From assembly GCF_026151205.1 (NCBI RefSeq), contig NC_087078.1, forward strand, positions 15,021,118-15,085,117: 64,000 nt of DNA. Direction: 5' to 3'. This DNA is from Bolinopsis microptera (lineage: Eukaryota > Ctenophora > Tentaculata > Lobata > Bolinopsidae). Position numbers and translations under genes: made by a program. Under the pieces are notes generated by a model. That model did not search any database and was not told where the DNA came from. It worked only from the letters and a program-made list of their open reading frames with translations. Shown here piece by piece: positions 1 through 64,000 of this stretch (position 1 is the stretch's first letter; each line of letters begins with the position of its first letter).

Positions 1-636
1 CTCTCCCCATCATCTTCTTTGTGAGCACAGTTTCGTTTGTTATGTTCGTGAAATTAAACTCCGGCACACTTCCATACATCACGCACACGCCTTTATTCTT
101 GTTATAGAAGATGGCAACAAAGTCTACAGCCACCAGTCCGCACATGACAACAATGATAATGAGGGCCCAGAGCAGGGGAAGCACCCAGGGTGAGAGCCAC
201 TTCAGGCTCAGCTTGGTCTGGGGGTACTTGATGAGATGTACCGCGACAGGGACAGCATCAGGATACAAAACACAGATACCATGATAGTACACATTGTGAC
301 CATGAACCAGATGCTGCAGAAGTAGTGGTCGTGGAAGAGGAGGATTGAGGGTGGGTCTGAGGGTGGGTTTGAGGGTGGGTCTGAGGAGCCGCGCTGGTTA
401 AACATGCTCTGGATAACAGGGAAGTGTTTAACACAGATAAGACAGTCAATAAAGCTGATTACACAATACATCCGGGTGAAGAAGGAGGAGTTAGGGTTAT
501 GGGACTTTTTCTGGGCGAAGTGGGTGAAAGCAACCATGTTGGCTGGGAGACCGATGGCAATACATAGCGTCAGGATTATTCCTACAGTTATGTCAGCTGC
601 GCTGTTGGGGCTGAAGGTAACGTTTGAAGATGGCAT
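1..636 (-). CDS. Rhodopsin-like (class A) GPCR, 5' part, with an apparent frameshift
   Basis: A seven-transmembrane receptor of the rhodopsin class that would sit in the plasma membrane and couple to G proteins; its ligand cannot be told. From the ATG at 636 the first frame gives an N-glycosylation site at N5, TM1 at about residues 15-41, TM2 at about 53-79, the conserved TM3 cysteine C107, TM3 at about 106-130, and SRY at 131-133 in place of the usual DRY. That frame stops at 208. About 100 bases before the stop position in the gene's direction, near 230-240, the reading shifts: dropping one frame restores KYPQTKLSLKW, a hydrophobic TM4, an extracellular loop 2 with a cysteine and clustered N-x-T sites, open to the window edge. 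One missing base would explain it. This is either a pseudogene or an assembly error. No intron is seen. The class is certain enough; the subfamily is not. Confidence 0.8.
345..388 (-). repeat. 12-bp coding minisatellite in the GPCR's first extracellular loop
   Basis: Three to four tandem units of 12 bp encode (D/N)PPS repeats at about residues 84-97, between TM2 and the TM3 cysteine. The unit is a multiple of three, so copy changes keep the frame. Confidence 0.75.
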
Positions 637-710
637 AACCTGGTAATATTTGATTGATTAACGGTCTCATAAACTTTAACATTGATGGGAAAGTAGAGCT
701 AAAGTGGTCC

Positions 711-921
711 GACGCATGACAGCTGTGACACATGACAGCTGTGACACATGACAGCTGTGACACATGATAGCTGTGACACGTTACAGCTGTGACACATGAC
801 AGCTGTGACATGTGACCGCTGTGACACGTGACAGCTGTGACACGTGATAGCTGTGACACATGATAGCTGTGACACGTGACAGATGTGACACGTGACAGCT
901 GTGACACGTTACAGCTGTGAC
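711..921. repeat. 16-bp minisatellite of alternating E-boxes
   Basis: About 13 tandem copies of a 16-bp unit. Each unit carries CAGCTG followed by CACATG or CACGTG, so nearly every 8 bp is a CANNTG site. Four copies have CACGTG, at 825, 841, 873 and 889. The array lies just upstream of the GPCR start codon on that gene's strand. The open frames across it on the minus strand are translations of the repeat. Confidence 0.9.
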
Positions 922-2390
922 CAGATCGCAGCAGCGACAAATCAAGAACACAAATAGCGGTCTGGTGTCGGAACTATTTTGCCCACTATTATATTGTACA
1001 GCTGTGGCATAGTAAGATACACTTTGAGTCGTGAACATCAGCCACTAGGAAACAGACCATATAGCTATATAGATTTGGTTGAAATTGTAAAGAAATTTTA
1101 AGAAACAGTTCATCGAATAAAGCTAGCGCAATACGCATGCGAATAGAAAATGTGTGTGAAATCTTAGCCAATAAATGAGCGTTAAAATGGAAATGAAGGG
1201 ACGGAAATGAAGTCAACCAAGAATCTGCAGTTTTTAAACTTTTAAAGATGACGACAATCCTGTGTCATTGGCACGAGATGCGTAATGTCTAGACCTGTCC
1301 GACTAGAACCTCTCTAATTGTCTCTGAAGTTTCATCGAAATAAAAAAATTGAAAACCTCAGACTTTCTGATACCCTTCAGAACACACCGCTTGAAACTGA
1401 AACAGGGGCTTTTACCGTCTAGAAATGGTTCTTACAAAATTGATTACAACCGGGATTGTAACAGTTATTATAACTATAATAGCTGGAATTATGACTGCAA
1501 CAATGTTATCGTAACTGCAGCTGTTACAGTAACTGTTACAGTGATAGTAAATGTCACGGAAATGGCCGCTTTACGTAAAGAACTAAAGAATACAACGACA
1601 GCTGTTGGAGACATTTAGAAAGCTCGTCCCAACATGTCACCTGGTTCATGTCGAGTAATGACTGAATGGTACTTCGCTGTAGTTACCACGTGACATTTTA
1701 AGGTGCAATTATTCAGATGAAGACAACAACCATTGTTTTCAAAACTGAAATTACAGACCAGCAAAGAATCAGCTTTAATGTTATTTACTCATCGGGTATG
1801 GTATTCTCGGTTGGGTCAGTACTCAGTATCGTACTGTTAACTAATGCAGGTTAAAATTGTGACTATCTGGTCAGTAGAAATTTTATGCAACGAATAATCT
1901 TCTCTATTTAACCCAATCCTTAGCCACGTCTCCAACATCAGGCAGATTTGTTGGGCAATTAATCTCACAGATCTCAGTAACAGTGCTGTTATGAAAATCT
2001 CAGAAGTGAGATTTGAATGAATAAGCTCGATCTAGATTCTCATTAATAACACAACGTGCTCTTTATCTGAATAATTTTGTTCCTGACTGGCCAATGAATT
2101 GGTAAATTATCCATTCACGAGTCAGACTGACTTAAGACAGAATGATGGAAGAGATAGCAGTCAATACCCAGCTTTTAGCACCGGAGCTTTGTCTCCTTCA
2201 AGTGCTCACGTGCGCATTTCCCCCAAAATCTTTCATTCACCAATACCATGGAATGAAATAAGCTGTAAGTAACAGACAGTATAAGTACGAGGGACACTAT
2301 TTAAATATAAGTTCAAAGAAATTGTGCGAATATCGATTATCCAGCCCTAAATGGTTGGTGGTGTTCGTTACGGAAATCAATCTCTACACT
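922..2390. other. Non-coding stretch, no gene seen
   Basis: AT-rich sequence. The short open frame at 1349-1618 is driven by degenerate TTACAGT-like repeats at about 1450-1550 and shows no family resemblance or splice context. Confidence 0.5.
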
Positions 2391-2397
2391 CCACTCC

Positions 2398-2417
2398 CAC
2401 GTGCTGTGTATAAATAG
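2398..2417 (+). promoter_or_regulatory. Promoter-like CACGTG followed by a TATA box
   Basis: CACGTG at 2398-2403 is followed after 5 bp by TATAAATAG at 2409-2417. The same arrangement recurs at 14093. No convincing coding sequence follows, so any transcript would be non-coding or spliced far downstream. Confidence 0.35.
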
Positions 2418-4040
2418 CTAGGAAACAGCAGGTACCTCGTACCCAATATAAGAATATAGGAGGTAGGTGCGATACTAAGGATGCGCTGCAGGCTACAAGT
2501 CAGCTAGCAGGCGCCAGGCTACAATTCAGCTCCGTCTAGTCCAGACGCCACATGATTGTGAGAATCAGGTGCTCCGTGAAATTAAGCGTTTTATTATATG
2601 TCTGAGATCTGACACACGTCTAGATTTAAACGATTTGTCAGCAATCAGGGACCCTGATAGCCTACTTAACATTACCTTTGAATATATGCAATACGGTGCA
2701 GCAGCAGCACCAGTCGTACTTGTAACATAGTACTTGGAACCTGTGGAGTGTGGAGGCTTACTGTACTGAAGGTTACTAGGCTCCTTCCCTGTATAATGGA
2801 TAATGTGTTCCTTTGATGAGCCAGTCATTATCTGTGATTATCTCATCTCTACATTGAGATTGCTACGCCTCGATGGATTTAATGGATATTACATCTGATG
2901 ACAGGTGTTCTAACTTCTATCAGTCAACGGTTAGAACACAGATTAATTTCAATTACAATCTGCACGTCATATAACTGAATGTTAATAACTAACTTAATGT
3001 TAATAATTATAACTAAAACGAAGAATTGCAGTTTTAGTCAAGAAGAATAAAATTGGCGGGGATGGCCGTTGAATGTCATCGCTACATTTGCCATATAAAT
3101 CTATATGCCATTATTAGTAAAATTGGCGACAAATAAAGACATGATTTAGTAATTTTTCTCGCCATTTTTGCCATTCGATTAAAGACCCCGGCTCCTGCAA
3201 AATATGATGGTTGAAAGACAAAGTAGTATGCTTAAGTTTCAAGGCAAACCACAATAATACGCTACTAGTACTACTGACTAACACAAAAATGGCACATTGG
3301 ACAGGATATATTAACGGACGCGAGCAGGCGTGCCGTGATTACGTGTAACTTGTAGGAGTGGTTAAATAACTTTAAAATAACATTAAGGATTGAGTTAGAC
3401 ATTTAATGTTCTTATCTCAAGCGTTAATGACCTAAACGACCTCGTGGCTCAAACACAAGCTAGTTGAGCTCCAACATTGCATTAACGTTATTCTGAACAT
3501 TAATATTATGTGTATATCTGTTCTGAACGTTAAAGATATCTGTAGTAGTTGTACAGCATTCAGCAATACTAAGGTAACGATATCTATCTAAACTGAATGA
3601 CGAATATGTTTAGAACGACAAAGATCCCTTCTCGTCCAAAAAATGTATTATGTGGGATACATACCTAATAGTTTAATATGTACTTTAGGTAATAATAACA
3701 TATTAAAGATAAAAATACTTTTTGGCATAAAATTTAGAAATTAATCGATGCTATTAATCATGAATTATAATAATGAATCCTAATATCGTCAGAGAATATC
3801 GTCAGAGAAAATACCGGTTACACATCATCCGTTGCGGGCGTATGAACTTCTTACTCCGATTATAAATGTATAATATACGTATAGTGTATATAATACTCTA
3901 CTTATCTGTTGGAAAATTTCAAAAGAAACTGAATGATTTATTTAGAATATTAAATTTTGATGTAAAAATTAAAGTAAAGAGTCGCTAAATTAGTATTTAT
4001 AAATAAATGACGGTAATATTATTTAGATTACAGTGCAAGT
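2418..4040. other. Non-coding stretch, no gene seen
   Basis: AT-rich. A short region around 3055-3190 has GGCGA and TCGCC in opposite orientation and TGCCAT motifs faintly like the MITE at 5949; this is too weak to call an element. Confidence 0.45.
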
Positions 4041-4079
4041 GTTTGTATGGGGGGGGGGGGGGGGGGGGCGTTTGTATGG
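4041..4079. repeat. Run of 20 G flanked by a direct duplication
   Basis: Twenty G (4049-4068) and one C are flanked by the same 10 bases, GTTTGTATGG at 4041-4050 and 4070-4079. The first eight could be a target-site duplication around a collapsed element. Confidence 0.8.
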
Positions 4080-4109
4080 TAAATGTCACCTCTTAGAATC
4101 AGGCGTTGA

Positions 4110-4205
4110 GACGAAGGATTGATCGCTATGTTTGTGTACTTTATTTAAATAGACTAAGAATCATGATCAGGGAGACTTGAAGGCTTAATCTACGTTCCAT
4201 AATAT
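4110..4205 (+). repeat. Diverged dispersed repeat, copy 1
   Basis: Matches 8575-8690 in the same orientation with many substitutions, sharing the stretch around GATTGATCG(C/T)(C/T)ATGTTTGTGTA and later words ending in TTCCAT. An old interspersed repeat of unknown class. Confidence 0.5.
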
Positions 4206-4829
4206 ACTAATCCTAATACTCTAAAGATCGGTTAAACTGGGGCGAAATAAAATAGCAAGGGAGCTCTTTTAGAGATCCAATATAGATTATTGGACAGTTG
4301 GGACGAGCCCTCCGTATCTGTACGGCTTATTGTAAAATAAGTAAAGTATAGGACCAACATAAACATGATAAACAATAAACATGATAAAGTCTGTAATTTA
4401 TTCATTACGTGAGATCAGTTGATTGGGTTGTCAGTAAATCTGCTGGAGAAAGCAGAATTACAGTGTCGTTACCCAATCAATTTTGATAATAAGATTTAAA
4501 AAATTGCTTGATAACGTCATTTTATTTTAAATTAGTTCAAAAATAAAGCACAGAGTATAATTTGATTAAAAGCCAATCAAAATCAATCAATATTGAGCAA
4601 TATTAATCAATATTTAATATTAATGCTCACAATAAGTAAAGAAATAAAATAAACGATGTTATCGATATTATAATATAACTACAAATATGTACCGATAATC
4701 GATCATCCAGTAACAGTTGCAGTGCATATTTGAAAGGCATATACTCACTTACTTACAATTTACAAATTAAACATCATAGTTGAAAAATAATCGATATCTA
4801 GCGAATGAATGGTTATTTACGTCTTGAGC

Positions 4830-5550
4830 TCCATATTATGAAACCTAGGACGAGAGCTTCAATGAGCGAATGAGCAGTCGTCACTTCTAAACTCAATGAG
4901 GTCAGAAATGTTTTAAAATAACTACACGACCTAACACACAAGTTATTCCAAAATATGCCAGCGGTTAAAGTCGATATACGTAGACATTCCACTAAAGTCG
5001 ATGGCTACGGGAAACTTGGTAAACCTGCAAGAAGTCGCACTAATTTGCACTTCACATCAGACGGCACTGTATCATGCTAGGCTGGGGTATCAAAGCAGTT
5101 TTGGTTGGGGTGTTGTTTTGTTACGGTTACCCGTATTCGCTCCTGAAATAGTTATCAGTGCTATTGTAGCTTCCAATATCATAATGGTTTTAGGGATACC
5201 AGCTATTATAGCCTACAGGACACAGGTGCATCATGGTTAAAAACTACTTCAACTTGGAAGAGTAACTGAAATATAGCCGAATGATAATCCACACGACGGT
5301 TCTTTAGCTTAACATGATACCTAGGACCAGAGTTCCAATCCGCACATGAGCCATGCACAATTTTGAATTCCATGAGGGCTGGGAAACTGTTAAAATCGCT
5401 AAACAACCTCGCACAATTTTTATTTCAAAGTGTTCAAACGTTTAAAGGCAGTAATTATATAGACATAAGGCATGACCTCAAACTTTAAAGTCAATAACCA
5501 CTTCACAATTTGTCAGTAGCAACTAGCAATTCTTCTAGAAGTCGCACAAA
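4830..5550 (+). repeat. Two old, diverged direct copies of about 220-250 bp
   Basis: About 4830-5045 and 5305-5550 align in order: CCTAGGA at 4844 and 5320, ACGACCT or CAACCTCGCAC words, and GAAGTCGCAC at 5031 and 5538. The open frames at 5001-5240 and 5510-5767 fall partly in these copies. The second is cysteine-rich but has no ATG start and no recognisable zinc-finger spacing. Confidence 0.5.
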
Positions 5551-5940
5551 TCCTACGTCCGAGCTGTGTAGCTTAAATTGTGGTCAAATAACCGACAAAA
5601 CGCTTCTCAAATTTGGATGTGGCAAGGAAGCAAGGATCTCAGCTACTAAGTACAAGTGTACCTTATGTGGTACGGAGGAGCGACTAATACAATGCGTCTA
5701 CCAGTACCTTCTACCCGGTAATTTGATGTGCAGCCATTATCTGGGGCTAGGTACACGTGAATCGTGATAGTCGGCAGATCATGATTTGGAGGTTTTTTGG
5801 TGTGCTTTTTACAGTGTTTAGGGGTTATGGCGAATAATGCCTGCAGAGCTGCAGGTTTATGAATGTTGTTTGTTAAACACTTTTCTAATAGAATGAGATT
5901 TTAGAAGAACTGTGATGTGGGCTGTTTTCACCAATATTTA

Positions 5941-6515
5941 GATTGCACGGGGAGGTACCAATGGCATAAATGGCATAATGGAGAATTGGCCAATAAAAAT
6001 TTCCATTTATGCCATAAAACGTATGCCATTTATGCCATTTTTGATATAATACATTTCTATTTTCTTTATTTGTCATATGAATCTTTAACGATCATTCCAA
6101 GCGTTATAAAGCATGAAACATGTCTCTCATTCAAGTACTAATAATAATTTGCGAATTTAAAGTCAAATATGAAGACCTAAATTCATGGCATAAATGGAGA
6201 ATTGGCCAATAAAAATTTCCATTTATGCCATAAAACGTATGCCATTTATGCCATTTTTGATATAATACATTTCTATTTTCTTTATTTGTCATATGAATCT
6301 TTAACGATCATTCCAAGCGTTATAAAGCATGAAACATGTCTCTCATTCAAGTACTAATAATAATTTGCGAATTTAAAGTCAAATATGAAGACCTAAATTC
6401 ATGGCATAAATGGAGAATTGGCCAATAAAAATTTCCATTTATGCTATAAAACGTATGCCATTTATGCCATTTTATGCCATTGGTACCCCCCCCCCCCCCC
6501 CCCCCCCGATTGCAC
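5941..6515. mobile_element. MITE with terminal inverted repeats and 8-bp target duplication (hAT-like)
   Basis: GATTGCAC occurs at 5941-5948 and again at 6508-6515. The 559 bp between them (5949-6507) begin GGGGAGGTACCAATGGCATA and end with the inverse, followed by a run of 22 C (6486-6507). An 8-bp target duplication and short inverted ends fit the hAT superfamily. There is no transposase, so it would need one supplied elsewhere. The open frames on both strands at about 5885-6141 are products of the inverted ends. Confidence 0.85.
5965..6480. repeat. 216-bp tandem repeat inside the MITE, about 2.4 copies
   Basis: The word GAGAATTGGCCAATAAAAAT recurs with its start at 5981, 6197 and 6413, an exact 216-bp period. 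The copies look nearly identical, so the amplification is recent. The third copy is cut short where the right inverted end begins. Confidence 0.9.
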
Positions 6516-7180
6516 AGAATACCAACCTTATAAAAACGAGTAAGTAATAGTATTACTTGGGACGTTGCAACATTATGGTACTCACCAATCTGGATTTAAA
6601 AGGCCCATTAAAGGTCTAAGTGGCTCCGGTCGTGAATATAGCCCTCAGTAAAGCTTATCCCGCATAATTTTCCTTTGTCAATATCCCATAATAGTCTCAA
6701 TTAAATTATGTTCACTAAAATGGACCTTTATGTGTAGTGTCTGAACGTCGTCTAGCCACCAACAATAAATAGTGGTGAAGGTTAAAGCAAGTTAAGTAGG
6801 GCTGTAGTGTGTTTTGTACACCATGTTATATCTTTATTTAGTGACAGTACAATTAATGAATAGTTGGATCTCTAAGAGCTTTCCGAAATAAAAAGAGCTA
6901 TAGAAATCTATTGAGCAAGATGGTAAAAACAAGTTTGAAACAAACAAAACTGATTACAGAGCAGAGTTTTTGATCCTCTGGCTGATTTGCCCGAAAGAAA
7001 AATCAGAGAATAAAATTCAATTTACGTCAGCGTCTACGAAATTCTCAAACGGGTCAAACCTTGGACCAATTAAGATGATTAAACTCCAATTGACAACGTC
7101 AGTTGATGAGAGCGGTTGTTTTACTTAACATTTCCTAAAAAGGAATTACAAAGAGGTTCCTTAATATAGGCGAATCTCGC
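6516..7180. other. Non-coding stretch, no gene seen
   Basis: AT-rich, no long open frame, no splice-like structure and no repeat that I could pair. Confidence 0.45.
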
Positions 7181-7184
7181 ATGA

Positions 7185-8430
7185 ACTGGAGCGCTAAGTG
7201 TTCAGCAATCGGAACAAACATCTGGTAGACTCACAGACTAAGGATTTTATGCTTGAAGCAGAGTTTTGAAGTGGACTATCTTTCATGGAAATAGATAGAG
7301 TTACCAATACCACAGGTTATTAGTAATGGAATTAGATTCACACGAAGTAGCGAAATCATAGTAATGGTAAAACGATCGATTATCAATTTAGTTGTCGTGC
7401 AAATCGTTTGATTTGCCCCTAAACGCAAATTATCAAAGGAGAAAATTGTCTTTGTATTGAAACCGGCGGTAATTATGAATCGTTCACAACCTACCACCGC
7501 GTAATTTATACGGTAATTATCGCCAAATATATGTGAAACTACAGGGTGGGCCAAAAGTCATTGGGCATACGTTGGCCTTAATTATAGCTCCGCTGTATTT
7601 TATATTTGAGAGCTGTTGCTTTGCTGATAGCATACTGTACCTTCTGGTTCGAGGATTTTGTCGTCAAAATTTGAAAATTCGAATATTTTAAACCACGTCC
7701 ATTCATTATTAAAACAGCTATATATTGTTCTCTCTGAACATGCTGGACGCCTAATTTTTTCAGAGACGGTAGATTATTACATGTTGCATCTGATCTGAAA
7801 AAATCAGAATCTCGTTAGCAAAATTGATTGGGTGATTATGTGACACCGTGACACGACACCTTAATTGGGCAGCCTCAACGATTTCCATAATGTTTAATGG
7901 GGTAGTTACGGGGTCACCTTATCACGTGATTAAGTAAGCCAATCACCTGATCACATGTAATGAAGAAACTCGTTATGCTTCGTATCTCGGTCATCTGAAA
8001 AGCTATAACTCTAATTTTTCAGGACAAACGTAATTCGAATGGCCAAACACAATTCAATAAAATTTAGCTCGATCCGACTATCCAAATTATCAAATAAATG
8101 CGTAAATGAACCTTATAATTTGTAGAATGCACGAAAGTGTCCAGAAGGGTATTAAGAACTCGAGCACTAAGTGTTCATCAGTGAAAACAAATATGTGGAA
8201 TACTTATCGACTAAGGATTTCACACTTATGATAGAGAAATGCAGCTATGTTCTATTTCCGCGGCAATCACTGAAACAAATACAGTTGTGACAAGTGATTA
8301 GTGTCAATTGTAGGATCCAATCCAAAAGTAGTACCGTGAGCATAGCAATGATATGACGATTGGCGCTGGGCATTATTATTTTGTTGATAGCTTGGCCTGA
8401 TATAAAAGCCGCGATAAAAATAGAATTATC
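7185..8430 (+). repeat. Pair of diverged interspersed repeat copies
   Basis: About 7190-7450 and 8160-8420 share ordered words: GAGC(G/A)CTAAGTGTTCA, GACTAAGGATTT, and related sequence further on, in the same orientation. Identity is modest. The open minus-strand frame at 7276-7554 lies in copy 1 and has no family signal. Confidence 0.45.
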
Positions 8431-8574
8431 CCGGCTGTAACATAAGATTTATGGAAAAGTTACAGATATAACTCCAAAAATTAAACGAAAAAGTCGACAA
8501 GAAATGAAAAGAAATGAGTTTTTAAACCAGCATTCTCTAAATCAACATTGTACGAGGTCTTCTTTGCGCTTTTA

Positions 8575-8690
8575 GGCGAAAGATTGATCGCCATGTTTGT
8601 GTAATGTGTATTTATCTCAGTATACAAAGATCCAACATAAAATAGCCTGAAATTCCTTTAAAATCTATATTCCATGTACACAACTACATA
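8575..8690 (+). repeat. Diverged dispersed repeat, copy 2
   Basis: Second copy of the repeat at 4110-4205, same orientation. Confidence 0.5.
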
Positions 8691-9043
8691 CCATACTAAA
8701 CCAAATTTTCAAAGTTTAGCCTGTGTCAAAAACAATGCATGAAACACAAGATAAAAATAGAAAAATTACCGATTTCCTGGACAAACGAACATTAACCGCA
8801 CACCCTAGAAAATAATATTACATTATAGAAACACGGTGAGTCAGGACATATAACCTGCTCAATTAGGTCTGGACTAAAATAAACATTTCCTCTCTCTCTC
8901 TCTGACGTCATTGACTGTAGTTTATTGTTTTAGTTGGACAATGGGAATTGACAAACTCTTTGATCAATACTTTAATCGCTTCAATGTTTCTCATCGGATC
9001 ATCCATGATGACTGATATTGGTGATTTTGTTTATTTTAAGTTA

Positions 9044-9165
9044 GGGTACACGCACTCTAGTTCGACACGTACTGTAGTCCGACAAAGCTTGAACTGGACT
9101 CTGTCGAACTAGAGTGCGCTACCTGGACTCTAGTTCAACACGTACTGGAGTTCTATAAGAGAACT
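9044..9165. repeat. CTAGTTCGACA palindromic repeat, copy 1
   Basis: ACTCTAGTTC(G/A)ACACGTACT occurs twice in direct order, with GTCGAACTAGAGTGCG inverted between them. The same words build the repeat at about 63440-63590, so this is a dispersed family. Confidence 0.7.
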
Positions 9166-9779
9166 TCGAACAATGGGTGAAAGGGATGTCAATAAAGATG
9201 AATTTTGTATATTATCAAGATTTAACTGTGCATTGATTGGTCAATAGATATTAGAAATATAAGGTGGCTCATCGTCCGTGAAATTGTGATAAAAACAAAT
9301 CCAACGCATCAAATATTTGACGTCAAAACTGATAAGTTTAAATGGGGAATGGGTACGGTTGGTTAGGATCAACATACCTAAACAACATCAAACTGCTCTG
9401 AATAAATGGAATTTCTGCTGGACATTCTCCAGCAGAGGTTATTTCCGTTGTGAAGTACCAATATAATCTAGTATCTCCGACTCAGTTCAATGCACTAAAT
9501 ACTCTACTTTTTTAATAATAAGGTTTTAAGACCAGTCCGGATCCTCCTCACTGCATCAACAATAAAAGCGAAATTCACGGGGCTCCACTCAGATCCCTAA
9601 ACGGTTGAATAGTCACTGCAGTAGTTACTGATTACTGATGCACTTCGCAAGACTGGTTATTGAATATCTAATCATATTATGCAGGTTTACTTTAAATACT
9701 TTTAGTGCACTGAACTGGATATATTCGTCAGTTAAACCCGGTTCCTGGAAATATCCCAAATTAGAAAGAGCTGCTGCGG

Positions 9780-10235
9780 ATGAGTGGTAGGTTCTCTAAT
9801 TTGGCTATACTGATGTCTGATACTACAGTACTACTACTACTATACTCCGTGCGCCATTATTATCAGGCTGGCTGTAGAATGGCTATATTAATGAGTGTTC
9901 ATTTTGGTGAAGACCTGTATCAAGATCAGAACAACTTTATAATCCTAACAGCAAGTGGTTATCGTCCTGTGTCTGATATTGGTGTAATTAATGGGGAAAG
10001 GGTGGGAAATAAGGAATCTTTCCTACGATGGCTTTTGAATCAAGATATGATCTGTGATAGGGGGCAATCTTTACTTGCAGAACTAAAGATTGGGCTAACT
10101 CGCCTATGGCGCTTGGCAGGACTTTCCTCTCGCGTTCGTAATCAACCTATTGGAACCACGTCAGCTAAACAGAGGAAAGTGCAAACAGGGACGAAAAAAA
10201 GTTGCTTTGTTGAACGACTCATGTCAATAAATTAA
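9780..10235 (+). pseudogene. Open frame of 151 codons, possible DDE transposase relic
   Basis: An ATG-started frame ending in TAA, with AATAAA at 10295. I do not firmly recognise it. Residues about 65-110 contain SD, a spacer, FLRWLLNQDMICDRGQ and a following LL-x-EL-x-x-GL, and the frame ends with FVERLM. That order recalls DDE_Tnp_4 nucleases of Harbinger/IS5-like elements, where an SD segment precedes MADRGF and a later hVER. The proline-rich segment expected between DRG and VER is absent or scrambled, and no inverted ends were found. It may be a decayed fragment or a chance frame. Confidence 0.28.
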
Positions 10236-11330
10236 CGTTCTGTTATACTGTTATACACTGCTACCTAAATTGACAGCAAAGAAAAAATGCATCTAATAAA
10301 TAAAAATAGGAGACTTAACATTGCTAGATTTGTCTTGTTATATGGGAACATAGTATTATATTATAATAGACTATTATTGATTATGTGCTAATATAACAAA
10401 CACTTAAATTCGAAACGCTCTATACTAAACTGGTCGACTAAATCGGTTCTTATGAGCAGGTTGTTGATCAGGTTATCACTATGCCGTGCAGCAAATTCTT
10501 AGGAAAGTGTTGCACGCCGCAGCCAATAATTTGTCGACCACAGCATAATATTAATGGGCGTACACGATATACGCCGAATCCGGAATCTCGTTTCTGCCAG
10601 AGAATTCCGAGATATCGCGGTTTTAAGCGGTATTTTATCGACCAGACTTTCAGGTGTGCTCACTTTATGATATATTTTGCGTTGGGTCGTCCCACGTGAC
10701 CGCAAATTGAGAACTGCATGGCCTCACGAAGACATGCCACTCACTTCTCATCGATAACGAACTTTCAAGTTTCATTACAGAAAGGCAATTTCATAGTTTA
10801 GAGATACGCAATTTCTACAACTTTTTTTCGTTCATAGTGACTTGTCTGCCTCAACCCACTAATGAATATTCAATATATTGATTTTAAATTTATATGGTTC
10901 AAAGGTTCCCGATTTAACACCGTTTTGTAACTGTCACCTATGCAATATCATCATTTAGCGAATTTTAAAGTTATGCAACCGTAGTCTGCTTACATCTTTA
11001 CATTTATTTATTAGACTTGCAGTTGACACGATGATATACTAAGATACTACACGGTGTAATATCGTCACTTAATATAGAGGTGTGGGTGTGCACTATACAC
11101 TACAGTATATGACGTTATGTAGAGTGATTATTACTGTTACAGTAGAAGGGACCTTATGTACTAAGAGTCCAGACATGAGGCAACTCTGTCACAATTTACA
11201 ATTTACATTGTACATGAACGGGTGCTGATTCTGTTTTCTGTTAGCTGCTAAATTAGATGTTACTCACAAGAAAAACCTACATTTTGCACTTAAACTTATC
11301 GGAAAATGATCATCTCTGAACAGCCCCTTC
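10236..11330. other. Non-coding stretch, no gene seen
   Basis: Overlapping short frames on both strands at 10481-10705 have no family signal. CACGTG at 10694. The right end is the presumed upstream region of the exon at 11482. Confidence 0.45.
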
Positions 11331-11334
11331 ATAT

Positions 11335-11343
11335 TATATAAAT
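11335..11343 (+). promoter_or_regulatory. TATA box upstream of the 11482 exon
   Basis: TATATAAAT about 140 bp before the start codon at 11482, which would put transcription start near 11370 and leave a 5' UTR of roughly 110 bp. Confidence 0.5.
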
Positions 11344-11391
11344 GAGGCTTACTAACAGCACACCAATTATCCCACAACAACTAAGGTACCG

Positions 11392-11434
11392 CGACAATTG
11401 ACCCCCCGACAATTGACCCCCCGACAATTGTCGC
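11392..11434 (+). repeat. 15-bp tandem repeat in the presumed 5' UTR
   Basis: Three copies of CGACAATTGACCCCC, the last diverging after GACAATTGTC, which is itself a palindrome. Confidence 0.8.
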
Positions 11435-11481
11435 CCACCCACAACTAAAACCAGCTTCTCAACTCCCTAATTAACTAACAA

Positions 11482-11628
11482 ATGAACCCCCAGGAGAACG
11501 CTCACCTGAAAGAGATGACGGAGGAGATGTTGTCGAGTGACCACAACCCCGCACGAGCAACACCACTAGCGCTGGAGATAGACTCTGCTTCTCAGGAGGA
11601 GATAGTGAGCGCTTACACTGCCGTTCAG
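11482..11628 (+). CDS. First coding exon (49 codons) of an unidentified gene
   Basis: ATG at 11482 in an A-rich context opens a GC-richer frame of 49 codons that ends at CAG|GTGAGC, a consensus 5' splice site in phase 0. The codon use is unlike the surrounding AT-rich DNA, and a TATA box lies 140 bp upstream. The peptide is acidic and probably helical, with HNPARATPLALEIDSASQEE followed by IV. The order NP...(L/I)D-x-A-x-x-E-x-IV recalls the N-terminus of glucokinase-regulator/MurQ proteins, but the match is short and I do not name it. The next exon is not identified; the nearest downstream coding exon on this strand is at 21212, also readable in phase 0. Reading through the splice site runs into the minisatellite and stops at 11667. 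Confidence 0.65.
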
Positions 11629-13255
11629 GTGAGCAATATTGGGGCGCTTACACTGCCGTTCAGGTGAGCAATATTGGGGCGCTTACACTGCCGTTCAGGT
11701 GAGCAATATTGGGGCGCTTACACTGCCGTTCAGGTGAGCAATATTGGGGCGCTTACACTGCCGTTCAGGTGAGCAATATTGGGGCGCTTACACTGCCGTT
11801 CAGGTGAGCAATATTGGGGCGCTTACACTGCCGTTCAGGTGAGCAATATCGGGGCGCTTACACTGCCGTTCAGGTGAGCAATATTGGGGCGCTTACACTG
11901 CCGTTCAGGTGAGCAATATTGGAGCGCTTACACTGCCGTTCAGGTAAGCAATATCGGGGCGCTTACACTGCCGTTCAGGTGAGCAATATTGGGGCGCTTA
12001 CACTGCCGTTCAGGTGAGCAATATTGGGGCGCTTACACTGCCGTTCAGGTGAGCAATATTGGGGCGCTTACACTGCCGTTCAGGTGAGCAATATTGGGGC
12101 GCTTACACTGCCGTTCAGGTGAGCAATATCGGGGCGCTTACACTGCCGTTCAGGTGAGCAATATTGGGGCGCTTACACTGCCGTTCAGGTGAGCAATATT
12201 GGGGCGCTTACACTGCCGTTCAGGTGAGCAATATCGGGGCGCTTACACTGCCGTTCAGGTGAGCAATATTGGGGCGCTTACACTGCCGTTCAGGTGAGCA
12301 ATATTGGGGCGCTTACACTGCTGTTCAGGTGAGCAATATTGAGGCGCTTACACTGCCGTTCAGGTGAGCAATATTGGGGCGCTTACACTGCCGTTCAGGT
12401 GAGCAATATTGGGGCGCTTACACTGCCGTTCAGGTGAGCAATATTGGGGCGCTTACACTGCCGTTCAGGCGAGAAATATTGGGGCGCTTACACTGCCGTT
12501 CAGGTGAGCAATATTGGGGCGCTTACACTGCCGTTCAGGTAAGCAATATCGGGGCGCTTACACTGCCGTTCAGGTGAGCAATATCGGGGCGCTTACACTG
12601 CCGTTCAGGTGAGCAATATTGGGGCGCTTACACTGCCGTTCAGGTGAGCAATATTGGGGCGCTTACACTGCCGTTCAGGTGAGCAATATTGGGGCGCTTA
12701 CACTGCCGTTCAGGTAAGCAATATCGGGGCGCTTACACTGCCGTTCAGGTAAGCAATATCGGGGCGCTTACACTGCCGTTCAGGTGAGCAATATTGGGGC
12801 GCTTACACTGCCGTTCAGGTGAGCAATATTGGGGCGCTTACACTGCTGTTCAGGTGAGCAATATTGAGGCGCTTACACTGCCGTTCAGGTGAGCAATATT
12901 GGGGCGCTTACACTGCCGTTCAGGTGAGCAATATTGGGGCGCTTACACTGCCGTTCAGGTGAGCAATATTGGGGCGCTTACACTGCCGTTCAGGCGAGAA
13001 ATATTGGGGCGCTTACACTGCCGTTCAGGTGAGCAATATTGGGGCGCTTACACTGCCGTTCAGGTGAGCAATATTTGGGCGCTTACACTGCCGTTCAGGT
13101 GAGCAATATTGGGGCGCTTACACTGACGTTCAGGTGAGAAATATTGGGGCGCTTACACTGCCGTTCAGGCGAGAAATATTGGGGCGCTTACACTGCCGTT
13201 CAGGTGAGCAATATTGGGATGCTTACACTGCCGTTCAGGTGAGCAATATTGGGGC
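11611..13255 (+). repeat. 47-copy, 35-bp minisatellite made of an exon-intron junction
   Basis: The unit is the last 18 bp of the exon at 11482 plus the first 17 bp of its intron. Forty-seven copies run from 11611 to 13255 in perfect 35-bp register with no indel. Nearly every copy keeps TTCAG|GTGAGC. Variants are GTAAGC in about four copies, GCGAGA in three (near 12470, 12996, 13166) and GTGAGA in one. Open frames at 12374 and 12899 are translations of the repeat. The right edge passes directly into unique sequence at 13256. Confidence 0.95.
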
Positions 13256-15960
13256 GTTTTGATAGGACTCGCGTTTAATTTGAAGTAATACAAACTGGAG
13301 GTGTAACCTACAGCTAGTGTAACGTACTATAAGTTTTTAGCAGAACAATGACGCCTTCAAATTACTACTGGCAAGGCAATGGTGAAAATAATATGTGTTT
13401 TACAAGAGTAACGAGCTGAGTAGCTCTATGAAAAGATATTGTTCGGCGGATTTCAACACGATATTAACATTAAGGAAACTAAACCCCCTAACATTATTTA
13501 TAAATTCTTATTTCGTACCAATACTGTCAGTATCAGCGTAAGATTAAGAATGTAGTGACATAACCAAAAGTAAAAAATCCAATTAGGAAATAAGGAATTG
13601 AAATATAATTAGTACAGAATAAAATACAGTATCCACGCTCAGAAAGTGTGATGCATAATTTCTACAGCTGAATTAATATTGCCAGGTTTCAAAGTATTTC
13701 TTTTAAGAATGCACTCAGCCTTTACGAGAGACTCAGAAATTAAACTTATTACTTGGAAAATCCTGAAATTTCAACCACTCTGTGAAACGAAACTCCCAGT
13801 TAACACATACAATATGAGGGAGTGGTTAATTTTAGCTTAAAATCTTTACTCAGGAGACCATGCCGCAAGTATTCCGCTACAGCTTAACCACCTTAAGTTT
13901 ACTAAGACTCATTCTAGACTGGTAACACCTGGTTTTTCTAATCTATATATGCAAAATCGGGCTACCTCGGCACAGTGTACTGATCAGGACGCTATTTTTT
14001 TGAAAAAATCAAGTTTCCTCCTCAAAGTCAAATCTTCACCTTTTTCATCGAAAAAAAAAACTTTGTTGTGCTGAAATTTAGCTACCACTCACCACGTGCA
14101 TTATATAAAAATACCACGATTACTCGGCTGACATGAGCATTATGAACCTATGGGGTGGAGTCATCACTTATCTACAGCTAATGCTCTGCTGAAACGGACT
14201 TGCTCCAAATTTCCCTCTGTAGCTGAACAATCTGCAAAGCGTTATAAATATAACAATACAAAGAGGAGCCCCTGTGTTAAGAGTTATAATATCAATAAAA
14301 CCGGAGACAAAGCTAGTTGCTACTGTGTGCTGGCAGCTGTAAGTTGGCCCATAATCCTAGGAGTAAAATCAGCTGCGTTAAATTTCACGACAATAATTAT
14401 AATTTGTGATAGTGTGTAGCAGATGCCAAATCACCAGCAGCCTTCATGCCAACAGACTAAATCATAGTGGTGAAAGCACTGTGTGGGTGGTACAAATATA
14501 CTCATACAAATATTATGGTACAAATATACTCATCTGAACACAGGTGGTGATGGAAAAGCTGGACGGTCAAAGCAAACTCAAGATTTAACAAATGTCGTGA
14601 CATGTTTTAAGATTGGCAATTATATTGTGCCAGGAATGAAAATATCAATTTCAATTTCACGACAATGAGTATTTGTTAGTTTATTTAACTTGCAACAGCT
14701 GCTTTATAAGCTTGGATGTTGGGCTACTGGCTGCTGGCCATGCTGACCTCACAACGTTCACGTACTTTAAGTTTACCGCTGCACTGGCAGGCCCCCATGC
14801 AGTGGTTATTATTAATATTAAAGATAATATATTGATTAAAATAAGTTCATCAGAAGATGATTGGTGACGGAAAAACGTTTTAACTGTCTCGTGACATGTT
14901 TTGAAGATGGTTATGTCATCTTGGTTGGGCAAGTCAAGCAGAAGCAGATTTTTGTTGTGCAAGATGATGGAAATTGATGGATTTCTTGACACCAAAGTTT
15001 CTTCAGAATATTATTATACTTACTTATGTCAAGTTAATAGATTATTCAGCGGCTCACTTTGCGTTCATTCGCCCTATAAAAGCATTAAGATCATATGGGT
15101 AGGCTTTATAAAATATCGTTCTGGCTAGAAACCGACCGGTCTGGGGGTTTGGCTACCGGACCGGGTCCCGGGAACGTATTTACAGTCCGACTAACTGTAT
15201 CCATACCCTATCTCAAATCTCAACAAATTTTCTGCTCTGCGAGCAACGCTCGCTGATTTATCTGATGTATGAACACAGCCAGAAACAACTTGGAATAAAA
15301 TCAAAACGTCCATTCCAAGAATTTACTGCGCCCTGCGTAACGCAAATAAAGAGATTATTCTAGAAATAAAACCAAAAACCCAGCTCTCACAAGTTCGTGG
15401 CGTCTATATAACCGAGGATAATGTCCATCGGTTTTCAAACGGCATAATGGCCTTTGTTTCAATCCTTGGTATTAAGGGCGTTAGCAACGGGTATTGCCAC
15501 AAGTAGGAACCCTCTGCTTGCAACGCTCATACATAGCATTGTTTTGTCATTGGTGTGGGTACCTGCTTTGACTCCTTTCTTTATGTTATAAAAGAAATCT
15601 CACATATATCTAGGTTTTAACATTCAATGACAGATTACAAGTTACCAAGAATTCACTGTTCACTTAGAGCACTGACTGGATGCCCTTTATTAAGGATTTA
15701 GCCGGATCGGAACCGGGTGCTTACAAGAGGAAATTTGAGGCTGCTGGAAATTACTGGAAAATAGAACTAAATCCTTATTTTAATTTATTGGACTTTTTCA
15801 ATTATAATACTAAAAGCCACGTGGACACAATAAGACAGTGTTTACAGTCTGACTGACTGTGTTCATGCCCTACTTCAAATTTTAACCAATTTTCAACCAA
15901 ATAAAAGTTAGAATTCTGATATGCATTTCAGAATTTTAGAAGAACTTTAAAAGACATTTT
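13256..15960. other. Mostly non-coding; would be intron if the 11.5-kb and 21.2-kb exons are one gene
   Basis: Short open frames at 14150-14419 and 14673-14995 show no family signal. About 15174-15240 and 15837-15900 are diverged direct copies sharing TTTACAGTC(C/T)GACT(A/G)ACTGT. No exon with both good splice sites was recognised. Confidence 0.4.
14093..14111 (+). promoter_or_regulatory. Promoter-like CACGTG followed by a TATA box
   Basis: CACGTG at 14093-14098, five bases, then TATAAAAA from 14104. The flank CCACTC(A)CCACGTGC also resembles the site at 2398. Confidence 0.35.
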
Positions 15961-15966
15961 CTGTTG

Positions 15967-16480
15967 AAAATATTGTTCCTAGCCGAAATTATTGCCGGTC
16001 AAACTCAAAGTTCATCACAAACTCAAAGGTCGTCACAAGCGATTTTCAATCGCACGCCCTGAAAATCGAGTCTAAAAATCTATCTTCTCCTACATTTTTT
16101 GAACAATCAACTTGAAACTTTCAGGATATGTTTGAAGGACCATTTAGGAGATTCCTTTTTATCAGAATTTTAAGATATGCCTTAGAAAATTTTTTATTCG
16201 ATTTTGAAAATCTTGGACCTGAAAAATCGTCTAAAAACGAGGTCCAAACTTTAAAACTTTCTAAGGCCAATCTTAAAATTCTGACAGAACGGAATCTCCT
16301 AAATGATCCTTCAAACATATCCTGAAAGTTTCAAGTTGATTGCTCAAAAAATGTAGGAGAAGATAGATAAATTTTAGACTCGATTTTCAGGGCGTGCGAT
16401 TGAAAATCGCTCGCGCAATACAATTAAGCATAAGCGCTGACCTTTGACCGGCAATAATTTCGGCTAGGAACAATATTTTT
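15967..16480. mobile_element. Foldback element with long imperfect inverted arms
   Basis: The left arm from about 15967 (starting AAAATATTGTTCCTAGCCG) is matched in inverse by the right arm ending about 16480. Arms extend inward for some 200 bp with small differences and one length difference, leaving a short centre near 16200-16290. Mirror-image open frames on both strands at about 16121-16325, each starting MFEG, are a product of this symmetry. No coding capacity and no clear target duplication. Confidence 0.8.
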
Positions 16481-16612
16481 CCATGGGACAAAAAATAGCT
16501 GATAGATATCACTCCCCTCTATCAGAAACGACTATAAAGTCAATTTCGAGAGAATTTTCATAAAGACCCCACCTTGCCCCCTTAAATCAAACTACACACT
16601 TGCTCTTACTCA

Positions 16613-17473
16613 TAGTAGAGGCTCTTACGGGCATTGTCTGCTCGATACGTTAGGGACCCCAGGTACACCTTACTAGACGTATTTTTGACCGTAGAATCGA
16701 TTGAAAGTGGTTTTAAGATGATTGGACTGATTGTTCTGGGGTAAAATCGCAAAAAACCGATTTTTGGGCCAAAAATAGGCCAAAAAACCATGTTTTTTGA
16801 TATTTTGAGCAAGTTAATTTTGTTGGCATGTCGGCAAAACTTGCATAAAGATAGCTAAAAGACAGCCGCACAAGATTGTATAAAAATAAAACAAATCCCT
16901 CTATTTGTTCTGAGGTAAAAATCCAAAAAAGTGGTAAAAATTTTGACTTTTTTGCTTGAAGTTTGAATAATTTTTTGCAGTTGTATTAAATCAACCCAAA
17001 AATAGTCACATCGTGTTTGCCTAAATTTTTCCTTTCCGAGAAGTACCCACATCATATACTTTATCGAAGTTTGAATATTTTCACTCCGCAAGCGTTTTTG
17101 CCAAATTTTCGACGCGCACTACGCGCAAAAGCATTTAGTTGTTATCAATTGGCACCCGCGCGTTCATCATAAATTTCAAACAGCTATAACTCAGCGAGAT
17201 TATGTCCGTTCTAGCTCATATTTTCACACTAAATAGAAAATAATGTGATCTTATTGCTGACAAAATATGAATATAATTACTCTATTTGCCTTAGAGTAAT
17301 AGACTGTCAAAGTTTAAAACGCGCATTGGTATAGCACGTGACTAATAAGGCCAAATTTATACTTCTTAACATATTATCGATCCTTAGACATCATACTATT
17401 GTGTCCAATTAGCGGTTAGGTCTCTAAACTCGTAGCAGAAAACACGTCTTTTTGCCCGTAAGAGCCTCTACTA
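16613..17473. mobile_element. MITE-like element with 21-bp terminal inverted repeats
   Basis: A 21-bp end, TAGTAGAGGCTCTTACGGGC plus A, at 16613-16633 is matched in exact inverse at 17453-17473. Similarity continues imperfectly inward for another 25 bp or so. The outermost TA could be a TA target duplication as in Tc1/mariner relatives. The two minus-strand frames inside have no transposase motifs. Confidence 0.7.
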
Positions 17474-17482
17474 TCAAGAATA

Positions 17483-17692
17483 GTGCTGTAAAAATGAACA
17501 AAGAAAGCATGCTCCTCAAACCCGAGCCATAAAAGCTGGAGGAAGGTTGTAATACATATTATTAACTCTCTCCTAATACTCTACGTAGCTTAGGTACGGG
17601 CTGCGAGGCAAAGTTATGCTAAAATATCTAGCTTCATTCTGCTTTTATGGCTCAGGTTGGCGAGCAAGCAATCTTTGTTCATTTCCACTGCA
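17483..17692. repeat. Inverted repeat with about 55-bp arms
   Basis: The arm at 17483-17536, from GTGCTG to ATAAAAGC, is matched in inverse at 17641-17692 with several mismatches; the core GAGCCATAAAAGC and its inverse are exact. Confidence 0.7.
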
Positions 17693-17727
17693 CCATTTGC
17701 ATTGTGTAGTAAGAGTAAGTGTGTAGT

Positions 17728-18356
17728 CTAAGTTACACACTTTTTATTGCTGGAAAGCTCATACTCGAATAAGTACATTGCATGGTTTTAAACATATTGT
17801 GCTCGGAATAGTTTGAAGTCTTTATTTACAAAAAATCATATAGCAGTTTAGTAAGAATCAGGACTCAGTAAAATTATAAATGGTTGGCATGAAATATATT
17901 TCAGGAGCAGGGCCATCGATAACAAATTATATAAAAAAAGAAAAAATTAAAATTGTAAAGACGCAAACTAAATGGGATTAAAGACATATATAACCAAGAA
18001 AGACATTTAAACATATACACCAAATATTATGTCCTGCCCATGACTTGACAGGACGTTCAGTGATCACCACTGCTCTACGCCAGTCAGAAACCGGTACAGA
18101 GCCGCTCTTCCCGCCTACTAACTAGCTACTAGCTTGCTGCTAAATCGCAGCTCACTTAAAGATAAGCAATCCAAATTTCAAACCGGCTGCCACCCAGCTA
18201 GTGCTACTTAAAAACGGCCACTAACCGGCCACTAACCGGCTACTGGCCGGTTCCTGGACAGCTTCAAAGCAGGGTCGATTTTAAAACTCATTCTCTAAAC
18301 CGATGCTATGTAAAGTAAAAGAATAAGCCCAAGAAGAAACGAACGACAAATCATAT
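17728..18356. other. Non-coding stretch, no gene seen
   Basis: Contains a short tandem CGGCCACTAAC at about 18215-18245 and GC-richer sequence around 18060-18260. No coding frame. Confidence 0.45.
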
Positions 18357-18425
18357 GATGGTATAATTACTCAGGCTCTTTTGATGATATTTATATCATT
18401 GAAAACCCCGAGTAATTATACCATC
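18357..18425. repeat. Hairpin with exact 16-bp stem
   Basis: GATGGTATAATTACTC at 18357-18372 and its exact inverse at 18410-18425. The loop itself contains ATGATAT and ATATCAT in opposite order. It directly abuts the inverted-repeat element that starts at 18425. Confidence 0.85.
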
Positions 18426-20388
18426 AATAATTGTATTCTGTCATTTCTTTCCGTAGAAATTAAAAGGCACAAATCATTAAGGATGATTCGGCATTTAAAT
18501 GCACTTTTTATTACGAGGGCACGCAATTTCAATGCCTAATTCAACTGAATAGTAGAATATGTAATACGGCACTATAGAATTGTAATAAAGCCATCCTTAT
18601 TACAGTCCTCATAACCTTATTCACGTATATTTCTTCGAATTTAAAGCGGCCTCTTGAAAATGTTTTAAAAGCCAGTTATTAATTCAGTATCGGCTCAAAG
18701 ATTTTAGATCTCCGAATTCCACCACATTCAGCCAGCTGATTTAATGTTAGCTCTCGTGTGAGAGAAGGAGAAGAGAAATAGACGCATACACAATGCACAA
18801 TACACATGGACAGTGACAATTGTGTATACTGTATAGGCTCAAAGCTTATCTGTGACCTAAAAAGGCAGCTCATACGTTTTACATTTCCTAAACTTGACTA
18901 TTGCAATGAACTTTATTAGTATGGTTTACCTGATTTTCTTCCAAACTTCAATAAGTATAAAACTCCTGTACATTCACTTCTTATTTGATGGAAAAGCCAT
19001 AAAAATGGGATGGTGTCACTTCTTTTCTTTAAAAAAAGGCCCACTTTCTTCCAATAAGACAAAGAATAAAGGTCGATCGGCGTCTACCTGAGTGTCGTGA
19101 TCAAAGTAGACCTCGTATATGCTTCAGATAAATCTGCTGCAGTGCATACTACAGTCACAACTCACAGATATGCAAAAAAAGCACCACTAACTTTTTGAAT
19201 CTTCCTCAGAGTTTTGTTGGCACTTTTATACCGAAACAACTGCAGTCCCCTAACTTTTACCTTTTTCTTGATTAAGCGGTTAGTAAATTACAAACAAAAC
19301 ACGCACATTGCTATCAGGATTATTAGATGACAAAGTCAAACTGAACAATAGATTTCTTGCGCGGCGAAAAAGCATTGTAAGGAAAATATTAATACACACA
19401 AAATCAAAATATTTTTGCAATTATGCCCAATACAAATAGTCATGGAAATGAGAAATGCATTGATGCTTTTGTCAAGTGTGAGGTTGGGTCGTCATTAATA
19501 TAATATAAGGTAAGTTGCGGTAGATGTTGGCGTGGTTTATACCAAATATCAAGTAAGATAGGTTCGAAAAAAAGTAAAATGAACCAAATAAAACGTAACT
19601 GCTGATATTCTGATATTATTAAAAGCAACTATAACAGGGACGGTAAAATGATTTATTGTTTAAACAGAAACCAATACCTACGTCAAACACAATTAAACGT
19701 ACTAAACTGCGGAGTCTAGTATAATTAAAGTAGAATCCTGATTCAGGATGTTACTGAAGATAGTAATGAAAATGTTTTAACACCTCAGTACTGTGTATTA
19801 CTACAGCTCAACCTGCTCAGTCTGACTAATTGGGAATTTAAACTCTTGATAAAGTAGAATCCTAATTGACTTGTCATGTGAGGGAATGAATCTAAAATAA
19901 TGAGATGATGATTGAAGAAATAAGTAAGAACCGCCAAAATACGGGTACTTGGAGCTGATGATATAAACATAAATAAACAAACTCACTCTATCTAGCTTTA
20001 ATATTACAAAACCGAGTTTTAGAAGCCGAGAAAAGAGATCTGTCACGTGATAACTGCACGTGTGCTAGAGGTTAAGGATGGGAATGATATAATTACGTTA
20101 TAGCAATTCCGCAAATTTGGTGGTTCAATAAAATATAATCGTCAATATAATGTCATTAAAGAATCCGATTTAAATTCAAAGAAATATACGTCGTAAGGTT
20201 ATGAGGATCGCAATAAGGATAGCCTTATTACAATTCTATAGTGCCGTATTACATATTCTACTATTCAGTTGAATTAGGCATTGAAATTGCGTGCCCTCGT
20301 AATAAAAAGTGCATTTAAATGCCGAATCATCCTTAATGATTTGTGCCTTTTAATTTCTACGGAAAGAAATTACAGAATACAATTATTG
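18425..20388. mobile_element. Element of about 1.96 kb with 220-bp terminal inverted repeats
   Basis: The left arm, 18425-18646, begins CAATAATTGTATTCTGT and is matched in inverse by 20169-20388 with only scattered differences. The 1.5-kb centre is AT-rich, with no transposase-like frame; the minus-strand frames at 19440-20046 lack motifs. No clear target duplication flanks it. It resembles a non-autonomous long-inverted-repeat DNA transposon. Confidence 0.8.
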
Positions 20389-21211
20389 CCACAAATTTAA
20401 TGGTTATCGGTACAGATGGTTGTTTTAGAAACCGTCGGTTTACAGGAATAGGCAAACAACAGCATACTTGTGCACGTATTAACTGAGTACTGACGGAGGA
20501 CGAGAATCAGAAAGTTGGCAAGATGCCGAATGCTCTGGGTCTAAACACTTTTTAAACCATTTTAATAAAATCTTGGTAAAACCCGGGTATTTGCTGAGGA
20601 AAGTTTCTGTTTCTTTGCCTTGAAACTTTAAAGCAAGACTCGTGCTGCACCTGGTAGTCCCGGCCGTAACCTTGTGCCAGGCTGTGCCTGCTGACTAAGT
20701 CTGCGTTAAAGATGAAGTCTTTGGAAGTTTTATCAAACAAAAGTTTAAACTAGAAAAATAACACGATATTATAATATAACGTCATGTGGAAAGTAGATTT
20801 TAGGAGATTGATGTCGAAGTTAATTTCATATTTATGCCAAACCCATTTGCAAATTAAAGAATGGGAATTGGGAACTGTACAAATATTAGAATACTTGAAA
20901 GTTTAAAGTGCCCAAGGAAGCTGCAAAGTTTATCAAGTTAATATAAAGTTTGTTAAGTTCATTTAAATGAAACGAATTCCGCACTTCAAAACACCTGCTA
21001 CCAGACTTCCAGAATGTGAACCAACTAAAATCCGGACGTATTTACCAGTTAACGTTGCTATTTTAATTGACTAAATAGGTGAATTTAAAATTTTAGTTTT
21101 AACGTAAGAACTCATAAATCTGCAAACTCTAATTTGTGGAAAATTATCGATTTAAATTTAGTTAACTGTCAGACGATGAATTGCACTTTAGCTAACAGAA
21201 TTCACTTTCAG
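20389..21211. other. Non-coding upstream of the terminal exon
   Basis: Overlapping frames at 20470-20740 lack splice support. The last bases before 21212 form the acceptor TTCACTTTCAG. Confidence 0.4.
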
Positions 21212-21307
21212 AAAGATTACGGAGAACTCAGGTCGTACGTTGATAAACTGCTGATGAACATTATAGCTGAGGCCCCCCACCTGCTCTGTGTTGATAACTC
21301 CTCTTGA
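21212..21307 (+). CDS. Terminal exon resembling the Rab11-binding domain of Rab11-FIP proteins
   Basis: A pyrimidine-rich acceptor ending in CAG at 21211 opens a 32-codon exon ending in TGA. The 31 residues include ELRSYVDKLLMNIIAEAPHL followed by L. The pattern L-x-x-Y-(I/V)-D-x-LL-x-x-I-x-x-x-x-P-x-LL at a protein's extreme C-terminus is typical of the FIP-RBD helix and hook, which binds GTP-loaded Rab11 on recycling endosomes. The upstream coiled-coil exons were not found, so this is one exon of a longer gene. AATAAA at 21705 could end the transcript. The first exon at 11482 is on the same strand and could be its start, but nothing shows that. The family call is from a short motif. Confidence 0.55.
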   Translation, partial: KDYGELRSYVDKLLMNIIAEAPHLLCVDNSS

Positions 21308-21420
21308 GAAGATAAGAGTGTGCAAACTGTAGCTCGACTCTCATCGAGTCGAACACAAGATGTTTTACTGACTTTTCTTAGATACGGAGCTGTGATTATT
21401 GTGTCTTTTCGTTTCTACTG

Positions 21421-21460
21421 AAGGGAATAACCGAGGACTGAAGGGAATAACCGAGGACTG
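21421..21460 (+). repeat. 20-bp tandem duplication in the presumed 3' UTR
   Basis: GAAGGGAATAACCGAGGACT occurs twice in a row, without differences. Confidence 0.9.
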
Positions 21461-21704
21461 TTGTTAGGAGATTCCAGCCTCGATACCAATGCTTGGTGCA
21501 ACGTTTATGTTCATTGTCGCTGAAATATTTTTTATCAAGGCCAAGTTTTTAATTTAAAGTTACTGATTGATTCAATTTAATTCACCGGTCAAGTTTTGAT
21601 TACGGGATTAGCAACTGATATCTTTACAGAATTACGACCAGAAGTTGAATCAATTTATTTTATCGAGGGATGTTAAACTTTAGAGCTTTATCTAATTTAT
21701 TTAT

Positions 21705-21710
21705 AATAAA
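21705..21710 (+). terminator. Candidate polyadenylation signal
   Basis: AATAAA about 400 bp after the stop codon of the 21212 exon. The motif is common in AT-rich DNA, so position is the only support. Confidence 0.3.
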
Positions 21711-22574
21711 CTCCACAGTTTTACGTTATCATTTCTTGGATATAAACGAGCCCGATTATCATTTATGTAAGCCCGGTTTGTTTTATTAAACTATCCGAAA
21801 TGTAAGATTACAAGATGAATGCACGTTAAATATAATTTTGTGGATTTAATTTATTGAAGGGATAATCCATACTCATAGATAACGCCCACCTTAGGTATAA
21901 CTGCACAAGACCACATCAAATATAAGTTTGAACTTCCTCCTTCTGCGATTTGACTGAAATTGCAGGCGATTTCAAATTATGTCTAGAGGAAAATTAATTA
22001 ATTATAAATTCAAATGCAAAAATATATTAATATCCGGTTTACAATTGGACTTTGACCCTTTAATTCCCGATGTTACCTCCTTCCAGATGAGGCTAATATG
22101 AGTTATGGACGAACCTTACGAAGTAGCACATAGCTATAGATTGTTTTGCCACGTTGTGTTTATGTCAGTGTACAGATTTTTGTTAAATTTAAATTTTTGA
22201 AAATGACCCCGTTTCACTGCTTATAATCCCCCTGGAATACGGACAACTTTCCCTGATTTATTGATTTTTATCAGCATGATTTTTAATTAAATTCTTTCCG
22301 GGCTGTTATCGATCTGATACTAAAGTTTTAGCTGTCTGTGTTCGGACCCCAAGGTGTCCCACACGGTACGTCTCGATTGCTTCCAGAGATAAGAATCGAG
22401 TCTGTCCACTCAGTTGTCACTTCTCCAGATTCCTCAGACATTTGTTAACCACGTGTATTTCTCAGCAATTCGCAACCTTGGAAACCTCAAACCCGGCACC
22501 ACCACCGAATCACACCGTTATTATTGCTCAGGGCAACATTGACACTTAATCCACATTTACTCAGTTCTCATGAC

Positions 22575-22577
<3 letters not shown>

Positions 22578-22648
<71 letters not shown>
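22578..22648. repeat. CT microsatellite, 71 bp
   Basis: Uninterrupted CT dinucleotides, a polypyrimidine tract 22 bp from a long palindrome. Confidence 0.97.
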
Positions 22649-22651
<3 letters not shown>

Positions 22652-22670
22652 AAGTTATCATCACTCTTTA

Positions 22671-22731
22671 GTAATAACTTTGCGGAGAAGCGTGTAAAGA
22701 GTCTTTACACGCTTCTCCGCAAAGTTATTAC
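22671..22731. repeat. 61-bp perfect palindrome with a 1-nt centre
   Basis: Arms 22671-22700 and 22702-22731 are exact inverse complements around a single G. A third copy of the arm's outer word, GCAAAGTTAT, lies at 22649-22658 next to the CT run. Confidence 0.95.
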
Positions 22732-24294
22732 AATATTTAATGTTTAACGAGATTAAATGTGTCTGAGCGGAATATATATGTAAGGCATATGTTGTCCAAG
22801 AGATGGGTATGTATGGAAATTAATAGAGTCACGTCACGCCTATATGCATGGGTTAGATCCTCATGGTCTGCAGTCCTTATCAGGTCCGGTCCTGGAACCA
22901 TACTTTAGGATACTCCAGTCGGTACTTCCTCACCACTATTTCGGTAGTCCACGTTTTTCCGCCTCGCACCCTTTTCCGTTGATGACACAGTCAGGTCAAT
23001 CATGCCGATTGCAAATCGTTTATCAGTTTAACGCCGATCATTGTTTCACCGTGAATTATATGATTATGACACCGTTATATAATTATATTTATCTTATCAA
23101 TTGGGGCCAACTCGTCAATTACAAAAAATTGTGAAATCTCTGATTTTCTCATCTCTCCTCATCGGAGGTGTCAACAGACCGGTCATGTTCACCCTCCAAG
23201 AGTACCATGGTTACTCAGTATTCTCCCCCCTCCTCCACTTAGTAGTGACTCGTGCGTCATTTTTGTGTTGGTTGGTCCTTGGACGAGATCCGTTTTGCGT
23301 GTCAGTCTCCGGTTTCAACTATTATCTTCACTATAATTACTAATTTGCTTATGAGTATCGGTTCGTGATATACGATCACGGTTTTGCGTGATAGTGTAGT
23401 TGAACTTAATCAAGGTTTAGCTGGTTGCTTTGTGTTCGTTATATTCTTGATGTGGTTGAATATTTCTTTGAATTTAAGATTTATTTCTAAGTTTTGCTGT
23501 TTTTGTTTTCTTTATTTACCCGCGTGTCTATACTTACTCCTTTTCTGATGGATTATTTCCGAAAAATGGCGCCTCTTGGACCTTGGTTAAATATAATTGG
23601 TTTATTAACTTAAAGATAAAAGTACCGAAACTCGAAAGTATAATGTTTTTAGAGGTTAATTTACTGAAAAGTTCGACAATAAAAACTAAACGATATATCC
23701 CAAAATATGGTGGATGTTAACTATGTGCCTTTTTCATTTTGTTGGTATTGGATAATTGTGGAACACAACAAGAAAATTGATAATAATCTTGTGCGAGGGT
23801 AGGGACCCAGATGTCGTTTCTAACCCAAATAAACTTTAAGGAGGCTTCTCATCAGTAGCCGCACCTCCTTACTCGGTATTGGATAACATTATTAATGTTA
23901 TTATCCAATAGCAGTAAATAATTATTAATTTGCATGTCGCTTGTCTTATTTAAAACTATAAGACGAAAGAAGTGTGTATCACTGATCAACAGAAAAATAT
24001 TGAAAATATTTTTGATCAATGATTTTTCATTTTAAAACAATCATATTCGATCATATAATCCATCGCAAACAACTCATACTAGTAGCAGGCTTACTTGAAC
24101 GAGTTGAACGACCACTACAAAAACTTACCATACTGGCCAGTAAATTTTTCGCCAGGCCATCTTAAACAATTAATAAAATTGCGCGGGAGCACGAGATTTC
24201 GGTGAAACCAATCGGTAGATTGTATGGTATTGGTCAGTGCTGGGTGCCATGCGACCATGCAGCGGCCCGGTTGGACTAATTGGTTCATTGCCAG
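22732..24294. other. Non-coding stretch, no gene seen
   Basis: Overlapping frames at 22844-23134 and 23101-23343 have no family signal. A 34-bp imperfect hairpin at 23877-23910 carries CCAAT on both arms, and GGTATTGGATAA occurs at its start and again near 23741. Confidence 0.4.
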
Positions 24295-24491
24295 AGTTCA
24301 ACTCATTGGATTCTCCTCGTAAACGCTACAATTCGGCCAGAGGTTCAATATATTGCATCATTAATCACGATCTCGGGGCACCAGTCTTTGCCGATGTTCT
24401 CTAAAATCTTGGCTTCAAATTTCTGCGGAAGGTGGAATGTGATCCGTTTAAACTGCTTATCTCAGCCTCTGATAGTGATAGTGATGATTGA
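24295..24491 (+). pseudogene. Caspase-like p20 fragment, degenerate
   Basis: After the acceptor-like TTGGTTCATTGCCAG at 24294, the frame from 24297 reads RYNSARGSIYCIINHDLGAP, then VFADVL, a TAA at 24402, NLGFKFLRK, and ends DSDSDD with a TGA at 24489. The order Y-x-x-x-x-RG-x-x-x-C-I-I-N, then A-x-x-L-x-x-LGF, then S-x-SDSDD is that of the start of a caspase large subunit. The segment that normally follows IIN and carries the G-T/S-D-x-D region is missing, and two in-frame stops break it. No catalytic SHG or QACRG segment was found next to it. Caspases are cysteine proteases of cell death; this copy cannot encode one. Confidence 0.5.
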
Positions 24492-24765
24492 AGGTCGACA
24501 GCTCCATCAAACTAAGGTTTAAAGTAGGTTAATTCTTTACCTATTTATTTAATGAGCTATTTCAAGTCACAAATAGCAGTTTCTTATCTCGTGACAGTTC
24601 TGGGGTTAACAAAGTGTTTGTACTTACCGGCCCAAGTGGTCCCGGATGAAATATAAACCGGGACCATATTAAAAATCATATGCTCGGACTCGGTTGTACT
24701 GGTAAGTTGAGGTAAAATTATGATTCCTATTTTATAGTCGTGATTTATACTTGTAGTTTTTTAAG
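24492..24765. other. Non-coding, no feature seen
   Basis: No open frame or repeat of note. Confidence 0.4.
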
Positions 24766-24885
24766 TACAGTAAAACCCGATTTACCGCAGTAAATAAATA
24801 CAGAGTTAAGCCTTAGGAGAAGAAAAAGCCGCAATTAATCGGGGTCCACAGAAAGTCGGGGTTACTTGCTTAAAATGGCCAGCAA
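24766..24885. mobile_element. Possible pogo/Tigger-like MITE end
   Basis: TACAGTAAAACCCGATTTAC at 24766, followed by interspersed words such as TTAATCGGGGTCCAC, looks like the terminal part of a pogo-type element. I did not find a matching opposite end, so this is a resemblance only. Confidence 0.3.
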
Positions 24886-25023
24886 ATCGAGTTTGACTGC
24901 AGGTAGAACAACACTGCACAATCGTCTGCGTAGTTATCGTTAGTCAGCAGGGATACCACTGCCCGTGTACTTCCTGTTCCAGTCTTGTTCCAACGTTAGA
25001 TCAACCTTTGTAGTTCCGACGCG

Positions 25024-25135
25024 CACGTGACACGCGCCAGAGCACGTGACACGCGCCGCACGTGTAAACTACCCCACGTGACCCTGGAAACGACCGTAAA
25101 ACGAGGTCACGTGGCCCCAACAACAGGATCACGTG
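25024..25135. promoter_or_regulatory. Cluster of six CACGTG sites in a CpG-rich patch
   Basis: CACGTG at 25024, 25043, 25059, 25075, 25108 and 25130. The first two sit in a tandem CACGTGACACGCGCC. CpG is much denser here than in the flanks. CACGTG is bound by bHLH-zipper factors such as USF, MAX/MYC and MITF/TFE. A promoter or enhancer is likely; the transcript is not known. Confidence 0.6.
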
Positions 25136-27047
25136 CGCGTGTTGCTTGGGATTAGTGTGGGAAAGTGGCAGCCCTAGTGGCGGCAGCTCCCTCTACCCAG
25201 CTGGATGGTTGACTCTCAGACTTTCCTGCTAATAATTGGGTACATTTATTATATATGAAGTATATATATGCGTTATAATTCAGTGTGCAGGAACAAGCTG
25301 CTCCTTGAAGTGCTGTGGTACGTGTTTCAGTATTGTCTCCTCATCTCCTGTTAGTCCTTCTGTAAGTGTTATACGACTAGTATAGCCAAACTTAACTGTT
25401 TTGTAGTCAGTGTTATCTGTTTTACAGTTTGTAGTCTGAGTAACAGCTTTGCAGTCAAAATGATCTGCTTTGAGCGTCTGTTTTTGCTGTTGTCACAGTC
25501 TCATAGCGTGGCAGCCTCACTGGATAGTTTAGTCACGTGATAGGTAGGATTTTGTTTTCGTAATAACGATTGTAATAACGATTGTCAGGTTTCGTTTGCT
25601 GGTCTCTAACCTTTTAACTGCATTAACTTATTAAGTCTACAGATCTGACGAATTCTACGTTTCTTGCAACACTACTTGCCCATCAATTTGGGTTTCGTTT
25701 ATAACTCGTTGTAACTTAACCGTAAAATTGGATCGAGCATATCATTGTTTGTTTTACAAATGTGCTGGGTTACTGATTTTTGATACTTAATACTTATGGT
25801 ATCAGCAAATTAAAATGATCTGCAACTTGGGTAACTTGCTGTCTTTAATTTGATATAACTACATCAACATCAACAATGTCGTCACCAAATTTAAAACCAT
25901 TGCTACAGTATCCTTATCACGAGATGCCGTCACCACACTTCGATTTTGAACTAGTGATACAATATTCAACTCACGAGACGTCCACATTCACGGCACGCCG
26001 AGCAGCACTGCACAAAATATAATATAGAGAAACCTGTACGTGCACAATGTGTTTAGTCACGGTGAAGTAAGCGGTTCTAGTTAAAGCTTAACAAACAGTT
26101 TAGTAGTTGTGTAACCGCATACTCTTTATAATTAACGGCTCAAGGATTACAAAGGATTACAAATAAGCAGTTTTAATTGGATTTTGCTTCATAAATCTTA
26201 TTAGGGTACCAAACTGTGGAATTTGTTGAATCGACGCGATATTCTCTGAAATCTTGCTGTCTTTTCCAGGAGGAAAATACAGTTTCGCTATGTGACTCCC
26301 AAACTGTATACATTTTTCTCACTTTCTCGGAACACTTTATTCTTTTAAGATAAACTAGGGCATCTTCTGATTTTCTTTATTATCTTGTCCAACATTGCAG
26401 ATGAGATTTAAAGAAATCTTGACTGTGACAGGAGTATTTGATCATAAAATAAAGCCGGGCACATATATGGCTTGGTAAAGGTTGCACCTTCACAGAACAT
26501 ATTTTTCTATTAATATGAAATTCTGATTGCTTCTTGTTTGACTCAATAAATATGCTGTAATGATTTCCAGATACGTTACGACATCCAACGTCATATCGTG
26601 ACGTAAAACATAGAAATTGGGCTTTTAAAAGTCTCTTTAATCATCAAGCAAATGTTGTTTATAGATCTGAAATACTGGATATAGTGGTGGGGAATGAAAC
26701 CATATTTTTCTCAGTATTGAATCTATCGCTCTAGTACGTGTTTTGAACGTAGTATACCACTCATCAACCCGCTAATATGAACTGCATGATTATCTTCACG
26801 ACACCGTTTCGTTTAACTAGCCACCTTGTATCAAACTTCTAGAACATACTATGTTACAAAATAAGACTACCCCGTTACTTGCTATCGCTAGTAACACTGA
26901 AACTACAGCAGTGACTCTACAATCTACATGCAACTGCTCTTCCGATTGGAGAGTCTATTAAAAGTAATAGTACATATTGTAGCACTAAATAATAATAATC
27001 GTTAAAACTCGGCCCTTTTCCCATGACCGGTTCCTCTTCGCCAACGT
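25136..27047. other. Non-coding stretch, no gene seen
   Basis: AT-rich. Could be transcribed from the 25.0-kb cluster. No coding exon recognised. CACGTG again at about 25535. Confidence 0.4.
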
Positions 27048-27108
27048 CCAATCAGACCCTTCCACTTGTCTTTCTCGACCAATCAGAAACGAGGAAGATG
27101 TCCACGTG
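27048..27108 (+). promoter_or_regulatory. CCAAT-CCAAT-CACGTG module 1
   Basis: CCAATCAG at 27048 and 27079 (31 bp apart) and CACGTG at 27103, 24 bp after the second CCAAT. CCAAT is the NF-Y site. Shared spacing with the modules near 29.1, 43.5 and 45.3 kb suggests a real promoter element. Confidence 0.6.
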
Positions 27109-29023
27109 TGACACGAGAATATGATTTTTGCGTAGGAGTAGTACTTGTCGATCGGCCGCGCTGCGGGAACATTAGTTACAGCTATCTTCGGATCATATGC
27201 ATGTTGGGAGACCGGATCGTTATAATATTGGAAAACAAGAATATATTTTCATATCGTTTTGCAATATTTTCTTTCTCTGGATTCTGGAATTATAGGCCCT
27301 AAGGGTGGGTTGGTGCGCTGTCCTGTGCTCAGAAGGAGTGTGCGCTACTAGTACTAACGTTCAATTTATTGTGGTTGATAAGTGAGGTTCGGAAGCAAAA
27401 GTGGTCCGTTTTAGTTTCCTTACCACAATTCATACTCCATCATTTATTAACGTAACTTTATGACGAATTGAAAATGGTGCTGTGTCCGGTATCCTTTATT
27501 ATCACACCGCAATTCATCAACCTAGATTAACCTAACTACACGGTCAATTTATTGAGGTTTGGTCCTGAGATTCGGATGCAAATGTGGTGCACAGTTGTAG
27601 TAAAGTTTTTTATTCCCAAACCACAATTCATCCTCGTAAATTTAACAATTAATCGAGGCATATTTTTATCAGTAGGATGCAAAAGGGGTGCCTAATCTGT
27701 GACATAGGTTGTTGTTATCTCACACAACTTGGATAAAGTCTTATCAGTAGCGTTTAAGTCTTATCACAACTCCTTAGTTTTGATAAGAGGTATGAATTCG
27801 TTATTAATCACCTCTACTTGACGGAAACTTTTGCTACTTTTAAAGAACAAATTTAGTTCAGCGCACTATATTTTATGGGGTTTCTAGTCATGTTAGCACT
27901 TATGTTGTTTCAAATTTTATCAACTTTTTTTCTAATTAGCGGCTGGTATTATAACGAATGTATTAGCAGATATTTTAAGGCTATTCTGCGTTGTGTGACA
28001 GACTCTACCAATTACTACCTAAATACATGGTCTGCCCCAGGGCATATAACTATAAGGAAGGGCCTATAAGAGTATAAGGAAACCACTGTCACATGTCAAA
28101 ACAAATACGCTGCTATAAGGGGCTCTCCTTCATTATCTCACCAACAGGTAGCTGTGTAGCTGATAATAGGGGTAGGTGTAAGCTTCTTTTCAAGGACCTT
28201 CAGGGCCTTCCTAGGCCCTGATAGACCACTGATTACAGTTAGCTCTCTACTAATCTACTAATATGGTGTGCTGAAGCTGATAGTAGTGGAAAGGTAGGGC
28301 CAGGTAGGAGAGGAAGTTGAGCTTGTGTTGGTGGCGGAAGTGGGTGTGTATAGTGCGCTATAGTGCGATGTTATAGTGGAGAGCGGAGAGAGTGGAGCCA
28401 GCCAGACTACCAGGCAATTATAGACTGAATCATTAGCAGTGGCATGTCTAGCTGTTCTGGGTGTAGTGCTGCAGGTCTGCTTGTTACATTTGCAGGGTTA
28501 GTTTGGGAGGGTATATTTTAGGTGGTTGTGGTGCAGTTGGTGAGTATGTCCAGTTTATAAGAGAATACCACTGATATATAACTTAATAGATAGTGTCTGA
28601 ACTTAGATGAGTGACGAGTGAAGATCTAAGACTGATTTAACAAGGACTGCTTCATTACCGAAGCCCCTCAGACTGCAAGTTCAGCCCAGTCACTCCCACT
28701 TGTAATATGGTTATAACGTTCTATCTATTGATTTGAATGACCAGTACTTTAGTTGTAGTTGTCATGGCTAGTGGAGAGTTAGAGGTTTTGTTACGGGTAC
28801 TGATTGAGACACGGTGTGGTGTGGTACCAGGTTGACTGACCCTAAACCCCGGGTCTCAGCCGATGTTATAACCAACTCCCGTCTATTTCAGGCTCATGTC
28901 AGACCATTGATTTGATGAACCACCTCAGATTTACCATATTCTTTTTATGGCAGGCTGGACCTAAATAGTTTTTCTCTTAAAATTCAAGTTTCAACCGCAT
29001 CCGACATGGTCAAGAGCAACTCT
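27109..29023. other. Mostly non-coding; one weak caspase-like peptide
   Basis: A frame ending at 28069 reads NTWSAPGHITIRKG just after an acceptor-like TTCTGCGTTGTGTGACAG. This faintly recalls the start of a caspase small subunit. Nothing else coding was recognised. Confidence 0.3.
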
Positions 29024-29083
29024 CCAACCACTCCACTCTGTCCACCTCATCCCCCAATCAGAACCCAGCTCCACTCCCACGTG
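29024..29083 (+). promoter_or_regulatory. CCAAC-CCAAT-CACGTG module 2
   Basis: CCAAT at 29054 and CACGTG at 29078, 24 bp apart. CCAAC, one base from CCAAT, lies 30 bp upstream at 29024. The flank ACCTCatcCCCCAATCAGAACCCAG resembles module 3. GC-richer sequence to about 29240 may be the start of a transcript. Confidence 0.55.
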
Positions 29084-29249
29084 ACTCCCCGCCCTCCAAT
29101 ACCACTCCAGAACACTACCCACGAGACCCTGTGATGCTAGTCCGAGCTAGCCTAGCTCGGGTTACAGTCAGGGTCGGTCTGACGCCCCTGATTACCCGCT
29201 CTGAGGGACGCCGCTCCGACTCTAGAGAGGGGTCCTAGCTATTTAGTTC

Positions 29250-31028
29250 ATTCGGCAGACTTAACGTGGTCCTCTTTTTTAGTACGTTTAGCCAGATGTT
29301 CGGGAGATCGGCTGGACTTAGTATCTGGGGGATTTTCCTGGTTTTGTTAGAGGTGATTTGTGTGAAGGAAGTGCGAGGTTGGGTGGTCTTATTGGTGTAG
29401 TGGGGTGATCGGACCCCTTCAGAGATGTTCCTGCACTGTTTAGCTTTTCTAGAGTTTCGTCATTTAGATCTAACCTTACAGTTCCTGTTTTTGCACTTAG
29501 TCCGTCTTTAAAGAGAGCTGAGATCAGAGATACTAACTCTAATTTAAAGCCGATTTATTTGAGCGCGTACAGGTGACCTTATATAATTATCAGCGGTGAA
29601 AATCCACATTTCACATTTGTGGGGCCATAACTTTGTCGTTGTCTTGCATTCTCCCGAATTTGACTTAAACGCTACTCCCTCATGCAAAAAACAGTCCATG
29701 TATTGTGTCATTGCTAAGTTTATAAACTTAGAGACGCTCTGCTCCTCATAAACCATTATATATTTCACAGAAATATTTTATTTATGAGAGACCGGATATA
29801 AGGGTCGAGTATACAATTACAATCCGCCACATTATATACTCCCCAATATAATGAATAAAATGTAAGTAAATTCTTAAATTCAATCCTCACGACGTCCGAT
29901 CACACACTCAATAAATATTCAATAAGTAATCGCAAGCTCTTTATACATGCATGAATAGATCAACGACAAATGTATGTTGTTTATGGTTGTATTGTTGTCA
30001 GAGTGATACACGTGGGCACTACTGTGTGTGACACGCCCTTAATACCAGGTCGACTACCAGGCTAGTTCCGGATACAGATAACTTCTTTGTTTGACCTTGG
30101 TACTAATCGATTACTCATCGGCTAATCGACTATAGATATGTCAAATTTCCTGCCATTTTCGTTGGATCGCCAATATTTCAAGAGTTAATTCTTTTTAGTT
30201 TTTTTTGTTCCAAAAATACCCATTTTGGTGGAGTAAGCTGCTTACATTTACCACCAGTTTTACCTGAATGCGGTCAATGACGACATATTTACGATGTTTT
30301 CCTGAATCCATCACTTTAGTGGCTTCGAATTCTTGCAGAATCACATCAAGAAAAAGGAATTTACAGAAATGCTAAAAGTGTAATCGAGCTGTTTGCGCTG
30401 CAGTGCCTTTTTAACTTAATTTCGTGTCACTAACACAATATTTTGTGACCGTATGTGCGTTGATGCTGCTTCAAACTTGATTTTTGATAAATATTATTAT
30501 TATCCGAATCAAAGTTTGTTATTTGATACCCTAACATGCCTGTTAAAATTCCAAACATGTATGTAATACCTTATTATACCTACAACTACAATAGAGGATT
30601 GAATTAAGCACTCAAAACCCAGCCTTCACGCTCTGCGCTCATCTGCATCCTGTAAACTATCTTAAAGTACGTGTTCTCCGCGGTATTTGACGTAAAAGTA
30701 CGTATTCCTCATATTATTTGACGTATAATATATCGAATCCGCGGAAGTACACTGATAGAAAGCTTCAATCGGGGCAGGGCTCATACCAAATGTATATTAC
30801 TAGCTGTAAATATTGAATATAGCAATTAGAATGCTGGTACACATTCCAGAGTTAAATCACGCCCTCTCTCTCCCCAGCTCTGTAGTTGACATCTGTTGCC
30901 CCCGCGCTCTCGTACCGTTGTGAGGAGCTTCACCACTTTAGCTCGGGGAGTCATTATTATTATGTTGTTCTGTAGTTATAATGTTGTGTGTAGTAAAGTG
31001 GTGGGGTGTGGTCTTCGTTGTCGGTTGT
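29250..31028. other. Non-coding stretch, no gene seen
   Basis: AT-rich with scattered CACGTG (about 30010). No supported exon. Confidence 0.4.
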
Positions 31029-31094
31029 GTTCTTGTGTTCTTGTGCTCTTGTTTCTTGTGTTCTTGCCGTCTTGAGGGGGGCGGGGGGGGGGGG
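31029..31094 (+). repeat. TTCTTGTG cryptic repeat running into a G-rich tract
   Basis: Several TTCTTGTG-like units from about 31029 to 31070, then two G runs split by one C at 31076-31094. A GT repeat lies nearby at 31292-31310. Confidence 0.75.
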
Positions 31095-34000
31095 TCGTTG
31101 TAGTGTTTGGTGTTCTTTGTAAAGATCTCTTTAATTATGTTTCTCAGAGGTTAAAATGTTTAAATAAGATCATTTTATTAGTTTTCCACAGAAATATTTT
31201 GATCAGAGAGAGCATTGGGTTTTAAAGAGCAGTTGTCATGCTATGCTGAGTGTCGTGGCAGGTGGATCGTATGCAGATCACTCTTCATATCTGTGTGTGT
31301 GTGTGTGTGGGGGGTTGTATCGTCTTGTGGTTTAAAAACGGGAAATGGCTCCTACTATTTCGGTCCCTTTTGAGAGGATCTATTTTGGGAATCTGTCTGC
31401 TTGCTATACAGCTGTCTTTCCTAACTGACCATGAGCTGAAATCATTGAGACGTGCGAGTTTTGCGGGCTAAATCCAACTCTAATTTCTATTTTTAGTCCC
31501 GCCTCTACACAGATTCTAAAAATTTAACGTGTCACGTGACGAGTTAGAATGCACTCTTGTGCCCGGATTTAGATTGATGACTAAGTATCCTTTGAGGTTG
31601 TTTTTAGAGACACAATGAATTGAGGGCTAGCTTGCCAATGATCTGTATTCCACACTTTGGTTTACCTGCGTGTTAAGTCTTTCCGTTTAAATAGCAGACT
31701 GTTGCGAGTTTGCACCCCCTCATATTTTACACTGGGTTATCACTTGTGTGCTTAATTTAGATTCTAAGAAATCACCTTTTTGAAGAGCCGCGCATTTGCA
31801 TTTTATACTCTCCCTTGACAGAATAGTATTTTTAATATTTATTATTTACCCTTTGATCCATGCACTTATTATACCCTAAATAGTCATCGCAATTACTCTA
31901 ACCCTCTTGTATTTTATTCACGAGACGTTGCTTCTACATTTTGTTAAATAAATCGGTGCGAGCTCGCGTTATTAAATACATCATGAAGTTTACTCTATTT
32001 TAATAAGTATAAAGTTTGCCAAACTAAATAGTTGCTACTTTAAGTCTTTAATGTTACTTAAAAGTTTGAGCCGGAAATCATTAAGTTTCTCTAACGTTGA
32101 GTTTGTTTAATTATTTATATAAATGAATATTAAGTAATGGCTTTTCTTAGCTTCCAAATTAAATTTTTAGGACTGTGCCGCTTACTATTAGTATTTTTAA
32201 CTATGCCAACATATAACACATACGCCAGTTAGGGGAGTTGGGACCTGTAGGTCACTTTAGCCGACACCATCAGGCTGTGTAGGTTTGTGTTCTGTGTAAG
32301 CAGTGTAATGTACTGGGTACACCGGTACACCGGTAGGTAGTGTAGTGGAAGTGTATGTGGAAGTGTATGTGGTAGAAGGTATGTGTAGCTGTCTCCTTCA
32401 CCCACATGCCCGAGCATGTAAATATGTAATACTACTAAGTTATTTTTGTGTTTTGTGCCCGAGTCTTGAGGCATATCTTTTCCTCCTTCTCAAATCTCAA
32501 TAAATGATTTCTCTGTTCACTGTAACATGTTATTTTATGTTAGATTTAGCTTCGTTCTGTTGGGTTTTGTTTGGTGAAATCGTCTATAAATATTTACCTG
32601 ATTGATAAATTAGAAGGAGGTATTTGAATAAGTTAAAAATGCGGTTTATGCGGGTTTATGAAATTAGATTTCACAAGATAAAGGTTTTACAGTGAGGCTC
32701 TTTTTATAGATGTGGCTGATTATAAACAATTTTTACAGTTACCAGATGTAGAAATACTAACGAGGTCTTCAGTTTAACTACAACACGTGAGACACTAGTT
32801 GTAGTGAACCACTAGCCAGACACCAGTAGACTTCAAAGAAAGTCTCCATAAGTCTTACCCTCAATTTGCTGTGATTTCACTTTTTGTGTTTGCATTACTG
32901 GGTTTTGCTTCAGATAGTAATTAAAGGATTTACCAATTAAGTCTAATTCTACTTATTAACAGAACAAATTCCTCCATTCAATGAGTGCCTACTCAACCGC
33001 TAGCCACTTTAAAGAAAGACTCCATTCAATGCACTTAGCCCAGAATTTGCTGTGGTCTCAGTTATTGTGTTATTTGTGGTAACTTGCTTCTTCTTTCGTT
33101 GGGACATGGCCTGAATCCTATTGGAATTTTTATCTGATGGCGACTGTTTTCTAAATTTTCTTTCCAATTCCATCAGTTGTTACTTTTGTTCAAACTGCGA
33201 ATCTGTGATTCTGTTCGATCATTTGAATGTGAATAATGTAGTGTAGTTATAATTCCAACTACATTTCCAACTTTCAGCACTTTCTAACCTCTTCCACAAT
33301 TATTTCAATATTAATAATAGATAATTTTAAAACATTCACTCGATTCCTTGCTGCTTGGAGTCCAGTTTATACATGATACATTCCACAACTACAGTCCCTG
33401 GTATACCCAAAAAGGGCTAAATACCAAACACCGTCAGTTTTACGTATCTTTTTATTAATTTCCCAAATTTTCGATGATGACATCTTAATTCTTTATCTTG
33501 ATGATAATGTGATATATTCTGTCCAATGAATAATGTACTGTCATGGGTAATTAGATTATCGGAACACCTACTTCACAAGCTTACCCATCACATGACAGAA
33601 CACACCACTCTTTGAAGTCTACCCCTCCTCAGTACCTCCCTCAGTTAGATGTGTTTTGTGTTTAATTTGATCACCTGGCACGCTGCCAGCCGATGATCGA
33701 ACTGGTGAATGTTAAGTCACGGTCATGCGGTTATTATTGGATGAAATGGTCGTAGATACAAGATACGAGGGTATCTGATGTACCAAGATATTTTAATCTC
33801 ATGGTGATGCGGTCAGCTGGTTTGTGGTGAGAAAGTTTTACTTTTTGGCTCCAGATTTTTCTCATCGAAAAGCCTCACCTTTTCTTTACAAATTGACAGT
33901 AAAAGGTTTATGCAGCGAACAATGAAAATACTTCAATGATCTGCCTAACACAGATTTAGACACTTAACTCCAGACCGTTTGATTGATATAAAGTAACGGC

Positions 34001-34119
34001 CCAGTCGCAGATTTTCACTATTTCTGATGGAGATCCGCAAGGTCGTTATCGTCAAACCCTGAATTGAGACTGGGTAAAATTTCATCTTGAATCTAAATTC
34101 AATCTGGTGTGGTCAGCTA
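31095..34119. other. Non-coding stretch, no gene seen
   Basis: About 32800-32920 and 32985-33095 are diverged direct copies sharing CTAGCCA, AAAGAAAG(T/A)CTCCAT and AATTTGCTGTG. CACGTG near 31534 and 32785. No supported exon. Confidence 0.4.
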
Positions 34120-34341
34120 ATGGACAATGACACAACAATCCAGAGACTGATACTTATACTCGATACTAGTATCCAGACTGTTTTACCGTTGAGAAGAGTG
34201 ACCAATAACCTGGCACTATTACCTCGCCGCTTCCGCTCAGCCATGACAAGTTTTGGGACCAGCCTGGCGGAGACATGTAATAATCTGTTCAAGCCAAGCA
34301 TCTCGAGTATTAGTGACCTGCCGAACACTTCACTATTTTAG
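34120..34341 (+). CDS. Candidate terminal coding exon, unidentified
   Basis: A 73-codon frame from an ATG at 34120 to TAG at 34341 with more even codon composition than its surroundings. Two possible acceptors exist: TCTGGTGTGGTCAG before 34116, which is weak, and CCTCGCCGCTTCCGCTCAG before 34240, which is better and would leave about 33 codons ending in DLPNTSLF. The minus strand is also open here, which weakens the case. I do not recognise the peptide. Confidence 0.25.
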   Translation: MDNDTTIQRLILILDTSIQTVLPLRRVTNNLALLPRRFRSAMTSFGTSLAETCNNLFKPSISSISDLPNTSLF

Positions 34342-37300
34342 TACCATGACCTTGCAAAGTACCTTCTGTTTTGGAGTTAGGGGAGTTTCTTTTCGCAGCG
34401 GCATTACGCCATGATGATTGAGCTCCGTCAGAATGCTTTGCACTATTTCTGATCAATTCGAGTGATCAAATCTAATTTAAGTATCACTTGCGGAGTTCAG
34501 TGCCAAGCGCTGGCATGCTCTCAATAGAGTTCAAGTAGAGGTGGTGGTTACAATTTGTCAAAATAACGATTCAGCTACTTTTCGTGCCACACTGCCAACA
34601 TCCCGTTCGAGGGATCTCCTCGCTTCACCATTAATTGAAATAATTATTCGGCAACTTCAGAGGACCTTTTCACGGATTTATAAGCATTGGAATTGGGGAT
34701 TATTCTTACCTCCGATCTCGATCATTTGCCGGTAATTTTTCCCTTATTACTTCAAATCAATTCATCGGTTTGTCCCCCTAACTGTTTTCCGTTAATTAAT
34801 TCACAACAGCCTTTTTATTGATTTAAAATCTAGGTATCTTGCTCGAAGACTGTTGTTCCTATAAAATAGACCTGGCTCAGCCCTTATGTCTTAGGTCTGT
34901 CTCATTAAATCTGCGGTGGATCCGCTGTCCGCTGTTCCGTAAAATCTGTGGTCATTGATTAAAATATGCCCTTCTATAGAACCGCAGATCCAGCTCAGAT
35001 ATCTAGCTCAGATATATTCTGCTTTATCCTCAACTGAAGTTCCATCGCAGATTTATTTGTACAGAAGCTAGATTTACTCTGGCTAGTATCCTGATCGATC
35101 TGCTTGGGTATATTGCAGTTTCGTATGTGACTTGTCCTATTTATCCTACCATTTATTTTAAGGTTCAAGCGTATTAAATGACAAGGTTGCCTTGATTTTT
35201 AGAAGATATATGTTAATTTAGTTCTAAGCACTGACTGCCACTTAATATTTTATGTCCCATTTCTATGCATGGTTGGAATTATGAGAGCCTAACACAATTT
35301 AAACATTTATGGATACGCGTCTTTAACGTTCTGTTACATTTGGAATTCTAGCCAGCCTTAATATCAATACTAATAGCCCTTAACCAGCCTTCTGTTACCC
35401 TGTTAAATGACGGTCAATAATAAGAGTCAATACAATAGCCTGAGTCCTAACCGGTACCGTTACAGTTTCATTATTACCTGATTAATCAAACGCTTTCAAT
35501 ACACCGCAATTCATGAACTTAGCGTGAAACGTCTAACCTGGATCTGTTAACTTCACTTTACAGACGGGCTCAAGTGCAGATTGTCTTATTTTAAATGGTG
35601 ATTTAAGCTGCAAACCTGAAAAACGAATGCTGTCTGCTATGAATGGTAATTCCCTTGGTGCTAACTCCCTAATTTGCTGCCATCCCCCCTAATTATACCT
35701 TATTTTCATCATTACAGCCACCATATAATAAGTCATTAACCCAATCATCATCCACTAAACGTGATGGAAGAATTACAGCTGAATTCTGTCATACTGGACT
35801 GTATTTTTACGTTGAAACATAAAGCCAGCAACACTTTATCAGTAATTGTGTTGGAGGTGGGGAGGTCCGGTACTAGGTACCGCTCAGCACTTGTTTATAG
35901 CTTGTTGCGACTTTACAGTTTACTCAGCTCACCCTTAACTGAGAGGCTGAGAGAGCGTTCCGCAGAGAGCCCCTTATCAGTAGCACTCTAGCATACCTAG
36001 CCTTATAATTCAATCTTTAGCTAATATAATACCAGTCAATCCAGCACGATTGGATATGATTCACTCTGATCGGTTACCAATAGTCCAATAGGGGTGAATT
36101 TGTTCCTAATTTGTGGCCCGTTTTAGTGCCTAACCTAATATATCAGGTCGCACGTGGCACTGTTATCTGAATGCCTACTGAGTGCACAGTATGTCCTGAA
36201 TACTTAATGACCCAAAGTAAGCCGAATATTTTCGTGACAAGTTTTTTGGCGTCACCCTGGTGACAATGTTCCCCCGTGAGGAGTCGTGGATATAAATATG
36301 AGGGTGGGCGGAGATGAGATAAGCCAACTGACCCAATATTTCATATTTTTCTTGTCAAAATATTTTAACATTTTTGTAAGGTTTTGTGGCACGCGATTAG
36401 GGTTCGGTTACAACCCTGGTAGGTGTTTGTGTTGAGCATGCTAACATACCTCGAGCTGCAACAGCGGACCCCGGGCACTCAGTACCTCCTAATTTCCCCG
36501 GAACCCTACTCCCCCACTCCCCCGCGTTTTGTGAAAATGTGGTCCAGATCGGTACTTCTGTGTTGTACGTGTTGGGTATAATCTTTTGTCTGGTTTTCAA
36601 CATTTCAGGGCTCGAGCCTACCTGCCGGACCTTTCGTTTGATCTGTGGATTTTCGTTTTGTGTGTGCAAATGCCATCATGGTTTTAGCAATAAAAATGTT
36701 TCCACTTTTCGTTAAATATTTCGAGTTTGAATAATCCATTCATGTTATTCTCGCCATGGCATTGTCTGTGGTTTACCCTATCAAGTGTCTAGTATTGCCC
36801 GGACACAAGGTACACCGAACACCTCGTAACCCGTTACAGATACCAGATTTTACTGTCAGTAATCGCTCGCTTTCGCCTCACTTCTGAGATTACGTACTTA
36901 ATAAAGTGACAGTCTCCTGTCAAGAGACATCAAAACTATTATAAAACTATTATATATTCCCGCATCTTCATAACCTCCACAGGTGCCACGAGTGTCAGAA
37001 GCGACGTGACATCACCTTTTTCATTGAGTCTACAAAATGATTGGTCCCTAATTGCTTAATTGAGTCTAAAACTGAAATCCGTATCGGAAAGGTCCGAGCA
37101 GCACCTTCCATCCAGCCTGGAACCGTGACTTCACCGGTCTGAGGTCCTGTGACCTGCCCTCTAATCGATAAATTGGATACTGATAGATCCGTAATTTAGT
37201 CTGAACTCTTATATACTCTCCTCCTCCTGATTGACAGTGGATACTTTTACTGATAGTTTTATTAGAGTATCCGTTCCAAGACATGCTCCCTGACTGTACT

Positions 37301-38739
37301 GCGCCGGACTGATATTGTGATACGCCGTTAGGTCATCTCCATGTGTCTGATGAATGCGTCCCAGGAGCATATATATAAACTGTTTAGAAGGGACCGGTCC
37401 CTACTTTCTTACAGATGGTGATACGACGGTTTCATCACTGAAATCAGTCTTAAAATCCATTCATACATTTAGATTTTAGTTTGATATTTAGCCGTTGCTA
37501 AGTGATGAAAACGTTCGCCCTGTTCCTCAACTCCTCTGAATTGTTTGACATTGTCTTCGTTAACCAAATATTTGAGAGCTAGCTTTGGACCAATGGCTTG
37601 CAGCGGTTTGACTCGAGATCGTCCCCCGTCAGCACCCAACCAGCGCCGGGTAGTAAGAAAGTTTGCTGGTTGGCCGGACAGCTCTGACAGACGTTCCCTG
37701 TGAGGTGTAGTCCGTCTAATTACGGAACAGGTCCGAACAAGTCGGATGTTCTCTAGCTATTATTGGGGCACGGTAATTGGCTCTACAGTGCGGCTAGCTT
37801 GACTGTCTCTCGCTAGTGGCAACCCTTGAGTTGTTACTTGCTCACTCTGTAGCTTGACCAGGACGCCTCACTCTCTCACCTTTTCTCCCAACTTTAAGTC
37901 ATGTCCCTTATCGTTGTGCATCTGCAACGGTAACCGGCCATCCACCAAAGCCTCAATCCCTGAACCTGACCCTTTTACACTCAGTTCTTACACTCTGTTT
38001 TGCTCACATGTCCAGCCCACGTGACACGTCTTCCGGTTGTTACAGAAATGTACACATATTATATATGCGTGACCCGTACACATTAAATATTCAACAGAAC
38101 TCACCGACTACTACTAGTTTGAGGGAAGGTTAGTTAGTAGTACAAGTAGTTCCTGCTTACTAGTGGGAGGCACTGCACTTTCAATCCTTACAGAGTATTT
38201 TTATTTCTGCTCAAATGTTTATCGGAAGTTAAAACTCGTGTTAACTCCTGTTACAACTTTCTCTTTATAATTTGAATTGTAACTTTTCGGCTGGCTTAAG
38301 ACGTAAAACCATCCTTTATGTATGCTTAGTAAGCATTGCTTACTGTTACTGAAATCGTGCACGTTTATTTTAATGCCATACATGATTACATGATCCCTAG
38401 TGGCGTGCTCAATCTTGACTTAGAGCATGCTCTGTCTTGCCTCCTTAGGGCTCTGATACCCTGCTGACTTGGGTGGCACACTTCACCTGGGATATCAGGA
38501 TATCAGGAGCGTACTCTTTATTGTAATCATGAACATGCTATATCTTGTCCCTGCAGCTGGTGACTCTCTGCTTAGCACACATTTCCTGGACGGCACTGTG
38601 ACAGCTCCAGGATCAATGATAATGTCCAAGCACGTTATCTCGTTAAGGTTGTGGTATAGTCCTCTGTAGTCTGTGTGTGTGCTGCTGTTTGAGAGTTTTG
38701 TGTGTACTTCCTTGACCTTGGTTTGGTAGTTGCCCTCGT

Positions 38740-38740
<1 letters not shown>
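34342..38740. other. Non-coding stretch, no gene seen
   Basis: Short frames at 34541, 35761, 36397 and 37066 have no family signal. TATA-like GATATAAATA near 36290. CACGTG near 36151 and 38019, the latter followed by an ETS-like CTTCCGG. Confidence 0.4.
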
Positions 38741-38777
<37 letters not shown>

Positions 38778-38802
38778 CTCTCTCTCTCTCTCTCTCTCTC
38801 TC
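38741..38802. repeat. CT microsatellite, interrupted
   Basis: Two CT runs of about 34 and 26 bp separated by GA. Confidence 0.95.
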
Positions 38803-39283
38803 CGATATTTCCAGCTCTCTTTTTATTCACTTTTATCTCTTTATACCTTTTTCACTACTCGTATTACTGAAGCAGCACATGATATTATAATTTCACCACA
38901 GTCCACTAAAAATGTTGTTTCAGAGTGAGATTGGCTACTCAGAAAGCTTGTCAATATCCTTTGTTCTGTTTTTAACTATATGTATCAACTCTCTCTCTCT
39001 GTCTTACAATCACAACCACGATCAACAGCATCACTCCTCGTGACGATCACAATCAACATTTGTATCATGTATCCCACAATATTATGAATTGAATATTGTT
39101 GACCAGGTGACTCTAAAACTCACCTCCGATTGGTTCATACCAGGAAGCATCGGGCACAGATTCAAAGTTTTCCCACGCGCAAGTACATCTCGCTAGTATT
39201 ACTACCGTCCAAGATATGTCCAGCTTATCACAAGCATGTTGCAGCCCCATTATCATTACCACTATTATATTATGTGAGGAGAA

Positions 39284-39473
<190 letters not shown>

Positions 39474-42227
39474 CTCAACTCCTTTATGTCATTCATTTAT
39501 GTATTGCTTGTACTTCTTTGCGATCGATATTATGAGATGCTCGAATCCGTTGCGATTATTATACATGCTCTCGTATATTATATTATATATACTTCAAACT
39601 TACTTGTTTTTTGTCGCTCTTCGTACTGGCCCAGCCCTAAACAAATAAAGCTTTTTTGTGAATTTTCTGCATGATTAATAAATGTTACATCTTTTGTAAT
39701 TTCTATCTGGAAATCCAGATAATCTGTTCTATATTACATTAGTTACGTAATCATGATTTTCTCTCTCTGCTCTCAGTCACACACACTCTCTGTGACATGA
39801 TGGTCACGTGTTAACCTGTAACACTCTGTATGTTTCGAGCCTTAACCCTTTTATTTCCTACTACCACTCCATACATTTCTACATTTCACCGCGGATATCT
39901 TTCACTTTGAAACGTGCCCCTCAAAGTACCCTACTGATCATGTGTTCTGCCACGTGATCAGCCCGTTACCCAGTAACGACATGCGATCATCACCACGTGA
40001 TACGGACCCTCAAAGGGGGTCTAAAAATACCTCCCCAACTTCCTGCTGACTCTAGACTTGGGTAACGGTGTACCGTGGGGACTGTGAGATTTTTGAGGGC
40101 TTGCTCTTTTATTCCTGTCGTAATTATCCACTTGAGGTCCATATTCACCGTGGGTTAGGGGTGAAAGTTGCAGGGAACATCCTGGATTAATTTGTCACCT
40201 GTGACAATTGACACGCCTATAATAGTATGTGTGGTGTACCACAGCATTACTTTGTCATTGTTCACTCTAGCCTCTAATATTGTAATATCCGCTTTTCAGG
40301 GCTGACCAAAATTTGAGGTTAGGGAAAGAGAGAAAGGTATGTTACTTTCGACAACTTTCAAAGAATCATGACACGTCAGTGCATGGCTGAGCTGTGGTAT
40401 TATTACGCCATATTTGGGGGTTTGTATATTGTTGGATGTGACCCTGTTCGAAGGAACCCAGTGCTCTGGTCCCCTCCTTATTGTTCCTTGATATATTACA
40501 GCTCTGAGCGGTTCATTGTTGGGCAACAAACATTCCACGCTTCCTCCACACTCTACCTGACAGTAACATTGCGGAGGGGAGCAATAACGGTTGGGGGTTC
40601 AATGAGCCGGATGTTTTGATAAAACGAGCATTGTGTGTTCCACAGTGCAACCAAAACCTTTGTTTTCATTGTCTAACGGCGGGTAACCGGGCTGCTTCTC
40701 CCTCTTTGATAAATGATTGTTTTCTCTTCCTAAGTGTGCTATTAACCACGCTTACTGGACACTGGTGTTTCGTTGCATCCTTGAGATTGTTCCAGTTGGC
40801 AATGCAATGTGTCGATAAATTTTACTTTTATCTTTTTGTCTGTTACCGTCCCCGATATTTCAACCTTTTACAGTTCTTCCTCCTCATGCAGCCTGCTTGG
40901 CTGTTACAATTTTATCGTCGAATTAAGTGCAATGTGGACACTGCAGTTGTGGTGAACGTAAGATTGCAATCAGGGCCCAATCCACGTGTGCCGGTCTAAC
41001 TAGGGTAAATTGTGTACATTGTAACCATTCGAATTTTAACACTTATCAGGTTTCCCAATTAGCACGTGCTCACGTGATCCTCTGCAAAGTTATTTTCACG
41101 GGTAACGTTAACCGCGCCCCCGTTACAAGCACTGTGAATGATTTAATTATCATGGACGCTGCATTTATTATGCCATGGGAAAGTTTACTCGACTGTTTTC
41201 TGATCTCGATCCCCGTTTCTCAAGCTAATTTGGCAACAAATTAGGAAATTAATCCTCATTTTCTTCTTCTTGTATTTCAGTTTCCTGCTTGGATTTAACC
41301 GAGGTTTTTACGTTTTTGAACGAGCATTAAACCATTAAATCACAACAAACTGAAGCCTTTGATATCCCGAGTCAGGATACATGATGCTTGACTTAATAGT
41401 GGCTCTTGACTGGTCAACTTGTCCCGTGACTTGTGGATATGTGCACAGCTGTGTGTCCTAACATTCCTGACAGCGGGTCTTGTGACGTTTAGACCTATCA
41501 AGATGCTAAGTATCGAGTATGTTGCCAGATGACCTGCATTCTCACTGCATTGTTATTGCAACCGTGTTGAGCAAACAATTGACCTCTACTGTCCTGTCGT
41601 TGCTTGTAAAGACAAGCATTTCGTCAAATTGTATCACAGCGGATAAGTAGCATTTGACTCAATTGCTTGCACTGTATTTTGTAAACACTCCTCATTGATC
41701 ATAATAGTAGATTGGTGCCGCTGATTGTGATTGCTCTTTAAGCTTGTTTGATGGTCAAAGTGAATGAACCGTAACATTTCATCTAAACTTTGCCTTTTAG
41801 ATTAATTTGAAATTTGTTACAATGTTTCGATACTGTAGAAATGTTACAGTATTTGCAACATAAAACTATCGTGTTATTAGGCGTATCAAAAACCGAATCC
41901 CGTGACTATTTCAACTGATGAATGTCATCAAAAACCGCATCAAAACTTTAACCCCAACATTTAGTACACCTAATCCTCATCTCTCACTTACCTTACATTT
42001 AATTTACTTATAGCGTTCACAGCCCCCGAAAATTCTGGATCATGCGACCTAGTAAATATGGTAATCTAATCTTGAGATCGGAGTGGTGAGGGGGGCACAG
42101 CCAGGTTTTAGCGAGCTCCTAGTCAGTGCAGCTGTGACTAAATGTGGCTGAGCTCCCCCCTTTTCCTCCCTCTAAGAGTGGTTCTTAGGTTTGTGAAGTT
42201 AATATGGGGCTGACCAACACAACTCGT
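39474..42227. other. Non-coding stretch with loosely open frames
   Basis: Overlapping plus-strand frames at 40368-41244 show no family signal or splice logic. Several CACGTG sites lie between 39805 and 41076. Confidence 0.4.
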
Positions 42228-42482
42228 ACACTCACTGAGAGTGATGTTTGCACTCACTGAGGGTGATGTTTGCACTCACTGAGGGTGCTGCTATTTGCAC
42301 TCACTGAGGGTGCTGCTGTTTGCACTCAATGTGGGTGCTTTTTGCACTCACTGAGGGTGCTTTTTGCACTCAGTGAGGGTGCTTTTTGCACTCAGTGAGG
42401 GTGCTGCTGTTTGCACTCAGTGAGGGTGCTGCTGTTTGCACTCACTGAGGGTGCTGCTGTTTGCACTCACTAGTGCTGCTGT
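42228..42482 (+). repeat. Minisatellite with 22-28 bp units
   Basis: About ten copies of TTTGCACTCA(C/G)TGAGGGTGC plus a variable GATG, CTTT or CTGCTG tail. Unit length varies because the tail varies. Each core pairs GCAC with GTGC around it and could form a small hairpin. Confidence 0.9.
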
Positions 42483-43440
42483 TGGAACTTTCTGTTTTAC
42501 CCTCTTTTGATGTGGGACTAGTCTCATTTCAGTGTGTTTACTGCTGATTGTCGTAGTTACTGGTAATTTACTGGTAGTTAGATCATATTGTTGTGGCTCT
42601 GTACCGGCTGTAACCTCACCAGGTTGCGGTGGACTTGCTCTAGTCTGTACATGGTAATTTGTTCTTCTGCTCTTGAGTGGATACGTTTGACGTCACAATT
42701 TTGTATCTGCTTTGTTCAATTTGTTGACAAAGTGTGTATCGAACAGTAACAGAAGTATCAAACCTGTAGCAAATCCTACTTTTGACAAGCATCTGTTCTC
42801 CTCTCTTTTAAAAGTATTTTCTTAACAAATTCCCGGTCCCACGCTGAACCAACCTTCCTTTTTCTTTTCTACTTCTATCGAACTTTCTAACTTTTTTATC
42901 TTGCTTAATTTTACTACTTTCACACCGCTCTACTCTTCAATAGCAAGCAGTACTGATGATAACACCGCTCATAGTCCAGTATGACTGCTTCTACAAAAGT
43001 ATCTATATCAGTAGTATTACTTTATTACTAAGCTTCATTGTGTTACCACCACCATCACCCGTACTAACTGCTAATTCTCCACACTTTTCCCTCTTTTATA
43101 ACATCCTTTTGTCAAGTATTGATCGAGAAGCTACTCTATTATCTGTGAAGTTTTTGAAGTGGTTTTACTACACAATTCATTATCTTTAGCAGCCGTGAGA
43201 ACTACTCCACCGAACATGCAGGAGTTTTATAGCTACTATGATTTACTTATTCTATCCCATATAATATATATAATATCATTGTGTTCTAGCTTCTAGCACT
43301 AAAGTGGGGACTCTGCACTGTTCCCCCACTTCTCTATGGATGATTGAATATTGATAATAATAGCAAAACTACGCACGTTTACTCTCCTGCTTATCGCCAG
43401 CCATTGTTTAGCAAATAGTCCACTGTTTAAAACAGCCCGC
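42483..43440. other. Non-coding stretch, no gene seen
   Basis: No supported exon or repeat. Confidence 0.4.
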
Positions 43441-43500
43441 CCAATAGGAAGGGCACGTCTCACCTCTCCTCCAATGAGAAGCCCAGTATTCTAGCACGTG
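43441..43500 (+). promoter_or_regulatory. CCAAT-CCAAT-CACGTG module 3
   Basis: CCAAT at 43441 and 43471 (30 bp apart) and CACGTG at 43495 (24 bp further). CACCTCTCCTCCAAT and GCCCAG around the second box recur at 45312-45336. CpG-rich sequence follows to about 43560. Confidence 0.65.
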
Positions 43501-43980
43501 ACCGTGCCCTCTGTTCGCTGAGCGAGCGCTAAACGCGCTAATTTTCTCAATCTCTCCGGCATGTATCGGAGGGGGATTTAGCTGTGATTGTGAAAGTCAG
43601 GTAGTTTGTGATCTCACTACTGTTAATTTACGTAGTTCTTTCATCGGTTTTAAAGCCGCGTATTCAGAACACATGCATTAGTGAATTGTGGGAACTTTCT
43701 TTTTTGTTTCGAGTTAGAGTTTCTGATTTTGTTTCTCTTTGTTTGTTTGGATGCTGGTTTCTTTGGATCCGGTGCACAAGCTACGTGCATGACCTAACAC
43801 AGCACACAATGAACTCAACAAGAGTCTTCAGTACGTTCTTTGTTCGTGTGCCCTACGATTTGTCTCTATTGATAACCGTCCTTCTTGACAGCATCATATC
43901 GTCCGTTGTTGAGTGATGAGCACAGTCTCTCTCTCCCAGTCCCCCTTACCCTCAGTTCCGTTTTGCTCCTCCAGCTCCGC

Positions 43981-43990
43981 TCTATAAATA
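43981..43990 (+). promoter_or_regulatory. TATA-like box
   Basis: CTATAAATAT in a GC-richer, pyrimidine-rich setting. Coding frames on both strands just downstream (43982-44279) lack family signal. Confidence 0.3.
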
Positions 43991-43999
43991 TCCATTATA

Positions 44000-45291
44000 C
44001 GTGCTCCTATTCGGTCCAACCTCAGGGCCGATCATGTAGCGCCACAGAGGACAGTTGACCGGTGAATGTCCTCTCTCCCAGCCTACCCTCCACATGAAGA
44101 ATTGCGGCAGTGCACTGGAACGAGGGAGGCAGTGCCCTGAGCTCCTGCATATTGAGCATATGTTGGCGTGCAAGTGTTTTGTTTATCCAGGGGTGCGGCT
44201 GGGTGTTAGGAGTGTGTACTGGTGCGACTCTAACTCTAATTATCATGCTGTAGAGCTATTGAAGTTGTGTTTGGGTTGACGCTTTAGAGTTGTGATATTA
44301 TAGTTTAGTTACGACATGCTGGCATTACGTATTACGTTACGCATCATTGAGGTTGTAACTTTTTTTGTTGAGTCTTTGCTGTTGTCTTTGATTTGCATTT
44401 TGCTTGGTTTGAACTTTGAATAAATTTTATCGTACATCGTTAATTTATGCAATATGCAGGTGCAATCCATTTTTAACATGCACAGTAATTATAATTTTGA
44501 TATCTGTCCTTTTATTCCTTAATACCGGGTGATTGAAACATTTTCAGTTGCATATTTGGTAATATTTATCGATTCGACTTGTTAAAATTAGTGGTACACA
44601 GATAATGGTTTTGCCAATAGGGGTGAGGTAAACCGTAATTAATGGCGATTAAATTATCCGTTAAAAGTTATTCAAGTCGAGATAAAGTCACGTAATGACA
44701 AATCAGCAGATAAAAGCAGCTGGTTTGAGTAAGTTATCGCATCTACACCTCGCAAAATCCTTCCATATTTCCTTGTGTAAATACCTTCCATTTTACCCGT
44801 GTAAACTTTAATTCCAGCGATAACGTTATCTCTGTGCTGTTGTGAATGTTAAAAGTTCAGCTGAAAATTAGTGCGAGTCCATTGCTTTACATAATTTAAA
44901 TCACATCTAGCAACTTCGTAATATATATATGAAAGTTAATAATTTTCGCTTAAATCACTCGTTTCATATTGAATTACTTTGAGGCCCCTCAGCTGTAGTG
45001 AATGTTTTATGTTACAGTAGAGTTCGTGGTTTGGTTATGTGGTACGTCCTGCTTCATCCGAATTTTTTAACTTTTAGCTTTTGTGGAGTTTTAGTGACGG
45101 AGATGTTTACTATTGTAAACCAAGTTGTTTATCTCAAAATATGGGATTCCTTAATTTAGAGTGTGAATTTACAACAAGGATGGCCGATAGTTAATAATGC
45201 TAAGAACAGTGATCTCTGTGATAGCGTTCACTGTAAAGTATTCCTATCACAGCTCAAGTGGTTCCGCCTAGGGGGTCTCGCCTCTCCTCCG
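44000..45291. other. Non-coding stretch, no gene seen
   Basis: Open frames at 44022-44279 overlap on both strands; none is supported. Confidence 0.4.
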
Positions 45292-45352
45292 CCAATCAGC
45301 TTCGAGTATTCCACCTCTCCTCCAATCACAGCCCAGAGATTGGGACCACGTG
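45292..45352 (+). promoter_or_regulatory. CCAAT-CCAAT-CACGTG module 4
   Basis: CCAAT at 45292 and 45322 (30 bp apart) and CACGTG at 45347 (25 bp further). The closest relative in the window is module 3. Confidence 0.65.
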
Positions 45353-45495
45353 GCCCCTCTACCCGTGGATCACTAGCAGTAGTTTATAATTGATTGCTGT
45401 CAAGCACGATAATCAATGCTGGTTTTCAACTGTACCCTCGCCAAAAACCACTCATTCACTCTTTCACACGCGCCACATATTTTTCTGGAGATGGT

Positions 45496-45524
45496 CCAAT
45501 CAACATCCCGGGTTATACCACGTG
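45496..45524 (+). promoter_or_regulatory. CCAAT-CACGTG pair
   Basis: CCAATCAA at 45496 and CACGTGAC at 45519, 23 bp apart; another CACGTG at about 45562. The upstream CCAAT of the other modules is not present. Confidence 0.5.
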
Positions 45525-47600
45525 ACCTTTTTCATCCTATCAAAAGTGTTCACGAAGATCACGTGACTGCTGTGAGCTGTGGATGTGGTGATCGTGCTGT
45601 AAATCTCCCAGCTTGCTTTGATTTGTTTGAGGTTGCGAGTATTCTCAGACTACTAAACGCAGTTAAGCATGTCCCCACCATTTGATTCTATTAAGTACTT
45701 CTTTCCCACCATTAGATTCCACCACCATTTGATTCAACCACTATTTGATTCTTGTCACCTGAGCTCTTTTCAATCACGGTCCCAGGTAGCTGGCACGCTT
45801 GACATTCCAGCAAGTTGTTTTTCTAATCCATTCTCAAATCTCAATCTGTAGCTGGTGAATCTGGCTCACATTTCGGAGTTTTGTCACTTGTCAATGAGAA
45901 CAGTGCGGGACAGCATTGTCAAGCTGTGAATCTGAAGACTCTGTCAACTAATCAGCCAGCCTGTCAAATCAATGAGATAGGAATTGGGAATCCTGGTGAT
46001 CACCTGATCAATCACTTGATCACGTGTTTTGCTGCCTGATCACGTGTTATCTGTTCCCCTTCAAGCCCTCGTGATTTGAAACCTGCTCCTCTGGTGTACC
46101 TATCACGTGATCAGATCTACAAAGTAAACTCAGTCTTCCCGAGTCTCAGATAACAAACCTTGGGAAGAATGTCTCGTCTACTACTGGACACCTTATCTCG
46201 GACAGTATAACTAGGTTGCATTCGTAACAAGTCCTCATTATTGTTCGTCACCAGGCGTTTTGCGTTGTTCGAAGAGAAAGAGATTCGTCATATTTCTGCC
46301 ATGCTGAACGTTGTGGTTGCTTTTGTTTCATTCACACTTTTATTGTAATGTTCATCTTTGCTCGTCACCCGTGGTTTGTACGTGCACGGTAGATTCGTCA
46401 TTACCTGCTAGATAATGGAAACTTTTCTGATTTTGTTTTCGCTCTTCAGTTTTATTGTTTGATCGCTTCATTCCTTCTTATTATTTAAATATTCATAAGA
46501 TCGTAATATCCTTGTCGGTACTACAGTCATAACTCGCCAAACCCACTCTTTTCCTACATCTAATTCCACGGTTCCTTTGAACCTTTGTGCACTCCACCTA
46601 AATATCCGTTACACATCTCAGATCCTTAACCTGGTGATTAGCACTGGTCAGTGGTCATATATTCTCGATCCTTGTGATCATTGGCCCCCTAAAAATAGAA
46701 CTGTGTCACCCCCACCACGTACCTTTCAACTTACCCTCTTCACTCTGATCTAAGAGTGTGAAGTAACATGCTCTAAGTTAATGGTGGTGTAGCCAGCTTA
46801 TCACGGTCATCACGGACGAACGGACGGACTCAGCCATTGTTGCGTATTGTTACTTTGAAAAACATTTCTGTGTGTGCTTACATTCGATTTTGTTGGGTAT
46901 TTATAGATTTACAGTGTTAACAAGTAGTTGCCTTGTGGTAAGCAAGTTTGTTAAATTTAATGTTTCCTTTGTGTTTACGGCTCATAAATTATCATTGTAA
47001 TGATTGTCATAATTTCTGATTAATCATTATAATGATAATTATACAATCTTAACCCTTCGAACATAATTGCAAAAAATAAATGAGCTTGAAGACTATGAGG
47101 CGTCAAAGTTATTCTTTGTTCACAATACAGCACGCTTATTTCATGCCCTTTATTTCTCCAGAAGTCAAGATAGATGTTTAACACCCGCTTGTAACTGCGA
47201 TAATCCGCCATTTTAATTTATCATATTATTTACATATCAGTAAGCTAACTTTAGTTTAAACAGACATATTTCACTTGCTTGACAAGCTTGATTTTCTTGC
47301 CCTTAACAGTTGAAAGATGCTTGCGCAGAAAAGAAAAGCCTAGATTAGTTACATCTCGAAAGAGATTTAAAACCCAATAGGGTCAATCGTTAGTCGTTAC
47401 ACATGGTAATTAAGTTTAACTTTCTTTAAACGCGTACATTGCAGCTGCTTGATAAACTTGACGAATTTAATTAAAAACTTCGGCTTTTTCTCCAGAAGTT
47501 GGACAATAGTAAAGTTGTCCGCCACTCAAGTTGAAGCAGGGAGCGTGATCGATCTCTTGAGAACCGTCTCCAGGATCTATCCCGATTTAGAGTCAAGTGC
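45525..47600. other. Non-coding stretch, no gene seen
   Basis: CACGTG or TCACGTGA sites cluster at about 46020-46110. No supported exon. Confidence 0.4.
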
Positions 47601-47664
47601 ACGGCCACCCCACTCTTAGTTCTGCCCACAGTTCACTCTCACTTCACTCCCTTTCGGCACAGCT
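47601..47664 (+). other. Candidate non-coding first exon with 5' splice site
   Basis: The gene at 48376 has an acceptor 14 bp before its ATG, so at least one upstream non-coding exon must exist. GCACAGCT|GTAAGTTG at 47664 is a strong donor within 700 bp. The exon's start is not determined. Confidence 0.25.
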
Positions 47665-47951
47665 GTAAGTTGACACAAGTTCTCCACGATCACATATTAT
47701 TCACTGTACATTATTTATGCTAGCTTATGCGATATATGATGTGTTTTTTGTACTCATGATGAAGCCGACTCTTCACTCCTCAAAAGCTTGTCATAGTCAG
47801 CATCGTGAGCGTTGCTTGCTTAGTTGACTCCGGTATATATTTTTAGCAGGCCACAGTATAACGTCGTGGTAGTCTTCACACTCTCGGTAACTTAGTGTTG
47901 TTTGGGGCGTGTGCTACGAGCAGCACGAGCTTGGAGGTGCTAAGTGTGCGC

Positions 47952-48046
47952 CACGTGATCAGAAGTGAGGGTCACGTGATCAGAAGTCAGGGTCACGTGA
48001 TGGGGACTCGTGCAGCGCGCCACAGTTCCGGGAGAGTTCACACGTG
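47952..48046. promoter_or_regulatory. Tandem CACGTG cluster upstream of the 48.4-kb gene
   Basis: CACGTG at 47952, 47973 and 47994, exactly 21 bp apart, in a tandem CACGTGATCAGAAGT(G/C)AGGG unit, plus CACGTG at 48041. It ends 330 bp before the start codon. Confidence 0.55.
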
Positions 48047-48375
48047 TGATTTAGTTGTCTCGGAGCACGTTGGTGTGCTGATATCATAATAACCGTGGGA
48101 ATTTTGTTGATTGCTTTTCAAGTAGACAGCGGTCGTATAAAGTGGGTGGCATTTTTCATTCTTATCATTCTTGTTTCTTTTCTTGTTCAGGAAACCTGTC
48201 CTTAAATTCTAAAAGGATGACTATGTTCTATTGATACTTCAATTTTATTCATTGTTCTCAACAATTCTTATTCATATTTTGCTTAATTTGCATGGCTATA
48301 ACGCTGTGTCCATACTCCTGGTATACTTAAACTATTAAACTAACCAATCCACCTTTTGTAGCTATACCACAAACC

Positions 48376-50153
48376 ATGACCTCGATGGCTGAGACGTGCA
48401 TTAAGAAGCCTCCACGACCTTGGTCTGCTGACATAAACTACAAAAGGAACGTGGAACCTGACCAGAAGTGTTACACCACACGCAGTGATGTGACTTACGA
48501 TAAATACGGTATGTTTCTCTTCTTTCTGATATTATGACTGATAGACTGGGCATGCTCGGTTGTTTGTGGTTTCTCTTTCTCTTGATCTGTGATGAAATAT
48601 ACTGGCAAATTATTTTAGAAATTTATCTGTATCTTTTTACTAACCCTTCTCTTTACAGGTCGAGGTCGCGATCACGGGAAGGTTAAGTCAGGAGAATGCT
48701 GTGGAAACGAGTGTAACAGCGGTGTTCCCTCCAACCCACCACCAACACCAGTCAACCCCGTCATCATGAGACCTCCACAGGTAATTATTTAATTTGTCAC
48801 TGATTATTTAATCAAAAACTTTAGAATATTATCTCAACTAAAGCTTAGTTGAGATAAACTAGTTCATTGTAACATTATCTTACCCTCTTGCTCTCCCACA
48901 GTTACCCGGAAGACAGCCTCTGACATCAGATGAAGGACGATGCATTAGACTCCGAACCATATCTCACTCAGCTCCTCCTCTCAACTTCAAAACCGTCTGG
49001 AACCCACTTTCTGAAGTAAGTTTCAAAACGTAAATAATTCATGAGACATGTCTTCATTTTTTATGCTGACCCTTCTTCTGTAAGGCAATCGCTGGATCAA
49101 TGTTTAGTTTTTAATTTAACTGTTAAGCTGTAGAATACATTTCTCATGTGAAACTAAACTAACCCGCCTCCTTCCCTTCAGCGACACCCAGGAAGTGCGT
49201 TTGACGTTGTGTCCAGCAGTGCAAGTTCCTCCCGGACATGCAGTCCTGACCAAGTAGAGTCCCGAGCTGAACTGTGCGTTTCTTATCCCGACTTCGACTA
49301 CGTTAACCCGATCATCAAACCTATCCCAAGAAAAGGAACCAGGACCTCTTTCAAAGTACCGACTAAGGTATGTACCTTATTTTTATTGAACACCTTTTGT
49401 TTTGCTACTTTTCTTCTCTTTCCAGTGCTCTATACGTCACTAAGTGTTACTGGTTTGTTTACTTATCTTATTCATTAAGCTTGTAAATCTTATCTAACGG
49501 TTTCCTTTCCCCAGATCTCCGAAGACCAGAAAGAAATGCTCAGCTCTGACGAAGAAACGCTCCCTGACCGACTCTTCCGAGAGAACATGGAGAAAAGCAA
49601 CAAGATCCTTCAGAAGAACATCATGATGCTAGAGGAAGAAGCAGAGGAGGATGAGGAGGAATGCGACGGTGAAGCGCTCACTCTACCAGACAAACTCTTC
49701 AAAGCACACATGGCTAAACAAGCGATGGAGAAAGAGGGAGCCCTCACACTTGACGTGAAACCCAAGATCATCACCAAGAGCCTCGGCTCTAAGAACGGCT
49801 CGATCAGAAACGGACTCAAGGATAAATTCGTCCTGAAAATCATCGAAAACTTCAACGAACAATCGAACGTCCTGAAAGAGTTGAGCAACATGAAGCTCGA
49901 CTCAAAAGACGTGAAGCCGAAGAAATCGAAGAAGAAAAGTCTGAGCACGTTAAAGAAAACGTGGTCCTCGATCATGAACTTAGCGGTGGGTGTTCCAGGC
50001 GGCGTGGAACACGCTCAAAGTAAAGACAATCTCAGTAACATAACCAACTCAAAACAGAGGCACCTGGACTCGCTGTACTCCGAGTCCATGTACTCCTCGC
50101 TCGTTGGCGACATATATAAGAGCAGGAGCACGGCCTGCATCGCGGCTTTGTAG
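48376..50153 (+). CDS. Five-exon gene for a 397-residue protein of unknown family
   Basis: Exons 48376-48508, 48659-48780, 48902-49015, 49182-49367 and 49515-50153 join in one frame. Every intron begins GT, ends AG after a pyrimidine tract, and is 121-166 bp. The first intron splits a glycine codon; the others are phase 0. The exon at 48362 has a 14-bp 5' UTR after an acceptor, and ATG 48376 is the first start. I do not recognise the protein. It has no signal peptide or membrane segment. Residues 1-85 are basic and proline-rich with a GECCGNEC cluster at 56-63. Residues 200-212 and 241-253 are two copies of TLPD(R/K)LF(R/K)-x-x-M-x-K, separated by an acidic run at 225-238. A lysine-rich patch lies at 319-327, where a nuclear signal is possible. 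Most of the chain looks disordered, which suggests a scaffold or regulatory protein; that is inference. Confidence 0.85.
48829..48857 (+). repeat. Hairpin in intron 2: 13-bp exact stem, 3-nt loop
   Basis: TTATCTCAACTAA at 48829-48841 and its exact inverse at 48845-48857 around AGC. It occupies a quarter of a 121-bp intron, about 45 bp before the acceptor. Confidence 0.9.
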
Positions 50154-50510
50154 GGCGCTGCACTTTCAGAGCTCTTATATGTGTTGTTTTTTTGAGTGAA
50201 TTTTGAATATTTCGTGAAAAATTATTAGGAAAATCTTTTTAGGTATATTTGTAATTTATTGTTATGTAATCCTTATGATGATGATATATAATGGTGGATA
50301 AATATATTCGATTGATTGTTTTCTAGAAAAATTATTGATGAGAGAGCAAGTTAAAGTTATAAGCTGCCGTAAACGCGGGTTTTTAGTTAAAAACCACCAG
50401 TTTTAAATTGATCTAGGACTAAGCACTGACCATGTGAAAATCTATTGCATGATCCGCTCCACAGCTTCACTTAAGTACTATTTTACTATTATGTGGTTAA
50501 ATAAAGTACT
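50154..50510 (+). other. Presumed 3' UTR of the 48.4-kb gene
   Basis: AT-rich sequence after the TAG, with AATAAA at 50500-50505 followed by TG-rich sequence (to about 50640). A weaker GATAAATA is at about 50297. Confidence 0.4.
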
Positions 50511-51463
50511 CTGTGATAGCTAATTTTCCCATAGAAAATTCACAACCGTGGCTGAATAACTCGCAGTTACGGCACTGTAACAAGTATATTATAGTATTTG
50601 TTAAAGTGACAATAATTGGTGTGTGTGAGTGTGTGTAACACAGGTGGCGTTTACACTGTACGATTTATACGAGTCATATTTTCACACGAGAAGCTGAGAA
50701 GGCAATCAAGCATCCTTTCAGGCCGCATCTTTATGTGCATTTTAAACATTTCTTCTCTTTTTTGAGCAATCATTACATATGTGATGATATCGTGTGATGA
50801 TGCTTTTTATTCTCCTATAATATATTAACGGTCACCTGACAAGGAGGGTTGAAATAGTAATGCCCCGGTTTTTTTCACAAGTCCATTTAGAATTTTGCAG
50901 TTTCCTCGTAGTGAAAGCTCCATGATTTGTTGAGTGCAGTTATTGTAGCTCTTGAAGATTATTTGATTTCGAGAAAACCATTCTCTGTGTTTCAAGTTCA
51001 CGGTAAACGGGATGTTGGTTGTTGACATGCGGTATCCCGTACTGCTGTGACTTGAAGCGATTGTGGTTTGTATAGATATGTTAACGATCCTTATTTTGGA
51101 TTGAATTTTATTTGAAAAAATAGTGTTTATATTTGATGAAGAGTAGGATCTTTCGATTTAATGTTTGGAAGAGTTTTTTTCCGAAAAATCTTCCCCTGTG
51201 TTTGTTATGTTAATGTTAAGTGCCATATGTGAAATTGAATTTTCCCGGCTGATTTTTGGGTTAATCATGTCATGTAGATTTTGGTTCCTGAATTAATGAT
51301 TTTTGTAATTTTGACATTGCGTGGTAGCTTCTCAAAACTTTGTGGTTGGTTTTCTCACCAACTATGTCCTAGATTAATTTATATTTGTTGACACATAATT
51401 GCAGACATTCTTTTAGTAGAACATTTCCTATGGCTCAATGGTTTAAAATTAACAGTCGTCTTA
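50511..51463. other. Non-coding stretch, no gene seen
   Basis: AT-rich intergenic or UTR sequence with a short GT-rich tract at about 50618-50637. Confidence 0.4.
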
Positions 51464-51603
51464 AGATGCACCATCAACTTCATGATATGCACATATTATG
51501 TAACGAGATGATTTATCATATTTCCTCGTTATGTTGAGATTTTATGTTTACAACTCTAACTTCTTCCGAGAACATGCATTTAACTTTGATGGTGCATCTC
51601 TTA
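51460..51603. mobile_element. Small MITE, 136 bp, with 14-bp inverted ends
   Basis: AGATGCACCATCAA at 51464-51477 is matched in exact inverse at 51586-51599. CTTA flanks both sides, at 51460-51463 and 51600-51603, as a possible 4-bp target duplication. Confidence 0.6.
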
Positions 51604-52626
51604 TCAGAGTGTAATGTAAAAGGTGAATCGCACAAAATGTATCAATTTTTAGGTTTCAAAATTCATTCAAATGTTAGGTAAATTTAAAATGAATTGCGAT
51701 TATACTATGATCTAGTTAGCAACTCACATTTCGAAACTTCAATAACATAATATATACTTTGTTTCATTTGTTAAACAGCAAAATAAAAGTACAGCGAATA
51801 TTACAGGAATAAAAACATGCATATAATTATACTTATTAAATTATATGTGATTATAATTTAATCTAGCTGACCCTAGTGATCTCACACTATTTGGTAAAAG
51901 CATTAATATAATATTATGTAATGCAGTCAAATATATGATTTTACCGGCGAAATTTGATAACAAAGGATTTTTAACAGGAGAATGTCCGGAAGTTCCTAGA
52001 CATAAATCCAAAAATACCACCTCCTTACTAATTACTAACCACATTTATCTTTTATCTTGGCTTTGAGACATTGCATTTGCAGGGACGTCTAACTCTAAGT
52101 GGGGAATCGTAACATATACAACTTTTACAAGTTTTAGTTGCTCAACAAGTTTTACTGGGCGGCGCTCAGCCTGTCATTCCGTCTAATCTCTATTATGAAC
52201 ATAAATATAATAGCCTGGGCTCCCCCGGTAAAACAAGTTATGAACAAACTTGCCAGGCGCACCTATTCCTATGCGCGGCGCTCTTTTCGAGCTTCTTGCA
52301 TTGTGCATGGCTCATATACGTGAGAGAAGCGAGCAATAGATTAGCAAGCTAGCTAGGTAATGAACAAATATATCTACTATTACTAAAATAAAACTTTCAG
52401 GTAAAGTCGCTGAGAACCGTTGCGATTATACAACGAATAACACTATAAAAACCGATTTTATTATGAATCGACTAACGCGAATGACTTATAGTTTAAGTTA
52501 TACTTATAGTTGATTCACGATGTCAATCCTTCGCATCTCGCCGATCTGCATACGGTTGCGAGAAGCATTATTTGATGCGCGCGCGACCCAGTAGTGCATC
52601 GCGCTACAATACTTATAGTTATACTT
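51604..52626. other. Non-coding, start of the repeat-rich domain
   Basis: Contains CTTATAGTT words (52490-52640) and GC-rich GGCGGCGCTC/GCGCGGCGCTC repeats (about 52158 and 52276). No supported exon. Confidence 0.4.
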
Positions 52627-53255
52627 ATAGTAGGGGGTGCACGATAAAAATAAACTTGCTCGGATTTTCAAAATTTTTGTACCATTGTTTACTGTGAGAA
52701 TTTTCACGGTACCAAATTTGTCATACCTTTTTGGAATGATCAGTGAGTTTCGCCTAGGTGCCATATTTGATGGTGCGCGGCTTTAGCAAGCAAAATTGAA
52801 AATTAGGTGTAAAAGTCGCGTAATTTCAAATTTGCAATTTGACGAAATTCGTTGATTTGTGTCGTATTATTCTGTCAAGTCTTCGGTTCCTGAACATGAA
52901 TCATGCTGAAAATTTGTCAGAACCTTCTAATCATACTTAACTACCGAACCTAATTCAGTTTGGAGAGATTGGCCTTGATTAAGAAGTCTAAAAATGATAA
53001 AATAGGTATAAATTCGTTGATAACTCAAATTCTAACCATCGAAATTGCTCAAACTAATTATTATTAAGGTTCAGTAGAACTAAAACATAAGTGTTTACGT
53101 AAGCTGACCAAATTCAAACAAAATTGTTATATGGGAAGTATTATAACTTTTTGATTGTTTCCGAAATAATGTGCTGGCCGAATTAAATACAAGCTTAAAA
53201 ACCATTCAATGGTCAGCGCGCGCGTCTTACGGTCGATGGCGCACGGCCTACTTAT
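52627..53255 (+). repeat. Repeat family A, copy 1 (uninterrupted)
   Basis: Begins GGTGCACGATAAAAATAAAC and ends with GTCAGCGCGCGCGTCTTA and GGCCTACTTATAG. Two other copies are in the window, at 53428-55070 and, inverted, at 61660-62010. No coding capacity; minus-strand frames within copies 1 and 2 share the peptide MAPRRNSLIIPKRY only because the DNA is repeated. Confidence 0.85.
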
Positions 53256-53274
53256 AGTAGTAGTACTACTACTA
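53255..53274. repeat. 20-bp perfect palindrome
   Basis: TAGTAGTAGTACTACTACTA, directly after repeat A copy 1. Confidence 0.9.
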
Positions 53275-53427
53275 TATAGTAGGAACAAGAGAAATGCTGC
53301 AGTCTTCCTATCCGGATCCGGATAATTGCTTTTCTTTTAGCACATCTTATATCTAATAATAATATCTGCAAGTCCAAAGTTTGAAGTTATGCAAAATTTA
53401 AAATACCTTCCGATTAAATTCTTCGGC

Positions 53428-55070
53428 GGTGCACGATAAAAATAAACTTGCTCGGATTTTCAAAATTTTTGTACCCTCGTTTTCTAGAGACTGTGAGAAT
53501 TTTCACAGTACCAAATTTATTATACCTTTTTGGAATGATCAGTGAGTTTCGCCTAGGTGCCATATTTGATGGTGCGCGGGTGTAAAAGTCGCGTAATTTG
53601 ACGAAATTCGTTGATTTTTGTCGTATTATTCTGTCATATCTTCGGTTCCTGAACATGAATCATGCTAAAAATTTGTCAGAACCTTCCAACCCAGGAAAAG
53701 TTACCGGTTGGTGGTGGTACTAGAGTTGGTTTAATTTAAACAGACGGCTCGACCTCGCGCGCAACAACAAGCATGATTTGCACGCGTGGCGCATTCCAAT
53801 GTTCAAGTAGCTACCACGTGACACAATTCAGCCAACCAGAGTACAGGAATCCGCAAAGTTAAAGTTGCAAACTTTTGAGTGGCCCGAAATGGGACTTTTC
53901 TTGAGATTTTGAGATAACTCAGCAATTACGTTGTCTTGAATTTTCCTCCTGGAGAGGTAACGTTACTTTTAAAAGGGGAACAAGTTACAAAAAACCGGAA
54001 GTCTCTAACTCTTTTACTTTCAAAGTTAAGCCCCATCCGGTCAGGGTTTCTGGGTGCAGTTGACTGACGCCGATTAGGGTGTTTTGGCCGTTCTAACTTA
54101 AGACTTTTAAGAATTAAAGCAGCCGTATTGATCTTCCAAACCTACAACTTTCAAGGGCTAGAATCCGCTGTATTTTGCCGTTAAAAAGTTAAAACACAAC
54201 TTGTACTGTTTTACTTCATGATTGGGGCCGTAATTTAAAAGCAAATTTGGCAAGAAGTGGTGCTCACGGTCTCACTTAACGTCACTTATCGCTCAGTTAA
54301 GAGCGACCAAGGTCTTGCGACAGACAGCCTGCAGGCCTATGATCCGAATACGAAATATCCTTGTGTTCGGCATTTATTAGCCCTAATTGGTTACTTAGTA
54401 CCCAGGAAAAGTTACCGGTTGGTGGTGGTACTAGAGTTGGTTTAATTTAAACAGACGGCTCGACCTCGCGCGCAACAACAAGCATGATTTGCACGCGTGG
54501 CGCATTCCAATGTTCAAGTAGCTACCACGTGACACAATTCAGCCAACCAGAGTACAGGAATCCGCAAAGTTAAAGTTGCAAACTTTTGAGTGGCCCGAAA
54601 TGGGACTTTTCTTGAGATTTTGAGATAACTCAGCAATTACGTTGTCTTGAATTTTCCTCCTGGAGAGGTAACGTTGCTTTTAAAAGGGGAACAAGTTACA
54701 AAAAACCGGAAGTCTCTAACTCTTTTACTTTCAAAGTTAAGCCCCATCCGGTCAGGGTTTCTGGGAATCATACTTAACTACCGAACCTAATTTAATTGGG
54801 AGAGATTAGCCTTGATTAAGAGGTCTAAAAATGACAAAATAGGTATAAATTCGTTGATAACTCAAATTCTGACCATCGAAATTGCTCAAACTAAATTAGG
54901 TTCAGTAGAATATAAATGTTTACGTAAGCTGACCAAATTTCAACAAAATTGTTATATGGGAAGTATTATAACTTTTCGATTGTTTTCAAAATAATGTGCT
55001 GGCCGAAATAAGAGCTAAAAAACCATTCAATGGTCAGCGCGCGCGTCTTATTGTCGATGGCGCACTGCCT
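53428..55070 (+). repeat. Repeat family A, copy 2, split by an insertion
   Basis: 53428-53689 matches the first part of copy 1, and 54766-55070 continues it exactly where it left off. The 1,076 bp between are foreign to copies 1 and 3. Confidence 0.85.
53690..54765. mobile_element. Insertion with 365-bp terminal direct repeats
   Basis: 53690-54054 and 54401-54765 are direct repeats with one difference that I could see, flanking 346 bp. Ends are CCCAGGAAAAG and GTTTCTGGG, a short inversion of CCCAG/CTGGG. The AA retained on each side of the junction may be a 2-bp target duplication. The layout is that of a miniature terminal-repeat element, but the ends are not TG...CA, and neither a primer-binding site nor a polypurine tract is evident. 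Confidence 0.7.
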
Positions 55071-55080
55071 ATTAAATACT

Positions 55081-55937
55081 TATCACAATGCTGGCAAGCA
55101 TAACCGTTGCCCTTATATTCACAACACTATGTACCCCCTATACTATTATATCCCCTTTATTGTTTTCCAGGCATTAAGACTCATCGAAAGTAGTTCAGCA
55201 GGTATATTTAAGTTCAAAACATTCTAATTCAATGTTAAAGATGACAGGAATAAGAAATAGTTATGTGGAGGTTTTTAAGAAATTTGCGCAAAATACGCGC
55301 CAGCATGTTATACGAAATTAGGTAAAAAACCCAAAATCGCCATATTCAGGTGCCTTAAAAACCATGTTAAAATTGAGTTAGAGATCTGAAACTTTGCAGA
55401 GCGTCTAGACCTTGTCCAAATCGACTGTAAAAAAAATTTCATGTTGCAGGAGTATCGGGAAGTGGGTTTTCTGGAACCCCTGTTTTACAACAGATTGTCG
55501 TGAAGCTATATATCACAATGCTGGCAAGCATTACCGTCGCCCTTATATTCACAACACTATTTACCCCCTATACGATTATATCCCCTTTATTGTTTTCCAG
55601 GCATTAAGACTCATCGAAAGTAGTTCAGCAGGTACATTTAAGTTCAAAACATTCTAATTCAATGTTGAAGATGACAGGAATAAGAAATAGTTGTATGGAG
55701 GTTTTTAAGAAATTTGCGCAAAATACGCGCCAGCATGTTATACGAAATTAGGTAAAAAACCCAAAATCGCCATATTCAGGTGCCTTAAAAACCATGTTAA
55801 AATTAAGTTAGAGATCTGAAACTTTGCAGGGCGTCTAGACCTTGTCCAAATCGACTGTAAAAAAAATGTCATGTTTCAGGAGTATCGGGAAGTGGGTTTT
55901 CTGGAACCCCTGTTTTACAACAGATTGTCGTGAAGAT
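55081..55937 (+). repeat. 430-bp tandem repeat C, two copies
   Basis: TATCACAATGCTGGCAAGCA begins copies at 55081 and 55511. Copies differ at scattered bases. A third, partial copy starts at 57611 because of the larger duplication. The short plus-strand frames at 55030-55227 and 55412-55657 repeat with the unit. Confidence 0.9.
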
Positions 55938-56105
55938 ATATATGTATGTATAGACGCTTTTTGCAGTCAATTGTAGCCTACATTTAAGTGTCCGTAGATT
56001 CAAAAGTATAAACGATACAGTCATTTCGAACCACAGGTTTTAAAGATAATTGTTTAAGCTTTAGTTTACATTGTATTGAAAAATAATTTAACGTCATCAT
56101 CATCA

Positions 56106-56123
56106 CTTGATGACGTCATCAAG
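56106..56123. repeat. 18-bp palindrome containing a CRE
   Basis: CTTGATGACGTCATCAAG holds TGACGTCA, the full CREB/ATF site. It recurs in each D copy (about 57456, 58182 and 59531), with the last base changed in b copies. Confidence 0.85.
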
Positions 56124-56953
56124 TTAAGTGTTTTTAAAACTTGACTTTTGACAAAGTAACAACTTTTTAAATCGATTTTACACTATTAAGGAGTAATTTT
56201 ATTCAAAATCTGAGGACATTTTCATCTTAGATAATTGTTCAAGCATTCCGAAAATCTACCGGAATAGTTTCCTACCTTGCTCCTTCATAAAGATATTTGC
56301 TATTGAAGTTAGTGCTTTTTTGAAGAATAATTTTATAAAAACACAAAAGTTGTGAATTAGTATTCTCTGGTGTTGGGCCATCCCTTGGGTTGTGGAGCTC
56401 AATTTTGCTTCTTAAAGGTGTAAATTGTGTTATAGGCTAGTTTTAAAGTTAAAAATCGAAAAGTTGCACACGTGGGGACACGCCCAAATTCATTTAAAAT
56501 CGCTAAAATCGCTAAAAATTTTGATTTTCACGATTTTTATCAACTTTGGAGTCCCGCTGTGATCCAAATTCTTTTTGAAATCTTCTGAAACTTTGCATGC
56601 TTATCAAACTATATATTAAATACCACTATGCAAAAATTTACGGTGATTCAATATTGTATGCGCACGCGACGTCCGCTCAAAGTTTGCACGTGCGAAAGGT
56701 GAGAAATTTGCTCATTCGTGATTTCGAATATATTCTGCTTTCCACGATATTTAAATGGCATTATATATGAATTTAATGCCAACTTGAATGAGTAAAAAGT
56801 GCCATATTCAGTCGGTTATCGACAGAAATACCTAACTAAACACAAGGAAACGTTTTCAAAGGCAGAATTTCGAAATCGTCGAAATTACCTCCTTGTTAAT
56901 GAAGTTTCGACTAGCTGTGTAAATTATCCTGACATTATAATCAAAAAGAGATG

Positions 56954-57286
56954 ATATTTGACCAAAACCCATAATCATGGGTAGAGTGTACCGCTGCCAG
57001 TGTCTCTCTTTTCCAAACAAAAGGAAATGATATTAATTTGAGGAACAGTCCGCTAATGCAAATTGATACCGAGAATGAAATCGGTCGCTCGCTTTTTCCA
57101 TTCGATCACGGCTTACGAATTGTAATAAAGCTTATTGATTTGAAAAAGCGAGCGACCGATTTCATTCTCGGTATCAATTTGCATTAGCGGACTGTTCCTC
57201 AAATTAATATCATTTCCTTTTGTTTGGAAAAGAGAGACACTGGCAGCGGTACACTCTACCCATGATTATGGGTTTTGGTCAAATAT
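56954..57286. repeat. Large hairpin 1: 145-bp exact arms, 43-nt loop
   Basis: Left arm 56954-57098 and right arm 57142-57286 are exact inverse complements by eye. The loop includes AATAAAGCTT. Confidence 0.95.
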
Positions 57287-58019
57287 ATATATATATATGT
57301 ATAGACGCTTTTGCAGTAAATTGTAGCCTACATTTAAGTGTCCGTAGATTCAAAAGTATAAAAGATACAGTCATTTCGAACCACAGGTTTTAAAGATAAT
57401 TGTTTATACTTTAGTTTACATTATATCGAAAAATAATTTATCGTCATCATCATCACTTGATGACGTCATCAATTTAAGTGTTTTTAAAACTTGATTTTTG
57501 ACAAAATAACAACTTTTCAAATCGATTTTAAAGCATTAAGGAGTAATTTTATTCAAAATCTGAGGACATTTTCACCTTAGATAATTGTTCAAGCATTCTG
57601 AAAATCTACCGTCGCCCTTATATTCACAACACTATTTACCCCCTATACGATTATATCCCCTTTATTGTTTTCCAGGCATTAAGACTCATCGAAAGTAGTT
57701 CAGCAGGTACATTTAAGTTCAAAACATTCTAATTCAATGTTGAAGATGACAGGAATAAGAAATAGTTGTATGGAGGTTTTTAAGAAATTTGCGCAAAATA
57801 CGCGCCAGCATGTTATACGAAATTAGGTAAAAAACCCAAAATCGCCATATTCAGGTGCCTTAAAAACCATGTTAAAATTGAGTTAGAGATCTGAAACTTT
57901 GCAGGGCGTCTAGACCTTGTCCAAATCGACTGTAAAAAAAATGTCATGTTTCAGGAGTATCGGGAAGTGGGTTTTCTGGAACCCCTGTTTTACAACAGAT
58001 TGTCGTGAAGATATATATG

Positions 58020-59365
58020 TATGTATAGACGCTTTTTGCAGTCAATTGTAGCCTACATTTAAGTGTCCGTAGATTCAAAAGTATAAACGATACAGTCATT
58101 TCGAACCACAGGTTTTAAAGATAATTGTTTAAGCTTTAGTTTACATTGTATTGAAAAATAATTTAACGTCATCATCATCACTTGATGACGTCATCAAGTT
58201 AAGTGTTTTTAAAACTTGACTTTTGACAAAGTAACAACTTTTTAAATCGATTTTACACTATTAAGGAGTAATTTTATTCAAAATCTGAGGACATTTTCAT
58301 CTTAGATAATTTTCAAGCATTCCGAAAATCTACCGGAATAGTTTCCTACCTTGCTCCTTCATAAAGATATTTGCTATTGAAGTTAGTGCTTTTTTGAAGA
58401 ATAATTTTATAAAAACACAAAAGTTGTGAATTAGTATTCTCTGGTGTTGGGCCATCCCTTGGGTTGTGGAGCTCAATTTTGCTTCTTAAAGGTGTAAATT
58501 GTGTTATAGGCTAGTTTTAAAGTTAAAAATCGAAAAGTTGCACACGTGGGGACACGCCCAAATTCATTTAAAATCGCTAAAATCGCTAAAAATTTTGATT
58601 TTCACGATTTTTATCAACTTTGGAGTCCCGCTGTGATCCAAATTCTTTTTGAAATCTTCTGAAACTTTGCATGCTTATCAAACTATATATTAAATACCAC
58701 TATGCAAAAATTTACGGTGATTCAATATTGTATGCGCACGCGACGTCCGCTCAAAGTTTGCACGTGCGAAAGGTGAGAAATTTGCTCATTCGTGATTTCG
58801 AATATATTCTGCTTTCCACGATATTTAAATGGCATTATATATGAATTTAATGCCAACTTGAATGAGTAAAAAGTGCCATATTCAGTCGGTTATCGACAGA
58901 AATACCTAACTAAACACAAGGAAACGTTTTCAAAGGCAGAATTTCGAAATCGTCGAAATTACCTCCTTGTTAATGAAGTTTCGACTAGCTGTGTAAATTA
59001 TCCTGACATTATAATCAAAAAGAGATGATATTTGACCAAAACCCATAATCATGGGTAGAGTGTACCGCTGCCAGTGTCTCTCTTTTCCAAACAAAAGGAA
59101 ATGATATTAATTTGAGGAACAGTCCGCTAATGCAAATTGATACCGAGAATGAAATCGGTCGCTCGCTTTTTCCATTCGATCACGGCTTACGAATTGTAAT
59201 AAAGCTTATTGATTTGAAAAAGCGAGCGACCGATTTCATTCTCGGTATCAATTTGCATTAGCGGACTGTTCCTCAAATTAATATCATTTCCTTTTGTTTG
59301 GAAAAGAGAGACACTGGCAGCGGTACACTCTACCCATGATTATGGGTTTTGGTCAAATATATATA
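58020..59365 (+). repeat. Repeat D, duplicate of copy a
   Basis: Part of the 2.07-kb duplication; nearly identical to 55945-57290. Confidence 0.85.
59028..59360. repeat. Large hairpin 2, duplicate of hairpin 1
   Basis: Same arms and loop as at 56954, carried by the tandem duplication. Confidence 0.93.
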
Positions 59366-59369
59366 TATA

Positions 59370-60705
59370 TATGTATAGACGCTTTTGCAGTAAATTGTAG
59401 CCTACATTTAAGTGTCCGTAGATTCAAAAGTATAAAAGATACAGTCATTTCGAACCACAGGTTTTAAAGATAATTGTTTATACTTTAGTTTACATTATAT
59501 CGAAAAATAATTTATCGTCATCATCATCACTTGATGACGTCATCAATTTAAGTGTTTTTAAAACTTGATTTTTGACAAAATAACAACTTTTCAAATCGAT
59601 TTTAAAGCATTAAGGAGTAATTTTATTCAAAATCTGAGGACATTTTCACCTTAGATAATTGTTCAAGCATTCTGAAAATCTACCGGAAAGTTTTCCTACC
59701 TTGCTCCTTCATAAAGATATTCGCTATTGGAGTTTGTGCTTTTTTGAAGAATAATTTTATAAAAACACAAAAGTTGTGAATTAGTATTCTCTGGTGTTGG
59801 GCCATCCCTTGGGTTGTGGAGCTCAATTTTGCTTCCTAAAGGTCTAAATTGTGTTATAGGCTAGTTTTAAAGTTGAAAATCGAAAAGTTGCACACGTGGG
59901 GACACGCCCAAATTCATTTAAAATAGCTAAAATCACTAAAAATTGTTATTTTCACGATTTTTACCAACTTTGGAGTCCCGTTGTGATCCAAGTTCTTTTT
60001 GAAATCTTCTGAAACTTTTCATGCTTATCAAACTATATATTAAATAACACTATGCAAAAATTTATGGTGATTCAATATTTTATGCGCACGCAACGTCCGC
60101 TCAAAGTTTGCACGTGCGAAAGGTGAGAATTTTGCTCATTCGTGATTTCGAATATATTCTGCTTTCCCACGATATTAAAATGGCATTATATATGAATTTA
60201 ATGCCAACTTGAATGAGTAAAAAGTGCTATATTCAGTCTGTTATTGACAGATATGCCTACCTAAACACAAGGAAACGTTTTCAAAGGTAAAATTTCGAAA
60301 TCGTTGAAATTACCTCCTTATTAAGTTTCGACTGTGTAAATTATCCTGACATTATAATCAAAAAGAGATGATATTTGACCAAAACCCATAATCATGGGTA
60401 GAGTGAACCGCTGCCAGTGTCTCTCTTTTCCAAACAAAAGAAAATGATATTAATTTGAGGAACCGTCCGCAAATGCAAATTGATACCGAGAATGAAATCG
60501 GTCGCTCGCTTTTCCCATTCATTCACGGCTTACGTATTGTAATAAAGCTTATTGAATGGGAAAAGCGAGCGACCGATTTCATTCTCGGTATCAATTTGCA
60601 TTTGCGGACGGTTCCTCAAATTAATATCATTTTCTTTTGTTTGGAAAAGAGAGACACTGGCAGCGGTTCACTCTACCCATGATTATGGGTTTTGGTCAAA
60701 TAGAT
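59370..60705 (+). repeat. Repeat D, copy b (diverged)
   Basis: Aligns with copy a throughout with frequent substitutions and small deletions. Confidence 0.85.
60374..60702. repeat. Large hairpin 3, diverged but still exactly paired
   Basis: Arms are about 150 bp, slightly longer than in hairpins 1 and 2, from ATTTGACC to CCCATTC and back from GAATGGG. At least five positions differ from hairpin 1, each with the matching change in the opposite arm. The both-strand frames at 60455-60785 are a product of the symmetry. Confidence 0.93.
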
Positions 60706-61197
60706 GCATATACATTTATAGAATAATGGCTATTTTTTGTCCATTTTCAAGTAAATATTTTTTCTATATATTCTCTACACTTTAGTTTATCACACATGAC
60801 TCTAACATTGAGGGTAAATTTAAAATCATTTTTAAGTTGTATGCAGTGGCGTATAACGTTGCCTGTTGGCGCGCGCTACTTCGAAGAAATTGAGACGAGT
60901 AACATCCGTCAAATCAATGCATAGGGGTGATTCGGAATCAGCGTCCAAAAATACACTGAATTCGATTCGAATACTTTCATACCCTCAAGACCTTTTCACA
61001 AGAATTTGTTTTAATTTGGGCGAGCGATTTATAGCGAGAGCGTGACAAAAGCTACTTTGGGGCCATCCACTTAGGACGTCTAATACATAATAGGGAGGGG
61101 TGAATTTTGGAATTTCGAACAAAATCGGACAGAGGGAGAGCGGGTGGTTTTTAAAAATCTGGACGTTCGGAAATTTTTTCAGAATTAACAAAAAAAG
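60706..61197. other. Non-coding stretch, no gene seen
   Basis: No supported exon; minus-strand frame at 60985-61203 has no family signal. Confidence 0.4.
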
Positions 61198-61311
61198 TTT
61201 CATTTATTTCAACTCTTTGAATTTTATTTCGACTCTTTGAATTTTATTAACATGCATGTTAATAAAATTCAAAGAGTTGAAATAAAATTCAAAGAGTTGA
61301 AATAAATGAAA
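61198..61311. repeat. 114-bp palindrome with no loop
   Basis: 57-bp arms meet at CATGCATG with one mismatch. Each arm is itself a tandem of AACTCTTTGAATTTTATTTC-like words. Confidence 0.95.
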
Positions 61312-61429
61312 TTCACAGGGGGAGCTGAAACCAGGTTTTCGATCAAACGCTGCCATTTGTAGTCAAACGTCGCCAACAGTTGCTCTCGTCCAATGAAATC
61401 GCTGCATTATGTAAGCCTAGCTTCGCATT

Positions 61430-61640
61430 GTCATACGTTGTATGACCCGCCGCGCACGAGTGCGCGGCTCCCCCTGTATTGTAGAAACTCTACTAAAGTG
61501 AAGCGAAACTCTACTATAGTGAAGCTCCACTATACACTATAGTGAAGCGACAGTGGGGGTCACCATTGGCATACGTTGTATGACCCGCCGCGCACTAAGT
61601 GCGCGGCTCCCCTGTAGCGTCACCATAGTGAAACGACCGT
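61430..61640 (+). repeat. Two copies of a GC-rich hairpin unit, 138 bp apart
   Basis: CATACGTTGTATGACCCGCC, followed by a GCCGCGCA...TGCGCGGC stem, occurs at 61432 and 61570. Between them are tandem CTCTACTA(A/T)AGTGAAGC words. Confidence 0.85.
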
Positions 61641-61659
61641 GGGGGTCGCAACATGATAC

Positions 61660-62010
61660 AAAGATAAACACTTATGTTTTACTGAACTTAAATTAGTTTG
61701 AGCAATTTTAATGGTCAGAATTTGAGTTATCAACGAATTTGTACCTATTTTTCATTTTTAAACCTCTTAATCAAGACCAATCTCACCCAACTAATTTAGG
61801 TTCGGTAGTTTATAAGTAAAATTGGAAGGTTCTGACAAATTTTCTGACAAAAAATCAACGAATTTCGTCAAATAACGCGACTTTTACACCTAATTTTGCT
61901 TGCTAAAGCCGCGCACCATCAAATATGGCACATAGGCGAAACTCACTGATCTTTCCAAAAAAGGTATGACAAATTTGGTACTGTGAAAATTCTCGAAGTC
62001 TCTAGAATAA
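61660..62010 (-). repeat. Repeat family A, copy 3 (inverted, partial)
   Basis: Inverse of the middle and start of copy 1, with moderate divergence. It has no insertion at the site used in copy 2 and so gives the pre-insertion sequence CCTTCCAAT. Confidence 0.8.
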
Positions 62011-62029
62011 ATTACAGAGGCACATATTA

Positions 62030-62175
62030 GGTGCGGTAAAAAAATCGAAATTATGCGGTACCGCACCCGACTATAAAGGTAAAATGTGCGGTAAGGTGCG
62101 GTAAATTTTAACCAATTATGCGGCAAATGTGCGGCGATTTTTTCGAAATTTGTGCAGGAATTGTGCGGTTTTCTT
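62030..62175. repeat. Cluster of TGCGGT motifs
   Basis: About eight GTGCGG/TGCGGT words in 145 bp, including TGCGGTACCGCA as a 12-bp palindrome. CAGAGGCACA at 62017 could be the end of a hAT-type element, but no partner end was found. Confidence 0.6.
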
Positions 62176-62675
62176 TTGCATTTTCTCAAGGACTTTGGAA
62201 ATTCTAAACGTATAACCGCCGCTCTTATCAAAAATAGGTCTGTTTATGTGTTACTGAGGGTGTAGTTCTTTACTAAGACTATGATTGAACCTATATTGAG
62301 ATTCAGTTATCTGAGAACAGTGACTTGATCTGGTAGAGATCAGGAGACAGTTATTTGAAGACGCCTCTTGATAGAGTCGATCAGATCCCATGCGTGATCG
62401 CAAATATGTGACACGCTTGTTGGCATTGATTGTCAGTACTTGTAAACCATTTGATCCAAGATCCATTGAGCCCACAATAAAGCCAACGCTACATTCTACA
62501 ACGAATAGAGCTCATTACCCTTTACACCTACTTCTTCTATTATCACCTACTTTGGATCATGGAATCTACTCAACAACTTCAACCCCTGATATAGAGTAAT
62601 CAGATGTGGTGAAGTTACGAATGATAACTGATACACTATAATCGAAGTACGGTAATGACGAGGGTTCCATAACGG

Positions 62676-62955
62676 CCTGGTTCACGGTCCCGAAAGGGCC
62701 TGGGTCACGGTCCCGAAAGGGCCTTGGTCACGGTCCCGAAAGGGCCTGGGTAACGGTCCCGAAAGGGCCTCGGTAACGTGGTAACCGGGTCACGTGGCCT
62801 AAGCATGAGTTCCAAAAGGGCCTGGGTCACGGTCCCGAAAGGGCCTGGGTCACGTGGCCTAAGCATGAGTTCCAAAAGGGCCTGGGTCACGGTCCCGAAA
62901 GGGCCTGGGTCAGGGTCCCGAAAGGGCCTGAGTCACGGTCCTATAAAAGGGCCCG
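62676..62955 (+). repeat. 23-bp GC-rich minisatellite with a 60-bp higher-order unit
   Basis: About nine copies of GGTCACGGTCCCGAAAGGGC plus CTG. Two copies of a 37-bp variant, TCACGTGGCCTAAGCATGAG onward, are 60 bp apart and carry CACGTG. CCCGAAAGGG can self-pair. Frames on both strands are translations of the repeat. Confidence 0.92.
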
Positions 62956-63439
62956 ACTTTTAACATATTTTGGTTTTTACACTCGAAAATCTTACCGCGA
63001 AAATTTTTGATACATGTTTCGTATCCAAATATCAGAGATATTATGGATACACCATGAAGGAACATCTCTGCGCGGCGTAAGTAAATTTACAAGTTCGCGC
63101 GAAAAATTGTCTTATTTTCCTGGCGCTTTGTTCTCGCGCCGGGAGTGAATCACTAATTAGCTAACTACTTCACTAGCATAATCTACATCTACAATACGAA
63201 GTAAGAGTTACCACGTTACTCTTTTATTTCTCCGTTAAGCCTACAATTCTAATAACTAACAATGGAGTATGAGGTCAATTAAATGTCCATAGATATGGAT
63301 TATAGAAATTATATAAACACATAATTGAACAGCATGAGACAAGTGGAAAACTAACAAACGAATAGATTTCAAGCTCGTAAAGGATCGTTGCTGGATATTG
63401 GAGATTTCAAAACTGTAGTCCGACAGTCAAAGTTCTCTT
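62956..63439. other. Non-coding stretch, no gene seen
   Basis: No supported exon or repeat. Confidence 0.4.
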
Positions 63440-63590
63440 GTCTAACTTTAGTGCGTATCGAACTTGACTCCAGATAGAGCACTTTAGTTCGACAGAGTCG
63501 AACCTCAGGGTTTGTCGAACTACATGGTAAGTGACGAACTAGAGTGCGTGTCGAACTTGGGTACGTGTACCGAATTTACCATGGTAAAAA
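63440..63590. repeat. CTAGTTCGACA palindromic repeat, copy 2
   Basis: GTCGAACTAGAGTGCGTGTC-like words in both orientations, matching those at 9044-9165, including the flanking GGTACACG/CGTGTACC. Confidence 0.7.
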
Positions 63591-64000
63591 CATCTTCACA
63601 CCGTAAAATGGGCAAAAGCTACAATAACGGTTCCTCCGACATTGTTTACAGCGGGCAATATCCTTTATTTCATTCAATTCTTCTGAAGTGTTCATGACCA
63701 AATTACGGTCTTTAGGATCGTCCATTAATAATTTAAGGAGGCTTTTGCCGGCACAACCTATACACCCTTTTAATTTTGACAGGGCAGCTCAGAAGTAGAT
63801 GGTTCTAAAACAAAACATAAATAAATCTAATCCCTTTAAAATAAATATGCTACCTTCTAGCTTACTCATAGAACACAACTCGGAATGAGCTTTTATACTT
63901 CATATTCAAATCAAGCGGTAAGTAAATATTGATAATATAACTAACTCTACTGCATTATAATCCACCTTGCGTGGCTGAGAGGACCAATTCGTTCTCTCGA
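63591..64000. other. Window end, nothing firm
   Basis: ATG at 63885 followed by 11 codons and GCG|GTAAGT could be a small first exon, but there is no other support. Confidence 0.2.

What the first reader, a model, noticed from the sequence alone, without database searches (positions are those of the whole stretch)
56954..60702. Giant hairpins whose arms change in concert
Seen: hairpins at 56954, 59028 and 60374 each have arms of about 145-150 bp that pair exactly. Hairpin 3 differs from hairpin 1 at five or more arm positions (GTGTACC/GTGAACC; AAAGG/AAAGA; GAACAG/GAACCG; CGCTAA/CGCAAA; TTTTTCC/TTTTCCC), and every change has its complement in the other arm. Random mutation would break pairing. 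Inference: arm-to-arm gene conversion, formation of each copy by fold-back synthesis from one arm, or selection on a double-stranded RNA that feeds small-RNA silencing.
Basis: partly seen in the sequence, partly recalled or inferred. Interest (0 to 1): 0.85.

Follow-up and report, generated by a model that had tools for sequence, protein, structure and literature searches.

The report
Transposon with self-matching giant end hairpin
The three hairpins are the tail end of a mobile DNA element present in roughly 1,500 copies, and its two long hairpin arms appear to be matched to each other again when the element multiplies, which suggests that one arm is copied from the other during transposition.

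Summary
Hairpins 1 and 2 are identical through a 2,074-bp tandem duplication; hairpin 3 differs at five arm positions, all paired. The hairpin is the 3' end of a dispersed ~1.8-kb element, A-(TA)n-BODY-hairpin (1,491 junction matches). In 48 of 48 copies with a readable 5' end it lies between host A and T without consistent target-site duplication: Helitron-like, but without CTRR and non-autonomous. In 104 hairpins, 21 of 24 arm changes recurring in two or more copies are on both arms; of 40 single-copy changes 27 are on one arm. Mismatches next to the loop are inherited by up to 35 copies. The loop inverted at least four times, but not detectably in the newest burst. One copy, L071, is palindromic through its loop. 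Best reading: the arms are re-matched when a new copy is made, most simply by fold-back copying in a single-stranded stage. In-situ gene conversion is not excluded; dsRNA selection is not supported. The autonomous partner was not found; an apparent one is better read as a nested Helitron.

The parts
55513..55933 (+). Unit A, 5' end of element copy 1: starts TCACAATGCTGGCAAGCATT after an A; 5' terminal stem AATGCT-ggca-AGCATT
   Evidence: 48 of 48 copies with a readable 5' end start at A|TCAC; stem predicted at -5.8 kcal/mol
55934..55951 (+). TA-rich spacer of variable length between unit A and BODY; in some other copies Helitron sequence lies here
55952..56953 (+). BODY of copy 1, about 1 kb, starting at AGACGC; no ORF of 120 aa or more
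56954..57286 (+). Hairpin 1; the stem used in the counts runs from ATTTGACC (56956) to GGTCAAAT (57284); last element base read as 57283
   Evidence: positions converted from L001/L002 coordinates
57107..57133 (+). Spacer (loop) of hairpin 1, orientation called O2 here
58312..59685 (+). Exact tandem duplicate of 56238-57611, carrying hairpin 2
59028..59360 (+). Hairpin 2, identical to hairpin 1
60372..60702 (+). Hairpin 3, of the newest subfamily: the query 60340-60702 is 100% identical over 362-363 bp in 40 of 40 scored candidates, the window's own copy included
55102..55513 (+). A further copy of unit A, head to tail upstream

Best explanation
The hairpin is the 3' end of a high-copy, non-autonomous, Helitron-like (rolling-circle-type) transposon. 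Shown: position and copy number; insertion between host A and T without consistent target-site duplication; near-perfect arms in most copies sampled; recurring arm changes nearly all paired; single-copy changes mostly on one arm; widely inherited mismatches confined to the ~8 bp beside the loop; loop inversions. Inferred: the arms are re-matched in each transposition cycle. The simplest route is that a single-stranded intermediate folds at its 3' end, the strand ends just past the loop, and the left arm templates the outer ~143 nt of the right arm, after which the new end is cut at GGTCAAA|T. The arms would be identical at birth and decay independently after insertion, as LTRs do.
For: Of 115 hairpins detected, 111 have at most 3 arm substitutions and no large arm gap. 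In 104 kept hairpins 21 substitution alleles are on both arms in two or more copies, against 3 single-arm alleles seen in two copies; single-copy alleles are 13 paired and 27 single-arm (Fisher p = 2e-5, alleles treated as independent; classes overlap a little). Paired arm divergence rises from 0.0005 to 0.075 as body divergence rises from under 0.01 to 0.10-0.15, while unpaired differences stay at 0.001-0.013. Mismatches at positions 144-150 are inherited by up to 35 copies, whereas positions 1-143 have only three mismatches seen twice. L071 pairs over 217 positions with 4 mismatches, through the whole loop; its 181-nt centre has one full-length place in the genome, itself, among 40 scored of 871 candidates. 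Insertion at A|T in 48 of 48, with an empty-site array for L019. In Helraiser the 3' hairpin acts as a terminator (PMC4778049, passages).
Against: The direction of copying (left arm as template) rests on one copy, L071. Unpaired arm changes (24/8,364 = 0.0029 per site) are half the body's single-copy rate (67/11,486 = 0.0058) in 33 junction-sample copies, or 0.0031 against 0.0088 with L071 included, and 12 paired single-copy changes may make up the difference, so conversion inside resident copies fits too. L065 and L078 have identical bodies over 354 nt but two paired arm differences and opposite loops. Mismatches beside a loop would escape mismatch repair as well. Fold-back copying alone does not explain loop inversion. 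The enzyme and autonomous element are unknown, and a single-stranded intermediate was not shown.
Confidence: 0.55

Rival explanations
1. In-situ gene conversion between the two arms of resident copies, with occasional crossing-over that inverts the loop; transposition then copies already matched arms faithfully.
For: The loop is inverted in several lineages (at least 4 changes on the tree), including L065/L078 with identical 354-nt bodies; inner mismatches are mirrored in inverted copies. The 12 paired single-copy changes of the junction sample could be converted post-insertion mutations.
Against: 17 of 34 junction-sample copies still carry their own unpaired changes, 27 in all, so conversion is not fast, yet shared outer-arm mismatches are almost absent (3, each in two copies); parents would have to be recently converted each time.
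Confidence: 0.25
2. Mismatch repair acts on the folded single strand during transposition, so either arm may serve as the template and no fold-back synthesis occurs.
For: Explains the same paired/unpaired pattern, and why only mismatches that merely widen the loop are widely inherited.
Against: Does not explain L071, which is palindromic through the whole loop.
Confidence: 0.15
3. Selection for a long dsRNA or small-RNA precursor keeps the arms paired by compensatory mutation.
For: 99.7% of cells pair in 26 distinct short-loop hairpins; hairpins 1 and 3 fold at -278 and -285 kcal/mol as RNA.
Against: Of the changed cells that still pair, 60 changed on both sides and 6 on one side; half of the junction-sample copies carry unpaired changes, and paired arm divergence rises with body divergence. 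No small-RNA data were available.
Confidence: 0.03
4. The hairpin is an independent MITE with long terminal inverted repeats that happens to sit at the end of BODY.
For: A palindrome with AT-rich flanks looks like a long-TIR MITE.
Against: Outer-arm matches (2,773) do not exceed twice the BODY-junction matches (2 x 1,491), so free-standing hairpins are not common; no consistent target-site duplication of the whole element. A duplication around the hairpin alone was not tested by count.
Confidence: 0.03
5. Assembly artefact: one arm was filled in from the other by the assembler.
For: Palindromes are hard to assemble; raw reads were not available.
Against: Copies with private unpaired mismatches, arm indels, nested insertions and inverted loops are individually resolved.
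Confidence: 0.02

Closest known systems
Helitron (Helitron1, e.g. Helraiser/Helibat)
   Same: 5'-TC start, insertion between host A and T without consistent target-site duplication, a 3' hairpin, exact head-to-tail junctions in a few copies (L022, L078)
   Different: No CTRR; the hairpin has ~143-150-bp arms and reaches the end, instead of a 16-20-bp palindrome near the 3' end (PMC6544945, passages; 19 bp, 11 nt inside, in Helraiser, PMC4778049, passages); no RepHel gene in the element
Helitron2-type elements (Fusarium FoHeli)
   Same: A stem at both termini; FoHeli1/2 start TCAG (PMC5148889, passages)
   Different: No inverted repeat of 8 nt or more between the first 40 and last 600 nt of copy 1; giant 3' stem
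LTR retrotransposon ends (from general knowledge)
   Same: Two end copies identical at birth that then decay independently
   Different: Inverted arms of one hairpin at one end, not direct repeats; no reverse transcriptase was looked for in the element beyond its lack of long ORFs
Parvovirus terminal hairpins (rolling-hairpin replication; recalled, not looked up)
   Same: Long terminal hairpin, loop found in both orientations, self-templated end
   Different: The newest burst shows one orientation only among those scored; chromosomal A|T insertion
Foldback-type transposons (Tetris; PMC4079207 seen in the search listing only)
   Same: Transposons with long inverted repeats
   Different: Here both arms are at one end of the element

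Membership tests
Helitron1 | 5' terminal TC | tested here: met
   48 of 48 located 5' ends start TCAC; they were located by searching for that start, so only the preceding A (48 of 48) is unconditioned
Helitron1 | Insertion between host A and T, no target-site duplication | tested here: met
   48/48 A on the left and 48/48 T on the right (the end-finding pattern included that T with up to 3 mismatches allowed); flank duplication observed/shuffled: 16/16.7 at 2 nt, 5/2.2 at 4, 0/0.1 at 5, 2/0.2 at 8, among TA-rich flanks; empty unit seen 9 times in the L019 array
Helitron1 | 3' CTRR | tested here: not met
   99 of 104 end GGTCAAA, 5 GGTAAAA
Helitron1 | Short palindrome near the 3' end, set about 10 nt inside | tested here: not met
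   143-150-bp stem reaching the end
Helitron1 | RepHel gene in the element or in a partner with the same ends | tested here: inconclusive
   None in the element. 41 PF14214 matches in the genome; flanks of one family were looked at, on C11 and C8, and its C8 copy has its own CTAG end; the rest were not examined
Helitron2 | Hairpin at both termini | tested here: met
   5' stem AATGCT/AGCATT and the giant 3' stem
Helitron2 | Asymmetric terminal inverted repeat | tested here: not met
   No inverted match of 8-14 nt between the first 40 and last 600 nt of copy 1
MITE / TIR transposon | Target-site duplication and inverted repeats at both ends | tested here: not met
Rolling-hairpin (parvovirus-like) replication | Flip and flop orientations among sister copies (recalled) | tested here: not met
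   Hairpin-3 burst: 40 of 40 scored in one orientation (query-biased); the inverted query gave no 100% match among 40 scored. Across subfamilies both occur (10 O2: 9 O1 short loops in the junction sample)
Hairpin RNA gene | Stem-derived small RNAs | not testable with these tools
   No small-RNA data

The most novel reading that the evidence does not exclude
A eukaryotic rolling-circle-type transposon that rebuilds its own 3' end in each cycle by self-primed fold-back copying of the left arm of a giant terminal hairpin: an end-replication strategy for a chromosomal transposon, LTR-like in outcome and hairpin-like in mechanism.
Probability: 0.4. Interest if true: 0.85.

Novelty: new variant of a known kind. 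Interest (0 to 1): 0.68.

Why it matters
How Helitron-like elements pass through a single-stranded stage is hard to observe. Here the genome seems to keep a record: arms that match at birth and decay afterwards could date each insertion, as LTRs do, and imply folding or arm-to-arm copying during the cycle. The family offers roughly 1,500 natural replicates, and a marked-donor experiment would tell fold-back synthesis, mismatch repair and gene conversion apart.

Tried and rejected
Parent Helitron: RepHel copies on C11 with unit A on the 5' side of one (L081) and BODY plus hairpin on the 3' side (L082, L084, L085) were first taken for the autonomous parent. A further copy (L106) ends in its own short palindrome and CTAG with no BODY or hairpin in the 601 bases fetched, so I read these Helitrons as nested in the element's (TA)n spacer. 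Free-standing MITE: not supported by counts. Obligatory flip-flop: not seen in the newest burst among those scored. Outward pairing beyond the arms: longest run 3 nt in 104 copies. GFP family as a species marker: 0 matches, but all 14 control genomes were silent too, so it says nothing; the organism is not identified. Ten paper searches (some listed only part of their hits) showed no title or abstract start that I recognised as a giant Helitron hairpin or concerted arm change; two searches gave 0 papers.

Rows dropped: 115 hairpins detected; 7 removed because the flank did not match BODY, mostly the same hairpins read from the other strand; 4 set aside for broken or decayed arms (L070, L074, L096, L103); 104 kept, 102 with a body alignment, 34 of them from the junction sample. 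Six rows with poorly aligned bodies stayed in the rate count but were dropped from the tree. Earlier counts were made before this cleaning and are superseded. Sampling: L001-L060 were fetched for similarity to hairpins 1 and 3, so they under-represent mutated arms; L061-L080 and L086-L105 are 40 of the 100 places listed, chosen in contig order on C1, skipping places already held or listed, so not random, and exact in the first 32 nt of the left arm.

Full report
Observation. The three hairpins are present at the stated places. Hairpins 1 and 2 are identical because 56238-57611 is repeated exactly at offset 2074.

What it is. The window lies in a 264.65-Mb assembly of 232 contigs; the organism is not identified. 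The junction of BODY with the left arm (39 nt, up to 3 mismatches) occurs 1,491 times and its reversed control 0 times. The outer arm occurs 2,773 times, near twice that, so the hairpin is rarely free-standing. Aligned copies show an element made of unit A (~430 bp), a TA-rich spacer, BODY (~1 kb) and the hairpin. Unit A can be missing or inverted upstream of BODY. In 48 of 48 copies whose 5' end could be located (by its TCAC... sequence) the preceding base is A and the base after CAAA is T, with no consistent target-site duplication; in L019 the flanks rejoin to the intact unit of a tandem array, seen 9 times. The T is slightly conditioned, because the pattern that found the end included it with up to 3 mismatches allowed. 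TC start and A-T insertion without duplication are Helitron features (PMC6544945, passages), but the CTRR end and the short inset palindrome are missing, and no ORF of 120 aa or more lies in the element.

A false lead. The genome gave 41 matches to PF14214. On C11 three copies of one RepHel family lie within 23 kb. Unit A lies 5' of the third (L081), and a hairpin follows each of them at about the same distance (L082, L084, L085); L083 holds the helicase end of the gene (Pif1_2B, E = 4e-21). L062 and L045 hold remnants of the same family next to BODY. But the C8 copy (L106, 601 bases) runs to a short palindrome and CTAG and then into other DNA. I therefore read these Helitrons as nested in the element's spacer; the autonomous partner is unknown.

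Arms. Of 115 hairpins detected, 7 were removed for a flank that did not match and 4 set aside for broken or decayed arms, leaving 104. Over the outer 143 positions 33 of 14,863 cells are unpaired. Among 60 substitution alleles, 21 are on both arms in two or more copies, 13 on both arms of one copy, and there are 27 occurrences on one arm of one copy; three single-arm changes recur in two copies each (L017/L089, L061/L068, L061/L078), in each case copies of different hairpin types. The classes overlap slightly; the third of these alleles is also paired in 38 copies. Recurring versus single-copy against paired versus single-arm gives Fisher p = 2e-5, with alleles treated as independent, which shared descent makes approximate. 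Paired changes include a two-base insertion in both arms of L063 and the terminal motif: 5 of 104 end GGTAAAA, of which L068 has it on the right arm only. In 26 distinct short-loop hairpins 17 of 143 pairs change on both sides (60 cells), against a mean of 5.5 pairs in shuffles and 0 or 1 when the partners are slid; 6 cells change on one side to G-U and about 10 do not pair.

Timing. Pairwise, mean paired arm divergence is 0.0005, 0.0039, 0.032, 0.032, 0.075 and 0.069 in body-divergence bins ending at 0.01, 0.03, 0.06, 0.10, 0.15 and 0.30, while unpaired differences are 0.0013, 0.0042, 0.0033, 0.0074, 0.0051 and 0.0127. In the junction sample (34 with a body alignment) single-copy body changes are 104/11,846 (67/11,486 without L071), unpaired arm changes 27/8,618 (24/8,364), and paired single-copy arm changes 12. 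Seventeen of the 34 carry at least one unpaired change. Resident copies thus gather unpaired mutations at half to a third of the body's single-copy rate, which itself includes lineage changes, yet such mismatches are almost never shared. That fits re-matching when a daughter is made. In-situ conversion remains possible: L065 and L078 have identical bodies over 354 nt but two paired arm differences and opposite loops.

Inner boundary, loop and one fossil. Mismatches at positions 144-150, beside the loop, are inherited by up to 35 copies, in contrast with the outer 143. The loop occurs in both orientations: the tree of 70 rows needs at least 4 changes (L071 left out of that count), though only 12 of 66 inner branches are well supported; in the junction sample short loops are 10 to 9. 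Inner mismatches are mirrored in inverted copies (L086, L088, L099 against hairpin 1). In the hairpin-3 burst 40 of 40 scored candidates are exact in one orientation, and an inverted query gave no 100% match among 40 scored, so inversion does not seem to happen in every cycle. L071 pairs over 217 positions with 4 mismatches, through the whole loop, as if the strand had folded back just past it and copied loop and left arm; its centre has one full-length place in the genome among 40 scored, itself.

Mechanism. I favour re-matching of the arms in each transposition cycle through a folded single strand (0.55), with fold-back copying of the left arm as the simplest route (0.4 for that specific route). 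Rivals are in-situ gene conversion, mismatch repair of the folded strand and, weakly, RNA selection. In Helraiser a 19-bp 3' palindrome works as a transposition terminator (PMC4778049, passages); a terminator role here is inferred.

Novelty. Ten searches of the open library listed no paper that I recognised from title or abstract start as describing a giant terminal hairpin or concerted arm change in a Helitron-like element. Not every hit was listed, and subscription papers and repeat databases were not searched.

Noticed in passing
window 61198-61311: A second palindrome (57-nt arms, no spacer, 98% complementary). As a full palindrome it matches only itself among 40 scored of 95 candidates; single halves match many places.
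   Followed up: partly
window 62641-62964: Tandem repeat with a 23-bp period (GTCCCGAAAGGGCCTGGGTCACG-like units), rich in G+C.
   Followed up: no
L012:1171-1217 and 1448-1494: Two type I hammerhead ribozyme matches (RF00163, 35.9 bits, gathering score 34) beside a copy of the element.
   Followed up: no
G000:C11:3834408, 3846209, 3856595: Three RepHel Helitron copies within 23 kb, each followed by the giant hairpin at about the same distance; the third hairpin is broken by an insertion of unit A (L085).
   Followed up: partly
window 53689-54699: A stretch of at least 300 bp repeated exactly 711 bp further on.
   Followed up: no
window 19201-19307: A 107-bp stretch about 77% identical to sequence near the 5' end of the Helitron in L081.
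   Followed up: no
L066, L067, L069, L072, L077 (5' ends): The 5' terminal stem also changes on both sides: AATGCT/AGCATT in most copies, AGTGCT/AGCAC in a variant of unit A.
   Followed up: partly
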